Positions 1 to 54,549 of a stretch of 54,549 nucleotides of DNA are shown piece after piece (position 1 is the first letter of the stretch; every line of letters begins with the position of its first letter). This DNA comes from Thermohalobacter berrensis (GTDB lineage: Bacteria; Bacillota; Clostridia; Tissierellales; Thermohalobacteraceae). The stretch spans positions 1 through 54,549 of the forward strand of contig NZ_MCIB01000014.1 of assembly GCF_003609645.1 (NCBI RefSeq), read 5' to 3'. The notes beneath the pieces are model-generated. The model had not been told where the DNA came from. It searched no databases and was given only the letters and a program-made list of their open reading frames with translations. Made by a program: the position numbers and the translations under genes.

Positions 1-55
1 ATATCTTTTTTTAAAAATTTACTTAGAATTTAAAAATATCCCTCAACATTATGAA

Positions 56-77
56 AGGGCTGAATATATTCAGCCCT
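56..77 (-). terminator. Hairpin after cobT
   Basis: A perfect 22-bp palindrome (AGGGCTGAATA/TATTCAGCCCT) lies about 60 bases past the cobT stop. On the minus strand it is followed by TTCAT rather than a long U-run, so it is a plausible but weak intrinsic terminator. The flank (114-134) carries an AATTGTCAATTG-type intergenic repeat seen elsewhere in the window. Confidence 0.5.
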
Positions 78-135
78 GAACTAACTACAGACTACTAACT
101 ATTAACTGATCTTAATTGTTAATTGTCAATTGCTT

Positions 136-1182
136 CTATACATTTATTCCAGCTTCTTCAAACGTAATCATTTCATTATTCATATAAACTGCTGCTTCAA
201 CAATATTAAAGGCTAAAACTGCACCTGAGCCTTCTCCAAGTCTCATATCCATATCTAGCATTGGCCTTAATCCTAATAATTTAGAACCTTTAATAGCACC
301 CTTTTCTGCTGAAAAATGTGATGGAATTAAATAATCTTTAACCTTTGGCTCTATTTTATAAGCTATTAAGGCAGCAGCCGTAGATATAAATCCATCAACT
401 ACCACTGGAACTCTATTTGCGGCCCCTGCAAGCATTACTCCTGCCATTCCCCCTATTTCTAATCCTCCAACCTTTGATAGAATATCTATTCCATCTTCAG
501 GATCTGGTTTGTTTATTTCAATTGCCCTTTTTATTACACTTGCTTTATGTAATAGCTTATCTTCTGGATAGTTAGCTCCCTTACCAGTAACCTCTATAGG
601 GGCATATCCTCCAATTACAGATACTATTGCAGAACTTGGAGTAGTATTACATATTCCCATCTCCCCTGTTGCAAGTAGATTTCTTCCTTTTTTAATTTCC
701 TTTTCTGCTATTTCTATTCCAACTTCTATAGATTTTATAGCTTCTTCTCTACTCATCGCAGGACCTTTAGCCATATTATCTGTCCCATATTTTATTTTTC
801 TATTTATAATTCCTTCTTCCTTAACATCTTCTTTAATACCAATATCAACAGGTATTACATCTGCTCTAGCCTGCTTAGCAAGTGCACATACACCAGTTAC
901 ACCCTTTACAAAATTAAGTGTCTGTATAACAGTAACCTCTTGAGGATAGGCTGCAACACCTTCTTCATATACTCCATGATCTGCTGCAAATACTATTACT
1001 GCTTTATTATCTACCTTTGGAAAAGGCTTTTTAGTTATTCCCGATAATTTAACTACTATATCTTCTAGTTTTCCTAAACTACCTATTGGCTTAATAAGAT
1101 TATCTACTCTTTTTCTTGTCTTTTCCATAATTTCATCATCAAGCTTACCTATTTTTTTTACAGTTTGATTTAATAAGTCCAT
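136..1182 (-). CDS. cobT: Nicotinate-nucleotide--dimethylbenzimidazole phosphoribosyltransferase
   Basis: CobT moves the phosphoribosyl group of nicotinate mononucleotide onto a lower-ligand base to give alpha-ribazole phosphate, in the nucleotide-loop assembly branch of cobalamin synthesis in the cytosol. At 348 residues it is full length for the family. The N-terminal FAADHGV motif and the C-terminal RLGEGSGA motif are intact, and the glutamate of the latter falls at residue 317, the catalytic Glu position of the Salmonella enzyme. The ATG has a clear AGGAGG site. A cobalamin riboswitch and terminator lie directly upstream, so expression should drop when B12 is abundant. No other cob gene is nearby, which fits salvage or remodelling of corrinoids, although genes outside the window cannot be excluded. 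Confidence 0.95.
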   Translation of the reverse strand: MDLLNQTVKKIGKLDDEIMEKTRKRVDNLIKPIGSLGKLEDIVVKLSGITKKPFPKVDNKAVIVFAADHGVYEEGVAAYPQEVTVIQTLNFVKGVTGVCALAKQARADVIPVDIGIKEDVKEEGIINRKIKYGTDNMAKGPAMSREEAIKSIEVGIEIAEKEIKKGRNLLATGEMGICNTTPSSAIVSVIGGYAPIEVTGKGANYPEDKLLHKASVIKRAIEINKPDPEDGIDILSKVGGLEIGGMAGVMLAGAANRVPVVVDGFISTAAALIAYKIEPKVKDYLIPSHFSAEKGAIKGSKLLGLRPMLDMDMRLGEGSGAVLAFNIVEAAVYMNNEMITFEEAGINV

Positions 1183-1214
1183 TCAGATACCCTCCTATTT
1201 CCTTTTTACACAAT

Positions 1215-1264
1215 AAAAAAAGTTCATGATCTATTTGCATATAACAAATAGACCATGAACTTTA
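1215..1264 (-). terminator. Riboswitch-controlled terminator of cobT leader
   Basis: On the minus strand a long hairpin (AAAGTTCATG.. paired with ..CATGAACTTT) is followed by a run of seven U residues. It sits between the cobalamin aptamer and the cobT ribosome site, the expected place for the expression platform of a transcription-terminating OFF switch. Confidence 0.9.
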
Positions 1265-1281
1265 CCATCATTCATGACCGT

Positions 1282-1461
1282 AAAAAGTTATAGGCAGGTC
1301 TCCTGGCTTAGGTTCATAGCCTTTATACGCCTTCCCAGCAAATTTCATTGCCAGTGGCATAATGTATAAAGACTCCCCCTTACAGTGGCGGGACCGCTGG
1401 AGATTTTCACTCCATTCCCTATTATCCTTAACCTATATAGTTAAGGCACCTATAACTTTTT
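1282..1461 (-). promoter_or_regulatory. Cobalamin riboswitch
   Basis: Read on the minus strand, the leader holds the hallmark cobalamin-aptamer boxes: GCCACTG in the core and AAGCCAGGAGACCTGCC near the 3' end. The outer helix P1 closes with CCTATAACTTTT (1449-1460) pairing with AAAAGTTATAGG (1283-1294). It lies in the cobT leader, upstream of a strong terminator, so adenosylcobalamin or a related corrinoid should end transcription before cobT. Confidence 0.95.
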
Positions 1462-1534
1462 GATATTCTTTTTTCTATATAATTATATTCTTCAAAGCTC
1501 TATAAATTCCTCTTACAATTTTAATTTTTCTAAA

Positions 1535-2272
1535 TCAATTAGTTAACTCTATTTGTCTATTATTATTTAGTATATTAGTAATCTTTTTTCTCAATTCTTC
1601 ACTACTTATACTACATTTTTCTAATTTTGTTTCTCCCTTTACTATAGCTTCAGCAAATTTTCTACAACTATCATATCCACATCCTCCACAGTTATATTGT
1701 GGTAGTCTATTTTCAACTTTTATAACTAAATTACTCTCCTTAGCTTCCTTTCCATTATCCTTAATTATCTCTTGTTTATCAATTAACTTTTCTACCATAT
1801 ACCCAATAAATATAATAGCCGGAACAGTTAAAATTCCTCTAATAATCATAAACTGAAAACCTATAAACTTACTCTCAACTATCATCATTGGCACTTTTAC
1901 AACTGCCCATGAACTTATTATTATAACTATATTAGATATACTTGCCCCTTTTCCTAAAAGTGAAAATGCTACTGGAAAGGCTGCATATATTGGCCCTGCA
2001 GATATAGAACCTATAAATACAGATATTAATTTTCCCTTTAAACCTGACTCTTTACCAAAGTTCTTAATTATTACTTCTTTAGGAACCCATACTGTTATAA
2101 GACCAGAAATTATAAAAACTGCTGGAAGGATCTGAAACATCTCTTTTAAGTAACCTGCTGTTGTTTTAATTGCAGTAAAGAATATTTCTGAATTAACCAC
2201 TAATGTAAAAAGGTATAAAATTACTGTAACAATTTTTAATCTATGTTTTTTTATACTACTTGTACTTATCAT
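1535..2272 (-). CDS. Half-size ArsP/UPF0718-type permease with C-terminal 4Fe-4S domain
   Basis: A 245-residue protein. Residues ~15-160 form about four or five membrane segments with the GPIYAAFP loop typical of one repeat of UPF0718/ArsP_1 permeases. Residues ~190-225 form a small Fe-S domain with N-C-G-G-C-G and a further C-R-K-F, as in PF04060 (Fe-S domains that recruit electrons or sense redox). The upstream neighbour is the other half; the two overlap by four bases (ATGA), so they are translationally coupled and probably form one heterodimeric transporter. The substrate is unknown; relatives export organoarsenicals, but nothing here proves that. Expression is likely under the linked TetR repressor. 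Confidence 0.75.
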   Translation of the reverse strand: MISTSSIKKHRLKIVTVILYLFTLVVNSEIFFTAIKTTAGYLKEMFQILPAVFIISGLITVWVPKEVIIKNFGKESGLKGKLISVFIGSISAGPIYAAFPVAFSLLGKGASISNIVIIISSWAVVKVPMMIVESKFIGFQFMIIRGILTVPAIIFIGYMVEKLIDKQEIIKDNGKEAKESNLVIKVENRLPQYNCGGCGYDSCRKFAEAIVKGETKLEKCSISSEELRKKITNILNNNRQIELTN

Positions 2273-2745
2273 AATATCACTCCCATCCCAAAGGCGATTA
2301 ATATAGCTGCAATAATACTAATTCCATTTCTAATAAGAGTAAATTTTTTACCAAAATATTTTATTTCTATAGGCATTGTGGCAAAACCTACCATTGTTAA
2401 AGTAGTTAAAAAAGCAGCAATTGCCACTAAATTTGAACCACTTTTTAATAATGATCCTGCAAGTGGAAAAGCAACAAAGGCTGGAATAATCGTTATAGTA
2501 CCAATGGCTGCTCCTAAAAGAATACTAAATATTTCATTAGAGCTTCCTAAAAGTGTTTTTATTACTGACTGTGGAATCCACGCTAAAAATAAAGCAACTA
2601 GTGCCATTATAAAAAAGACTTCTGAAAAAGTATTTTTAAACAATTTAGTAGAAATTTTAAGTGTTTTTTTAGTTTTTGCCTTATCTTTTATAAATGACCA
2701 TAACAAAGAAATAACCGCTATTAAAATCAAAATTATTGTGGTCAT
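2269..2745 (-). CDS. Half-size ArsP/UPF0718-type permease
   Basis: A 158-residue integral membrane protein with about five hydrophobic segments. Its IPAFVAFPLAGSLL stretch aligns with GPIYAAFPVAFSLL of the downstream gene, so the two genes are homologous halves of what is one ~300-residue protein in canonical ArsP_1 permeases. First gene of a two-gene operon. Its ribosome site (AAAGGAGGGG) directly abuts a TGAATGAA-N2-TTCATTCA operator identical to the one before the tetR gene, so the pair is probably repressed by that TetR protein. Substrate not predictable. Confidence 0.7.
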   Translation of the reverse strand: MTTIILILIAVISLLWSFIKDKAKTKKTLKISTKLFKNTFSEVFFIMALVALFLAWIPQSVIKTLLGSSNEIFSILLGAAIGTITIIPAFVAFPLAGSLLKSGSNLVAIAAFLTTLTMVGFATMPIEIKYFGKKFTLIRNGISIIAAILIAFGMGVIL

Positions 2746-2758
2746 AAAACCCCTCCTT

Positions 2759-2776
2759 TGAATGAATGTTCATTCA
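2759..2776. promoter_or_regulatory. TetR operator of permease operon
   Basis: The inverted repeat TGAATGAA-TG-TTCATTCA is perfect in both arms and sits just upstream of the permease ribosome site. An identical 18-bp copy precedes the tetR gene at 3377-3394. This kind of palindrome is typical of TetR-family operators. Confidence 0.85.
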
Positions 2777-2793
2777 CTTATTCTTAAAAAAAA

Positions 2794-3363
2794 TTATTTT
2801 TCTATACCCTTTAGAATAAATTGAAGTACTTCTTTCTTAGTCATTTCATAATCCTTTAAAATATCGTTTGTTGACTCAACCCTATAAACAGCTCCCCTTA
2901 TAGCATGAAATATAACATGGGAAACCAGCTCATAATTTAATTCTCTTATTTCATTTCTTTCTTTTGCCTTTTTTAACATACTTGTAAATATAATTGGTAA
3001 GTCATTTAAAAACTTTTTTACTCCTTCAATTGAACGTCTATTTGGCATCATACTCTCTTGTATTAATACTTTACCAACCTTCGGATTTTCTTTTAACTGT
3101 TCAAAGTGGAAATCCAAAAACTTACTTATCTTTTCTGATATATGCTTATTATTATCTTCAATGTCTTTTAAAAATTTTACCCTTTTATCATGTTCAACTC
3201 TAAAAATATAGTCGATTATTTCGTCTTTATTTTTAAAATAATTATATATAGTTCCTACTGCAACATTAGCTTTATCCGCAATCATCTTTATCGTAGTATT
3301 GTGATATCCCTTTTCTGATATTACTTCTATTGCACATTGTCTTATTAATTCTTTTTTTTCCAT
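2794..3363 (-). CDS. TetR-family transcriptional repressor
   Basis: A 189-residue regulator. Residues ~8-52 form the TetR DNA-binding domain (AIEVISEKGYHNTTIKMIADKA.. then VGTIYNYFKNKDEII); the rest is a helical ligand-binding domain with no recognised ligand. Identical 18-bp palindromes lie before this gene and before the downstream permease pair, with only 48 bases between the genes, so it most likely represses itself and the permease. The ligand may be the permease substrate. The ATG follows AGAGGAGGAG. Confidence 0.9.
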   Translation of the reverse strand: MEKKELIRQCAIEVISEKGYHNTTIKMIADKANVAVGTIYNYFKNKDEIIDYIFRVEHDKRVKFLKDIEDNNKHISEKISKFLDFHFEQLKENPKVGKVLIQESMMPNRRSIEGVKKFLNDLPIIFTSMLKKAKERNEIRELNYELVSHVIFHAIRGAVYRVESTNDILKDYEMTKKEVLQFILKGIEK

Positions 3364-3376
3364 ACTACTCCTCCTC

Positions 3377-3394
3377 TGAATGAATGTTCATTCA
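3377..3394. promoter_or_regulatory. TetR operator, autoregulatory
   Basis: TGAATGAA-TG-TTCATTCA, identical to the site at 2759-2776, immediately 5' of the tetR ribosome site. Supports autoregulation. Confidence 0.85.
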
Positions 3395-3647
3395 CTTTTT
3401 ATTGTAATTTTTTCTCCATTAATTGTCAAGTAGTAGTTTAGTATTCCAAATGAAATGTATTACAAATCCATCAACAACGGTTGAAACAGTTTTTGGTGTT
3501 TAGTGGATAGTGGTTGGTTTAATAAATCATTAGCTCCATTAGCATTTCAATTTATTTTTGTTTTAAATTTTTTCTAACTATAAATTCTCAATTGTCCATT
3601 GTCAATTGCTTTTTAAATGCAGTTTTTGGTGGTTAGTGGAACGTAGG
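3395..3647. repeat. Intergenic stretch with dispersed repeats
   Basis: No gene is visible. The stretch contains AATCCATCAACAACGGTT followed by GAAACAGTT (3465-3491), repeated with small changes at 51291-51320, and CAATTGTCCATTGTCAATTGC (3591-3611), one of several AATTGTCAATTG-type repeats also seen near 121, 51434, 53143 and 53336. A short motif 'cagtttttggtg(g/t)ttagtgga' also occurs twice within it. These look like dispersed non-coding repeats. Confidence 0.6.
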
Positions 3648-3690
3648 TAAAAAAATACTGAGGGACTAAATGCCCCTCAGTATTTTTAAT
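3648..3690 (-). terminator. Terminator of cstA
   Basis: ATACTGAGGG and CCCTCAGTAT form a 10-bp stem with a 9-base loop directly after the cstA stop; on the minus strand it is followed by TTTTTTT. Confidence 0.9.
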
Positions 3691-3695
3691 CTATT

Positions 3696-5363
3696 TTATG
3701 ATTTTACTAAATCAGCATCATCGGCTTTACCTAAGTCTAGTATCTGTTTAGCCTCTTTACCAACAATAAGAGCTAATATTATTAATATTATTGCTGTTAT
3801 TCCTAGCACATAGTTAGGCTCTACTCCAAACAAGTGATTGTATCCTTGATATATTAATGCTGCAATTGTTGTTACAATCATAAATACTGCAGGATAAAGT
3901 GTATACTTAGTTGGTTTCTTAACTCCCACTAAGTATGCTGTAACAACTAATAATGCTAATGCTGCAACTAACTGGTTAGCAGCTCCAAACATTGGCCATA
4001 TGATTCCATAAGTTCCTGTATATCCTAGATAGAACGCTGGTATTGCTATAAATAATGAACCTGCCATTCTATTTTTAAGTACAGGAATCTTTGGACCTAA
4101 AAGCTCAGCTGTAACGAATCTTCCTAGACGGATAGTTGTATCAAGGGTTGTCATAACAAATGTCTTAAGCATTGTAACACCAAATAACATACCGAATGTT
4201 CCAAGTAGAGGCTCAACTAGTCTACCATATCCTACACCAAATGCTTTAATAGCCCCACCTTTATTTAATATTTCAAATAAAGCAAACTCTTCCATACCAG
4301 CTGGTGCTTTCCAGAATAATCCTGCACTAACTGTTAATAAAGCTAGTGTTGCAAGAACACTCTCAACAAGCATTGCACCATAGCCAACTTTTTTACCATC
4401 AGTTTCCTTAGCTAGCTGCTTAGATGTTGTACCACTACCTACTACTGAGTGGAATCCAGAAATTGCACCACATGCAACCATGATAAATAGCATTGGCCAA
4501 AGTGGTCCCTTGCCACTATTTACAAATCCTGTAAATGCTGGTGCATTAATAGGTGGGTGAGTAATTAATGTTCCTATAACACCTATTGTTAATCCAATAA
4601 TTAATACCCAGTTTGATATATAGTCCCTTGGTTGTAAAAGCATCCAAACAGGTAATACTGACGCTATAAGTCCATATAACATTAAAAGTACAAACCAAAA
4701 TGCAAAAGCAGCGTTTCCAGTAAAAGGAGCTGATATTGGGAATAAATATCCTAAATAAATTAGTAAGAATAAACCTAATATTGCTATAATAGTCCCAACT
4801 ACAATATTTACATTTCTCTTATATACTAAATAACCGAATAACATAGCCAATGGTATTATTCCAAATGTAGGTATAACTACTGCTGGAGTTGTCATTAATG
4901 TATTAGCAGCAACATATCCAAATACTGCAACGATAAGTATTAACGTAATAAGTAGGAAAACTGAGAATAGATTTCTTGCCCTTTTTCCTATTACTTCTTC
5001 AGCAACCTGTGAAATAGAATGACCTTTGTATCTTACTGATACCATAAGTGATAAATAGTCATGAACTGCACCTATAAAGACTGTACCTAAAAATATCCAT
5101 AATATAGTTCCACCCCATCCAAATGCGGCTACGGCTGCTATTGGGCCAAGTATTGGGCCAGCACCTGCTATTGATGAGAAGTGATGTCCAAATAAAATCC
5201 CGGCTTTACCTGGATAGTAGTCTACACCATCTTGTAAAGCTACTGAAGGAGTAGGATTATCATCATTAGGTTCTACTAGTTTTCTTTCCATCTTAGTCCC
5301 ATACCACTTATAAGAAATAGCAAACCAAACAACAGAAAGAATTAATAGTACTGCAGAATTCAT
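3696..5363 (-). CDS. cstA: CstA-family carbon starvation / peptide or pyruvate transporter
   Basis: A 555-residue polytopic membrane protein with about 15 hydrophobic segments. The N-terminal region carries the family signature GHHFSSIAGAGPILGP (~60-75) and later FHSVVGSGTTSKQLAKE. CstA-type carriers import peptides or pyruvate, mostly during carbon limitation, by ion coupling. The shorter Gram-positive form (~550 residues) lacks the extra C-terminal part of E. coli CstA. The gene stands alone between two terminators with an AAAGGGGGGAG ribosome site. No dedicated regulator was identified, and which of the two substrates it carries cannot be told from sequence. Confidence 0.9.
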   Translation of the reverse strand: MNSAVLLILSVVWFAISYKWYGTKMERKLVEPNDDNPTPSVALQDGVDYYPGKAGILFGHHFSSIAGAGPILGPIAAVAAFGWGGTILWIFLGTVFIGAVHDYLSLMVSVRYKGHSISQVAEEVIGKRARNLFSVFLLITLILIVAVFGYVAANTLMTTPAVVIPTFGIIPLAMLFGYLVYKRNVNIVVGTIIAILGLFLLIYLGYLFPISAPFTGNAAFAFWFVLLMLYGLIASVLPVWMLLQPRDYISNWVLIIGLTIGVIGTLITHPPINAPAFTGFVNSGKGPLWPMLFIMVACGAISGFHSVVGSGTTSKQLAKETDGKKVGYGAMLVESVLATLALLTVSAGLFWKAPAGMEEFALFEILNKGGAIKAFGVGYGRLVEPLLGTFGMLFGVTMLKTFVMTTLDTTIRLGRFVTAELLGPKIPVLKNRMAGSLFIAIPAFYLGYTGTYGIIWPMFGAANQLVAALALLVVTAYLVGVKKPTKYTLYPAVFMIVTTIAALIYQGYNHLFGVEPNYVLGITAIILIILALIVGKEAKQILDLGKADDADLVKS

Positions 5364-5467
5364 CTAATCTCCCCCCTTTCCATCGTTTTTAACATCTGGC
5401 AATATTCAGAAGATTTCGACTCCTAAAAATATCTCACCTCCTCGTGTTTTTTTAGTTATAATTTTGC

Positions 5468-5501
5468 CAAAAAATTATCTAGAAGTCAATTTCTTCTAGA
5501 T
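5468..5501 (-). terminator. Terminator between lipoprotein gene and cstA
   Basis: ATCTAGAAG and CTTCTAGAT (5477-5485/5493-5501) form a 9-bp stem; on the minus strand it is followed by AATTTTTT. It ends transcription of the lipoprotein gene. Confidence 0.8.
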
Positions 5502-5563
5502 AGAAAATTAAAATTAAAGGTTAAAATGTAAATATAAGGGAGTGAACTGTTTGCTGTTAACAC

Positions 5564-6469
5564 TTAAGATTGTGATGCCTTTTCCCTTACTTTGTTCAAA
5601 TTTTCAATAGCTACATCTCTTTTTATTTTTAAAAGCTCTACATTTTTCATCTTAGCTACATTCTTAAAATCTTCAATTGATAGTTCAAGTTTATCCATTT
5701 CTCCTTTATCTTTTTTATCTAATTTAATTTTTTTCCTAAGCCTACCTAAACTTGAATCTATCTCTTTTAAAGCCATATTAGCCTTTTCCCAATCATTCAT
5801 CTGACCATACAAATATACTTTATTTATTGAAAATTTTAATCGCATTATTTCTCCATCAGGCTTTCCTTTATATAAGTCTAGAAACTTAGATAAATAAAAA
5901 ATCATATTATTTGCTTCTATTAAAGATCCCATTTCATTTTCTGCTTCAACATTTACTGTAAGTCGATTTAAAGTTTTTTCAAAGCCCTTTATATCTTCTT
6001 CACTTGCTCCATCCTTTATTGCAGTTATTTCATATGTGTTCCAATCTGTATGTATTTTGGTAACTTTTTCGTTAATACTATCCCACATTCCCTTAATCTT
6101 GTCTTCCTTTGTTTGTTGTTTACTCTGTTGTTGACCTTGATTTTGTTTACCTTGCTGATTTTGTTGTCCTCCCTGTTGGTTTTGCTTATCTTGTTTTTCA
6201 TTTCCTTGCTCTTGTTTATTTTGATTTTCTTCTTGTTTATTTTGTTTTTCTTCAGGCTTTTTCTTCTCTTCCTGTATTTTTTCTAATTCACTAATAGTAT
6301 CTTCTACTCTTTTTTCTATGGTTTTTAAAGGCTTAGGTACTTCCTCTGACTCTTTTTTTACCATTGGCTTTTCTTGTTTAGGGCTACAGCCAAATAAATT
6401 TATTATTAAAAGTATAAAGATAAATATAGGTATTATTGACTTTATTTTCTTTCCTTTGTCCATCAACAT
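5564..6469 (-). CDS. Putative lipoprotein with Q/N/K-rich linker
   Basis: About 301 residues. After a short positive start, a hydrophobic segment ends in the lipobox L-F-G-C, so the protein should be acylated at that Cys and anchored outside the membrane. Next comes a charged coiled stretch, then ~60 residues almost only of Q, N, K, G and E (an extended spacer), then a helical C-terminal domain of ~170 residues. No family is recognised; a surface helical domain held off the membrane by a flexible spacer is all the sequence supports. A GTG at 6475 is in frame, but GAGGTG overlaps it and is well spaced for the ATG at 6469 (or 6463). Confidence 0.7.
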   Translation of the reverse strand: MLMDKGKKIKSIIPIFIFILLIINLFGCSPKQEKPMVKKESEEVPKPLKTIEKRVEDTISELEKIQEEKKKPEEKQNKQEENQNKQEQGNEKQDKQNQQGGQQNQQGKQNQGQQQSKQQTKEDKIKGMWDSINEKVTKIHTDWNTYEITAIKDGASEEDIKGFEKTLNRLTVNVEAENEMGSLIEANNMIFYLSKFLDLYKGKPDGEIMRLKFSINKVYLYGQMNDWEKANMALKEIDSSLGRLRKKIKLDKKDKGEMDKLELSIEDFKNVAKMKNVELLKIKRDVAIENLNKVREKASQS

Positions 6470-6558
6470 TATCACCTCAAGGTTAGTATATCCTAATATA
6501 TCTATTTTAATGAGAAATATTAAATTCTAATTAGCTATTTCCCTGGAAATTAGTAGTA

Positions 6559-7968
6559 TCAATGAACTAATTTTTTTACATCCCTTGTTAAAATTTTAGC
6601 TGCCTCATTATCTCCAATTATATCTTCTATATGCTTTAATCCTAATTCCTTTAATATTTTTACTACATTCATATTGTCAAATGGAGTCATTATAAGGGAA
6701 TCTTCTCCAAATTCATTTACGATATTGGTTGCTTTATCTTTATCAATATTGGTCCTTGGTCCACCTACACATCCACCTTCACACCCCATACCTTCTATAA
6801 AGTTTGCTCCTATGTCCTTACCATTTGAAATATCATCTAATATCTTTTTACAGTCTTTAACACCATCTACTTTTTTAGCTTTAAATTTAATAAGTCTTCT
6901 TGGTGCAAGCCTGTTTACAACCGTTTTAACAGAAAAGCTTACTCCACCTGTCCTAGCATATACTCTACCTCCAAAGGATGCTTGGTCCTTTTCATCTCCT
7001 GGTAATTCCTTTAATCTTATATCTAAAGCTTTAAAAATCTCTTCCATCTCCCTAAAGGTTAGAACAAAATCTATGGCTCCTTCTAACCTTTCATCCTTAG
7101 CTTCTGCTTTTTTAGCAATACATGGTGCTATAAAAACTACTTTTGAATTTGGATATAGCTTCTTTAATATCCTTCCAGAAGCTATCATTGGTGATACAGA
7201 AGGAGACATATGTTCAAATAATTTAGGATAATTCTTTTCTGTAAGATTTATCCATACAGGGCAACAGCAACTAGTTAGGAAAAAGTCATCTTTAGTAGTT
7301 ACCAATTCATCAAATTCAAGGGCTTCTTTTATAGTAAGAATATCTGCAAATAGAGCAGTTTCAACCATATCTTTAAAGCCTAAAAGTCTAAATGCAGTCC
7401 TTAACTGTCCCATTGTAATATTATCTCCAAATTGTCCTACTATTGATGGTGCTACTGATGCAAAAACAACAGTATCTTTATCTTTTAAAAAGTCAACTAA
7501 TGGCATAAACTCTATTTTATCTGCTATAGCTCCAAAGGAACAACTAGTAACACACTTACCACAGCTTAAGCATTTATTATTAACAATTACAGGACCTCTA
7601 CTCCTTTTATAAACCTGTGCTTCATATTTACATGAACCATAGCAATCACTCTCTTCAAATTTCTCACCACAATAATGACATACTCCATCTATTTTAGTAA
7701 CTACAGGACCTTTTACACAGTTTAAATCTCTTACTTCCTTTAGTTCATCTGAAAACTCTGTATCCCTTCTAGGATTAAGTCCCATGGCTAATCTAATATG
7801 GTTTTTAACAAAAGGTATATCTCCTTCATTATAGTTATACTTATCCTTCATTTTATTTACTAGTCCCTCTAAATCTTCATTTTTTAATTGTCCTTTCCAT
7901 CTTTTTTTTACTAATTCCCTAAAGATTTCCATTCTCTTAGCTTGAAAATCATTAAACCTTTCATCCAT
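6559..7968 (-). CDS. [FeFe]-hydrogenase, group B type
   Basis: A 469-residue cytosolic protein. The N-terminal part (~95-150) has a cysteine cluster C-H-Y-C-G..C-Y-G-S-C-K-Y-E-A, then one ferredoxin-like 4Fe-4S motif CLSCGKCVTSC. The catalytic domain has all three H-cluster motifs: TSCCCPVW (L1), APCIAKKAE (L2) and EGMGCEGGCVGG (L3). The extra Cys in L1 and the unusual N-terminal cluster mark the group B hydrogenases, whose best-known member is CpIII of Clostridium pasteurianum; they reversibly reduce protons with ferredoxin and their role in the cell is poorly known. No maturase or partner gene is adjacent. A sensory role cannot be excluded, but no sensor domain is present. Confidence 0.85.
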   Translation of the reverse strand: MDERFNDFQAKRMEIFRELVKKRWKGQLKNEDLEGLVNKMKDKYNYNEGDIPFVKNHIRLAMGLNPRRDTEFSDELKEVRDLNCVKGPVVTKIDGVCHYCGEKFEESDCYGSCKYEAQVYKRSRGPVIVNNKCLSCGKCVTSCSFGAIADKIEFMPLVDFLKDKDTVVFASVAPSIVGQFGDNITMGQLRTAFRLLGFKDMVETALFADILTIKEALEFDELVTTKDDFFLTSCCCPVWINLTEKNYPKLFEHMSPSVSPMIASGRILKKLYPNSKVVFIAPCIAKKAEAKDERLEGAIDFVLTFREMEEIFKALDIRLKELPGDEKDQASFGGRVYARTGGVSFSVKTVVNRLAPRRLIKFKAKKVDGVKDCKKILDDISNGKDIGANFIEGMGCEGGCVGGPRTNIDKDKATNIVNEFGEDSLIMTPFDNMNVVKILKELGLKHIEDIIGDNEAAKILTRDVKKLVH

Positions 7969-8171
7969 AGTATCACCTTCTTTATTTTTTTCTCATTTTA
8001 GTTTTTCAAATAAAAACAAAATAAATACAAAAAAGATAGTATTATCAAATAAATAGACTATGTTTTTAGTACTGATTTTTAAAAGTTTTCTATTTTACCT
8101 AAAATTTTAAGTTTATTTTGGAAAGTTAATGATAAAACTAACACTAAGAAAGTGTGAAAGGAGGAAATTTT
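7969..8171. other. Divergent promoter region without clear signals
   Basis: About 200 bases of AT-rich DNA between the hydrogenase gene (minus) and the peroxiredoxin gene (plus). It must hold both promoters. I see no CRP/FNR-type palindrome and no clear PerR box here. The peroxiredoxin ribosome site AAAGGAGGAAA is at 8157-8167. Confidence 0.5.
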
Positions 8172-8675
8172 TTGGTAAGAATTGGACAACATGCTCCAGA
8201 ATTTGAACTTCCTAGTACCCATGATAAAGATATTTCTTTAAGGGATTATAGAGGTAAATGGGTTGTATTATTCTTTTATCCACTAGACTTCACTCCTGTC
8301 TGAAGTACAGAGGTTCCAGAGTTTAATCGTAGATTAGATGATTTTAAGCGATTAAACTCAGCTGTATTAGGTATTAATACAGACAGTATTCCAACACATA
8401 AAGCTTGGATTGAAAGCTTAGGTGGGATAGACTATCCACTGTTAGCCGATTATGATAAAGAAGTAACCAAATCCTATGGTGTTTTCTTTGATGAAGCCGG
8501 TGGTATTGCTTTAAGAGGTACCTTTATAATAGACCCAGAGGGCGTAGTACAGCATATTTCTATCAACAATCTTGATGTTGGAAGAAGTGTAACAGAAGTG
8601 TTAAGAACCCTTAAGGCTTGCCAAACAGGCGCAGCATGTCCTGTTGACTGGGATGAAGGTCAAGAAACTTTATAA
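8172..8675 (+). CDS. prxU: Selenocysteine-containing peroxiredoxin (in-frame UGA = Sec44)
   Basis: A 167-residue peroxiredoxin of the AhpC/TSA fold, missed by ordinary ORF calling because codon 44 is TGA (8301-8303). The frame is open on both sides and reads [12 protein letters not shown], so UGA falls exactly at the peroxidatic cysteine; the fold otherwise runs to TAA at 8673. C150 and C156 (A-A-C-P-V-D-W) are candidate resolving cysteines. It should reduce H2O2 or organic peroxides with a thiol donor. A perfect 11-bp hairpin follows the UGA at SECIS distance. The start is TTG at 8172 with AGGAGG seven bases upstream. Sec peroxiredoxins (PrxU) are known from anaerobic Clostridia. selA/selB/selC are not in the window and would have to exist elsewhere. 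Confidence 0.92.
8319..8359 (+). promoter_or_regulatory. SECIS-like hairpin of the selenoprotein mRNA
   Basis: GAGTTTAATCG (8319-8329) and CGATTAAACTC (8349-8359) are exact 11-nt complements, closing a 19-nt loop. The stem begins 15 bases after the UGA at 8301-8303, within the coding region, as bacterial SECIS elements do. The loop is larger than in the E. coli fdhF element; clostridial SECIS elements vary widely, so the SelB-binding details are inferred. Confidence 0.8.
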
Positions 8676-8676
8676 A

Positions 8677-8706
8677 AATAAGGCACTTTTTTGTGCCTTA
8701 TTTTTC
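8677..8706 (+). terminator. Terminator of prxU
   Basis: ATAAGGCAC-TTTTTT-GTGCCTTAT stem-loop followed by TTTTT directly after the stop codon. Confidence 0.92.
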
Positions 8707-8713
8707 ATTATAA

Positions 8714-8729
8714 TGTGATTCAAATCATA
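8714..8729 (+). promoter_or_regulatory. CRP/FNR-type site and promoter of the 8824 operon
   Basis: TGTGA-TTCAAA-TCATA, matching the GTGA-N6-TCAC dyad found at other promoters of this island. A perfect -10 box TATAAT lies at 8751-8756, so the predicted start is near 8763 and the site centre (8721.5) lies at about -41.5, the class II activator position. There is no good -35 box, as expected for an activator-dependent promoter. Confidence 0.75.
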
Positions 8730-8823
8730 TTTTTACAATTTTAAATCTTATATAATTTAAGTGAGATACTTAACATAAACACCCAACAATTATAAACAAC
8801 ACATCTTACAAGGAGATGATTAG

Positions 8824-9486
8824 ATGAGTAGATTTTTAGCACCAATACACTTTTGGTTATTTAATAAGATTAAACTTTATGAGAAATTAGAATATGAAAT
8901 AGTTGAAAATATTGAAAAAGAACTTAGTGCTAACATATCTGATATAGTATCAGATTTAAGAAATAAAATTGGAAACCCTATTGAAGATAAACCTCTAGAT
9001 GAATTGATTGATACTAATAATATCCATGGCTGGCTTCAAAATAAAATTAATATTGCAGAAACTAGACAGGCGGCACTTATAACTGAAATAATTAAGAAAT
9101 TTGGAGATAAAGGATTAAATATTGTAAAAGAAAGCTATAAAGACCAAGCTATTAGATGTGGAAAAGAGGCTAGCAAGGAACTTGATGTTTCAACAGCTCC
9201 TTCCCTTTACAAGGCATTAAATAACTATATTTTAGATGGTATGCCATGTGATAATGTAAATAATATAACTATAGAAGAAAACGATAGACTTCAATGGAAG
9301 GTAGTAAATTGTCTTCATAAAGGTTACTGGGAAGAAGTAGAAGGAGATATAAACATTCTTTATGAATTGCGTGAAATATGGATATCCAATTTTATAAGAA
9401 ATGCAAATCCAGATTTTGACTATCAATTTAAAATAGATAAAATAGATGATAGGAAGATACTAGTACATGAAATTAAGAGAATTTAA
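8824..9486 (+). CDS. Conserved protein of unknown function in the stress island
   Basis: A 220-residue soluble, mostly helical protein; I do not recognise the family. It starts with a distinctive aromatic segment (F-L-A-P-I-H-F-W-L-F-N-K), has no signal peptide, and contains three scattered cysteines (in I-R-C-G-K, M-P-C-D-N and V-N-C-L-H), not arranged as a metal motif. It sits 12 bases ahead of a DUF1858 redox protein with a good ribosome site, so the two are co-transcribed. Its promoter carries a CRP/FNR-type site at the class II position, which ties it to the nitrosative/oxygen stress genes next door. A partner of DUF1858 or Hcp is a guess only. Confidence 0.8.
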   Translation: MSRFLAPIHFWLFNKIKLYEKLEYEIVENIEKELSANISDIVSDLRNKIGNPIEDKPLDELIDTNNIHGWLQNKINIAETRQAALITEIIKKFGDKGLNIVKESYKDQAIRCGKEASKELDVSTAPSLYKALNNYILDGMPCDNVNNITIEENDRLQWKVVNCLHKGYWEEVEGDINILYELREIWISNFIRNANPDFDYQFKIDKIDDRKILVHEIKRI

Positions 9487-9498
9487 GGAGGTTTTAAA

Positions 9499-9684
9499 AT
9501 GAAAATTACAAAGGATATGTTAATAGGTGAGATTTTAAAACAAAATCCTAAAGCTGCCGAAATTTTAATGGGCTTTGGCATGGGCTGTCTAGGTTGTCCT
9601 TCTTCACAAATGGAGACTCTTGAAGAAGCTGCCAATGTTCATGGTATTGATTTAGATAAATTGTTAGAAGAATTAAATAAATAA
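9499..9684 (+). CDS. DUF1858 (Hcp-associated redox disulfide) protein
   Basis: A 61-residue DUF1858-type domain. The pattern is a helix ([10 protein letters not shown]), then G-M-G-C-L-G-C-P giving a redox CxxC, then a C-terminal helix. The same fold is the N-terminal part of RIC/ScdA proteins, and stand-alone forms are often encoded with hybrid cluster protein, hence the name of TIGR03980. Likely a small thiol/disulfide or iron-transfer partner in NO or O2 damage repair. It follows the unknown gene by 12 bases and ends in a bidirectional terminator. Confidence 0.85.
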
Positions 9685-9718
9685 AAAAACATCTGGATTT
9701 TAAGTCCAGATGTTTTTT
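9683..9718. terminator. Bidirectional terminator between convergent genes
   Basis: AAAAAACATCTGGA and TCCAGATGTTTTTT form a 14-bp stem serving both the DUF1858 gene (plus) and the hemerythrin gene (minus). Confidence 0.93.
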
Positions 9719-10266
9719 TATTTATTTGCTATTTTTTCTATTTCTTCTGCAAGTCTTAAATATTTTTGTTGTACTCCCTTTTCTTCAGCCTCTTTTTCAA
9801 CCTCTTTGCTTTTCTCTTCTACCTCTTGTAATGAAGATTTACTTAGTTTTTCCTTTCCAAACTTATATATTGTATTATCTTCTTTATCTATATGTCTGTG
9901 TAATAAGTCGGTATATGATATTGCATTAGCTATAACATCTACCCTTGAATCCATATCTCCATTTTTTACCCTTTCTACTGCTTCTTCTAAGTTTCTCATA
10001 TAGAGTCTGCCTAAATCGTGTTCTGCCAACATGCCTAAGATTGGATTTTCAACTTCTAATTCCTCTGTCATCTTTTTAAATAGAATATCCTCTTCTTTGC
10101 TATGATGATGTCTGTCTGCATAGTTTCTCACAAAGTCTATAATTTTATGAAATACATCATAATCTATCTCTTCATCATTTAAAACTTTAATACATAACTT
10201 TCTAATGGCTTTTAAAACCCTTTTTATAACCTTATGTTCCTCCATCATTAATGTTATAGAATCCAT
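9718..10266 (-). CDS. Hemerythrin (HHE) domain protein
   Basis: A 182-residue protein with a hemerythrin-type four-helix bundle: M-M-E-E-H-K near the start, a tri-histidine R-H-H-H-S-K-E-E in helix 2, M-L-A-E-H-D in helix 3 and H-R-H-I-D-K-E-D in helix 4 provide a full set of diiron ligands. A charged coiled tail of ~35 residues follows. Such proteins bind O2 or NO at a diiron site. It lies 19 bases downstream of ric, and the two form an operon read from the ric promoter, so it should share the CRP/FNR-type control seen there. Confidence 0.88.
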   Translation of the reverse strand: MDSITLMMEEHKVIKRVLKAIRKLCIKVLNDEEIDYDVFHKIIDFVRNYADRHHHSKEEDILFKKMTEELEVENPILGMLAEHDLGRLYMRNLEEAVERVKNGDMDSRVDVIANAISYTDLLHRHIDKEDNTIYKFGKEKLSKSSLQEVEEKSKEVEKEAEEKGVQQKYLRLAEEIEKIANK

Positions 10267-10285
10267 TTTAACACCTCCATATTTG

Positions 10286-11020
10286 TTATTTATTTATTTT
10301 ATCTTTCTCTTCCTTTAGCCTTTCAAATAAAATATTATTTTCTAAATGAATATGGCTAAATAGGTCTGCTTCTATACTTTCAAGCTTTTCATAGGTTAAT
10401 TCAAATGACTTACAACCTGTTTCAGGTACTTTATAATCATTAGTTATTCTTCTCATTTCCTTAAGAATATCCCCTGCTGTATTATGTTCATCTTCCGTTT
10501 CATTCATAACCTTAAATATTTTATTTAGAAGCTCTTTAGATGGCTTCTTTTCATATTCTTTTATAAGTGGAAAGAGAACCTCTTCTTCCTTTACAAGATG
10601 CTGTTCAATATCAGCTTTTAAGCTATTAAATAATTTATGGAGTTTAGATAGAACCTCTCCACTATCAACATAGTGAACCTTTAATATTTTATTTAGTAGT
10701 TTAGATGTAGATGGTAGTTCTTTTTTCATAAAAGTATGATGTTTTTCAATTATATGGTCTATTAGATCTGACATCTTTACTAATCTCCAGTCAACTTCTT
10801 TAATCTTTTTGTTTACAGACTCTTCATATACTTTGTTTAACCTATTAAGAACTTCTTCTTTATTTAAATTTTTCTCTTCTAGTGCATCTTTTAATAATCT
10901 ATTACCTCCACAGCAGAAATCTATTCCATATTCCATAAAGATTTCTGAAGCTTTGGGAAACTCAGCTACTATTTCTCCAACCTTTTGATCTATATTAAAT
11001 TTTTTTTGAAGTGTTGGCAT
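10286..11020 (-). CDS. ric: Iron-sulfur cluster repair protein RIC/ScdA
   Basis: A 244-residue diiron protein of the RIC family (YtfE, ScdA, DnrN). Residues 1-60 are the DUF542/ScdA_N domain with the I-D-F-C-C-G-G motif; residues ~85-240 are a hemerythrin-like bundle with I-I-E-K-H-H-T, Q-H-L-V-K-E-E-E-V-L-F, E-D-E-H-N-T-A-G and I-H-L-E-N-N-I-L-F ligands. RIC proteins repair Fe-S clusters damaged by NO or peroxide. First gene of an operon with the hemerythrin. The promoter has a TATAAT -10 and a CRP/FNR-type site at about -41.5, indicating activation by the adjacent regulator. Confidence 0.92.
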   Translation of the reverse strand: MPTLQKKFNIDQKVGEIVAEFPKASEIFMEYGIDFCCGGNRLLKDALEEKNLNKEEVLNRLNKVYEESVNKKIKEVDWRLVKMSDLIDHIIEKHHTFMKKELPSTSKLLNKILKVHYVDSGEVLSKLHKLFNSLKADIEQHLVKEEEVLFPLIKEYEKKPSKELLNKIFKVMNETEDEHNTAGDILKEMRRITNDYKVPETGCKSFELTYEKLESIEADLFSHIHLENNILFERLKEEKDKINK

Positions 11021-11080
11021 TATAATTCCTCCTTAATTTTATTTGTTAATTCCATTATATAGGTTAATCCATAAAAAATC

Positions 11081-11096
11081 CGTGATTTAGGTCAAA
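11081..11096 (-). promoter_or_regulatory. CRP/FNR-type site and promoter of ric
   Basis: On the plus strand the site reads CGTGA-TTTAGG-TCAAA, on the minus strand TTTGA-CCTAAA-TCACG. The minus-strand -10 box is a perfect TATAAT (11054-11059), so the start is near 11047 and the site centre (11088.5) lies at about -41.5. Same geometry as at the 8824 promoter. Confidence 0.75.
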
Positions 11097-11106
11097 TAAA
11101 AAATAC

Positions 11107-11811
11107 TTAAACTGTATACTTTTCTAACTCTTCTTCATCTAATAAAAGTATTTTCTTATTTCCTACTAATTTAATAATTCCTTCATCTTCAAATTTCTTT
11201 AACTTTCTACTAATAGTTTCCCTAGCCACTCCAGTATAATTCGACATATCTTCTCTAGTTAATGGGAGATTAATCTCTATACCCTCTACAGTTACCCTTC
11301 CATATTCATCTTTTAAGTCTAATAGTAAATGTGCTACCCTTGCATCTACATCATTAGTGGCTAGATTTTTTACCAATGTCTCTAATTTTGATAACCTTCT
11401 AGCTACTGCCTCTAAGATTTTAAGACCTATTTCTGGTTTTTCTAATATAATTTTTCTTATTTTTTCCTTACTTAAAGTACAAAGCCTAGTTGGAATAACA
11501 GCCTGTGCATTAAAGCTATATTCTCCTTTTTTTAAGAGATTTAATTCTCCAAAAAACTCTCCTTCAGATAATATATGTAAAATCTGCTCTTTTCCATCCT
11601 TTGTATATTTAAATAATTTTATTCTACCCTTATTTACAATATATAAGGTATTACTTTCCATTCCCTCTAGAAATATAGTTTCTCCCTTTTCATAATTTTT
11701 TCTAACTATCATAGAGGCTATTTCTCTCAATTCTTCATCTGAAAGGGCTGAAAAAATAGAAACTTTCCTAGTACACGTTTCTCCCCTACAATTTAAGCAT
11801 CCGTGCTTCAT
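11107..11811 (-). CDS. FNR-like CRP-family regulator with four candidate cluster cysteines
   Basis: A 234-residue CRP/FNR protein. The N-terminus has C5-x2-C8-x4-C13 and the cyclic-nucleotide-like barrel has C111, the same layout as the four [4Fe-4S] ligands of FNR (three N-terminal, one in the barrel), so an O2- or NO-sensing cluster is likely. The HTH recognition helix reads A-R-E-T-I-S-R; R197, E198 and R202 match the CRP residues that read GTGA. Matching GTGA-N6-TCA sites precede ric, hcp, the 8824 gene and a hemerythrin, so this is probably their activator (role like HcpR). Its own leader contains one copy of a duplicated ~105-bp element with a terminator, and its own promoter lacks the GTGA site. 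Confidence 0.88.
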   Translation of the reverse strand: MKHGCLNCRGETCTRKVSIFSALSDEELREIASMIVRKNYEKGETIFLEGMESNTLYIVNKGRIKLFKYTKDGKEQILHILSEGEFFGELNLLKKGEYSFNAQAVIPTRLCTLSKEKIRKIILEKPEIGLKILEAVARRLSKLETLVKNLATNDVDARVAHLLLDLKDEYGRVTVEGIEINLPLTREDMSNYTGVARETISRKLKKFEDEGIIKLVGNKKILLLDEEELEKYTV

Positions 11812-11870
11812 CTCTTTTCCCCCTTACATTCCTTCCATTTATCATATAGTATACCCAAACTTTACATAAT

Positions 11871-11975
11871 AAAAAAGTCTTCTATTAAAAATAGAAGATT
11901 GTTAAGGTTGACTTTTTTGAAACACATAACGGAAATTATATTTTATCCACAGTTTTTATTTGTTTATAATTTTAT
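11871..11975 (-). promoter_or_regulatory. Leader element copy 1 (upstream of the FNR-like gene)
   Basis: About 105 bases that recur with ~85% identity at 17824-17930, each time upstream of a minus-strand gene. On the minus strand it holds, in order, TGTGGATAA (the complement is the consensus DnaA box TTATCCACA, 11943-11951), a TATAAT-like box, GTGTTTCAAAAAAGTCAAC, and the hairpin TCTTCTATT..AATAGAAGA followed by CTTTTTT. The upstream AAAAAAGTC is complementary to the GACTTTTTT of the terminator, so alternative pairings are possible. Either an attenuated leader or a short RNA gene; which cannot be decided from sequence. Confidence 0.6.
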
Positions 11976-11992
11976 ATGTGTTATAAAGACAT

Positions 11993-12027
11993 AAAATATA
12001 AGCGACCAACAGGGTCGCTTATATTTT
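11993..12027. terminator. Terminator of hcp
   Basis: AAAATATAAGCGACC and GGTCGCTTATATTTT form a perfect 15-bp stem with a 5-base loop right behind the hcp stop codon. Confidence 0.93.
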
Positions 12028-13380
12028 TTATCCCATCATTTTTTCTAAATCTTTTTTAGCATCTCCACTTATCATTTGTAGATTGAAAGTATCTTGTAAC
12101 ACTTTTAGTACTCCCGGTGTTACAAATTTTGGTGCACTTGGACCAATATACATGTTTTTCACACCTAAGCTGAATAACCCTAGAAGGATTGCTACAGCTT
12201 TTTGTTCAAACCATGATAGAACAATTGAAACTGGTAAGTCATTTACATCACAGTCAAATGCATCAGCTAGAGCCAGAGCAATTTTAACGGCTGAACCTGA
12301 GTTGTTACATTGTCCAAGGTCAATATATCTTGGTATATCAGTTCCTGGTACTGTACCATAGTCTACATCATTAAATCTAAATTTACCACAGGATGTTGTT
12401 AGGATCGCGCAATCTTTTGGTAATGAAGTTGCTAATTCTCTGTAATAATTTCTACCTTTAGTAGGAGCATCACAACCAGCAATTACAAAGAACCTCTTAA
12501 TTTTACCTGCTTTAATTGCATCTACAATCTCTGGTGCTATATCTAATACTGTATTGTGGTGGAATCCTGTTGTCAATGTTTTATCTGATTTAATATTAGC
12601 CTTTGGTAATGATAATGCCTTTTCAATTATAGGAGTAAAGTCATCATTTTCAATCTTCTGTACTCCTTCTAATCCAGCAGTTCCATAACTCCAAAATCTA
12701 TCAGCATAGCTTCCTTTAATAGGCATTAAGCAGTTTGTAGTACCTAAAATTGCCCCTGGGAAGCTTTCAAATACTTTTCTTTGGTCATACCATGCTTTAC
12801 CTACATTTCCCTTTAAGTGAGGGAATTTCTTTAATTCTGGATAACCATGTGCTGGAAGCATTTCTGAGTGAGTATAAATATTAATACCTTTTCCTTCTGT
12901 TTGCTTTAGAAGTTCATGTAGGGCATGTAGATTATGTCCTGTAACAAGTATTGAATGTCCTTCTACTTTATCTTGAGAAACTGTTACAGGTTGAGGTACA
13001 CCAAGTTTTGATGTATGTGCTTTATCTAGTAAATCCATTACTTTAACTGTAGCTTGTCCGACCTTCATTGCCATATCAATATGCTCTTTTAGATTAAAGT
13101 TTGAATTTGTTAGTGTAGTATAAAGTGCTTCATGAGTTATTTTATTTACTTCTTCATCCTCTAATCCTAATTCTCTAGCATGTGTAGCATAAGCGGCAAC
13201 ACCTTTTAAACCAAAGATAATTATATCTTGCAGACTAGCTATATCAGGGTTTTTACCACATACACCAAATTTAGTACATCCAGTTATAGGGGTTTGTTCA
13301 CATTGGTAACAGAACATTGGGTTAGGTTCATTAGTTTTCTTTACTTCGTTATTATTTTTATTTTTAAATAGTCCAAACAT
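12028..13380 (-). CDS. hcp: Hybrid cluster protein (class III-like, short form)
   Basis: A 450-residue prismane protein that reduces NO to N2O (and hydroxylamine in vitro). The N-terminal cubane motif is C-Y-Q-C-x7-C-x5-C, the spacing of strict anaerobes. Hybrid-cluster ligands are all visible: V-T-G-H-N, H-S-E-M-L-P, T-T-N-C-L, I-A-G-C-D-A-P, T-T-S-C-G-K, L-G-Q-C-N-N and S-W-F-E-Q-K. It is ~100 residues shorter than class I Hcp, the loss falling in the N-terminal helical bundle region, as in class III enzymes. It carries a ~20-residue polar N-terminal extra. It is transcribed away from cooS across a 203-bp region holding a perfect CRP/FNR-type dyad. Confidence 0.95.
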   Translation of the reverse strand: MFGLFKNKNNNEVKKTNEPNPMFCYQCEQTPITGCTKFGVCGKNPDIASLQDIIIFGLKGVAAYATHARELGLEDEEVNKITHEALYTTLTNSNFNLKEHIDMAMKVGQATVKVMDLLDKAHTSKLGVPQPVTVSQDKVEGHSILVTGHNLHALHELLKQTEGKGINIYTHSEMLPAHGYPELKKFPHLKGNVGKAWYDQRKVFESFPGAILGTTNCLMPIKGSYADRFWSYGTAGLEGVQKIENDDFTPIIEKALSLPKANIKSDKTLTTGFHHNTVLDIAPEIVDAIKAGKIKRFFVIAGCDAPTKGRNYYRELATSLPKDCAILTTSCGKFRFNDVDYGTVPGTDIPRYIDLGQCNNSGSAVKIALALADAFDCDVNDLPVSIVLSWFEQKAVAILLGLFSLGVKNMYIGPSAPKFVTPGVLKVLQDTFNLQMISGDAKKDLEKMMG

Positions 13381-13446
13381 TATCTTCTGTCCTCCCTTTC
13401 ATGTCTTATTACATAAATAAATATATAACAATTCATATAGACATAC

Positions 13447-13462
13447 TGTGATTTATGTCACA
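13447..13462. promoter_or_regulatory. CRP/FNR-type dyad between hcp and cooS
   Basis: TGTGA-TTTATG-TCACA is a perfect dyad. For hcp, a minus-strand -10 box (TATATT, 13419-13424) puts the start near 13412 and the site at about -42. For cooS it is ~120 bases ahead of the start codon. A second half-site TGTGA-TTTTTT-AAACA lies at 13475-13490, on the cooS side. This is the best site in the window. Confidence 0.85.
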
Positions 13463-13583
13463 TTTTAATTTTTTTGTGATTTTTTAAACAAAACAGTTTT
13501 TTTAATAAAGAATAAGTGAAGTTTTTTTACGGAAAAATAAAATAGAATAGAATAGCTAAAACTAGAAAAAAGGAGGTAGTCAA

Positions 13584-15716
13584 TTGTCAAATAAAGGTGT
13601 AAAAGAATCCTATAAAAAGAGTGCTGAGAGAATGAGGGGAGATAATAAAACCTTAGGTTCTCAACTTACCCCTGAGGATTTTAATGACCCAAATATTAAC
13701 CAAAAAGCCTTTGAAAGTAAACAGGTAAACTATGATAATATTGAAAAATCGCCAAATATGGAAGAGGTCCATAAGTGGCAAAGGGAACACATAAAAAAGG
13801 ATGACCAATCAAAAGATGGATATCCACTAAACGTTATATTAGACCCGGCAATGCGAGAAATGTATCAAGTTGTTCATAATTCTGATATGACAAACGTATT
13901 TGACAGATTTAGTCAGCAACAACCTATTCAATGTAAGTTTTGTGTAGAAGGTCTATCCTGTCAATTATGTGCAAATGGTCCTTGTCGTATAACACCAAAG
14001 GTACCTAGAGGAGTATGTGGTGTTGATGCCCATACTATGGTAGCAAGAAACTTCATGTATAGGCATGTAACCATAGGTACAGCTGCAAACATATTCCATG
14101 CCCATCAGGCTGCAAGAACTTTAAAGGCAGCAGGACAGCACCCTGAAAGTGGACTTAAAATTAGAGACCCAGAAAAACTAAGGAAATTTGCCGATATGGC
14201 AGGACTTGATGCAAATAAACCTATAGATACTCTAGCAGTAGAATTTGCAGATTGGGTTATGAATGATATTCACAGTCCTTATCATATACCATCAAAAACA
14301 GTAGAAGCCTTTGCGCCTACAAAGCGTAAAGAATTATGGAAAAGATTAGGCTTATTCCCTGGTGGAGGATATAGTGAGGTTTCATATGCACAAACAAGCT
14401 GTATGACAAACTTTAGATCAGATCCAGTTGAATTCTTATTAAATAGTGTTCGTCTTGGTGTAGCAAATGAATATCAAGGTTTATTTATGTTAGATATACT
14501 TCAGGAAATTTTAATGGGAACACAAGAGATTCAAAAGAAAAAGCAAAATATGGGACTTCTTAAAGAAAACATGGTAAACATTGTAACAAACGGTCATATG
14601 CCACTTGTAGCCCATGTTGCTTTAGATTTAGCTTCAACTGATGAATGGCAACAAAAGGCTAAAGATGCTGGGGCAAACGGAATACAAATACTTGGTCATG
14701 TATGTGAAGGACAGCAGATGATTAACTATAGTGGAACACATAATCAAGTGGCATATGGAGGACAAGAGGGTGAATGGTTATCAGAAGAATATCTATTAGC
14801 TACTGGTGCAGTTGACCTATTTATGTTTGACTATAACTGTACAGTTCCGACCCTTCCTTTATATGCTGATAAGTTTGGTACTAAATTAGTAAGTACCCAT
14901 CCAGTAATAAAACTACAGGGAACTGAAACCCTAGACTTTGTACCTGAAAGAATGAAAGAACAGGCTGAAAAACTTCTAAATATGGCTATTGAAGGATTTA
15001 AAGAACGTAAGGCATCAGGAAGAGAAGTATATATTCCTCCACATACATCTGATTGTATGGTTGGTTTCAGTACCGAATCTGTTAAAAAAGCATTAGGTGG
15101 AAGCTTTAAACCCCTAATAGATCAAATAGCTAATGGTAATATAAGAGGTATAGCAACAATAGTAGGTTGTACAACTGCAAGGTATGGTCAAGGTGGAAGC
15201 AATATCTTCAAGATTGCAAAAGGTTTAATTGAAAACAACATTTTAGTTTTATCTGGTGGATGTACTTCAGCAGTAATGGAATACACAGGACTTACTGATC
15301 CTAAAGCTGCAGATGAAGCTGGAGAAGGGTTAAAGGCAGTTTGTAAGCAACTTGGAATACCACCAGTATTAACATATGGTGCTTGTGTAGATATTGGTAA
15401 AATGACTCAAACTGCTAAAGAAATAGCAGATGCACTAGATGTTGATACAAATAAATTACCACTAGTTATAGGTGCCCCTGAATATCTTGAGCAAAAGGCA
15501 GTAGCAGATGCTTGTACTGCTGTAGCATTAGGTTGGTTAGTACATGTTGCACCTGTTCCTTCTATTACTGGTAGTGATGTTGTTGTTAAAACCTTAACTG
15601 AAACTACAGAAAAATTAGGACTGGGTAAAGTAGTAGTTGAAATGGATGCTGAAAAGACAATTGAAATTTATAAAGACCATATTGAAAAGAAACGTAAAGA
15701 ATTAGGATTAAATTAA
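13584..15716 (+). CDS. cooS: Anaerobic Ni-Fe carbon monoxide dehydrogenase, N-terminally extended
   Basis: A 710-residue CooS-type enzyme interconverting CO and CO2. All six C-cluster ligands are found: H338 (N-G-H-M-P), C374, C419, C529, C560 and C601. The B-cluster ligands are C126, C129, C134 and C145. The D-cluster Cys pair is C117-x2-C120; the CX7C pattern of Carboxydothermus CooSII is absent because its second Cys is Ser here. CX2C is linked to a [2Fe-2S] D-cluster in the Desulfovibrio enzyme. About 75 extra polar residues precede the first Cys. The start is TTG with AGGAGG seven bases upstream. No cooC, cooF or acetyl-CoA synthase gene is adjacent; divergence from the related hcp hints at a stress-linked role. 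Confidence 0.93.
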   Translation: MSNKGVKESYKKSAERMRGDNKTLGSQLTPEDFNDPNINQKAFESKQVNYDNIEKSPNMEEVHKWQREHIKKDDQSKDGYPLNVILDPAMREMYQVVHNSDMTNVFDRFSQQQPIQCKFCVEGLSCQLCANGPCRITPKVPRGVCGVDAHTMVARNFMYRHVTIGTAANIFHAHQAARTLKAAGQHPESGLKIRDPEKLRKFADMAGLDANKPIDTLAVEFADWVMNDIHSPYHIPSKTVEAFAPTKRKELWKRLGLFPGGGYSEVSYAQTSCMTNFRSDPVEFLLNSVRLGVANEYQGLFMLDILQEILMGTQEIQKKKQNMGLLKENMVNIVTNGHMPLVAHVALDLASTDEWQQKAKDAGANGIQILGHVCEGQQMINYSGTHNQVAYGGQEGEWLSEEYLLATGAVDLFMFDYNCTVPTLPLYADKFGTKLVSTHPVIKLQGTETLDFVPERMKEQAEKLLNMAIEGFKERKASGREVYIPPHTSDCMVGFSTESVKKALGGSFKPLIDQIANGNIRGIATIVGCTTARYGQGGSNIFKIAKGLIENNILVLSGGCTSAVMEYTGLTDPKAADEAGEGLKAVCKQLGIPPVLTYGACVDIGKMTQTAKEIADALDVDTNKLPLVIGAPEYLEQKAVADACTAVALGWLVHVAPVPSITGSDVVVKTLTETTEKLGLGKVVVEMDAEKTIEIYKDHIEKKRKELGLN

Positions 15717-15744
15717 AAATAAGCGGCATATGCCGCTTATTTTT
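15715..15744. terminator. Bidirectional terminator cooS / hemerythrin
   Basis: A 30-bp perfect palindrome AAAAATAAGCGGCAT/ATGCCGCTTATTTTT between convergent genes. Confidence 0.93.
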
Positions 15745-15755
15745 ATGTAATACTT

Positions 15756-16172
15756 TTAGCTATTTTCTAAAATTGGATATAGTTCAGTATTTTCTTTTTC
15801 TAATCTCTTCATTAAAATAGTTAAAACTTTTTTTGATTCTTCTATAAATTTATCTACATTTGATAATATTTTACTTTTAGTATTATATTTAGCCTTATAG
15901 GACATAAATAAATCAAATATATTCTCCATTTCATTTTTGTAAGTTTTATGGAATTCTCTCAATTTAGGATTATCACTTTCTGCTATATTAGGATAAAGCC
16001 ATCTATCCTCTTCCTTTAGATGTATTTTTAATTTACCTGCCAAAATACTTATATCCTTTGAAATATCTTTAGATTTTTCCTCAACTTTATTCTTTTTTAT
16101 AGTATCCAAAATATTATTTACTATTTTGTCTATGTCTTCATGCTGTCTTTTTAGCACAACTATATTAAACAA
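15756..16172 (-). CDS. Hemerythrin-like HHE protein
   Basis: About 138 residues forming a hemerythrin-type bundle: R-Q-H-E-D-I in helix 1, K-I-H-L-K-E-E-D-R-W-L-Y-P in helix 2, R-E-F-H-K-T-Y in helix 3 and K-E-N-T-E-L-Y-P-I at the end, where the usual last histidine appears replaced by N-T-E. It may thus bind a modified or incomplete diiron site. A GTG at 16181 is in frame but overlaps the GGGAG ribosome site; TTG at 16172 is eight bases after it and is preferred. A GTGA-N6-TCACA site lies 60 bases upstream, placing it in the island's regulon. Confidence 0.78.
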   Translation of the reverse strand: MFNIVVLKRQHEDIDKIVNNILDTIKKNKVEEKSKDISKDISILAGKLKIHLKEEDRWLYPNIAESDNPKLREFHKTYKNEMENIFDLFMSYKAKYNTKSKILSNVDKFIEESKKVLTILMKRLEKENTELYPILENS

Positions 16173-16231
16173 GTTAATCACTCCCTTTTTCTACTTTCAA
16201 TTTAACTTTACATTATATATGTAAATAGGGC

Positions 16232-16247
16232 AGTGATTAGAGTCACA
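16232..16247 (-). promoter_or_regulatory. CRP/FNR-type site upstream of hemerythrin
   Basis: AGTGA-TTAGAG-TCACA. On the minus strand a TATAAT lies at 16212-16217 and a weaker TAAAGT at 16205-16210; only the latter gives the -41.5 spacing seen at other promoters, so whether the site activates or represses is open. Confidence 0.65.
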
Positions 16248-16251
16248 TAAT

Positions 16252-16279
16252 AAAAGGGCCACCATCAGGTGGTCCCTTA
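16252..16279 (-). terminator. Terminator of the DUF1450 gene
   Basis: AAGGGCCACC and GGTGGTCCCTT pair (one G-U) around ATCA; the minus-strand tail is TTTTATTAT. Confidence 0.85.
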
Positions 16280-16282
16280 AAC

Positions 16283-16504
16283 TTATTCTAATTCTTGTTT
16301 TATCTTATCATATAATTCTTCAGGAGTATCTGCTTGAATAAACTCATCATTTACTAAAGCAAATGGTCCCATTGCACAATCTCCACAATAGCCAAGACAA
16401 GGCTCTACCTCAACATTAACATTATCCATTTCATTTTCTACCTTCAATTTTACATCCCCAACTCCTTGGGCGAAATTATTTTCACAAAACTTTACTTCTG
16501 ACAT
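16283..16504 (-). CDS. DUF1450 (YuzB-type) cysteine protein
   Basis: A 73-residue protein with K-F-C-E-N-N near the start and E-P-C-L-G-Y-C-G-D-C in the middle, the DUF1450 pattern; the overall thioredoxin-like ferredoxin pattern with four Cys suggests a [2Fe-2S] or redox-disulfide role, but function is not established. It follows the flavoprotein gene by 22 bases and ends in a terminator, so the two form an operon; it could pass electrons to or from that NADH oxidoreductase, which is an inference from context. Confidence 0.8.
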   Translation of the reverse strand: MSEVKFCENNFAQGVGDVKLKVENEMDNVNVEVEPCLGYCGDCAMGPFALVNDEFIQADTPEELYDKIKQELE

Positions 16505-16526
16505 TTAATTCACACTCCCTTATTTT

Positions 16527-17762
16527 TTATTTCATAATAAGCTTTCTCTTTTTGCTCTTTAGTGTATCTACAAATTCATCTATAGACATATTTTTATAGT
16601 CAATTCCACTTAAATCAGTTTCATTTTCAATTGCTTTCTTTAATACTGGTGAACTTTTAATATTTCCAATTACTACTGCTCCTATAACCTTATTATCTTT
16701 TATTAAAATTTTTTTATAACTATTTTTTTCTGAATTATCTTCTACTAAAATTTCTGATGCATCAGCTTCATTTACATCTCCCATTGAAAATAGTGAAAGA
16801 TTAAAGGCACTTAACCTTGTTACTGGTACTATATGTTCATATATGGCTTCTTTCCCTACCATGTTGTAGCCAGCAACTTTTCCCTGTCCTATTGCAATAT
16901 TCCATAATCCATAAATGTTATTATCATATTCAGCAACATCTCCAGCAGCATAAACATCTTTAACATTAGTCTCCATTTTTTCATTAACAATAACTCCGTA
17001 ATTAGTTTCTATTCCTGTTCCCTCTAAAATATCTATATTTGGTTTTATGCCTATTGAATAAACAACACCATCACATTCTATAACAATCCCATCTTTTGTT
17101 TTAAATCCTTTAACCTTATTTTCACCTAATACTTCATTAACTTCTGTATTTAGCATAACTTTTATATTATGGTTTTTAATAGCTCTTTCTAATATTTTTG
17201 ATGCCTTTTTATCTAGTTCCTTGGGCATAAGTCTTTCTGAAATTTCTGCAATTATAACTTTCTTACCAAGCTTAGATAATGTCCAAGCTGTCTCTAAACC
17301 TTGTATTCCTCCCCCTATATTTACTATAGTTTCCATATCCTTTATTTCATCAATTATCTTTCGGGCATCCTGTAATGTTTTTAAAGTTAAAACACCTTTC
17401 TTATTGATACCTTTTACTGGAGGCACCCTATTTTTAGCTCCATTTGCCAATAAAAGTTTAGTATATGAAACCTTTGTTCCCTTTGAAAGTTCTACCTCCC
17501 TTCTATCAGTATTTATAGATACTACTTTTGTATCTATATTAAGATTTACATTATTTTCTTTATACCAATCTTTTTTCTGAAGTAGTATTTTATCTTCTTC
17601 TAATTTATTAATTAGTCCCTTTGATAAAGCTACTCGATTATATGGATAGAATCTTTCATCACCAAATAAGTGTATCTCACTTACTGTGTCAATCTGTCTT
17701 ATTGACTTTATAGCTGTTATTGCAGCTATTCCGTTTCCTACAATGACAATTTTTTCTGACAA
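16527..17762 (-). CDS. NADH:rubredoxin reductase-like FAD/NAD oxidoreductase
   Basis: A 411-residue pyridine-nucleotide-disulfide-type flavoprotein. The FAD-binding G-N-G-I-A-A begins at residue 9, the NAD-binding G-G-G-I-Q-G is near 150, and the second FAD motif Y-A-A-G-D-V-A-E is near 275; a ~90-residue C-terminal domain of the rubredoxin-reductase type follows. There is no redox CxxC, as in NROR and the N-terminal half of NirB. In Clostridia NROR feeds electrons to rubredoxin and flavodiiron or rubrerythrin proteins that remove O2, NO and peroxide. The start is TTG with AAAGGAGTGG upstream. The second copy of the duplicated leader element precedes it, linking its control to that of the FNR-like regulator. 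Confidence 0.85.
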   Translation of the reverse strand: MSEKIVIVGNGIAAITAIKSIRQIDTVSEIHLFGDERFYPYNRVALSKGLINKLEEDKILLQKKDWYKENNVNLNIDTKVVSINTDRREVELSKGTKVSYTKLLLANGAKNRVPPVKGINKKGVLTLKTLQDARKIIDEIKDMETIVNIGGGIQGLETAWTLSKLGKKVIIAEISERLMPKELDKKASKILERAIKNHNIKVMLNTEVNEVLGENKVKGFKTKDGIVIECDGVVYSIGIKPNIDILEGTGIETNYGVIVNEKMETNVKDVYAAGDVAEYDNNIYGLWNIAIGQGKVAGYNMVGKEAIYEHIVPVTRLSAFNLSLFSMGDVNEADASEILVEDNSEKNSYKKILIKDNKVIGAVVIGNIKSSPVLKKAIENETDLSGIDYKNMSIDEFVDTLKSKKRKLIMK

Positions 17763-17823
17763 ATCTTTCCACTCCTTTTATTTGTCTTTTGTCATTTAGT
17801 TTTTCATCTTTTTTTGTTTTTTA

Positions 17824-17930
17824 TAAAAAAGTCTTCTATATAAAAATAAAAGATTCTGAATGTTGACTTTTTTGAAACACATGACGAAAATTATATGTTA
17901 TCCACACTTTTTATTTGTTTACAATTTTCT
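17824..17930 (-). promoter_or_regulatory. Leader element copy 2 (upstream of the flavoprotein gene)
   Basis: Direct repeat of 11871-11975. It keeps the DnaA-box consensus TTATCCACA (17898-17906), the TATAAT-like box, GTGTTTCAAAAAAGTCAAC and the CTTTTTT-tailed hairpin. The paired blocks AAAAAAGTC and GACTTTTTT are identical in both copies while the sequence between them has drifted, which suggests selection on the pairing or on those motifs. Confidence 0.6.
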
Positions 17931-17937
17931 ATATATT

Positions 17938-17957
17938 AAAAAAACGGCATGTGCCGC
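17938..17957 (-). terminator. Terminator of the AhpD-like gene
   Basis: AGCGGCA-CA-TGCCGTT on the minus strand, followed by TTTTT, abutting the stop codon. Confidence 0.8.
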
Positions 17958-18320
17958 TTACTTATTTTCAAATTTACTCTCCATATATTTAACTAATGGA
18001 GCTATTTGAACTAATGTTGGTGCGCCCTTCATCCAAACTTGTTGCTTCAATACTTCTAATATTTCTTCCCTTGTAGCTCCATATTTTATTGCTTTGTTCA
18101 TCTCTAATTTTGCCCTTTTTTCATTTTCATCAAAAACTGCTGTAGCTAAAGCAATTAAATATCTATATTTTAGAGGTATTACACCCTCACCCCAAATTTC
18201 ATGATGATATTCTGTAATTATTTTTTGAAAATCTTCTCCAAGCTTCTCTGCAACCATAACTCCAGGTGGTATGAAACCAATCTCATCTTTAAATTCTTCT
18301 TGTAATTTTTTCCTATCCAT
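17958..18320 (-). CDS. Carboxymuconolactone decarboxylase/AhpD-like protein without CxxC
   Basis: A 120-residue all-helical protein of the CMD family: P-L-K-Y-R-Y-L-I-A-L-A-T-A-V then M-N-K-A-I-K-Y-G-A-T-R-E-E-I-L-E-V-L. Peroxiredoxin-coupled AhpD proteins have a CxxC after A-L-A; here it is V-F-D-E-N-E-K with no cysteine at all in the protein, so a thiol peroxidase role is excluded and the chemistry is unknown. A weak CRP/FNR-type dyad lies upstream at 18384-18399. Confidence 0.8.
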   Translation of the reverse strand: MDRKKLQEEFKDEIGFIPPGVMVAEKLGEDFQKIITEYHHEIWGEGVIPLKYRYLIALATAVFDENEKRAKLEMNKAIKYGATREEILEVLKQQVWMKGAPTLVQIAPLVKYMESKFENK

Positions 18321-18383
18321 AATTATCCCCCTTAATTTTCTTTTTCTGTTAATTATATGTTACCCTTTTTTACCTTTTTTATC

Positions 18384-18399
18384 AGTAATTTGAATCAAA
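18384..18399 (-). promoter_or_regulatory. Weak CRP/FNR-type site before the AhpD-like gene
   Basis: Minus strand TTTGA-TTCAAA-TTACT, with the same core as the 8824 site (TGTGA-TTCAAA-TCATA). A TATAAT at 18352-18357 lies about five bases further away than at the ric and 8824 promoters. Candidate only. Confidence 0.4.
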
Positions 18400-18405
18400 A
18401 TATAA

Positions 18406-18433
18406 AAAATAAAAGCGGCCAAATGGCCGCTTT
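18406..18433 (-). terminator. Terminator of the parvulin gene
   Basis: AAAGCGGCC-AAAT-GGCCGCTTT, tailed on the minus strand by TATTTTTTATA. Confidence 0.9.
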
Positions 18434-18438
18434 ATATC

Positions 18439-19188
18439 TTATTCATTTATTTTAACTTCATATTTTTCCTTAAGTTCATTTCCTTTGTTTTGATATGCTT
18501 CATTTTGCTTTACTGCCATTAGATGTTGCTTTATTCTTCCTTTAACCTCATCTAATGTACTAATTCCTTCTTCTTTCTTATCAATTACTTTAATTATATG
18601 ATACCCAAATTGAGTTTTTACAGGTCCCTTTACTTCACCTTTTTCCATACTAAAAGCTGCTTTTTCAAACTCTGGAACCATTTTACCCTTTGTGAAATAT
18701 CCTAAATCTCCTCCTCTAGATTTTGAAGGACATTCAGAATACTTTTCAGCAGCTTCTTCAAATTTAAGACCTGACTCTAACTCATTTAATATCTCATTTG
18801 CTTTTTCTTCTTCTTTAACTAATATGTGACTTGCCTTTACTGATTCAGGTTTTTTAAATTGTTCTTTATTTTCATTATAATAATTTACTACTTCATCTTC
18901 ATCAACAGTTATTTTCTTTAAAAACTTTGTTATTGCATATTGCTTTAGAAGATTTGCTTTAGTTTGTTCAAGCTGTTTTTTAAATTTTTCTTCTTCATCT
19001 AAACCTTTGTCAATAGCATCTAAGTAAAATAATTCTTGATTAATTAACTCATCTAATAATTTCTTTTGTCCTTCTTTTGAAGCAAATTGCATAGCCCTCT
19101 GCTGTCCTAGGCTTTGCATTAAAGAATTTACATCATTTTGTGTAATTTCTTTACCATTAACTGTTGCTAAAACTTTTTTTTCCTCCAT
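18439..19188 (-). CDS. Cytosolic parvulin-type peptidyl-prolyl isomerase
   Basis: A 249-residue PPIase. An N-terminal SurA/PrsA-like helical chaperone region (to ~115) is followed by a parvulin domain (~118-210) with A-S-H-I-L-V, G-G-D-L-G-Y-F-T-K-G-K-M-V-P-E-F and F-G-Y-H-I-I-K-V motifs. PrsA relatives are lipoproteins, but here the chain begins directly with the chaperone domain, without signal peptide or lipobox, so the protein should stay in the cytosol and assist folding there. Single gene with its own terminator. Confidence 0.9.
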   Translation of the reverse strand: MEEKKVLATVNGKEITQNDVNSLMQSLGQQRAMQFASKEGQKKLLDELINQELFYLDAIDKGLDEEEKFKKQLEQTKANLLKQYAITKFLKKITVDEDEVVNYYNENKEQFKKPESVKASHILVKEEEKANEILNELESGLKFEEAAEKYSECPSKSRGGDLGYFTKGKMVPEFEKAAFSMEKGEVKGPVKTQFGYHIIKVIDKKEEGISTLDEVKGRIKQHLMAVKQNEAYQNKGNELKEKYEVKINE

Positions 19189-19244
19189 TAAACAAAACTC
19201 TCCTTTATTTTAATAGTTTTTTCTATGATAACAAAAAAAATTCA

Positions 19245-19682
19245 TTATGTCCAATTTGTAACTAATTCCCTTAAAGCCTTTTCAAAGTTTTCATCATCTT
19301 CTTTTTTCCTTTTCTTTGTATTTTGAGTCTTACCACCTGCTCTTCTTACCTTAGCCGATAAATGCCTATGAAATAATAGTCTGTCTATATTTTCATTATT
19401 ATATACAAGTCCATTTTGATTTAATGCTTTAGCACCCTTTGAAAGTGCCATCGTAGCAACTCCATAGTCTTGAGTTATAACAATATCATTTTTTTCAACC
19501 TTGTTTATAAGGGCTATATCTACCGAATCCTTTCCTTTTCCAACAATTACTGTTTCTGAATATCCATCTTCTATAATATGACTTGTATTTACAACCATAA
19601 TTATAGGAATACCATACTCCTTTGCTACCTTTACTGTTATATCCTTTACTGGACATCCATCTGCATCAACTAATATCTTCAC
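19245..19682 (-). CDS. YaiI/YqxD family (UPF0178) protein
   Basis: A 145-residue member of UPF0178 (DUF188). The N-terminus reads I-L-V-D-A-D-G-C-P-V, and later come V-I-T-Q-D-Y-G-V-A and R-H-L-S-A-K-V-R-R-A-G-G, all family signatures; the fold resembles PIN-type nucleases with conserved aspartates, but no activity is established. The start is GTG after AAAAGGTG. Confidence 0.9.
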   Translation of the reverse strand: MKILVDADGCPVKDITVKVAKEYGIPIIMVVNTSHIIEDGYSETVIVGKGKDSVDIALINKVEKNDIVITQDYGVATMALSKGAKALNQNGLVYNNENIDRLLFHRHLSAKVRRAGGKTQNTKKRKKEDDENFEKALRELVTNWT

Positions 19683-19720
19683 AATATCACCTTTTCTACT
19701 ATAGTTTTTTTACAATTTAT

Positions 19721-20674
19721 TTATCCCATAACTTCCTTTATTACTCTATAGAAGTTTTTATACTTTATTTTTTCAATATCTTCTTCTGTATAGCCCCTTG
19801 TTCTTAGTATTTCTATAATATTATTAACCTTAGTTACATTCTCAATTCCCTTTGCTCCAAATCCTTCTCCTGGGTCTTCTTCTAAGTATTCAAAAAAGTC
19901 GAAACCAAATCCTACATGGTCTATCCCCATAACTTCTACCATATGGTCAATATGATTAGCTAAATATTCTATATTCTGTTTATCTTCATTAGTATGGACA
20001 AATTTTCTAAATGCGTTTATACCTACTACTCCGTCTTTTTCGGCTATAGCCTTTAATTGTTTATCTGTAAGATTCCTAGGGACATTACATAATGCTTTAC
20101 AATTAGAATGTGAAGCTATTATTGGCTTTGTTGTAACTTCACATATATCCCAAAATGTTTTTTCATTTCCATGGGATACATCTACAATCATTCCTAGTTT
20201 TTCAAGCCTTTTTACTGCATTAATCCCATATTTAGTAAGACCCCTATTAGGATTTCCATTTACCCCTGTTGCCAGTTCATTTTCTTCATTCCATGTAAGT
20301 GATGCATGTCTAAAACCTAATAAGTATAATGTATCTATTAAATCTATATCTTTACCAATCCCACTTAATCCTTCTATACCAATTAAAACAGCTAACTTTT
20401 TTTCAACTTCTGCTTTATCTATATCCTTGCAGCCTTTAATAATATTTAGTATATCTTTATTTTCTAATAGTTCTACTGACATGCTTTTAATTATTTCTAA
20501 AGTCCTTTTTTTAGAATCCTCATTATATGGATCAATCCATACTACAAAAATTCCCCCATTTATTTCTCCTTTTTTAAAATTATCTAAATGATAATTTTTT
20601 ATAATATTTTTATGTCCTCTTTCCCTCTTAATAGCTACATGGGTCCAAATATCCGCATGAGCATCAAATATCAT
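19721..20674 (-). CDS. M19 membrane-dipeptidase family protein, copy 1
   Basis: A 317-residue zinc dipeptidase of the renal-dipeptidase family. Metal and catalytic residues are present: H-A-D in D-A-H-A-D-I-W, the bridging E in G-I-E-G-L-S-G, H in D-V-S-H-G-N, H in A-S-H-S-N-C and D in F-G-F-D-F. No signal peptide, so it is cytosolic; bacterial members cleave L-D or D-containing dipeptides. Its central ~145 codons are almost identical to the paralogue at 23187-24161 while both ends differ, a sign of gene conversion. It lies 15 bases after the transglutaminase-like gene and is probably co-transcribed with it. Confidence 0.92.
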   Translation of the reverse strand: MIFDAHADIWTHVAIKRERGHKNIIKNYHLDNFKKGEINGGIFVVWIDPYNEDSKKRTLEIIKSMSVELLENKDILNIIKGCKDIDKAEVEKKLAVLIGIEGLSGIGKDIDLIDTLYLLGFRHASLTWNEENELATGVNGNPNRGLTKYGINAVKRLEKLGMIVDVSHGNEKTFWDICEVTTKPIIASHSNCKALCNVPRNLTDKQLKAIAEKDGVVGINAFRKFVHTNEDKQNIEYLANHIDHMVEVMGIDHVGFGFDFFEYLEEDPGEGFGAKGIENVTKVNNIIEILRTRGYTEEDIEKIKYKNFYRVIKEVMG

Positions 20675-20689
20675 ATATATCCCCCTTAT

Positions 20690-21979
20690 TTACTTTATAA
20701 ACTCTATATTAACTATTCCTTGACTATCATTAATACTATACTTATATCCCTGAAAATCAATATTATAGTTCTTATTTGCAATATCTTGTATAGTGTTAGG
20801 GATATCATATATTTTACTATTATAATTTAATATCTTTAACTCTAGCTTACTCTTATTATTTAGTAAAGCATCTTTAATTTTATTATAAAACTGATTATAA
20901 TTTTCAACAGCCATATCATTGTAATAGTAATAATTATACTTTATACCATTACAGGATGGATATTTACTTCTGTTCCAAATATGGTCTTTACTCATTTGTT
21001 TGTCAGACAAGTTAAAATAATCATACCTTAGTACATCACTACCATCATCCATAACTGGGTCATCCCATGTTAAATCTATATGATAGTATTCTCCATCTAA
21101 TTTAATTATGTTCCAAGCATGGTCTTGATTACCTGCCCTTCCAGAGACAATTATAGATTCAATTCCTAAATCATCCATTATTAACTTAAAGGCCTCTGCA
21201 TAACCTTCACATACCCCTGTACCCTTTACTAATATTCCATAGGCTGAATAGGATTCAGGGGGAATAGTGTTATTATTATAGTTAACACTATCGTATTTAG
21301 AGTTATTTATTATATAGTCATGTATAGCCTTTACCTTTTCATAATCAGACATATCAGGTTTTATTATTTCTCTTATTATTTCATCTTTTGCTTTTTTAAG
21401 TACATTTAAATGTTTATTAATTGTACTTTTATCTTTACTGTATTCAAATTTAAGTATTCCATTACTCCAATACTCTGCACTTTTGTAGTATAGTACTTCA
21501 GGATTTTCAATAACAACCTTTTCTACTACCTCAAATACACTTTTACTATATTTGCCCTCTGGAAAGTCTGAAACATCAACCTCTTTTTTGCCTGTAATAA
21601 GGGCTTCTTTTATCACATCATATATACTATTTTCTTTTTTATTTTCATTAGTCCTTTTAGGTAAGCTTTTATCTTCTTCATTACTTTCTGTTTTATTATC
21701 AGTATCTTTCTTAGCATTATCTTTAGTTTTATTGCCTATTGATTGCTTGTCTTTATTATTATTAATCTCTTTTAATTCTTGTCTATTAGCATCTATATTT
21801 TCCTCATAGCCATTATTTGTATTATTAAAAAGAGCTTTCTCAATTTCTTCATTTTCATTATTGGAAGAGAAGATAAAAAAATAAGTAAAAATTGATATAA
21901 AAAATAACCCTATTATATTTACCCCTATAATAATTAGCCAAGCTATTGGTTTAGGTATTCTTTTTTCTTCATTACTCAT
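20690..21979 (-). CDS. Membrane-anchored transglutaminase-like protein
   Basis: A 429-residue protein. Residues ~12-35 form one membrane segment; ~40-120 are a polar, N/K/E-rich spacer, so the rest is displayed outside the cell. The transglutaminase-like core holds the triad: Cys in G-T-G-V-C-E-G-Y-A, His in Q-D-H-A-W-N-I and Asp in Y-H-I-D-L-T-W-D-D-P. Such domains act as cysteine proteases or peptide-bond ligases on wall or surface proteins; the target is unknown. Directly upstream of a dipeptidase gene, which could use released peptides, but this is inference. Confidence 0.88.
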   Translation of the reverse strand: MSNEEKRIPKPIAWLIIIGVNIIGLFFISIFTYFFIFSSNNENEEIEKALFNNTNNGYEENIDANRQELKEINNNKDKQSIGNKTKDNAKKDTDNKTESNEEDKSLPKRTNENKKENSIYDVIKEALITGKKEVDVSDFPEGKYSKSVFEVVEKVVIENPEVLYYKSAEYWSNGILKFEYSKDKSTINKHLNVLKKAKDEIIREIIKPDMSDYEKVKAIHDYIINNSKYDSVNYNNNTIPPESYSAYGILVKGTGVCEGYAEAFKLIMDDLGIESIIVSGRAGNQDHAWNIIKLDGEYYHIDLTWDDPVMDDGSDVLRYDYFNLSDKQMSKDHIWNRSKYPSCNGIKYNYYYYNDMAVENYNQFYNKIKDALLNNKSKLELKILNYNSKIYDIPNTIQDIANKNYNIDFQGYKYSINDSQGIVNIEFIK

Positions 21980-22038
21980 AATTTTTCCACCTGCTTTTTA
22001 TATTTCATTCTTTATATTATATTTTATCATAATATGAA

Positions 22039-22944
22039 TTAGTCTATATTGTTTGCACATATACTGCAAAGACTATCTCCATCATAAACTTCATTGCCAC
22101 AAATACTACAGTATCCTGTTACTCCAGATTCAACTCTAGAAAATATGTCTTCTAAATATTCTTCTTCTGAACTTTCTACTTCATACTCAGTTTCCTTTTC
22201 CCTTATTCCATAATCATTTATTATTATTATGTTATTGAGTATATAGTAGTAAAAAATTTGTCCTAATATCATAAGGTCTAATAGATCTAATAATGAATCA
22301 AACTCATAATTACAGCAACATCCACTTGTATTAGAAGTTATTATTCCTTCTCTTTTTAATGATTTATGGAAAGCCTCAAAAAATGGGTCGTTTAAACCTA
22401 AATTAGGTTCTTCTCCCATTGAATCAGCAAATGGTACAAAAGCATCATATGTATTTATAGTTTTGTATACTTTACCCTCTATTTCTAATTTTCTTACATG
22501 AATTGCTCTATTTTTTCTAAAGTTAGCTATTTCAAAATCCACTACTCGAGAAACTTTAATGTTTTTAGGAAAATAATTTAACATTATTAAATCAGTATCA
22601 GACTTTAAAAAAATAAGTTTAAAGTCATTATATAATATTTGTTCAATAGAAGAATCAGGATATTTTTTTAATACTTTATGACGGGTAATATCTCCACTAT
22701 GTTCTTGATATATTTTTTTATTAAATCTTATTAGATTCTTACATAATTCTTCTATATAATCAGAAAAGGTTTGTCCTCTTCTTCTCTTTTGTAGGTTATA
22801 TGGTATTTCTTTATTATTCTCACAGGCTTCCCGTAATTTTAACAATACAGGATAAGTATTTGAAACTTTTATTATTCTATAAACTTCTTTATTATACTCA
22901 TTAATGTACCATTCTTTATATTCATTGAACGCAATTTCTTCCAT
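22039..22944 (-). CDS. Unknown protein with C-terminal zinc ribbon
   Basis: A 301-residue protein of no family I recognise. The body is charged and helical with a G-C-C-C-N-Y motif around residue 208 and an aromatic hydrophobic segment (~220-245) that could be a membrane contact. The C-terminus is a zinc ribbon: C-S-I-C-G-N-E-V then C-S-I-C-A. The ribosome site AAAAAGGGGG is buried in a 13-bp perfect hairpin six bases before the ATG (separate entry), so translation is likely controlled. It stands between a transglutaminase-like gene and the second M19 gene. Confidence 0.75.
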   Translation of the reverse strand: MEEIAFNEYKEWYINEYNKEVYRIIKVSNTYPVLLKLREACENNKEIPYNLQKRRRGQTFSDYIEELCKNLIRFNKKIYQEHSGDITRHKVLKKYPDSSIEQILYNDFKLIFLKSDTDLIMLNYFPKNIKVSRVVDFEIANFRKNRAIHVRKLEIEGKVYKTINTYDAFVPFADSMGEEPNLGLNDPFFEAFHKSLKREGIITSNTSGCCCNYEFDSLLDLLDLMILGQIFYYYILNNIIIINDYGIREKETEYEVESSEEEYLEDIFSRVESGVTGYCSICGNEVYDGDSLCSICANNID

Positions 22945-22950
22945 AAAAAT

Positions 22951-22995
22951 CCCCCTTTTTACAAGCTTATATTTAATCTATATGTAAAAAGGGGG
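22951..22995 (-). promoter_or_regulatory. Hairpin masking the ribosome binding site
   Basis: Plus-strand CCCCCTTTTTACA (22951-22963) and TGTAAAAAGGGGG (22983-22995) are exact 13-bp complements with a 19-base loop. On the minus strand the 3' arm is the Shine-Dalgarno region AAAAAGGGGG of the gene starting at 22944, six bases from its ATG. The mRNA should keep the site closed unless the hairpin opens. Confidence 0.8.
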
Positions 22996-23186
22996 TAGTT
23001 ATTAATTATTAAATTTAAAAACTTTAATTTTATTCAGTTTTTATATATATGAAAATAGTGTCTATTCTTCACATATTAAAGAAGATTTTAATTCTAAATT
23101 AATTTTATATTTTTATACTACTTCATAAGTTACAAGCAACTTTAGGTCTTATTATATATAAACTAGTCTATTTGCTATTATCTTTA

Positions 23187-24161
23187 TCATTTTAGTATTT
23201 CTTTGATTATTTTGTAAAAATTTATATATTTTATTTTATCTAAATCATTCTTACTATAACCTCTACTTTCTAATATGCTTAAAAGTTCACCTACTTTAGT
23301 AATATTTTCAATTCCTTTAGCTCCAACCCCTCCTCCTTTAGTAAATGAACTTACAGTATCTTCCTCTAAGTATTCAAAAAAGTCGAAACCAAATCCTACA
23401 TGATCTATTCCCATTACTTCTACCATATGGTCAATATGATTAGCTAAATATTCTATATTCTGTTTATCTTCATTAGTATGGACAAATTCTCTAAATGCGT
23501 TTATACCTACTACTCCGTCTTTTTCGGCTATAGCCTTTAATTGTTTATCTGTAAGATTCCTAGGGACATTACACAATGCTTTACAATTAGAATGTGAAGC
23601 TATTATTGGCTTTGTTGTAACCTCACATATATCCCAAAATGTTTTTTCATTTCCATGGGATACATCTACAAGCATTCCTAGTTTTTCAAGTCTTTTTACT
23701 GCATTAACCCCATATTTAGTAAGTCCCCTATTAGGATTTCCACTTACCCCTGTTGCCAGTTCATTTTCTTCATTCCATGTAAGTGACGCATGTCTTAAGC
23801 CTAGTAAATATAATGTATCTATCAAATCTACATCTTTTCCAATTCCACTTAATCCTTCTATTCCTATTATTACTCCTAATTTTTCTTCATCTTCTGCCCT
23901 TTTTAAATCACTATATTCCCTTACTACCTTTAATATATCTTGGTTATTTACTATTTCTACAGCCATATTCTTTATTATTTCTAATGTCCTTTTTCTAGGC
24001 TCTTTGTCATGAGGAGGATCTACCCATATTACAAATATTCCTCCTTTTATATTTCCTTTTTTAAATTTATTTATATGATATTTCTTTATTATGTTGTTTT
24101 GTCCTTTCTGTCTTTTTATAGCAACATCTGTCCATATATCTGCATGGGCATCAAATATCAT
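23187..24161 (-). CDS. M19 membrane-dipeptidase family protein, copy 2
   Basis: A 324-residue paralogue of the gene at 19721. The same zinc and catalytic residues are kept (D-A-H-A-D-I-W, I-E-G-L-S-G, V-S-H-G-N, S-H-S-N-C, F-G-F-D-F). It differs from copy 1 mainly in the first ~100 and last ~50 codons, including a short insert rich in Ser/Gly near residue 275. It is encoded 30 bases downstream of a DUF819 transporter, so transporter and peptidase are likely one operon for uptake and cleavage of a dipeptide-like substrate. Confidence 0.92.
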   Translation of the reverse strand: MIFDAHADIWTDVAIKRQKGQNNIIKKYHINKFKKGNIKGGIFVIWVDPPHDKEPRKRTLEIIKNMAVEIVNNQDILKVVREYSDLKRAEDEEKLGVIIGIEGLSGIGKDVDLIDTLYLLGLRHASLTWNEENELATGVSGNPNRGLTKYGVNAVKRLEKLGMLVDVSHGNEKTFWDICEVTTKPIIASHSNCKALCNVPRNLTDKQLKAIAEKDGVVGINAFREFVHTNEDKQNIEYLANHIDHMVEVMGIDHVGFGFDFFEYLEEDTVSSFTKGGGVGAKGIENITKVGELLSILESRGYSKNDLDKIKYINFYKIIKEILK

Positions 24162-24191
24162 AGCCTTCCACCTCTACTTTCAATATGCAGT

Positions 24192-25409
24192 TTATAATAC
24201 TTGAAGAATATTTCCCATGAAAATACCAAAATAATTTCCTATAACATAACCTAATGTTCCTACTAAAAGTATTGGAATAACAAGTTTAGTCCACCCTTTT
24301 GCTATAGCCATTGCTGCAGCTGTAGTTGGCCCTCCAATATTAGCATTAGATGCTAATAACATTTCTTCTAAATCAAAATTAAATAGTTTACCAAAAGTTA
24401 GAGTTACTAACATATTGCATAATACCATTATTGTACAAAATACTAAAAGTAAAGGAGATTTTGAAATGATTAATGGTATTGATGCAGGGACTCCTATTAC
24501 AACAAAGAATATGTATATTAAAAATGTTCCTAACTCTTGGGCACCCCTTATATTACCAAAAAATTGTGGAAAATAAGTAGCTAGTAACATCGTTAAAGTA
24601 GTCATAATTAAATATTTGTTTCCCAACATTCCATTTAGTAAATCAGTTATAAAATTACCAGTAGGAATAATACTGCCTAAAAAACTAGCTATTTCACCTG
24701 AAACGGCAACAATTGTAAAAGCTGATCCAGCAGCAAAGGCAATATCTTTTAAAGATATTTCTTTTCTTCCCCAATATGAAGCTGCTAAAGTTTTACCTTT
24801 ATCATTTTTTCCTTTTCTTTCAACTTCATCTATATGTGGATGTTTATATAATTTTCTAAATAATCCTATTGAAGGTATAGCAATTAAAACAAAAAAGTAC
24901 AATGCCATAAGAAGGTTATCAGCTACAACTGCTGCTGAAACTAATTCACCAGGAGCATTAAAAGCATCAGCTGTAGCAACAAAATTAACCCCTCCTCCAA
25001 TGTACGAACCGGCCATCATTGCTGCTACTTTATACAACGAACTAACAAAATTTTTTAGAAGGAAAAAACCAATAAAAGCACCTAACATTGTACCTACGGA
25101 ACTTATCAGATATATTATTAAAATACGTCCACTTTCACGCCATATTTTTCTTACATTAGCTTTATAAAGAAGAAGTGGTATAGCTAAAGGAACTACATAA
25201 CTCCAAACTTGATCATATGCTGGTGCACTAGTTGGAATAACTTTTAGATTAGCTAAAACCATAGCTCCTATTAAAGCAATTATAGCCCCAGTTATTTTAG
25301 AAGCCCAATTATAATTTTGCTCAAGCCAAATACTAATAGCAGCCCATCCTGTTAATATAGCCCATAATACCCAAGTATTATCAGGACTTATTAGTGTACC
25401 ACTAGACAT
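24192..25409 (-). CDS. DUF819 (YjcL-type) membrane transporter
   Basis: A 405-residue protein with about ten to eleven membrane segments of the DUF819 family (e.g. R-I-W-R-E-S-G-R, G-S-Y-I-G-G-G-V-N-F-V-A and N-A-N-I-G-G-P-T-T-A-A-A-M). Members are secondary transporters; some are linked to dipeptide or amino-acid compounds, and the substrate here is not known. First gene of the operon with M19 copy 2, and divergent from an XRE-cupin regulator 200 bases away that likely controls it. Confidence 0.88.
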   Translation of the reverse strand: MSSGTLISPDNTWVLWAILTGWAAISIWLEQNYNWASKITGAIIALIGAMVLANLKVIPTSAPAYDQVWSYVVPLAIPLLLYKANVRKIWRESGRILIIYLISSVGTMLGAFIGFFLLKNFVSSLYKVAAMMAGSYIGGGVNFVATADAFNAPGELVSAAVVADNLLMALYFFVLIAIPSIGLFRKLYKHPHIDEVERKGKNDKGKTLAASYWGRKEISLKDIAFAAGSAFTIVAVSGEIASFLGSIIPTGNFITDLLNGMLGNKYLIMTTLTMLLATYFPQFFGNIRGAQELGTFLIYIFFVVIGVPASIPLIISKSPLLLVFCTIMVLCNMLVTLTFGKLFNFDLEEMLLASNANIGGPTTAAAMAIAKGWTKLVIPILLVGTLGYVIGNYFGIFMGNILQVL

Positions 25410-25486
25410 AACAATTCCCCCTTTTAAATTTCTAATAATTCTGAATTTTATTTATATATTAAATTATAATAAATTTTTTCTAATTT

Positions 25487-25520
25487 TTCAATATATTTAA
25501 TTTTATTTCATTATATTGAA
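25487..25520. promoter_or_regulatory. Candidate operator in DUF819 / regulator intergenic region
   Basis: TTCAATATA (25487-25495) and TATATTGAA (25512-25520) are exact inverted repeats with a 16-base spacer, in the 200-bp divergent region. The region is very AT-rich, so a chance match is possible; as an operator for the XRE-cupin regulator it is a guess. Confidence 0.35.
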
Positions 25521-25623
25521 TTATAATAGTATAATACTTATTCAACTATTATTTTTTATGTGGTAAAATGAACTAAAAGGTTAAAAATATTTTTTATATT
25601 TTGTAATATTGGGAGTGATTAAA

Positions 25624-26175
25624 ATGGAAATAAATATAGGTTCAAAAATTAGAAGCCTTCGTAAATCAATGAATATGAGTATTTCTGATTTGTCAAAAAA
25701 AAGTGGCATAAGCACAGGTTTAATTAGTCAAATAGAAAGAAATATGGTAGTTCCTTCAATAGAATCTTTGTGGAAAATATCCAAAGGTCTTAATGTCTCT
25801 ATAGGATACTTTTTTAATGAAAAAAATAAAGTACCTATTAATCCAATTGTACGAAAGGATCAAAGGAAAAAAATTATTACTGCAAACTCAAATGCAATAT
25901 ATGAATTACTTGTACCAGATTTAAATAGAAAAATTGAATTTCTTTATATAACTATTGAACCCGGAGATTCTACTACTAAAGAATTGATACAACATGAAGG
26001 TGAGGAATGTGGAATTGTGATCAAAGGCAAATTATTAATTAAGACGGAGCTAAAAGATTATATCCTTGAAGAAGGCGATAGTATTTACTTAGACAGCTCA
26101 ACACCTCATAGATATATTAATATAGGTGACAAACCCTGTATCTCTATATGGGCAATGACTCCCCCTAGTTTCTAG
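25624..26175 (+). CDS. XRE-family regulator with C-terminal cupin
   Basis: A 183-residue regulator. Residues ~6-60 are an XRE helix-turn-helix (I-R-S-L-R-K-S-M-N-M-S-I-S-D-L-S-K-K-S-G-I then L-I-S-Q-I-E-R); residues ~110-180 are a small cupin barrel with H-E-G-E-E-C and S-T-P-H-R-Y, the ligand-sensing part. Such regulators usually control adjacent catabolic or transport genes; here the divergent DUF819/M19 operon is the obvious target. A TTG at 25609 is in frame, but the GGGAG at 25611-25615 serves the ATG at 25624, which is chosen. Confidence 0.9.
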   Translation: MEINIGSKIRSLRKSMNMSISDLSKKSGISTGLISQIERNMVVPSIESLWKISKGLNVSIGYFFNEKNKVPINPIVRKDQRKKIITANSNAIYELLVPDLNRKIEFLYITIEPGDSTTKELIQHEGEECGIVIKGKLLIKTELKDYILEEGDSIYLDSSTPHRYINIGDKPCISIWAMTPPSF

Positions 26176-26483
26176 TTAGTTTATTTAGTATTTGTCCCGT
26201 TTTAAATATATTTTTCCTAGTTTTATACTAAAAAAATTTTAACTTCTCTGGTTTTTATATAAAACCTATATATAAATTTATATATAGTAACATATAAAAA
26301 CCTCTTAATTTTTAATATATCAAAAATTAAGAGGTTTAAGTTTTCTATAAAATCATTCTTAATTTAAAGTTAAATCTCCATATATTATCAATTACTAGTA
26401 AAATAACTAGATATGTTAAGTTCTTTCACTCTTTTTAATTCACCTTAATAAACTATTTTTAATGTTTATTAATAGTTCTTTTA
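26176..26483. other. Convergent intergenic region
   Basis: AT-rich region between convergent genes. It holds one strong hairpin at 26298-26337; I see no gene or other signal in the rest. Confidence 0.5.
26298..26337. terminator. Bidirectional terminator
   Basis: AAACCTCTTAATTTTT and AAAAATTAAGAGGTTT form a perfect 16-bp stem with an 8-base loop between the regulator gene and the alcohol dehydrogenase gene. Confidence 0.85.
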
Positions 26484-27614
26484 TTATGGTTTTAATATTA
26501 CCTTAATACAATCATCCTTTTTCTCATCAAATATTTCATAGGCATGTTCTCCCTTATCTAAGGGTAAAACATGAGTTATTATATCTGTTGCATCAATTTT
26601 ATTTTCTTTTATTAAAGTTAGTATAGGGTCTACGTATGAATGTACAGGACATTGTCCCATTTTTAATTTAACATTTCTTGAGAAAAAGTCTCCTAGTGGA
26701 AACATGTTATATCTTGCCCCATATACACCAACTATTGATACAGTTCCACCCTTTCTTACAGCTTGAGTGGCGATCTCAATAGCAGATTTTGATCCTCCCT
26801 GAAGTTTTAACGCTGATTCTACCATTTCTAAAACTGTCATTTTCCCGTCCATACCAACACAATCAATTACTACATCCGCTCCACCACCAGTTATTTCTTT
26901 TATATATTCACCTACATTATCATATCTATCAAAATTAATTGTTTCTACTCCATTGTATTTTCGTGCATGCTCTAACCTATAATCAATATAATCTACTGCT
27001 ATAATTCTTCCTGCTCCCATATAAGCAGCCCACTTTTGTGCCAATAATCCAACTGGTCCACACCCTAATATTACTACTGTATCTCCTAATTTAACTTCAC
27101 CATTTTCAACTCCCCAATATGATGTTGGAAGTATGTCAGTTAAAAATAGTACCTCTTCATCCTTAAATTCCTCTGGTACAACTACAGGACCTACATTGGC
27201 ATAGGGTACTCTTAAATACTCTGCCTGTCCCCCATCATATCCACCAAATGTCTTACTATATCCAAATATTGCACCAGCTTCACCATTAGGATTTGAATTA
27301 TCACATTGACTCCATAACTCATGTTCACAATACCAGCAATGTCCACAGGATATGGGGAATGGTACTATAACTCTATCACCTTTTTTTACCTTTCTTACTT
27401 CTGGCCCAACTTCTTCAACAATCCCCATTGTTTCATGTCCTAAAATAAAACCTTTAGGCATATTAGGAACCATTCCATGTATCAAATGTAAATCTGAGCC
27501 ACATATTGCAGTTGATGTAACTCTAACGATTATATCATCAGGATTTATTATCTTTGGGTCATCTACTTCCTTTACCTTTACATCTTTTATCCCCTCATAA
27601 GCTATTGCTTTCAT
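26484..27614 (-). CDS. Zinc-dependent alcohol dehydrogenase (formaldehyde dehydrogenase-like MDR)
   Basis: A 376-residue medium-chain dehydrogenase. Catalytic zinc ligands are in I-C-G-S-D-L-H and G-H-E-T; structural zinc ligands in C-G-H-C-W-Y-C-E-H-E-L-W-S-Q-C; the NAD(P) motif is G-C-G-P-V-G. The ~30-residue insert around residue 255-285 (V-G-M-D-G-K.. K-L-Q-G-G-S) marks the glutathione-independent formaldehyde dehydrogenase-like branch. The substrate could be a short alcohol, aldehyde or polyol. Single gene with an AGGAGG site. Confidence 0.88.
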   Translation of the reverse strand: MKAIAYEGIKDVKVKEVDDPKIINPDDIIVRVTSTAICGSDLHLIHGMVPNMPKGFILGHETMGIVEEVGPEVRKVKKGDRVIVPFPISCGHCWYCEHELWSQCDNSNPNGEAGAIFGYSKTFGGYDGGQAEYLRVPYANVGPVVVPEEFKDEEVLFLTDILPTSYWGVENGEVKLGDTVVILGCGPVGLLAQKWAAYMGAGRIIAVDYIDYRLEHARKYNGVETINFDRYDNVGEYIKEITGGGADVVIDCVGMDGKMTVLEMVESALKLQGGSKSAIEIATQAVRKGGTVSIVGVYGARYNMFPLGDFFSRNVKLKMGQCPVHSYVDPILTLIKENKIDATDIITHVLPLDKGEHAYEIFDEKKDDCIKVILKP

Positions 27615-27684
27615 AAAATACCTCCTAAACCTAATAGTTTATATTTAGGTTTTCTCACAATGGTAGGAGATATTCCAAATTAAT

Positions 27685-27724
27685 AAAAAACCCTCTTGAT
27701 TTGATATGTATCGAATCAAGAGGG
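27685..27724 (-). terminator. Terminator of the chemoreceptor gene
   Basis: CCCTCTTGATT and AATCAAGAGGG form an 11-bp stem; TTTTTTATT follows on the minus strand. Confidence 0.93.
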
Positions 27725-27758
27725 TCAACCTATCTTATAATTGTACATAATCTAAAAG

Positions 27759-29402
27759 TTATATCTCTAAATCTATACCGAAAACACCTTTAACATTATC
27801 ATTTTGGTCATATATTGGGTGTGATATTGTTATACATGTACTATCAGTTTCTAGTGAAATATATGGCTTAGATATAAATAACTGTCCTTCCTTAGCCTTT
27901 TTAAACCAAGTTCTAAAGGAAACTTCTTCACCTTCATAATTTCCATTGTTTGTACAAACTACAACTCCTTTACTATCTGTAACAAAAGCAAACTGATAAG
28001 CTTTATTTCCTTCCACTATAGAACCAACAAGATTTTTCATATTTTCCTTTTCCATACTTATAACTTCATCTCTACTAGCCATATCTTTTAGAAGATTCTT
28101 CGCATCTTCTAGCTTTTGCTTATGTTTTTCATCTATATAGCCTTCTCCTGCAAAATCATCTATAAGTTTTACTTGATTATTTGCAGCATCATTTAAAAGC
28201 TCAGCTATATCTTTTATGTTGTCCATTACAGCATGATGATTTTCACTTGCAGCATTTACTTCTTCAATGTTAGATAATGTATTCTGTGCAACCTCTGATA
28301 ATCTATCTGTATCTTCAAATATTCCCTTTGCCTTTTCTACCTCTGTAGCAAGGAAACTCTTAACTTCATCAATTGATTTTTTAATAGTTACAGTTCCCTT
28401 TGATAATTCTGCAAACTGCTTAAATGCAGTTTTTACATTATTAATATTCTCTGTAGTCATTTCAACAACCTCTTCAACGTTCTTAGCCGTTGTAGAAGTC
28501 TGTTTTCTTATATCTTGTGCTAAATTTTTAATATCTTCAACTGATCTTTGAGATTCCTCTGCCAGCTTTCTTACCTCTTCTGCAACTACCGCAAAACCTT
28601 TACCTGCTTCTCCTGCTCTAGCCGCTTCAATAGCTGCATTTAATGCTAATAAATTAGTCTGTTCTGCAATATCTGTAACAAATAGTACGATATTTTCTAT
28701 TTCATCAAGCTTACTTTCAAGCATTCTCATATTCTCAGCAGAAGCTTTATTAGAAGAGGCTGTCTTTTCTATTTCTTCTACTAGTTTTCTAAGGGTTGAC
28801 TCCATCTTATCCGAAGTTTCTCCAATTTCTTCTACTAAATTATATACCTTTCCTACTTCCTCTTCAGTATTTGTTGCATAGTCTACAAGTTCTTTTACAG
28901 CTTGGGATATACTTTCTGAAGAACTAGCATTTTCTTCTGCTCCACTTGATAACTCTTCCATAGCCTTTACTATTTCTTCACTAGAATAACTTGCATCTTC
29001 TACACCATTTAAAAGTTTGCCTGCATAACTAGTATCTTTCTCTGCTCCCATTTCCAGTTCTTTTATTATTTTATATAGACTGTTTATTAAAAGCTCCATT
29101 AAGTCTCCAAAAATACTATTTTTAACAGTCTTTTTATCCTTCACTAGTGCTGCAGCATAATAAAAATTTCCAGATGATATGTCTTTAATGATTTGTGATA
29201 TATACTTTGAAGGTTTAAACAATTTGCTATTTATTATATAAACAATAACTAATCCAATAATAATGTTAATTGCATAAAAAACAACTGAAATATTTGTATT
29301 CTGAAAATTTTGAATATTAGATGTGAAATTAAAAATCATAAAAATTATATTAGGCAAAATCAAAAGTGTAGCAATTAAATAAAGAAGTTTTTTGTTTTTC
29401 AT
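27759..29402 (-). CDS. Methyl-accepting chemotaxis protein with C-terminal sensor-like domain
   Basis: About 547 residues. Two membrane segments lie close together (~8-25 and ~40-60) with only a very short outside loop. A HAMP-like linker and the signalling coiled coil follow, with the conserved hairpin tip [21 protein letters not shown] near 260. After the signalling domain, residues ~455-547 form a PDC/Cache-like module ([23 protein letters not shown]). The sensor thus lies in the cytosol at the C-terminus, which suggests sensing of an internal ligand. An ATG at 29417 is in frame, but GGAGGA fits the ATG at 29402. Confidence 0.88.
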
Positions 29403-29503
29403 ATTTTCTTCCTCCATTTTTATAAAATATAAATAAAGACAACTTTTTATCTAATAATTCAATAAATTTCCACAATTTCCTCCTTTATTACAAAAAAAAT
29501 TAA

Positions 29504-29530
29504 AAATAAGTCGGAAGTACCGACTTATTT
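29504..29530. terminator. Terminator of the small cupin gene
   Basis: AAATAAGTCGG and CCGACTTATTT with a 5-base loop, flanked by AT-rich tails on both sides; directly after the cupin stop. Confidence 0.88.
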
Positions 29531-29818
29531 TTATATATTATCTATATCAAAATTAAATGTATAAACCTTTCTTATTTTTTCTCTAACTTCCCATGTACAT
29601 TTTAATCCTTTTGGGAATGATACAAGCATGCCACCTGTAATATGTACAGTTTGTTCTCCAGTTTTTACAATAACATCACCTTCAAATACATATGCAGTTT
29701 CCTGTTCAGCATATTCCCAATCAAATGTATCTGGTTCACATTCCCATGTATCCCATGAATCAATTCCAAGCTTTTTAGCCTCTTCCAAGCTTAGTTTCCT
29801 AGTTTTAATTTTATCCAT
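29531..29818 (-). CDS. Small cupin-domain protein
   Basis: About 95 residues of a single cupin (DUF861/cupin_3-like) fold: W-E-C-E-P-D-T-F-D-W-E-Y, then A-Y-V-F-E-G-D-V-I-V, then G-M-L-V-S-F-P-K-G-L and C-T-W-E-V. Stand-alone members often bind a metal or small ligand; function unknown. An open frame reaches 29854, but AGGAGGG fits the ATG at 29818. It follows the ABC operon by ~30 bases without an intervening terminator and may be its last gene. Confidence 0.82.
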   Translation of the reverse strand: MDKIKTRKLSLEEAKKLGIDSWDTWECEPDTFDWEYAEQETAYVFEGDVIVKTGEQTVHITGGMLVSFPKGLKCTWEVREKIRKVYTFNFDIDNI

Positions 29819-29846
29819 ACTTATCCCTCCTGCTTTAACATTATAT

Positions 29847-30881
29847 TTAATCAATATTTCTTTTAGCTTTTTCTATTAAAACTGTAACAGTAAATAGTAA
29901 GATAATAATAAAATTTATATAAATAGTATCTATTGTTATATTACTAAATCCTTTTTGAAGATGTAAAGAAATACTGTTATATTTTAATTTCACTATGTTT
30001 ATATAGCTTGTTAATGAAAAAAAATTATCCGGTAATAAAGAGGGTGGTATTTTTAAATACGACATGATCTTAAATATGCCTAAGATTAATGCAATTACTA
30101 TTGTAGCTTCAGCTATAATCTTTGCTAAACATGTCTTTTTTATTAATAAATATTTATTCCAGTCAACAATTCTATTTGCTTTTTTATATTTATACCACAA
30201 ACTTAAAATTTTATCTAATATTCTTTTTATAAGTTTTCTTAAAAATTTAGCTAAAATAATAATCCCTAATATTATAAGCAGATTTAGATACCCATAAATT
30301 TTTTCTTTATATATGACTTTATCTATGATATTTATGCCAATTAGTTTAAGTTCATTTTCTATCTTTTGTATAGTTATATAAAATTCTTTTGAATTGGGAA
30401 TATTAAAAATTACTCTTTTTTTCTCCCAATTATTTGATAATAATTCATCATTAAATGGAATATATATGATATTACTATTTTTTTCTACCCCTATTATTTT
30501 AAACTCCTTACCTAAAATATTAATACTTCTTCCTAACGGAGTCTGAGTCTTAAAGTATTTTTGTACTACTTTATCACCTATAACTGCCTCTAACTCACTT
30601 ATATCAGATAAATATTGTCCATGTATTATTTCTATTTTTCTAATCTGTGTATCTAACCCAGAAGTCATAATTAATGTATGTCCATTATAAAACCTTTCAT
30701 AATTTATCGAGAAAGTATTTAATTTATATTTTTTCTTTAGTTTTTGACACTGATTTATTGTTAAATTTCCACTATAATTTATTTCCACAGCCATAGGATT
30801 GTATTTATCTTTTAAATATAAATGAGCACTAAATAATATTAAAATAATAAAAATTATTATTAGTTTCTTTTTTATTCCCAT
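29847..30881 (-). CDS. MacB/FtsX-like ABC permease, shortened
   Basis: A 344-residue protein. One N-terminal membrane segment (~6-23) is followed by an outside domain of the MacB core type (E-A-V-I-G-D-K-V-V-Q-K-Y.. P-L-G-R-S-I-N-I-L-G-K-E-F-K-I-I-G-V, ~95-135), then three more segments (~195, ~255 and ~320). This is the four-segment layout of MacB/FtsX permeases, but without the nucleotide-binding domain of MacB. Last membrane gene of the operon; overlaps the fusion-protein gene by 10 bases. It should work with the membrane-fusion protein, but no ATPase is encoded here. Confidence 0.75.
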   Translation of the reverse strand: MGIKKKLIIIFIILILFSAHLYLKDKYNPMAVEINYSGNLTINQCQKLKKKYKLNTFSINYERFYNGHTLIMTSGLDTQIRKIEIIHGQYLSDISELEAVIGDKVVQKYFKTQTPLGRSINILGKEFKIIGVEKNSNIIYIPFNDELLSNNWEKKRVIFNIPNSKEFYITIQKIENELKLIGINIIDKVIYKEKIYGYLNLLIILGIIILAKFLRKLIKRILDKILSLWYKYKKANRIVDWNKYLLIKKTCLAKIIAEATIVIALILGIFKIMSYLKIPPSLLPDNFFSLTSYINIVKLKYNSISLHLQKGFSNITIDTIYINFIIILLFTVTVLIEKAKRNID

Positions 30882-32164
30882 ATTCTAACCTTCACTCCAT
30901 CCCTTATCTTAAAAGACGGATTAATTACAATCTTTGGATTATCATACATATCTATTCCATCTATGCTAACAACATCGTCTCCCACATCTTTGATAGTTAT
31001 GTTTACTCTTTTTACAATATATTCTGTACCTAAAGCCCCTTTTTCCTCTAATACAATATAAACATGTCCTTTTTTTCCAGCTTCAAATTTATCATGAGGT
31101 ATTACAGCTATTTTAGGTACAGTTTTTTCTCCAACATATTTCTTTTCAATTATTCCCTTGATTTCTTTGTTGATTATTGGAAAGCTATTGTTATCATTTA
31201 AAAATTCACCTTCTATTTTAATCATTTTATTATTAATTACTTTACTTACTTCAGTTATATTAACTTGATCTGGCATTTTATCGTTTTGAGAGTTAATTTT
31301 TATCATATCAGCATCACTTATAAAATTATAGTATTTTTCAGGGATCTTTGTAACAAATTTTACAGAATTGAAGTTTTTAACTAATCCTAATTCTATAAGA
31401 ACAGTGTCTTGAGGCAGTATAACCTCAGTATCATTAGTATTTAAAACTATACCGTCTACATCAGAATAACATATTCCATCACTAGATATTTCGTAGTAAA
31501 AGTTTTTTGCATTTTTAGCTTCACTGATTTCTGTTTCTAAATTTTCGATATTCCCCAATGTTTCTTGTATTTCTAACTGATTTTCTTTTCTTTTTTCTTG
31601 CAACATTAATTTTTCTTTTTTTAGATTTATTTCTAATGATTTTAAATTTTGTTTTTTTACATGTAATTTGTTAGCTGTTATTGCTCCTGCTTTATATAAC
31701 TTCTCAAGTTTTTTTATTTCTTCTTTCATGTTTTTCATTTTTTCTTCTAATAACTGTACATTCATTTTATCTATATTATATGTAGTATTTTGCAGTCTTT
31801 CTAATTTAAATTTTTCTTTTTTTAGATCTATTTTTAATTCATCGATATCCTTATATGATGATTTAACCCCATAATTTTTATTAATTTTTAATAATGGATC
31901 ACCCTTTTCAACTTTCTCTCCTATTTTTACAAAATAATCTTCTACTATAACACTTCCAGCTAATCTTATTTTTACTTTTTCTTTAGGTACTATTTTCCCC
32001 TTTATGTTTAAAGTTCTTGAAAAAGTACTCTTTACAGGTGTTGTAACCTGAACTTTAGGTATAAATAGATTTACTACTGATTTTGAAAAAAAACCTAATA
32101 TAAACACAAGAGTAAAAAAAGTTATTATTGTATTTTTACTTATTTTAAGTACTTTACTTTCCAT
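30872..32164 (-). CDS. Membrane-fusion (HlyD/MacA-like) protein
   Basis: About 430 residues. An N-terminal membrane anchor (~12-30) is followed by a lipoyl-like half (G-K-I-V-P-K-E-K-V-K-I-R-L-A-G-S), a long coiled coil (~105-205) and the second half with barrel domains. This is the MacA/HlyD layout of adaptor proteins that link an exporter to the outside; in Gram-positives they often serve MacB-type peptide exporters. A GTG at 32167 is in frame; the ATG at 32164 overlaps the upstream stop as TGATG, typical coupling. Its MacB-like partner is next downstream. Confidence 0.82.
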   Translation of the reverse strand: MESKVLKISKNTIITFFTLVFILGFFSKSVVNLFIPKVQVTTPVKSTFSRTLNIKGKIVPKEKVKIRLAGSVIVEDYFVKIGEKVEKGDPLLKINKNYGVKSSYKDIDELKIDLKKEKFKLERLQNTTYNIDKMNVQLLEEKMKNMKEEIKKLEKLYKAGAITANKLHVKKQNLKSLEINLKKEKLMLQEKRKENQLEIQETLGNIENLETEISEAKNAKNFYYEISSDGICYSDVDGIVLNTNDTEVILPQDTVLIELGLVKNFNSVKFVTKIPEKYYNFISDADMIKINSQNDKMPDQVNITEVSKVINNKMIKIEGEFLNDNNSFPIINKEIKGIIEKKYVGEKTVPKIAVIPHDKFEAGKKGHVYIVLEEKGALGTEYIVKRVNITIKDVGDDVVSIDGIDMYDNPKIVINPSFKIRDGVKVRIWE

Positions 32165-32979
32165 CACTTTAGTCCTCCTATATTAAGACCTTCCATTAAA
32201 TATTTTTCACCTTTTATAAACAAGATTAAAGAAGGAATAATATATAGAACTGCTCCAGCATAAAATACTTTAAAATCATTATAATAAATATTTTCTAAAA
32301 AGACAGACAATGGAAGTTTTGAAGGACTATCTAGAAAGATTATAGCTTGTTCTACAAGATTCCAATTATCTATAAATGTAAGAATAATTAATGTAAATAT
32401 AGCTGGTCTTAAAATTGGCAAAACTATTTTAAATAAAATTTTTGTATAACTGGCTCCATCTAACATAGCTGTTTCTATAATCTCATTAGGTATGTTTCTT
32501 ATAAACTGCCTTAATAATATCACTCCAAAGGATGTAAATATTCCAGGTAATATTATCGCTGTATGAGTATCAAATATTTTTATATTTATTAATCTTTGTA
32601 TCTTATCAAATACTAAATAATTAGGCACTAAAGTTACTTGAAAAGGAAGTAATATTGCTAATATATAAAGTATAAATATAAGGTTTCGTGCAACAAAATC
32701 CATTTTTGCAAAAGCAAATGCTGCAAATATTCCTATAATTACTTGTCCAAATATTATTATAGATGTTAATTTAATAGAGTTGAGAAAATAATGGAAATAT
32801 TCTCCTTTAAATGTAATTATCGAATAATATTGCTGCAGATTAAATTCTTCTGGTATTATATGTATATTACCTGACATAATTTCTTCATATGACATAAATG
32901 AACTTGTAAATGTAAATATTATTGGATAAACATATAAAAGAGATATTATTAATAAGACCACAAGTAATAATTTCTTCAT
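32164..32979 (-). CDS. ABC sugar-type importer permease (MalG-like)
   Basis: About 271 residues with six membrane segments. The EAA-type loop E-T-A-M-L-D-G-A-S-Y-T-K-I-L-F-K-I-V-L-P near residue 185 is the site that contacts the ATPase in MalG-type carbohydrate importers. Open frame reaches GTG at 32991, but AGGTGG fits the ATG at 32979. Second of two permeases; the missing ATPase would have to be a shared MsmX-like protein encoded elsewhere. Confidence 0.88.
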   Translation of the reverse strand: MKKLLLVVLLIISLLYVYPIIFTFTSSFMSYEEIMSGNIHIIPEEFNLQQYYSIITFKGEYFHYFLNSIKLTSIIIFGQVIIGIFAAFAFAKMDFVARNLIFILYILAILLPFQVTLVPNYLVFDKIQRLINIKIFDTHTAIILPGIFTSFGVILLRQFIRNIPNEIIETAMLDGASYTKILFKIVLPILRPAIFTLIILTFIDNWNLVEQAIIFLDSPSKLPLSVFLENIYYNDFKVFYAGAVLYIIPSLILFIKGEKYLMEGLNIGGLK

Positions 32980-32980
32980 A

Positions 32981-33805
32981 TTAGTTTCCACCTACTCTTT
33001 TTGCATGTTTTTTATCTAAAATGAACAGTAAAAAAACAACAACAAATATCATTAATGAAAAAATATATGCAGATGATGTAAGTTTTTCATACTGTAAATC
33101 ATTAAATTTATTGTTAATATAATGTTGAAGCATGTATATTTTAGGATTTGGATAACTACCTTGTAGCATATATATATCCTTAAAAATTTTAAAGGAGTTT
33201 ATAATTGTAACAATTGCTACAAAAACATTTATAGGTGTAAATAATGGGATAATTATATACTGCAATCTTTGAAAATAATTTGCTCCATCTATCATAGATG
33301 CCTCTATAACTTCTTTATCCATTTGTGATAAACCTGCTAGATAAATAATAAGATTGTATCCTGTGTTTTTCCATATAAATATAAGTATAACTACAAGCAT
33401 GGCGTATTCACTATCAATTAGATTAAAACCATTAAATCCGAAAACTTTTTTAAAAAAACCTACTACTGTACCTGAAGGAACTGCTATAGGTAGCATAATA
33501 GAAAGCTTTACAATTTTAGGTGCTTTTAATTCGTATATCATAAGAGCAATCACAAAAGAAATAACTATTAGTACAGGTATAGATATAATCATAAAAAAAC
33601 AAGTATTTTTTAATGCTATTTTAAATGCATTGTTTTTAAATACATCAGTATAATTATTAAATGCAACAAAGGTGCTATTAAAACTACTTTTACTTACTGA
33701 ATACTTTATTCCTCCAAAAAAAGGAATAACATAAAGAATACCAAAACCTATAAGGCTTGGTAGTATAAAAAGAAGTCCTTTATACTTTTTTGACTCAAAT
33801 ATCAT
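32981..33805 (-). CDS. ABC sugar-type importer permease (MalF-like)
   Basis: A 274-residue, six-segment permease of the CUT1 family. The coupling loop reads E-A-S-M-I-D-G-A-N-Y-F-Q-R-L-Q-Y-I-I-I-P near residue 180, and the N-terminal L-L-F-I-L-P-S-L-I-G-F is typical of MalF/UgpA types. Its stop is one base from the next ATG. It pairs with the following permease and the upstream solute-binding protein. Confidence 0.9.
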   Translation of the reverse strand: MIFESKKYKGLLFILPSLIGFGILYVIPFFGGIKYSVSKSSFNSTFVAFNNYTDVFKNNAFKIALKNTCFFMIISIPVLIVISFVIALMIYELKAPKIVKLSIMLPIAVPSGTVVGFFKKVFGFNGFNLIDSEYAMLVVILIFIWKNTGYNLIIYLAGLSQMDKEVIEASMIDGANYFQRLQYIIIPLFTPINVFVAIVTIINSFKIFKDIYMLQGSYPNPKIYMLQHYINNKFNDLQYEKLTSSAYIFSLMIFVVVFLLFILDKKHAKRVGGN

Positions 33806-33839
33806 GTTCTTAAATTCATCTCCCCCAATTTATAAACTT

Positions 33840-35171
33840 TTACTCATTAAGCCATATATTATATTTATTTTCTAGCTTTTGTAATTCCATACTTAGCTCT
33901 TCATCTGTGTATAATTTATCAGTAAAAATAAGCTTCATAAGGTCCTTATGTAACATAAGTTGAAATTCATATTTCACTGAGTCTATTTGCCTATATGGCT
34001 TATAAATTCCAGCTTTTATCTTTTTTAATATATATTTTCTTAATTCAATGGCCTTTTTACTAACATTATTTTTTCTTTCAATTTTACTAATTTTATCTTC
34101 AATATTTTTATTAACTGGATATCCCCCGTAAGTTGAAAAATTAAACATCAGTAGTTGAACTTCGTCACTTAACAAACCATCTAAAAATTTCATACCAATT
34201 TCAACATTTTTCCCATTTTTATTTACAATAAATCCCCAGGTTTTTAATCCAATATCTTTGTCAATTCTAGGTAAAATTAATAAATTTTCTTTTTTCATTT
34301 TAGTGCTTGTAACCAATGTCTTTAATCCATTAATTCCAAATCTGTATTTTAAAACTTTATTTCTATTCTCATAATGGTAATCCTTCCTCATTGACTTTAA
34401 ATATTTATCAGAATCATAATCAAAAAACATTTCATAATAATCCATATATGAATATTTAGAATTAATGATATAGTTGTCTGAAAAGATTTTTTTCTGTGCA
34501 TCTTTTATAACATTTTTAACTTTTAAATTATTTAAAGTAACTATTTTTTTGTCTTTATCTATTATTTCTAGTCTATTCAATGGATTGACTACGATATCTT
34601 TATACTCTGTAATATTAAAATATCTCGGCTCCTCTTCTAACCATTTCTTTTTAATATGTAAATACTCTTTATTAGTCCAATTAAAATTAGGTTCTTTCAT
34701 TCCTAATTCTTCTAATAAATTTTTGTTTAATATAGTAGCTACGTAAGTCATTCCAATCGGTACAAAGGAATCTTTATATTTTAAAGAATTATATATTTTT
34801 TTATAATTGTTAATCCTTCCTTTAACATTTAATGCAACACCGTTATCTATATATTTGCTATAGTTTTCAGATTCTGAAAATAATATCAACGTAGGTCCTT
34901 TTTTAAAATACAATTTAGTATTAAGCTTTTTAATATAATCATCATAAGTGTTGGCTTCTATTGCATCAATTTTAACTTTTATTCCTGTTTCTAATTGGAA
35001 TTTATCTATATATCCTTGTAATACAGGGTATTTCTTGTAAGTATCATTATATGTCACAATGGTAATTTCATTATGTTTATGAATTTCACTATTACTTACA
35101 ATATTTTCTACTGTACATCCAATCATTAATACTATTGATATAATCAAAACTAATATTAATAATTTTTTCAT
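33840..35171 (-). CDS. Extracellular solute-binding lipoprotein of ABC importer
   Basis: A 443-residue family 1 (CUT1-type) binding protein. The signal peptide ends at lipobox L-M-I-G-C (Cys ~19). A two-lobed fold follows, with N-E-I-T-I-V-T-Y-N-D at the first strand and T-W-G-F-I-V-N-K-N-G late in the chain. The ligand is unknown. First gene of the five-gene operon SBP-permease-permease-fusion protein-MacB-like; the short gaps or overlaps speak for one transcript. Immediately upstream lies IS debris, so its native promoter region may have been changed. Confidence 0.88.
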   Translation of the reverse strand: MKKLLILVLIISIVLMIGCTVENIVSNSEIHKHNEITIVTYNDTYKKYPVLQGYIDKFQLETGIKVKIDAIEANTYDDYIKKLNTKLYFKKGPTLILFSESENYSKYIDNGVALNVKGRINNYKKIYNSLKYKDSFVPIGMTYVATILNKNLLEELGMKEPNFNWTNKEYLHIKKKWLEEEPRYFNITEYKDIVVNPLNRLEIIDKDKKIVTLNNLKVKNVIKDAQKKIFSDNYIINSKYSYMDYYEMFFDYDSDKYLKSMRKDYHYENRNKVLKYRFGINGLKTLVTSTKMKKENLLILPRIDKDIGLKTWGFIVNKNGKNVEIGMKFLDGLLSDEVQLLMFNFSTYGGYPVNKNIEDKISKIERKNNVSKKAIELRKYILKKIKAGIYKPYRQIDSVKYEFQLMLHKDLMKLIFTDKLYTDEELSMELQKLENKYNIWLNE

Positions 35172-35250
35172 TATTTATCCCCTTATCTTTAATTCGGATA
35201 TTTTTAGATTATATAGCTTAGTTTTGATTGTTAGATAGCTTACATTAATA

Positions 35251-36141
35251 TTTTGGACACAAAAGTTTAACAAATTAAGAAGCTGACTTTGAATTATTCT
35301 CAAATTGGTCTGGATTCATATAATTAATACTACTGTGTATTCTTTTTCTATTGTACCAAGACTCAATGAATACAAAATAGACTTCTTAGCATCATTAAAA
35401 TCTCTATACTTTTTGTGATAGACTTCTTCTTTTTTTAATATTGAATGAAATGATTCTATTGGGGCATTATCATAAGGATTGCCCTTATTACTAAAAGAAA
35501 TATTTAATCCTAGACTTTTAACCTTTTTCATATATTCATAGCTAGTGTATTGGCTACCTCGGTTAGAATGAATGATAACTTAACCACTAGATCTTTGGTT
35601 AAAATAAGCATTTTCTAAAGCTTATATTGTTAATTTAGTAGTCATAGATTTAGAGAATGAGTAACCTATGATTTTTCGTGTATATAAATCCATAATTGAT
35701 GCTAAGTGATACCAACCATCTTTAATAGTGTAAATATAGGCAATATAGGCTACCCACTTTTGATTAATATAAGTAGCTGGAAAGTCTCTTTTGATAATAT
35801 TTTCACCTATTCCATCATTAGATTTAGAAGAATAATACTTAAATTTTTTACTAACAATTGACCTAATACCTAGCTTTTGCATCAATCTTTGTACTCTTTT
35901 TAGACTTATTGACCATCCACGAGATTTTAGTATTTGTCTAATTTTAGGAGCACCATAACGTTTTTTGCTATCTAGATAAACAGACATAATCTCTTTTTTA
36001 AGTTTTTCATTTTCAAGAGTTTTGTTAGACTTTTTTCTAGGTCTACGGTCATAGTAAGTGCTAAGAGGTAGTTCTAAAGTTTCGCATAACAATTTAATAT
36101 TATGTTTTTTCTTATTATCTTCGGTAAAAAATGTATTGCTA
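35251..36141 (-). mobile_element. Decayed IS3-family (IS150 group) element
   Basis: Truncated insertion sequence adjoining the ABC operon. The distal end has TGGACACAAAAGTTTAAC, an IS3/IS150-like terminal sequence on the outside of the transposase stop. The orfA part and the other terminal repeat are missing, so the element cannot move. Confidence 0.75.
35275..36141 (-). pseudogene. IS3-family OrfB transposase pseudogene
   Basis: The reading frame from ~36141 encodes HTH_21 (L-P-L-S-T-Y-Y-D-R-R-P, R-Y-G-A-P-K-I-R-Q-I-L) and the start of the integrase core. It is broken by two in-frame TAA stops at ~35580-35625 and a frameshift near 35385; the last part continues in another frame (E-S-W-Y-N-R-K-R-I-H-S-S) to a TAA at 35275. 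The first catalytic Asp of DDE is lost (W-V-A-Y-I-A-Y instead of W-V-x-D-I-T-Y) and the second is Asn (H-S-N-R-G-S). Clearly dead. Confidence 0.85.
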
Positions 36142-37269
36142 TAGCAAATCCAGAAAATATAATTAATAATATTAGTATGATCGTTGATATAACATTTTTT
36201 ATGAGTTTAAAACAGACTTAAATATTTCCTAAATATTACAAACATAGAGAAACTTCATAGTTATTACGTTTAATTTTATTATCTTAGATTGAATAGTAGA
36301 AGTACAGTAATAAACATAATCTTATGATTACGGTTCTAGTGCTTACATATTCTAAAACTGCTATCTTCAAAATAATATATCTCTGTTGATTTTGAAAAAA
36401 TACAGCATACACTCCCTCCTTTTTTTAATATTACTTACTTAATATTACTTTAATAGTCTTTCATGAGTCTTTCATGTAAGCCTATTTTTAAACAGATTGA
36501 AAGATAAAACTACATGATTCTGCAAGATTTTTTTGAATAGGAAATTTACAAATCCTTTAAGTGAATTTGGTTAATCCTTAAAAATTACTGTAATTTAAAT
36601 TGTAATTTTTAATTACCTAAAAATGGTAATAATTTAATTCTTGTTAAATATCTTATTATTACCTCTCAACTATAATTTAAAATATATATTCATACGCTAA
36701 GTCTTTTAGTAATGTATATTTAAATATTTGTTAATTGTACATTTTTTACCCAAATTAACTTAAATTAGCATTATTTTAGAAATCTACTTAATAAAATTTA
36801 TCTTTGTTCCGTTTTGTTTTTATACTAAAATTATATATTTGTTCACTTTTTCCCTTCCGAAAAGCATATATAGCCATATTTAATGCATATTTAGCCACAA
36901 ATAAAGTATATTTAACCAAATTTAGATATTTTTCATTAGACTTCAAGTATTTCGTTCTATTTTCAATTTATACAAAAATAATAACAATACTATCATTTTA
37001 TGTACTCCCTTTAGATGGATAAACTAAATAAAAAATCTGTTACTTAAAAAGCTTTTTATTATTAGGCTTAAAAAATAAATACACAGGAAAAGTATTCACT
37101 AAAAGTAAAACTTTAAATTTATTAGAACATATAGAAGGATTGAAAACTGTTTTAGATGTTACCTAAACTTATGGAATAACAAAATCTACGTTTTGAAGCT
37201 AGCGCTATAACTATAGAACATATTTGGTGAATGGCCTAAAGAATCCAAATCAAGAAAACGGTATTCAGA
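36142..37269. other. Gene-free AT-rich region
   Basis: About 1.1 kb without a credible gene. An 11-bp-period direct repeat CTTTCAT-N4-CTTTCAT lies at 36458-36475, and three imperfect 21-bp tandem units (GCATAT.TAGCCA-like) at 36863-36925. A 72-codon frame across the tandem units (36804-37022) has no ribosome site and is not credited. Around 37090-37269 the plus strand looks like further badly decayed transposase-like DNA. Confidence 0.5.
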
Positions 37270-37615
37270 AGCATTAAAAGAATAAGATGTCTTAGAATAT
37301 CTTTTAAAAAATAGTTCTAAAGAAGAAATAGTTAAAAAGTACTAAATATCTTCTAGAAGTGTTTTAAGTAGATGGATAAAAAAGTATAATAGCCATAGAG
37401 TATTTAAAAATATAGAGAAAAAAATAAATATCTCTATGACCAAAGAAAATTCTAGTAAACAAAAAAGAGCTGATATCATACTGTTTTGCATTAAAAACGG
37501 ATATGATTACCGATAAGTGTCGACCACATTTGAGGTGTCTTACCAACAAGTCTATCGATGGGTGAAAAAGTATAAAAAAGAACAAAAAGATGTTTTATGG
37601 ACTCACTTCAATATT
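37270..37615 (+). pseudogene. IS3-family OrfA remnant
   Basis: Plus-strand frame with internal stops that reads, in pieces, K-E-E-I-V-K-K-Y, S-R-S-V-L-S-R-W-I-K-K-Y-N-S-H, then K-R-A-D-I-I-L-F-C-I-K-N-G-Y-D-Y-R and V-S-Y-Q-Q-V-Y-R-W-V-K-K-Y-K-K-E. This is the double helix-turn-helix pattern of IS3-family OrfA. At least two stop codons interrupt it. Its OrfB middle part is missing; a matching C-terminal piece lies beyond the inserted element at 39070-39250. Confidence 0.7.
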
Positions 37616-37741
37616 TTAGATACAAAAAATCGAACATTTTTATGACTTTAAATAATATTTCTATTGAAAGCCTTGACATGCAGTCTCTATAAACATTCTT
37701 AAGAGCAAATGAGGCGGTAGCCTTTATTTTCCCTTGGAAGC

Positions 37742-38988
37742 TGTAGTATCATGTCTATTTCTCATGTAAAGGCATACTATTTCCCTGATTTTAACTTATT
37801 TACTTTAGCTAATTTCATATTCTTCGGGTGCCATGTAGTCTATACCACTATGTATTCTTTTTCTGTTATGCCAACTTTCCATATACCTAAATATGGCTAA
37901 TTTAGCAGCTTCTTAATCATAATATTTCCCTTGATTTACCTCTTCTTTCTTTAGCACTGAATGAAATTACTCAATACAGGCATTATCGTAAGGACATCCT
38001 TTTTGGCTAAATGAGTGAATTATATTGTGTTTTTGTACTACTTTATTAAATTCATGCCTTGTATATTGAGCTCCTAAATCTGTATGCAATATCGCTTCTT
38101 CACCAGGAGACTGCTAAGTAATATCGTTTTTAAAAGCTTTTTTAGTAAATTTGTATTTATTGTTTTAGAAAATGAATAACCAATAATTTTTCTAGTATGA
38201 AGATCCATAACAGATGCTAAATAACACCAACTATCTTTAATTGTATGGATATATGTTATATCAGAAACCCATTTTTCATTTATTTTACTTGTTATGAAAT
38301 CTCTAGATATGATATTTTCTTTGTTTTCTACCTTAACTTTAGATGAATGTGGCCTATATTTCTTTTTAACTATAGAAGATATATTAAGCTTTTTCATAAG
38401 TCGTTGTACACGTTTTAAGCTTATTTTATAACCTTGTTTTTTAGTATTTTATGAATTTTAGGCGCTCCATATCTTTTTTTACTGTCATCGTATATTTTAA
38501 GAATTTTTCCTTTATATTTTTTATTTCCTTTAGCTCTGTTAGATTCTACTAGGTTTAGGGATTTATAATAAGAACTCCTGGGTATCTGTAATACACTGCA
38601 GATTAATTTTATACCATGATTATCTTTGTTCTCTTTAATAAATTCAACAATAGACCTAGTATTATTTATTCTTTTGCGAATATGGTCATAGCCTTTTTTA
38701 ATATCTGGTTTTCCTCCTTAGTTTTAGCTAGTTGTTTCTTTAATTTATTATATTCTTCAACAGTTATAGTTTTATTATCATCAACTGTGATTTCTTTTTT
38801 CTCCTTAATCTAGCCATTTATAGTAGATTTTGCTATGCCATATTCGTTACTTAGCTTTGTTATAGATTCTCCAGATTTATATAAATCCACTATTGTATTT
38901 TTAAAATCTCCATTGTATCTTTTTGCCACTGTAGACACATTCTTTCCCATTAATCTTATTTTATAATGTTCGAGAAAATGTGTCTACA
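37742..38988 (-). mobile_element. Decayed IS3/IS150-type element, apparently nested
   Basis: A 1247-bp element. Its right end (plus strand ..GTGTCTACA at 38988) starts TGTAGACACATTTTC when read inward; the left end TGTAGTATCATGTC at 37742 matches 10 of 14 positions. It lies between the OrfA piece and the OrfB C-terminal piece of another IS3 element on the opposite strand, so it probably inserted into it. No clear target-site duplication remains. Confidence 0.7.
37805..38929 (-). pseudogene. IS150-type transposase pseudogene (OrfA + OrfB)
   Basis: From a GTG at 38929 the frame reads A-K-R-Y-N-G-D-F-K-N-T-I-V-D-L-Y-K-S-G (OrfA HTH), with a TAG in the middle. OrfB follows (I-P-R-S-S-Y-Y-K, K-K-R-Y-G-A-P-K-I-H-K-I-L), has a frameshift near 38440, and keeps the first catalytic Asp (W-V-S-D-I-T-Y-I-H). 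After a second frameshift near 38110, H-T-D-L-G-A-Q-Y-T and H-S-V-L-K-K-E-E are recognisable with further stops, ending E-S-W-H-N-R-K-R-I-H-S. Inactive. Confidence 0.85.
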
Positions 38989-39069
38989 ATATTATACTAA
39001 CATCAAGATTCAAATGAAATAACGTAAAATATGTCGTGAATTAGTAGATGTATCGACAATGTTTCAATG

Positions 39070-39250
39070 GAGAGTTTTTAGTGAATTTTAAGTGTAAAAA
39101 ATATTACTTAAAATAAATATGAAACTTTTAAAGAATTAAAGCAATCAATAGAAAAAAATATAAAATTCTACAATAACAAAAAGTTATAGAAAAGAGTAAA
39201 CAACCTAGTCGCCAAGGAATATCAAGCATTGGCTGCTCAGACTACTTTTA
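39070..39250 (+). pseudogene. IS3-family OrfB C-terminal remnant
   Basis: Plus-strand fragment, with stops and frameshifts, reading Y-E-T-F-K-E-L-K-Q-S-I-E-K-N-I-K-F-Y-N-N-K-K-L then V-N-N-L-V-A-K-E-Y-Q-A-L-A-A-Q-T-T-F. This is the end of IS3-family OrfB of the type whose OrfA begins near 37270. Supports the nested-insertion reading. Confidence 0.7.
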
Positions 39251-39414
39251 TTATTTCTACTGTACTTGACAAGAGTCGGTTCAATTCTTCTCAGACTGCC
39301 ATTATTTATATCCTGATAATTTCAAATTTAATTTTTATTATAGATTTCTAATAATAAAAACACAATACTAATCTTTATTACCCTTTTTATATTCATTAAT
39401 CCACCTCTTACATT

Positions 39415-41097
39415 CTACTCAATTTCTTTATACCTTTTAATAGTGGTTCCAGCTAACATCATAAATAAAACTATTGATAATATGATAAATACAATTAAAA
39501 TTATAGAATAAATTACTAGAAGTGATAGATTTATCTTTGATAACACAAAGATTAGTCCACCATATATCAACATATATAAAAGACCAGCTACCATTGAAAA
39601 TAGTACATTTAGGTTTTGTTTCATGGCCTTTTGAGGATTATCCCAATCAAGTAGTGGCCTTAATATATCTATTAACATACCTATTTCAATAATTGGTATA
39701 CTACCTAGTAATCCTAAAGTAGTTACTAATAAAATAGTTGAAATTTTAAGGTTTACTAAAAATGATGCTGTTATAAGGATTACAGCTATTGTTAGTAATT
39801 GTACTAAAAGACTTGATAATATCTTACCTGTAACCTGATATTCTACTCTAACAGGAGCTACCCTTGATATCCAAAACTGCTTACCTTCCCTTGAAAAAGT
39901 AGTTGAAGCAACTCCATTTGTAGCAGAAATAAATATAACAAATCCAATTAAAAAGTAATTTGCTATGTTAATAAATTCTTCAGAATATAACCCCTTTATA
40001 TATTCAAAGACTTCTGGTGAAGCAATAAGTGGTATTAATAAGGCTATAGGTATAACAATTATAGCACCTATAGAGTTTATTAAGAATATTGGTGTTCTCA
40101 ATAATAGTTTTATCTCCCTTAACAGTATAGATACTACAGGATGATTTGCCTTTGATGCTCTTTTTCTAAACTCTTTATTAGAAAGCTTTTTCTTCTTAGC
40201 TGTGACCTCTTCTCCTCCAATTAATCCTTTATAAAACACCCTTTCTCCTAATAAGACCATTAAATAAAAGATTATAGAAGATGTGCCAATAAAAGTAATA
40301 AATGAAGTAAAACCTTCTATACTATTTGAATTACTTAAACTGATAGCTGCCCATCTACTTGGTGGAAAGGCTACGGCCGATTTTGCAACAAGGGCATTCT
40401 TTTCTTTAACAAGATTAGCAATATACTCCTGCTCTTGCCCTTGAGGTACATCTCTAGACATATATTGTACTCCAACCTGTATTCCTATAATTGTAGCTAT
40501 TATTAGGATAAATCCAATTACCCTTATTAAATCCCTTCTAGCTTTAATATTGGTATATCTCATAAATACCATAATAATAATTGACGAAAGGGCTAAAGGT
40601 ATAATTGGTACAAATAGTATTATTAAAATACTATATAACCAATATAATATATTAGTATTATTATTAAGTGCATAAATAGTTACTACTGGTATGTTTATAG
40701 GTAGTGTTATTAAATATTCATTTACAAGAATTGCTATAAATTTTGATATTACAATATTACTTGGTTTTATGGGTAATGGTATTAAAAATTTTAAGTCATT
40801 GGCAAAATAAAACTTTGATGCAACATACATTATCCCAAATATGAATATAACCATTTGTGATATAAGAAATCCTACAAGAAGAAACATACCTTCTTGGTTA
40901 ATCATTTCAAAACCTTTATAAACACCATTTAAAAACCCTAAAAATAGTAAATATGTTGGTATTAAAGAAGATATTACTACCAAAAACAATATTGGCTGCC
41001 ATAGTTCTTTCTTCTGCTTAAAATACTTATATTTAAAGGCTGAAATACCAAAATTAACGTTTAAATTTACTTTTATTAATGACATTAACTCTCTCAT
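39415..41097 (-). CDS. ABC-2-type exporter permease
   Basis: A 560-residue membrane protein with about 12 hydrophobic segments in two groups, separated by a charged loop (~300-330, K-K-K-K-L-S-N-K-E-F-R-K-R). It fits the putative ABC exporter permease family found with single ATPases in Firmicutes. The start overlaps the ATPase stop by four bases (ATGA). Two such permease bundles in one chain imply one permease with two ATPase copies. Cargo unknown. Confidence 0.85.
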   Translation of the reverse strand: MRELMSLIKVNLNVNFGISAFKYKYFKQKKELWQPILFLVVISSLIPTYLLFLGFLNGVYKGFEMINQEGMFLLVGFLISQMVIFIFGIMYVASKFYFANDLKFLIPLPIKPSNIVISKFIAILVNEYLITLPINIPVVTIYALNNNTNILYWLYSILIILFVPIIPLALSSIIIMVFMRYTNIKARRDLIRVIGFILIIATIIGIQVGVQYMSRDVPQGQEQEYIANLVKEKNALVAKSAVAFPPSRWAAISLSNSNSIEGFTSFITFIGTSSIIFYLMVLLGERVFYKGLIGGEEVTAKKKKLSNKEFRKRASKANHPVVSILLREIKLLLRTPIFLINSIGAIIVIPIALLIPLIASPEVFEYIKGLYSEEFINIANYFLIGFVIFISATNGVASTTFSREGKQFWISRVAPVRVEYQVTGKILSSLLVQLLTIAVILITASFLVNLKISTILLVTTLGLLGSIPIIEIGMLIDILRPLLDWDNPQKAMKQNLNVLFSMVAGLLYMLIYGGLIFVLSKINLSLLVIYSIILIVFIILSIVLFMMLAGTTIKRYKEIE

Positions 41098-41819
41098 TTT
41101 TCAGTCAACTCCAAGAATATATTTTCTAATGATTCTTTGTTTTCTGATTGTCTTCTTAACTCTTCCATAGTACCTTGAGCTATTATTTTACCCTTATTAA
41201 TTATTGCAAGTCTATCGCATAATTTTTCTGCAACCTCTAAAACATGGGTTGAAAAGAATACAGATTTTCCCTCACTACATCTTTCCCTCATTATCTCCTT
41301 TAAGTTAAAGGCAGACTTAGGATCAAGTCCAACCATAGGTTCATCTAGTATAAAAAGCATTGGATCACTTAAAAGTGCAGCAGTAAGTACAATCTTCTGC
41401 TTCATACCATGAGAGTAACTTTTTATAAGGTCATTAACTGCATCCTTTAATTTAAAAATCTCTAAGTATTTTTCTATTCTTTTTAATCTTTCCTCTTTAG
41501 AAACACCATACATATCAGCAATAAAGTTTAAATATTCCATACCACTAAGTCTATCGTATACTTCTGGATTATCTGGTACATAACTTATGATTTTCTTTGT
41601 TTTAAGTGGCTCTTTTTGATTATTAATTCCATTTACAAAAATATTTCCCTCATCAGGTTTAAGTAAACCTACTATCATCTTTATCGTGGTTGTCTTACCT
41701 GCACCATTTGGACCTAAAAAACCAAAAATCTCCCCTGGTCTTACATTTAAACTTATGTTATCTACAGCCTTTATGGCACCTTTGTTATAGGATTTACTTA
41801 CATTTTCTATTTTCAGCAT
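41094..41819 (-). CDS. ABC exporter ATP-binding protein
   Basis: A 241-residue ATPase. Walker A G-P-N-G-A-G-K-T-T-T (~35-44), Q-loop, signature Y-S-H-G-M-K-Q-K, Walker B L-F-I-L-D-E-P and the switch histidine in F-S-T-H-V-L are intact. The sequence is of the CcmA/BcrA-like exporter type. First gene of a two-gene operon with the permease. Confidence 0.92.
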   Translation of the reverse strand: MLKIENVSKSYNKGAIKAVDNISLNVRPGEIFGFLGPNGAGKTTTIKMIVGLLKPDEGNIFVNGINNQKEPLKTKKIISYVPDNPEVYDRLSGMEYLNFIADMYGVSKEERLKRIEKYLEIFKLKDAVNDLIKSYSHGMKQKIVLTAALLSDPMLFILDEPMVGLDPKSAFNLKEIMRERCSEGKSVFFSTHVLEVAEKLCDRLAIINKGKIIAQGTMEELRRQSENKESLENIFLELTEK

Positions 41820-41921
41820 ACTATTTTCCCCTTCCCACTTTCTTAATACATTTTATTAATATATTATCCAGCTCATATTTATATTATATATCTATTGGTT
41901 GATTATGGAAATGGTGTAAAG

Positions 41922-41950
41922 AAAAAACCTTCCTAAGTTAGGAAGGGTTT
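41922..41950 (-). terminator. Terminator of the restriction-modification operon
   Basis: CCTTCCT and AGGAAGG (with flanking A/T pairs) form a hairpin just past the methyltransferase stop; the minus-strand tail is TTTTTTC. Confidence 0.88.
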
Positions 41951-42937
41951 TTATTTAGGCTTTCTAAAAATAAATAAGTATTCATGAGCTATTAAAAGAA
42001 AATTGTATTTGACACTTCTTTTATACCAAAAACCTGTGGCTCTACAATTATGTTGCTCTTTTATTATAGTTTCTTTTAATATAAATCCTGTATTTAAGAA
42101 AATTTGCATTACATTAAATCCTAAAGGAATCATATGCTTTTTACGTCTTGTATCCCCTATTAATATTGCACAATATTTATCTTTTTTTAGTACTCTATAT
42201 GCTTCTTTAGCCACTTTTTTCATTTCATAAAGAAATTCATCAATATCATATTGAGATAAGTCACCATCAATATTTTGACTATACTTAATAATATTAGCAT
42301 AAGGAGGATGAGTACAAATTAAATCAATACTATTATCAGGTATAAAATCTAGTTTTCTTGCATCCCCTTCGTATATTTTAGGATGATATTCAATATTTTT
42401 TCTAAATCTTAAATTATCTTTGGCTAAGTTAATTGCATCTGGATTAATGTCAATACCAATACCTTTTCTTTTTAATAATTTAGTTTCTATTAAAGTAGTT
42501 CCACTACCTAAAAACTGATCTAATACCACATCATCCATTTGAGAATATCTAAGTATTACATTCCTGGGTATATATGGAGACCAATTTCCTCTATATTTTC
42601 CGCTATGTGTTGCCCATTTACCCCTATTAGGAAAACTCCATACAGTTGTAGCTTCTAAATTAAAGTCTTTAGGTTTCCATTCTTTTACCTTAAGCGGCTT
42701 CTTTATACAATATTTGGCTTTATTTTCTTTTACAATATTTAGCTTGTCCAATATGTATTTTTTTGGTAATTTGATTTTTTCTTCAATTTCTTTTATAGTA
42801 AATCCTTTATTATTCAGCTCAGTAATATTTTCTATTATATCATCTAAATGTTCACTATGCTTTGCTTCTAGGTGATTTACATAATGTTTCTTATAAAATT
42901 TTTCTTCACAAAAACAACATTTTATTTTTTTAGCCAT
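41951..42937 (-). CDS. DNA methyltransferase with N-terminal C2H2 zinc finger
   Basis: A 328-residue methyltransferase. Residues 7-27 form a C2H2 finger (C7, C10, H22, H27), then a helix-turn-helix-like part (~45-68). The catalytic part has the AdoMet site D-Q-F-L-G-S-G-T-T (~140-148) followed by the T-H-P-P-Y motif (209-213), so motif I precedes motif IV. H-P-P-Y and S-P-P-Y forms occur in N4-cytosine and some N6-adenine enzymes. Third gene of the DpnII-like operon, in the place of a second methylase (DpnA in pneumococcus), but its architecture differs from DpnA. The target base is not certain. Confidence 0.82.
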   Translation of the reverse strand: MAKKIKCCFCEEKFYKKHYVNHLEAKHSEHLDDIIENITELNNKGFTIKEIEEKIKLPKKYILDKLNIVKENKAKYCIKKPLKVKEWKPKDFNLEATTVWSFPNRGKWATHSGKYRGNWSPYIPRNVILRYSQMDDVVLDQFLGSGTTLIETKLLKRKGIGIDINPDAINLAKDNLRFRKNIEYHPKIYEGDARKLDFIPDNSIDLICTHPPYANIIKYSQNIDGDLSQYDIDEFLYEMKKVAKEAYRVLKKDKYCAILIGDTRRKKHMIPLGFNVMQIFLNTGFILKETIIKEQHNCRATGFWYKRSVKYNFLLIAHEYLFIFRKPK

Positions 42938-42955
42938 ATTTTCCCCTCTTATTTC

Positions 42956-43879
42956 TTATAATTTAATTATTTCTTCTAATACTCCGTCAGCTATCATTCT
43001 AGTATTAATTAAAAAGTCATTATTATTAAAAGCCTCCCTCAGAGGTTTATGAGCAGTTTTCCAACCAACACCATCAGTAATCCATATAAACTTATCAACT
43101 ATATCTTTATCTTTTAAGAAATTATTTAATGTACTAAACTCTCCTGCTACTGATTTTAACTTAGAGCCCCCACCTGAGTAAAAATTAGTTTCTATCAATA
43201 TAACTTTTCCTTTATTATTTATGGCAAAATCGTATTGCCTGGATGATTTATCTACTGGTATATCTATATTCCATTTTTGAGAAAGTTTCTTTTTGGTTGC
43301 TTGAGAAATATATTCTAGTTCTAATTTATTACATACTTCTTGTATATACCATTCAGTGATTTTTTCCATTATTATACCACTCCTGTTTTTACGGGCATTT
43401 GTTCCAATCCCTACTTCCAGTCCTATGCAATAATCTACAATATTTTTTATTTTTTTATTTGTGAAAATTTCCAACAAACCTATTTTATCACAAAATTCTA
43501 CTATATCGTTTATTTCTTCAACATTGTACCTTTTTTTCTTTCTGAAACTATATTTTTTATATTTCCAATCCTTCCCTTTAAAATCTACAAGCACCTCTAA
43601 ATTTTTCTCTCTTACAGCTACTAAAATAGGAATAACTGAAACTACATTAGGATATTTTTTAATTAATTCTTTCATTCTATTTTTTATATCATCTTTTCCT
43701 ATTAGATAATTTAACAGATTTAATTCTACTTCAATATTACTAACATTTTGAAAAACTTTCCCCCAATCAATAAAAAATTCAAAAGTTCTATTAGTATGTT
43801 TTAAATTATTTATTAAATAGTGAAAAACATCATCTTTGGTTTTCAAACCTAATTTTTTATAAACTTCTAATTCTTTCAT
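42956..43879 (-). CDS. DpnII-like type II restriction endonuclease
   Basis: A 307-residue protein matching the DpnII/MboI family: G-L-E-V-G-I-G-T-N-A-R-K-N-R-S-G (~153-168), Y-D-F-A-I (216-220) and I-E-T-N-F-Y-S-G-G-G-S-K (229-240), the latter two forming the metal-binding D..E-x-N active site. These enzymes cut unmethylated GATC. It lies between a Dam-type methylase gene and the zinc-finger methylase gene, with gaps of 25 bases or less, all on one transcript. Confidence 0.88.
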   Translation of the reverse strand: MKELEVYKKLGLKTKDDVFHYLINNLKHTNRTFEFFIDWGKVFQNVSNIEVELNLLNYLIGKDDIKNRMKELIKKYPNVVSVIPILVAVREKNLEVLVDFKGKDWKYKKYSFRKKKRYNVEEINDIVEFCDKIGLLEIFTNKKIKNIVDYCIGLEVGIGTNARKNRSGIIMEKITEWYIQEVCNKLELEYISQATKKKLSQKWNIDIPVDKSSRQYDFAINNKGKVILIETNFYSGGGSKLKSVAGEFSTLNNFLKDKDIVDKFIWITDGVGWKTAHKPLREAFNNNDFLINTRMIADGVLEEIIKL

Positions 43880-43904
43880 TGAGTTATCCCCCTAACATAA
43901 TCAT

Positions 43905-44822
43905 CTAATAATTTATAATTAAAAGTTCTTTAATTTTCCCTCTTTTATTTGCCTTGGAATTAATACTTCTTTTAGCATCAACTCGTAAAATATTATAATG
44001 TTTATTAGGATTTTTTTTGTTACATTCATATAAATTATCAAAAAAATTATCTTCTACATTAGCATTCTTAGGATCAGAGTTACTTAACATCAATTTAGCT
44101 CCTTTTAAATCTAATTTATCATAAAATTCTGCCAATCTTACTTGCTCATCATCATTGAAATCACTTTTTTGATAAGCTGTAAATGAAGACGAAGTGCTTA
44201 ATGGTCTATAAGGTGGATCTAAATATACAAAAGTATTTTCATCTATATATTTTTCAACTTTTTCAAAATCTCCATTTATTATTTTTACATTCTTCAATAC
44301 TTCTGAAACACTCATTAAATTCTCTTTATCTAATATACAAGGATTTTTATACCTTCCATGCGGTACATTAAATTTGCCTTTTTTATTTACTCTATATAAT
44401 CCATTAAAACATGTTTTATTTAAAAAAATAAAATATACTGCTTTTTCTACTTTACTTAAATTTCCATTATTAAATTTATCTCTAATATTATAATAATATT
44501 TCTTCCTCTCATCATTACATAATCCTAAATATTCATTTGATAGTTCTTTTAAATAATCAATTAATTCATGCACATTATATTTTATGGTTTTGTATGCATT
44601 GATTAAATCTTCGTTTATATCATTTATTATTATCTCTTCAAATTCATAATTTTGAACTAAATAAAATAATATCGCTCCCCCTCCTACAAAAGGTTCTATA
44701 TATCTTTTTATTTCACCTTTTTTTAATTCTAATGGTAATTTTTCACTTATTATAGGGATTAACTGTCTTTTTCCTCCTGCCCATTTGACAAAAGGTTTTA
44801 CCTTATCAGCATTTATTTTCAC
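43905..44822 (-). CDS. Dam/DpnM-type adenine-N6 DNA methyltransferase
   Basis: About 305 residues of the D12 class: motif X F-V-K-W-A-G-G-K-R-Q, motif I E-P-F-V-G-G-G-A-I, motif IV Y-L-D-P-P-Y-R-P. The partner endonuclease of DpnII type indicates GATC as target. An in-frame ATG at 44849 has no ribosome site; AGGTG lies six bases before GTG at 44822, which is preferred. First gene of the operon, so methylation is made before the nuclease. Confidence 0.85.
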   Translation of the reverse strand: MKINADKVKPFVKWAGGKRQLIPIISEKLPLELKKGEIKRYIEPFVGGGAILFYLVQNYEFEEIIINDINEDLINAYKTIKYNVHELIDYLKELSNEYLGLCNDERKKYYYNIRDKFNNGNLSKVEKAVYFIFLNKTCFNGLYRVNKKGKFNVPHGRYKNPCILDKENLMSVSEVLKNVKIINGDFEKVEKYIDENTFVYLDPPYRPLSTSSSFTAYQKSDFNDDEQVRLAEFYDKLDLKGAKLMLSNSDPKNANVEDNFFDNLYECNKKNPNKHYNILRVDAKRSINSKANKRGKIKELLIINY

Positions 44823-44849
44823 ATTTATCACCTGCTTAATTTTTTTCAT

Positions 44850-45070
44850 TAGTTAGATTTATATAGTCTTTTAAAGCAATGTTATAAATATTATAAAACA
44901 ATATTACTTTTTAAACAACAAGGGTAAAGTGCCAAAACTTGCCGTGAACTATTTAACTTTCAACTCTAATACAAACCTTTGCTCCCCAAAAACATATTTT
45001 CATAATCCCAATCATTTTATCTAATACTAAATAATATAGAAATATTTCTATATAAATTGGAGGCATATTT
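44850..45070. other. Divergent region between methylase operon and small membrane genes
   Basis: AT-rich, about 220 bases. It must hold the promoter of the restriction-modification operon and that of the small gene at 45071; I see no clear operator. Confidence 0.4.
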
Positions 45071-45208
45071 ATGAAGAAAAATAATAAAGAGAAAAAGGAA
45101 TGTACTGAATCAGTAGAAACTCCTTTAGGAAGTTTGAAAGTTAACTGTAAATTATTGGATAAATCTTTAACCGAATGGACTAAGGAAAGGATTAACAAAA
45201 ATAAATAG
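45071..45208 (+). CDS. Small hydrophilic protein (45 residues)
   Basis: Too short for usual ORF calling but well supported: GGAGG (45059-45063) stands eight bases before the ATG, and a terminator follows the stop. It starts with a Lys-rich segment (K-K-N-N-K-E-K-K-E), has two cysteines, and ends in T-P-L-G-S-L-K-V-N-C-K then L-T-E-W-T-K-E-R-I-N-K. No function known. The next gene downstream is a CBO0543-type membrane protein. Confidence 0.7.
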   Translation: MKKNNKEKKECTESVETPLGSLKVNCKLLDKSLTEWTKERINKNK

Positions 45209-45220
45209 TTTTTTAAATGT

Positions 45221-45247
45221 AAAGAGCCAATAGCTTGGCTCTTTTTT
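45221..45247 (+). terminator. Terminator of the small gene
   Basis: AAAGAGCCAA-TAGC-TTGGCTCTTT followed by TTT, just behind the 45-residue reading frame. Confidence 0.9.
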
Positions 45248-45280
45248 AAGATATTTATTTTAATATAGGATGGTGTTTTT

Positions 45281-45766
45281 ATGCCTGTAGAAATTTCCAT
45301 ACAATATTTTGCTATAGCTATTTCTATTTTAACTTTAATAATAAAACACAAAGGAATGAAAAAATACGTACCAGTTGCACTATTTGCAAGTTTATATGCA
45401 AATATATGGGGTTATATAGCTAAATACTTTAACTTTTGGTCTTATCCTATTAAACTTTTTCCTGTAGCTGAAGATCTATCATTAGTTGTAGATATAGTTG
45501 TTGTTCCTGTTATTGCAATGTTTTGGGTAAGGTATTGTCCTAAAAGGTTCAAAGATAAACTTTTTTGGGCTCTTGAATGGACAGTTGTATTATCAATTAT
45601 AGAGTTTTTTCTAGAAAAATATACTGATGCAATGGAATATGGAAATGGATATGCTTGGTATCATTCATCAATTTTATGGTTTATTAGCGGGTTTATTTGG
45701 TTAGGATTCCACTTGTGGCTTAATGATTGGAAAAGGGATATAGACAACATTTTTAATAGATATTAG
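45281..45766 (+). CDS. CBO0543-family membrane protein
   Basis: A 161-residue protein with four or five hydrophobic segments. The run Y-A-N-I-W-G-Y, the charged D-I-V-V-V-P and the H-S-S-I-L-W-F near the C-terminus fit the CBO0543 family, which is common in spore-forming Firmicutes and of unknown function. AGGATGG precedes the ATG. Confidence 0.8.
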   Translation: MPVEISIQYFAIAISILTLIIKHKGMKKYVPVALFASLYANIWGYIAKYFNFWSYPIKLFPVAEDLSLVVDIVVVPVIAMFWVRYCPKRFKDKLFWALEWTVVLSIIEFFLEKYTDAMEYGNGYAWYHSSILWFISGFIWLGFHLWLNDWKRDIDNIFNRY

Positions 45767-45841
45767 TCATAAATTTTACATTTTAAGGGGATAATATTTT
45801 TAGTGTATACAATACCAATTTAAGTAAAGGGGTTATCTTAA

Positions 45842-46300
45842 GTGACATCTCGGAAAAAGGGTATTGAAAGGGCTTTATGGAGTATAGCTATTCCTGGATT
45901 TGGACAACTGCTAAATGGAAAATATATAAAGGGACTAGTACTTATAACATTAGAATTTTTTGTTAATGTTAATGCAAATTTAAATACAGTTATAATTTCA
46001 AGCTTTTATGGAAATACATTAAAGGCCATTAGAGAAGCTGATTATCAATGGCTTATGTTTTATCCCTGTTTATATATGTTTGCTATATGGGATACATATA
46101 CAGATGGATCAGACATTAAAGAGGAACTCTCTAGTTCTGTCCCCTTTGCTCTAGGAGCTTATTTTGGTACAATTGGAGTTATATATTCAAAGACATTTTC
46201 TATAGGTGGAATATTATTAGGGCCTATTTGGCTATCAATAATTTGCATTTTTATTGGACTTATCATTGGTTATATTGCTAAATTATTATACTTTAAGTAA
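45842..46300 (+). CDS. Small TM2-like membrane protein
   Basis: A 152-residue protein. Near the start is W-S-I-A-I-P-G-F-G-Q-L-L-N-G-K-Y-I-K-G, a TM2-domain-like turn (P-G-x-G-x-x-x-x-G) between two membrane segments; two or three more segments follow. Function unknown. The start is GTG at 45842, about ten bases after AAAGGGG. It may be co-transcribed with the CBO0543-type gene 75 bases upstream. Confidence 0.72.
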   Translation: MTSRKKGIERALWSIAIPGFGQLLNGKYIKGLVLITLEFFVNVNANLNTVIISSFYGNTLKAIREADYQWLMFYPCLYMFAIWDTYTDGSDIKEELSSSVPFALGAYFGTIGVIYSKTFSIGGILLGPIWLSIICIFIGLIIGYIAKLLYFK

Positions 46301-46330
46301 TAAAAGGTGGCTCAAATCAGCCACCTTTTA
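46301..46330. terminator. Bidirectional terminator before mnmA
   Basis: TAAAAGGTGGCT and AGCCACCTTTTA form a 12-bp stem between convergent genes, T-rich on both sides. Confidence 0.92.
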
Positions 46331-46334
46331 TTTT

Positions 46335-47423
46335 TTACTCCTTTATAACTGATTCAATTACTCCTCCACCTATAACCTCGTTGCCATTATAAAATACAAC
46401 TGATTGCCCTGGTGCAATTGCCCTTTCTTTTTTGTCAAAAATAACCTTAACCTTTCCATCTCCCAAGTTTGAAACTGTAGCAGGTAAAAACCATCCCCAA
46501 TAACATACCTTTACTTCTACCCTTATATCTTCTTTTAATTCATCAAAGAGTGTAAAGTTTACATTCTTAGCAATTAAACCTTTAGAATAGGTATATTTGT
46601 CATCACCTAACATAACCTCATTTTTTTCTGCATCGATATTTATAACAAACATTGGTTTTCCAAAGTTTATACCTAATCCCCTTCTCTGTCCAATGGTATA
46701 GTTTACAATTCCCTTATGTTTACCAATAACATTACCTTCTATATCTACAAAATTACCCTCTTTAATTGCATCAGGCTTTATCGATTTTAGATATGATACA
46801 TAATCTTCACCTGGAACAAAACATATTCCTGTACTATCAGATTTCTTTGATATTTTAATGTCTATTTCTGAAGCAATCTTTCGAATTTCTTCCTTTGACT
46901 CAAAATCTCCGAGGGGTAAAATAATATGCTTTAATTGGTCTTGAGTCAATGAATAAAATACATATGCCTGGTCCTTCATATCTGCCTTTCCTCTGTATAT
47001 TCTATATCTTTTTATTTTCTCGTCATACCAAATTTTTGCATAGTGACCTGTAGCAATATAATAGGCTCCTAAACTATGGGCTGTTTCTAAAAGCTTACCA
47101 AATTTTATTGTTCTATTACATGTAACACATGGATTAGGGGTTCTCCCACTTAGGTATTCATTCACAAACTCATCTATAACCATGCTTTTAAATTCATCCC
47201 TGTAATCTACAACATAATGGGGTATATCTAAAATTTTTGCTGCACGTTTAGCATCTTCAATAAATTTAGGCTTAATATTATTACCATCTTTATCGTATTC
47301 ATCAAAAAGATACATTGTAATCCCTATTAACTCATATCCCCTTTTCTTGAGAAGATAGGCAGTAGTTGTGCTATCTACACCACCACTTAATGCTACAGCT
47401 ACTTTATTTTTATCAAGCTTCAC
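46335..47423 (-). CDS. mnmA: tRNA-specific 2-thiouridylase MnmA
   Basis: A 362-residue enzyme that puts sulfur on C2 of U34 in tRNA for Glu, Gln and Lys. The P-loop-like A-L-S-G-G-V-D-S-T (11-19), the catalytic Cys of P-C-V-T-C-N near 100, the second Cys in S-T-G-I-C-F near 200 and the T-I-G-Q-R-R-G-L-G motif are intact. The start is GTG after GAAGGTG. No cysteine desulfurase gene is next to it. Confidence 0.95.
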   Translation of the reverse strand: MKLDKNKVAVALSGGVDSTTTAYLLKKRGYELIGITMYLFDEYDKDGNNIKPKFIEDAKRAAKILDIPHYVVDYRDEFKSMVIDEFVNEYLSGRTPNPCVTCNRTIKFGKLLETAHSLGAYYIATGHYAKIWYDEKIKRYRIYRGKADMKDQAYVFYSLTQDQLKHIILPLGDFESKEEIRKIASEIDIKISKKSDSTGICFVPGEDYVSYLKSIKPDAIKEGNFVDIEGNVIGKHKGIVNYTIGQRRGLGINFGKPMFVINIDAEKNEVMLGDDKYTYSKGLIAKNVNFTLFDELKEDIRVEVKVCYWGWFLPATVSNLGDGKVKVIFDKKERAIAPGQSVVFYNGNEVIGGGVIESVIKE

Positions 47424-47757
47424 TTTATCACCTTCTCATCTATTATTAGTATTTTTTTGTTATTCTCCTTTGTTCATTGATAAGTGCCTAATTTGAATTA
47501 TTTCCCTATTTGTCATATCATAACATATAGGGCTTTGTTTAAATATTCAGATTTTCCATAATATTAGTTTAAATTTTTTCCTCCTGCAAAAAATATTAGC
47601 ATATTACCTATTAAAATAAAATACTCATTAATTCTTTCAGAAAATTTAGGCGTAATAATATAATCCTTTACTATATTAAGATAAAAAGTCAATGTACATA
47701 AAGTTTTTTAATAAATAAAATCTTGTAAACTATATAATAACTTCAAGGAGGTTAATA
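47424..47757. other. Divergent promoter region
   Basis: About 330 AT-rich bases between mnmA and the PLP-like/GNAT gene. I find no riboswitch or clear operator. CAAGGAGG (47743-47750) is the ribosome site of the latter. Confidence 0.4.
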
Positions 47758-49137
47758 ATGGATAAAAGTATAATTAAAAACAGGGTTGGTAAAACCCCTA
47801 TTTTACGTGCAAGAAACTTAGAAAAGGAGCTTGGGATATCTAAAATTTATCTAAAGTTAGAGGGAAATAATCCTTCTGGCCACAGACTAGACAGACTGGC
47901 ATATCTTTTAATTAAAGATGCTATATCTGTAAATAAGCGAACTATTTGTCTAGGAACTTTTGGTAATCTTTCAAAAACTATAGCCTTTTTATCAAAGTAT
48001 TATGAGGTTGATTGTGTATTTATATTACCTAAAAATAGTGAGTTTGCTAAGGATGAAATATTTTCTTCACCAAATATTAAAATCATTGAACATGGTCAGA
48101 CACCTGCTGACTGTATTGAATATAGTAGAGAGTTGGCTGAAAAAAATGGATGGTATAACGCAAATCCTGGTATGGAAAATAATATTTTGTATATGATAGC
48201 CCTATCTTCTATAGCCCATGAGCTTAATAGACAGATTAAGGGTGAAATAAATACGGTGTTTTCACTATTAAGTTATGGTTTTTCAGTATCAGGCCTTGAC
48301 TTAGGATTTAGACGTTTATGGATTGATGAAAAGATTAAAAGACTTCCAATGCTTTATAGCTGTACTATTAAAGAAGGTAACGTAATTTATGAATCATATA
48401 AGAAGAATAGTTCTAAAATACTTCCTATGTCTAATGAGCATGTTGAAATAACAAAGTATAATAAACACTTGGTTAATTTAGAAAGTTCCATAGCTCAAGA
48501 TGCCTTGGATGCAATTTATGATACTAACGGAAAGGTTACAGGTGTAAGTGAAGAGGAACTAATACACTATGTGAAAAGATTTAGAGAATTAGAAAACGTT
48601 AATTTTAGTATAGCTAATGGGTATCCAATAGCTGGTTTTATGAAGGAAGCCGAAAAGGGTAATATATCTGATGGAACACATGTAATATTACTTAATGATG
48701 GAAGAGTAGATTTAGATATACGCCAATTTGATAAAGATGAAGATGACATAACCAAAGAGGAGATAGCAGAATTAACAAAGGAATGGCTTGTGGAATTTGC
48801 TGATCCTATATACGAAATTAAAGATGCCTTAAATAATGCCTTTGAAAATGGCTTCATTTTCTTAGCATACCATGATAATGAACTTGCAGGTATTTGTATA
48901 ATAATAAATACGGGCTTTGAGACATTTATACCAACATATCACTTAGCATATATTGCCACTAATAAACATTCAAAGGGAAGAGGAATAGGTACCCAGCTAT
49001 TAACTAAAGCTATTGAAGCCACCGAAGGTAACCTATCTTTACACGTAGAAAGTGACAATGATAGAGCTATAAAGTTATATGAAAAAATGGGCTTTGAAAA
49101 GTCCTATTATAGAATGATTCATAAGGGTTGGAAGTAA
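47758..49137 (+). CDS. Fold-type-II PLP-enzyme-like domain without its lysine, fused to GNAT
   Basis: A 459-residue fusion. Residues ~1-310 follow the threonine synthase / cysteine synthase fold: V-G-K-T-P-I-L-R-A, L-K-L-E-G-N-N-P-S-G, and a Ser-loop-like G-T-F-G-N-L-S-K. The PLP-binding lysine that normally follows (S-F-K-D-R) is replaced: N-P-S-G-H-R-L-D-R. The domain therefore cannot form the usual Schiff base. Residues ~330-459 are a GNAT acetyltransferase with the acetyl-CoA loop K-G-R-G-I-G-T and N-D-R-A-I-K-L-Y-E-K-M-G-F. Likely an acetyltransferase with a substrate-binding pseudo-enzyme half; substrate unknown. Confidence 0.8.
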   Translation: MDKSIIKNRVGKTPILRARNLEKELGISKIYLKLEGNNPSGHRLDRLAYLLIKDAISVNKRTICLGTFGNLSKTIAFLSKYYEVDCVFILPKNSEFAKDEIFSSPNIKIIEHGQTPADCIEYSRELAEKNGWYNANPGMENNILYMIALSSIAHELNRQIKGEINTVFSLLSYGFSVSGLDLGFRRLWIDEKIKRLPMLYSCTIKEGNVIYESYKKNSSKILPMSNEHVEITKYNKHLVNLESSIAQDALDAIYDTNGKVTGVSEEELIHYVKRFRELENVNFSIANGYPIAGFMKEAEKGNISDGTHVILLNDGRVDLDIRQFDKDEDDITKEEIAELTKEWLVEFADPIYEIKDALNNAFENGFIFLAYHDNELAGICIIINTGFETFIPTYHLAYIATNKHSKGRGIGTQLLTKAIEATEGNLSLHVESDNDRAIKLYEKMGFEKSYYRMIHKGWK

Positions 49138-49140
49138 TAG

Positions 49141-49177
49141 TAAAAAGTAACCAGTTTAGCTTACTGGTTACTTTTTA
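49141..49177. terminator. Bidirectional terminator
   Basis: TAAAAAGTAACCAGT and ACTGGTTACTTTTTA, a perfect 15-bp stem between convergent genes. Confidence 0.93.
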
Positions 49178-49693
49178 TATTATATATTTTCTTAACTTTT
49201 CTTTATAATATTTAATCATTATGCTAAAGAAGTAATCATAGATTATAAATCCAACTTGAAGCCCTAAAATTACAGCCCATATCGGAAGAAGTGACTTTAT
49301 GTTTATAAATAGAAGAATATCTGCTATTTTATAGGTTATATATGTAGCTATATTAAAAAGAAGAATCTTTATTCCCCATTCAAGGGGTAAATTGTTTAAC
49401 CTTTCGATATAGTATTTTACTATAGCATAGTATCCAAAAAATATCACATAAGGTACTAATATAAGTTTATTGGGTACAATTATAAAGCCTAGGATTGTTG
49501 TAGCAGCAAAGGTCAATATTGCAGAGGAGACTCCAAATTCTACTACCATGGCTGCTGTAAATATTGTACTTATCCAAAAAAGGAATATTCTATTTGTTGG
49601 AACTATGGAAACTAAATATAGACATACAGAGTTAAGCAATGTAATAATTCCACCTAAAGCCACTTTTTTAGCTGGTCTTTTTTTATCATTCAT
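49175..49693 (-). CDS. Integral membrane protein of unknown function
   Basis: A 172-residue protein with about five hydrophobic segments and a basic N-terminus (K-K-R-P-A-K-K). I do not recognise the family; the small size and layout recall ECF-type or DUF2232-like membrane components, with no decisive motif. It lies 15 bases after the J-domain gene and is likely the last gene of the DUF5685-DnaJ operon. Confidence 0.72.
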   Translation of the reverse strand: MNDKKRPAKKVALGGIITLLNSVCLYLVSIVPTNRIFLFWISTIFTAAMVVEFGVSSAILTFAATTILGFIIVPNKLILVPYVIFFGYYAIVKYYIERLNNLPLEWGIKILLFNIATYITYKIADILLFINIKSLLPIWAVILGLQVGFIIYDYFFSIMIKYYKEKLRKYII

Positions 49694-49708
49694 AGTATAG
49701 TCCTCCCA

Positions 49709-50323
49709 TTAACAACAGGTTAAAAGATCTCCTCCTAAGCATTCACAACAGCAATCTGAACATATTAAACATTCACATATCTCGCAGGCTGAAGGTTCTC
49801 TTCTTCCATAGCCCATTCCATGTCCAACATCCCTATATGTCCTATTTCTCATTGATATATTATTTAAAACTGAACGATACTCTCCATTAGTTGGATTTAA
49901 GTTTACAGCGTGTTTAATATACTGATAAGCTTGATCATACCATCCTTTTCTTAAAAGAACTACACCTTTAAGAAAATACCATTCATCATTTCTATCCCTT
50001 ACATTTTCTAGTAACTCTTCTGCCCTGTTTAGGTTACCCCTTTCAATAAGAATACGAATTTCACCATATATATTTGTATGACTATTATGTTGATTATTAT
50101 TCCAGTTGCTATTATGACCGTTGTTATAATTTACACCTTTATTTTTCATTAAGTAGTCATATGCCTCATTTATTTCTCTCATTTTTTCTTCTGCTAAATC
50201 TGCAAGTGGGTTATTGGCATATTGGTCTGGATGGTACTTTTTTATAAGTCTTCTGTAGGCCCTTCTTATTTCCTCTTCACTTGCTCCCTCTCTAACTCCT
50301 AATACTTCATAGGGATTTTTCAT
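49709..50323 (-). CDS. J-domain protein with TPR-like region and cysteine-rich tail
   Basis: A 204-residue protein. Residues 1-65 are a J domain with the essential H-P-D (K-K-Y-H-P-D-Q-Y). After an N/H-rich linker (~65-85), helices of TPR type follow (I-Y-G-E-I.. [17 protein letters not shown]). The last 30 residues carry nine cysteines in [16 protein letters not shown] and a final C-C, a likely metal or palmitoyl-like anchor. It should recruit Hsp70 to a special client. It overlaps the DUF5685 gene by 17 bases, so the two are co-translated and probably work together. Confidence 0.85.
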
Positions 50324-51200
50324 TTATAACAACTCCCTTTCTTAATATCTTATTCATTTTATGTCTGGTTCCTATATAAATGATATTCTCTATTATCTCT
50401 TTGTTTTGTTTTATATCTAAAAGTTCAAAGCTTTTTGCTATATTATCTAAAGTAAATGTTAGAGTAAATTCAATAGAATCCCTTATTCTAGATTTAAATT
50501 CTTCTATATCTTCACTTTTATTATATTTGTATTGCAGTAATATAGGATTATAGTTCTTTTCTTTAATATCCTTTTCTATGTCATTAAATGCATCTAAAAT
50601 GTATATCCACCTTCCCATATTATAACCTAGCCATTTAAGAATTCTTATTTCCTTTTCATCTATTATAAAAGGTGCTACTGCTATTTCTTCCATTATTTTA
50701 GCAAAGGTATTTGCACTTTCATCTATTACTTCACAATTATTCTTTTCAAGCTTTATAAGTTGATTTAAGTAATGCTTTATTATGTCATATTTATCTTCAT
50801 AGGTCTTTTTAGCCTTCTTTACAGGTAAAATATATGGTATTGATGCCAAAAGAGAGGGAATGGACTTTTCATCTCTCCAATCATCTATAAGTTTAAAATA
50901 AATAAGTATTACACTAATATATGAAGTATATTTTAATGAGTTATTCTGCTGAATTATGGTCTTTTTCTTAAATGGATTTGAAATACATGCTTCTCCTTTA
51001 AGCTTGTCCCTTTTATTTTCTAATGATGATAGTAAAAGGGCTAAAAAGGTTAAATCATAGTTTAATCCCAGCCTTACAATTTGGTTAAATTCTCTACCTA
51101 AAGTTTTACATAGTCCACAGTAATATCCTTTAAATACTCTGTATTCTCTAACTTTAAGCTCGTCTTTATAGGGCATTATATATCCAAACACTTTTTTCAC
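50307..51200 (-). CDS. DUF5685-family protein with prenyl-synthase-like motifs
   Basis: A 297-residue, nearly all-helical protein of the DUF5685 family, whose members occur with J-domain proteins in Clostridia. Conserved Y-Y-C-G-L-C-K-T-L lies near residue 30. Two acidic clusters stand out: L-I-D-D-W-R-D-E near 105 and [18 protein letters not shown] near 205. Their spacing and context ([13 protein letters not shown]) recall the two Mg-binding motifs of squalene/phytoene-synthase-like enzymes. That relation is my inference. The start is GTG with a poor ribosome site; first gene of the operon. Confidence 0.75.
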
Positions 51201-51269
51201 TCTTTCATATATTTAGTAGTATTAAATATACTACTATTTTAAAATACCTTACAAGAAATAGCAATAAAT

Positions 51270-51301
51270 AAAAAAAGTTGATGGATTACCAATCCATCAA
51301 C
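51270..51301 (-). terminator. Distal terminator of glgA, part of a dispersed repeat
   Basis: GTTGATGGATT-ACC-AATCCATCAAC (51277-51301); on the minus strand it is followed by TTTTTTT. The right arm with CAACGGTT is shared with the repeat at 3465-3491. Confidence 0.8.
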
Positions 51302-51391
51302 AACGGTTATGGAAACAGTTATTAGTTCCTGGAACGATGAACCCGGTTTGCCGTTCCATGACAAACGAAACGTCCCTATGTCATTAAAAAT
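51291..51391. repeat. Dispersed intergenic repeat patch
   Basis: AATCCATCAACAACGGTT then GGAAACAGTT repeats 3465-3491. The following GGAACGATGAACCCGG..CCGTTCC and GAAACGTCCC pieces resemble mobile non-coding repeat material. No gene seen. Confidence 0.55.
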
Positions 51392-51418
51392 TGAAACGCG
51401 AACCAGGTTCGCGTTTCA
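51392..51418. terminator. Bidirectional terminator near glgA stop
   Basis: TGAAACGCGAACC/GGTTCGCGTTTCA palindrome with T-runs on both sides (ATTTTTTT on plus, ATTTTTAAT on minus), 14 bases past the glgA stop. Confidence 0.85.
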
Positions 51419-51431
51419 TTTTTTTATTTCT

Positions 51432-52877
51432 TTAATTGTAAATTGTCAATTGCTTATACAGTTTTTCATATTCTTTAGCAGAATTTTTCCAGCTGTAGTC
51501 TCCTTCCATTGCCCTTTTTACTAGCTTGTTCCAAGCCTTTTTATCATCATAAAATTTAACTGCCCTTTTTATTGTATAAAGCATGTCATATGCATTGTAG
51601 TTAGTAAAGCTAAATCCATTACCTTCGTCTGTAAATTCATTATATGGTTGTACTGTATCATTAAGTCCTCCAGTTTCCCTTACAATTGGAAGGGTTCCAT
51701 ATCTTAAGGATATCATCTGTCCAAGTCCACATGGTTCAAATAGTGATGGCATTAAGAACATATCTGAAGCTGCATAAATCTTCTTAGCAAGTGTATTATT
51801 AAATAGTATATTAGCTGATAGCTTATCTGGATACCTATGTGAATATTCCCTTAGTATTGATTCATAATATGGTTCCCCTGTTCCTAATATAACCAACTGT
51901 ACATCTAATGCTAATATTTCATCTAATACTTGAATTAATAGATCAATACCTTTCATATGTGCAAGCCTTGATACCATTCCAATCACTGGAACATCTTTTC
52001 TTCGTGGAAGTCCTAATTCTTTTTGAAGCTTTAATTTGTTTTCTACCTTTTTATCTATTGAATCAACACTATACTTAACATATATTTCTTTATCCTTCTT
52101 TGGGTTATACATCTCATAGTCTATTCCATTAAGTATTCCACAAAGCTTGTAGTTTAGTTTTCTTAATAAGCCATCTAGTTGTTGGCCATACTCGGGTGTC
52201 TGTATCTCTTTAGCATAAGTTTTACTTACAGTTGTTACTGCATCTGAATAGTTTATTCCACCCTTCATAAAGTTTATATTGCCATAAAACTCTAATGCCT
52301 CAGGATTAAAGTATTCCATACCAAGGTTTAAGAGACCAGTAAGTACTTCTTGTGGGAATATTCCTTGATATTTTAAATTGTGGATAGTAAAGACTGTTTT
52401 TATATCAGAATATTTATGGTCCCATCTATAGTGAGCATTAAGTAACACACTCACCATAGCTGTATGCCAATCATTACAATGAATTATATCTGGGTTAAAG
52501 TCTATATGCCTTATTGATTCTAATATAGCCCTATTTAGGAATGTAAATCTTTCACCATCATCATAATATCCATATAATCCATCTCTTTTAAAGTAATATT
52601 CATTGTCTATGAAATAATATGGTACACCTTCATATTCAAGATGTAATATTCCACAATACTCATTTTTTTGTCCTACTGGTACATCAAATTTAGTTATAAA
52701 CTTCATCTTATTTTTTATTTCTTCTGGAATTTGAGAATACTTTGGAAGTATTACTCTAACATCTATACCAATCTTTCTTAATGCCTTTGGTAGAGAATAT
52801 GCAACGTCTGCAAGTCCCCCAGTTTTTACAAAAGGTGCCACCTCACTAGCAGCATACAATATCTTTAATTTTGTCAT
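51432..52877 (-). CDS. glgA: Glycogen (starch) synthase
   Basis: A 481-residue GT5 enzyme that adds glucose from ADP-glucose to the growing alpha-1,4-glucan. K-T-G-G-L-A-D-V near residue 18 binds ADP-glucose; H-N-L-K-Y-Q-G, V-S-R-L-A-H-M-K-G and the E-P-C-G-L-G-Q-M motif with R-E-T-G-G-L-N-D-T near the C-terminus are intact. The last codons and stop (Q-L-T-I-Y-N) lie inside a CAATTGACAATT-type repeat. It forms a glycogen cluster with glgD upstream, separated by ~480 bases of repeats, so it may have its own promoter. Confidence 0.95.
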   Translation of the reverse strand: MTKLKILYAASEVAPFVKTGGLADVAYSLPKALRKIGIDVRVILPKYSQIPEEIKNKMKFITKFDVPVGQKNEYCGILHLEYEGVPYYFIDNEYYFKRDGLYGYYDDGERFTFLNRAILESIRHIDFNPDIIHCNDWHTAMVSVLLNAHYRWDHKYSDIKTVFTIHNLKYQGIFPQEVLTGLLNLGMEYFNPEALEFYGNINFMKGGINYSDAVTTVSKTYAKEIQTPEYGQQLDGLLRKLNYKLCGILNGIDYEMYNPKKDKEIYVKYSVDSIDKKVENKLKLQKELGLPRRKDVPVIGMVSRLAHMKGIDLLIQVLDEILALDVQLVILGTGEPYYESILREYSHRYPDKLSANILFNNTLAKKIYAASDMFLMPSLFEPCGLGQMISLRYGTLPIVRETGGLNDTVQPYNEFTDEGNGFSFTNYNAYDMLYTIKRAVKFYDDKKAWNKLVKRAMEGDYSWKNSAKEYEKLYKQLTIYN

Positions 52878-52903
52878 TCCCGCTTCCTCCTTTTCTTTAA
52901 AAA

Positions 52904-52996
52904 GCAGTTCCTAGCTCTTTGCTCTCAGCCCTTAATAAAACTAGAAACTATCATCTGTTTCTTATCTAAAAACTAGGAACTGAGAGCTAACAACTG
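52904..52996. repeat. 93-bp intergenic repeat, copy A
   Basis: Begins GCAGTTCCTAGCTCTTTGC and ends with ACTAGGAACTGAGAGC. Copy B at 53190-53282 differs at only two positions. The ends CAGTTCCTAG and CTAGGAACTG pair, so the unit can fold as a long hairpin. Confidence 0.85.
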
Positions 52997-53189
52997 TTTT
53001 TTTACTAACCACTAACATATATTTTTAATTATATTTCGTCTTTTCATCATTAAACCTAGGGGACAGGTCTCCTGTTTCACTACGTTCAACGATAGAACTG
53101 TCCCCCGTTTCACTAACACATATTTTTTTCTCTTTATTTGCTTTTCTAATTCTCAATTTTCAATTTTCCATTGTCAATTGTATTTTAAT
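52997..53189. repeat. Mixed repeat patch between glgD and glgA
   Basis: Gene-free. It contains GGGACAGGTCTCCTGTTTCAC (53060-53080) and GAACTGTCCCCCGTTTCAC (53095-53113), two related pieces able to pair around a 15-base centre, and CAATTTTCCATTGTCAATTG (53161-53180) of the AATTG repeat family. Confidence 0.55.
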
Positions 53190-53282
53190 GCAGTTCCTAG
53201 CTCTTTGCTCTCAGCCCTTAATAAAACTAGAAACTATCATCTGTTTCTTATCTAAAAACTAGGAACTGAAAGCTAAGAACTG
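53190..53282. repeat. 93-bp intergenic repeat, copy B
   Basis: Near-identical direct repeat of 52904-52996. The last part reads GAAAGCTAAGAACTG instead of GAGAGCTAACAACTG. It is followed by another AATTG-type repeat tract up to the glgD stop. Confidence 0.85.
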
Positions 53283-53362
53283 TATTTATTACTTGTCAAT
53301 TGTATTTATCCTATTTTACATTTTACATTTTCAATTTTTAATTTCTTTAATTCTCAATTGCA

Positions 53363-54481
53363 TTACAGTTTCACGTCTTTCTTTATAACTAAAGGACTTT
53401 CGGAATCTCCATGTAATACTTTATTTTTTGTAATATGTACGTTTTTATCAAGGATTACATTCTCTAAATTGGCGCCTTCATCAATAACACATTTCTGTAG
53501 GATAACACTATTTCTAATTACTGCACCTTTTTTAATTTTTACTCCCCTGGCAATAACACTGTTCTCTACTGTTCCTTCTATTACTCCACCATTTGCAACA
53601 ATAGAATTTTGAACCTTTGAACTATCAGTATATTTAGTAGGGGGCTCATCCTTTACCCTTGTATATATAAGTCCATTTTCGAAAAATAATTTTTCATATA
53701 AGTCCGTATTTAGTAATTCCATATTTGTTTTAAAATGACTCTTTATAGAATTAATACATGCAAGATAGCCATTAAACTGGTATGCATTTACTTTTAAATG
53801 TTCTACACTTTTTTGTATAGCTTGCTTAATATAATTATAATTACCCATAGTTATACTGTTTTGGATTATATCTATTAAAAGTTCTTTTTTCATAATATAC
53901 ATTTCCATAGAGATATTACAATAATCATCAGTGCCAACATTTTGACCTATACTTAAAACATTACCCTTTTCATCTAAATTAAGGGTATCACAGTTTAAAA
54001 ATCTTTTGTTGTCATTTTCTACCCTTTTATAAACAATTGTAATATCTGCATTAGATTCTTTATGAAATTTATAAACATCAGCTAAATCTATATTGCAAAT
54101 CATATAGCTTCTAGATAAAATAACATATTCCTGTTTACTTCTTTCAATATAATCTAAATGATTTCTAAAGTTCTCTATATCTCCATCATTTGCTATTAAA
54201 TTAGGTGCATTAGATACGGGAGTAAAAACAAATAATCCATCTATCTTTCTATCTAAATCCCACTCTTTCCCTGTTCTTAAATGATCTATCAATGAACGGC
54301 TCTTACCACGAGTAAAAATTGACACATTCTCAATACCAGCATTAACCATGTTGGATAGCATAAAATCTATTACTCTATATCTACCAGCTATTGGTATAGC
54401 TGCCAATGGCCTGTGATGGGTAAGCTCCCTTATTTCATCTTCCTTTTCACTTAAATTAATAATTCCCATAAGATCTTTCAT
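53363..54481 (-). CDS. glgD: Glucose-1-phosphate adenylyltransferase, GlgD subunit
   Basis: A 372-residue GlgD-type protein, the regulatory partner of GlgC in ADP-glucose formation. The N-terminus I-I-N-L-S-E-K-E-D and H-R-P-L-A-A-I-P-I-A-G-R-Y-R are typical; the G-G-G-T-R loop of catalytic GlgC is absent. A left-handed beta-helix occupies the C-terminal ~100 residues (I-V-A-N-G-G-V-I-E-G-T-V-E-N-S-V-I-A-R-G-V). Ribosome site AAAGGGGGAG. glgC would be expected just beyond the right edge. Confidence 0.93.
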   Translation of the reverse strand: MKDLMGIINLSEKEDEIRELTHHRPLAAIPIAGRYRVIDFMLSNMVNAGIENVSIFTRGKSRSLIDHLRTGKEWDLDRKIDGLFVFTPVSNAPNLIANDGDIENFRNHLDYIERSKQEYVILSRSYMICNIDLADVYKFHKESNADITIVYKRVENDNKRFLNCDTLNLDEKGNVLSIGQNVGTDDYCNISMEMYIMKKELLIDIIQNSITMGNYNYIKQAIQKSVEHLKVNAYQFNGYLACINSIKSHFKTNMELLNTDLYEKLFFENGLIYTRVKDEPPTKYTDSSKVQNSIVANGGVIEGTVENSVIARGVKIKKGAVIRNSVILQKCVIDEGANLENVILDKNVHITKNKVLHGDSESPLVIKKDVKL

Positions 54482-54549
54482 CTTTTTTTCTCCCCCTTTC
54501 TAAGCATCTAACCTTATCCTCATTTACCACTGTTATTTCTTCTGAATCT

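Follow-up and report, generated by a model that had tools for sequence, protein, structure and literature searches.

Positions 8172–8675 (+ strand) of the window, by which is meant the whole 54,549-nucleotide stretch of Thermohalobacter berrensis DNA analysed here (contig NZ_MCIB01000014.1), probably encode (at roughly 0.8) a selenocysteine (Sec) typical 2-Cys (Prx1/AhpC-type) peroxiredoxin, in which an in-frame UGA would be decoded via SelB and a downstream hairpin and Cys156 would be the resolving residue. That the gene encodes a selenoprotein peroxiredoxin is, as a claim on its own, very probable on the sequence evidence; the full statement is held less firmly, as it also covers the 2-Cys step, whose 1-Cys rival is unlikely and yet carries some weight. 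According to the proposed mechanism, SelB with Sec-tRNA(UCA) would read the UGA at 8301 as Sec, aided by an mRNA hairpin just downstream; by analogy with the family, Sec44 would be the residue that attacks the substrate (hydrogen peroxide or an organic peroxide), turning into a selenenic acid in the process; Cys156 from the partner subunit would then resolve this to a selenenylsulfide, which a thioredoxin-type reductant may reduce in turn. The features concerned are:

8159..8164, + strand: ribosome-binding site AGGAGG, spaced 7 nt from the TTG start
8172..8675, + strand: predicted selenoprotein peroxiredoxin gene encoding 167 residues between a TTG start and a TAA stop, with Sec as residue 44, assigned from Pfam and PDB sequence matches
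8301..8303, + strand: in-frame UGA, predicted Sec codon at the peroxidatic position, from translation and alignment with relatives
8319..8359, + strand: 11-bp hairpin, alternative candidate SECIS, with arms at 8319–8329 and 8349–8359 and a further inner stem; the predicted dominant fold
8322..8338, + strand: conserved proximal hairpin, candidate SECIS, with a 7-bp stem (8322–8328 / 8332–8338) and the triloop GTA (8329–8331)
8637..8639, + strand: codon of Cys156, in the resolving-Cys column of 2-Cys peroxiredoxins (C156-P157 invariant in 20 rows and matching C-P in two PDB chains)
8674..8705, no strand assigned: palindromic hairpin of 13 bp, one arm T-rich, terminator-like on both strands, found by eye and overlapping the stop codon

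Gene structure and protein family

Translation confirmed the first-pass annotation's description of a frame open from a well-placed TTG at 8172 to the TAA at 8673–8675 and interrupted solely by the TGA at 8301–8303, which lies in the context T-P-V-U-S-T-E. The list of open reading frames of 80 amino acids or more contained none at 8172–8675 on either strand, so that a plain ORF caller misses the peroxiredoxin gene, as had been foreseen for ordinary annotation. The mass of the protein with Sec was computed as ~18.8 kDa, which replaces the earlier figure of ~18.5 kDa. The GC content of the window is 28.9%.

The Pfam AhpC-TSA model matched the window protein with 149.9 bits (cut-off 26), and a sequence search of the PDB returned peroxiredoxins (best E 5.9e-44). 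In a 20-row protein alignment, the peroxidatic column held Cys or Sec in all rows, which places the TGA at the peroxidatic position as first proposed; R115, which we take to be the catalytic Arg of peroxiredoxins, and C156-P157 were invariant. The AhpC-TSA domain, the TxxC/U motif (T-P-V-U) and the Arg that characterize typical 2-Cys peroxiredoxins are thus present, and the position of C156 is that predicted for their C-terminal resolving Cys. An AlphaFold2 monomer model, with Cys replacing Sec, reached a pLDDT of 95.4, and its first Foldseek matches were the typical 2-Cys proteins peroxiredoxin I, PrxA, Prx4 and Prx2, with TM-scores by query of up to 0.96. The earlier label 'PrxU-type' holds in a loose sense: among the NCBIfam models, PrxU (NF040737) gives the window protein its highest score, but at 141.8 bits this falls below the 270-bit cut-off, as do those of four more rows of the Sec clade described below (124.4–138.8 bits), and the name of PrxU equivalog was therefore rejected.

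At E up to 1e-20, the peroxiredoxins of the host genome comprise one Cys and two UGA forms. The Cys form (L012, contig C37:111228–111728) is 51% identical. The second UGA form (L014, contig C17:21198–21710, in the frame L106:9040–9720) has a U-P-T-E active site, lacks Cys at the resolving position (A-A-P-A-G-W) and scored 181.5 bits against the PrxU model, also under the cut-off of 270.

The peroxiredoxin gene looks monocistronic, being followed by the terminator-like hairpin at 8674–8705 and having, by eye, no neighbour in common with three clade loci. That hairpin was not listed by a terminator scan, and a promoter scan, with 3 found against 4.4 expected, was not used. None of the NCBIfam families matched the 220-residue gene that follows (8824–9486, + strand) at E up to 0.001. 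Inspected by eye, the ORFs listed for the three clade loci (L015, L017 and L020) included no gene that also lies in the window's surroundings, and the neighbourhood was for this reason discarded as a clue to the reductant. Side observations at other loci include, at L020:38–2445 in Lutispora saccharofermentans, a putative selenium transporter of the YedE family (TIGR04112, 516.9 bits) and a member of the cysteine desulfurase family (TIGR01977, 474.7 bits) which resembles the selenocysteine lyase SclA under the cut-off of the latter, both near the Sec peroxiredoxin, as well as antiporter-like membrane proteins, similar by eye and possibly there by chance, near the Alkaliphilus Sec peroxiredoxin (L015:3862–5286) and near L014 (L106:12785–14191).

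Conservation of the UGA and probable selenocysteine decoding

The related loci (n = 95) comprised the best 80 of 564 from a contig search and 15 from genome sets, namely 5 from four family genomes (E up to 1e-20), 4 further from 249 order genomes (E up to 1e-55) and 6 further from 391 class genomes (E up to 1e-57); these are near relatives by design, and a re-fetched copy (L106) was excluded. Among these near-relative loci the aligned codon was TGA in 17 and Cys in 78. The in-frame UGA hence falls at the conserved Cys position of the homologs, one of the marks of a bacterial selenoprotein. A maximum-likelihood tree placed 15 of the 17 UGA rows, the window among them, in one clade (support 97/80), with three Thermoanaerobacterium Cys rows (L018, L019 and L022) as its sister (98/99 for both together). 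The other two UGA rows, L013 (from genome G001) and L014 of the host genome, lay outside the clade on very long branches, in a tree whose bootstrap had not settled. Two pairs in the clade are identical (L015/L107 and L021/L110), leaving 13 distinct sequences of 15. The named rows belong to Alkaliphilus transvaalensis, two Geosporobacter, Lutispora saccharofermentans and two metagenome-assembled genomes titled Clostridiaceae and Clostridia, and the remaining ones to genomes of the window's class. At this codon, UGA is also present in another 12 distinct sequences of the clade, one of which (L017) comes from a complete genome (NZ_CP017269.1). Of the 15 clade rows, 12 had GGAGG in the stretch inspected around the start, 2 had GAGAGG and one (L096) had neither. 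The latter (genome G246, rated 85% complete) also has ~29 residues fewer than L095, in frame before the UGA, through a deletion or an assembly fault. Downstream of the UGA, comparison of the window with L095, its closest relative of full length, gave a dN/dS of 0.181/1.747, and comparison of the two Geosporobacter rows with each other gave 0.021/1.304; purifying selection acts on the codons that follow the UGA.

The window is one contig (C14) of a genome of 2.76 Mb that is rated 100% complete. A search of this genome for selA, selB, selC and selD had been set beforehand as a test of the proposal that the organism decodes UGA as Sec, and all four, the set expected where bacterial selenoproteins are made, were found. 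The tRNA-Sec scored 78.1 bits (above cut-off, anticodon tca), and SelA, SelB and SelD scored 646.3, 376.4 and 411.9 bits, respectively, each above its NCBIfam cut-off; the genes of these three products are adjacent on contig C11, which also carries the tRNA-Sec. SelD itself contains an in-frame UGA (S-G-U-A-A-K), and GrdA of the same genome has one TGA, in C-F-V-U. Together, the tRNA-Sec, the three Sel proteins and the UGA codons in SelD and GrdA indicate that the host genome very probably uses Sec, in support of the proposal.

Explanations in which the UGA is spurious, or is read in another way, were weighed against decoding as Sec. UGA is one base from TGC and TGT, and an error of sequencing or assembly would turn an ordinary Cys peroxiredoxin into the observed frame; such an error at 8301–8303, which the first-pass annotation had itself named as a possible fault, is very unlikely in view of the 12 further distinct clade sequences with the same UGA, the complete genome among them, and of the use of UGA inside SelD and GrdA. 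Hardly any probability attaches either to a decaying gene, in which the UGA would be a true stop, as in the standard code, and the remainder a pseudogene whose function the Cys paralog L012 could cover. Against it stand a frame free of other disruption, the low dN/dS values given above and the Sec machinery in the genome, and it is the conservation of the UGA in the clade combined with the low dN/dS after it that makes both error and pseudogene so improbable. Low-level readthrough of UGA is known to occur, and a near-cognate tRNA might insert Trp or Cys, for example, in place of Sec; the chance of this is very slight, given that the UGA sits exactly on the catalytic Cys column in a genome with tRNA-Sec and SelB.

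A different kind of alternative keeps the selenoprotein peroxiredoxin and changes its chemistry: in a 1-Cys-type mechanism, an external thiol would reduce Sec and Cys156 would not be resolving. Thiols can reduce Sec directly, and the other UGA peroxiredoxin of the host genome has no Cys at the resolving place, both of which favour it, whereas the invariance of C156-P157 across the 20-row alignment argues against it. On balance this mechanism is unlikely, clearly less so than any of the three explanations above, and the 2-Cys reading with Cys156 as the putative resolving residue is preferred.

Overlapping hairpins downstream of the UGA

The exact 11-bp hairpin that had been reported 15 bases after the TGA was confirmed, with GAGTTTAATCG (8319–8329) pairing with CGATTAAACTC (8349–8359). 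Each of its 11 pairs had a predicted probability of 0.97 or more in the window. The fold has an inner stem of 5 bp and, 35 nt past the UGA, an apical loop of 4 nt (UGAU); its energy was -17.3 kcal/mol over 63 nt. When the protein was held fixed and codons were redrawn with the window's usage, 8 of 20,000 synonymous recodings had all 11 Watson-Crick pairs and 3 of 1,000 had an energy as low; the 75-nt stretch from the UGA reached -20.1 kcal/mol (z -4.16), a value that 1 of 200 dinucleotide shuffles equalled. Among the 13 distinct sequences of the clade, this long register paired in 63.6% of cells, more than in slid registers (at most 39.2%), with runs of 7 bp or more in 6 of the 15 clade rows (L010, L015, L107, L016, L017 and L108). 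As an element of the whole clade it was not supported by the shuffle test, in which 331 of 500 shuffles were at least as high and 65 of 500 reached its covariation score.

A shorter hairpin overlaps it. All 7 pairs of this proximal hairpin are present in 11 of the 15 clade rows and in none of the 78 Cys rows, the other four clade rows being without the full stem; its triloop begins with a G, 25 nt past the UGA. In the 13 distinct rows 89.0% of cells were paired (0/500 shuffles as high), the covariation score was reached by 1/500 shuffles and two pairs had changed on both sides, which 48/500 matched, in statistics that ignore kinship and concern a structure picked from the same sequences. The first Arg of the motif F-N-R-R-L is encoded by CGN in all 11 rows with the hairpin, whereas CGN makes up 33 of the 386 Arg codons counted in 35 long ORFs, a usage figure that covers the window alone and not the other species. 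A single Cys row, L019, shares F-N-R-R; it encodes the two Arg residues as AGA AGG and has no proximal hairpin. In the window the hairpin has low stability (-2.3 to -3.6 kcal/mol) and a predicted probability of 0, being outcompeted by the long fold, and it formed in 806 of 20,000 synonymous recodings because it is partly forced by the F-N-R-R-L motif. A looser scan gave a 7-bp candidate in 1 of the 78 Cys rows, and a simple gap-free hairpin scan gave no candidate in 4 of the 15 clade rows. The proximal hairpin is the better-conserved SECIS candidate of the two. This qualifies the first-pass reading: the long hairpin is the predicted dominant fold, but the shorter one that overlaps it is better conserved in the clade.

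In the model of bacterial SECIS elements given in the available passages of one review (PMC13188914), the loop has 3–9 nt with G in its first two bases, the upper stem has 4–16 bp, the UGA lies 16–37 nt from the loop and the energy is at or below -7.5. The proximal hairpin falls within these limits, as far as those passages state them, in loop, stem, G and spacing, and outside them in energy (-3.1 alone). Rfam SECIS_1 had no match in the host genome, a null result that was set aside because the model's control was silent in all 14 genomes. An Rfam scan of 8290–8400 at E up to 10 returned no SECIS family; four matches there to snoRNA and microRNA families, far under the gathering score, were taken as chance. 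Fold energy does not separate the groups, the 78 Cys rows having a mean of -9.9 kcal/mol (sd 4.4) over 63 nt, which lies inside the range of the Sec rows, and when compared with synonymous recodings just 8 of the 17 UGA rows had a z at or below -2.

The two hairpins share a 5' arm (8322–8328) and are mutually exclusive. Rows with the proximal hairpin only are found beside the window (L095 and L096) and further out in the tree, rows with the long register only (L015, L107, L016 and L017) form one group (99/57) that joins the window's trio weakly (93/53), and L108 is able to form both. This distribution suggests that the SECIS may have shifted from one register to the other within the clade, with the window keeping both. 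A far bolder idea, and an improbable one, is that the mRNA acts as a two-state switch between a conserved weak hairpin and a strong hairpin rare in relatives, such that the choice, together with SelB or selenium supply, could set the amount of peroxiredoxin, and that the SECIS of the clade moved register while the protein stayed unchanged. A literature search found nothing on a bacterial SECIS with an alternative conformation.

Relation to known selenoproteins and peroxiredoxins

A selenocysteine peroxiredoxin of Eubacterium acidaminophilum was reportedly described by Sohling and co-workers in 2001, and PrxU is presumably the name of that enzyme. The window protein resembles it, and the NF040737 model, in having its predicted Sec at the TxxU peroxidatic position and in coming from a strict anaerobe; it differs in length, with 167 residues versus 233 model positions. 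Relative to the 2-Cys peroxiredoxin chains from the PDB that were aligned with it, it has several shortened stretches. The three Thermoanaerobacterium proteins of the sister group are similarly short and share the sequence C-S-T-E-I-P-E-F, but use Cys and not Sec. With Prx1, Prx2 and Prx4 the window protein shares the predicted fold (TM-score up to 0.96) and the peroxidatic and resolving positions, whereas it has a predicted Sec at the peroxidatic site and its chain ends a few residues past W-x-x-G.

Peroxiredoxin selenoproteins with TxxU are already known. In the passages available from two surveys, 43 were counted in the Sargasso Sea set (PMC1088965) and 12 in the other, two of them in Alkaliphilus metalliredigenes (PMC1794560), and peroxiredoxin is listed among the known selenoprotein families in the corresponding part of the review (PMC13188914). 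These are PF00578 proteins with TxxU, like the window protein, and the same passages contain no description of its clade or hairpins. The literature searched yielded no paper naming this Sec clade, which does not show that none exists. The window adds a member in a recognisable clade of short selenocysteine peroxiredoxins, a well-defined group overlooked by plain ORF calling, from a genome whose other peroxiredoxins include one with UGA and one with Cys. Since its orthologs fall into two hairpin registers and its closely related sister group uses Cys, the clade is a ready-made set of sequences in which to test the requirements of a bacterial SECIS.
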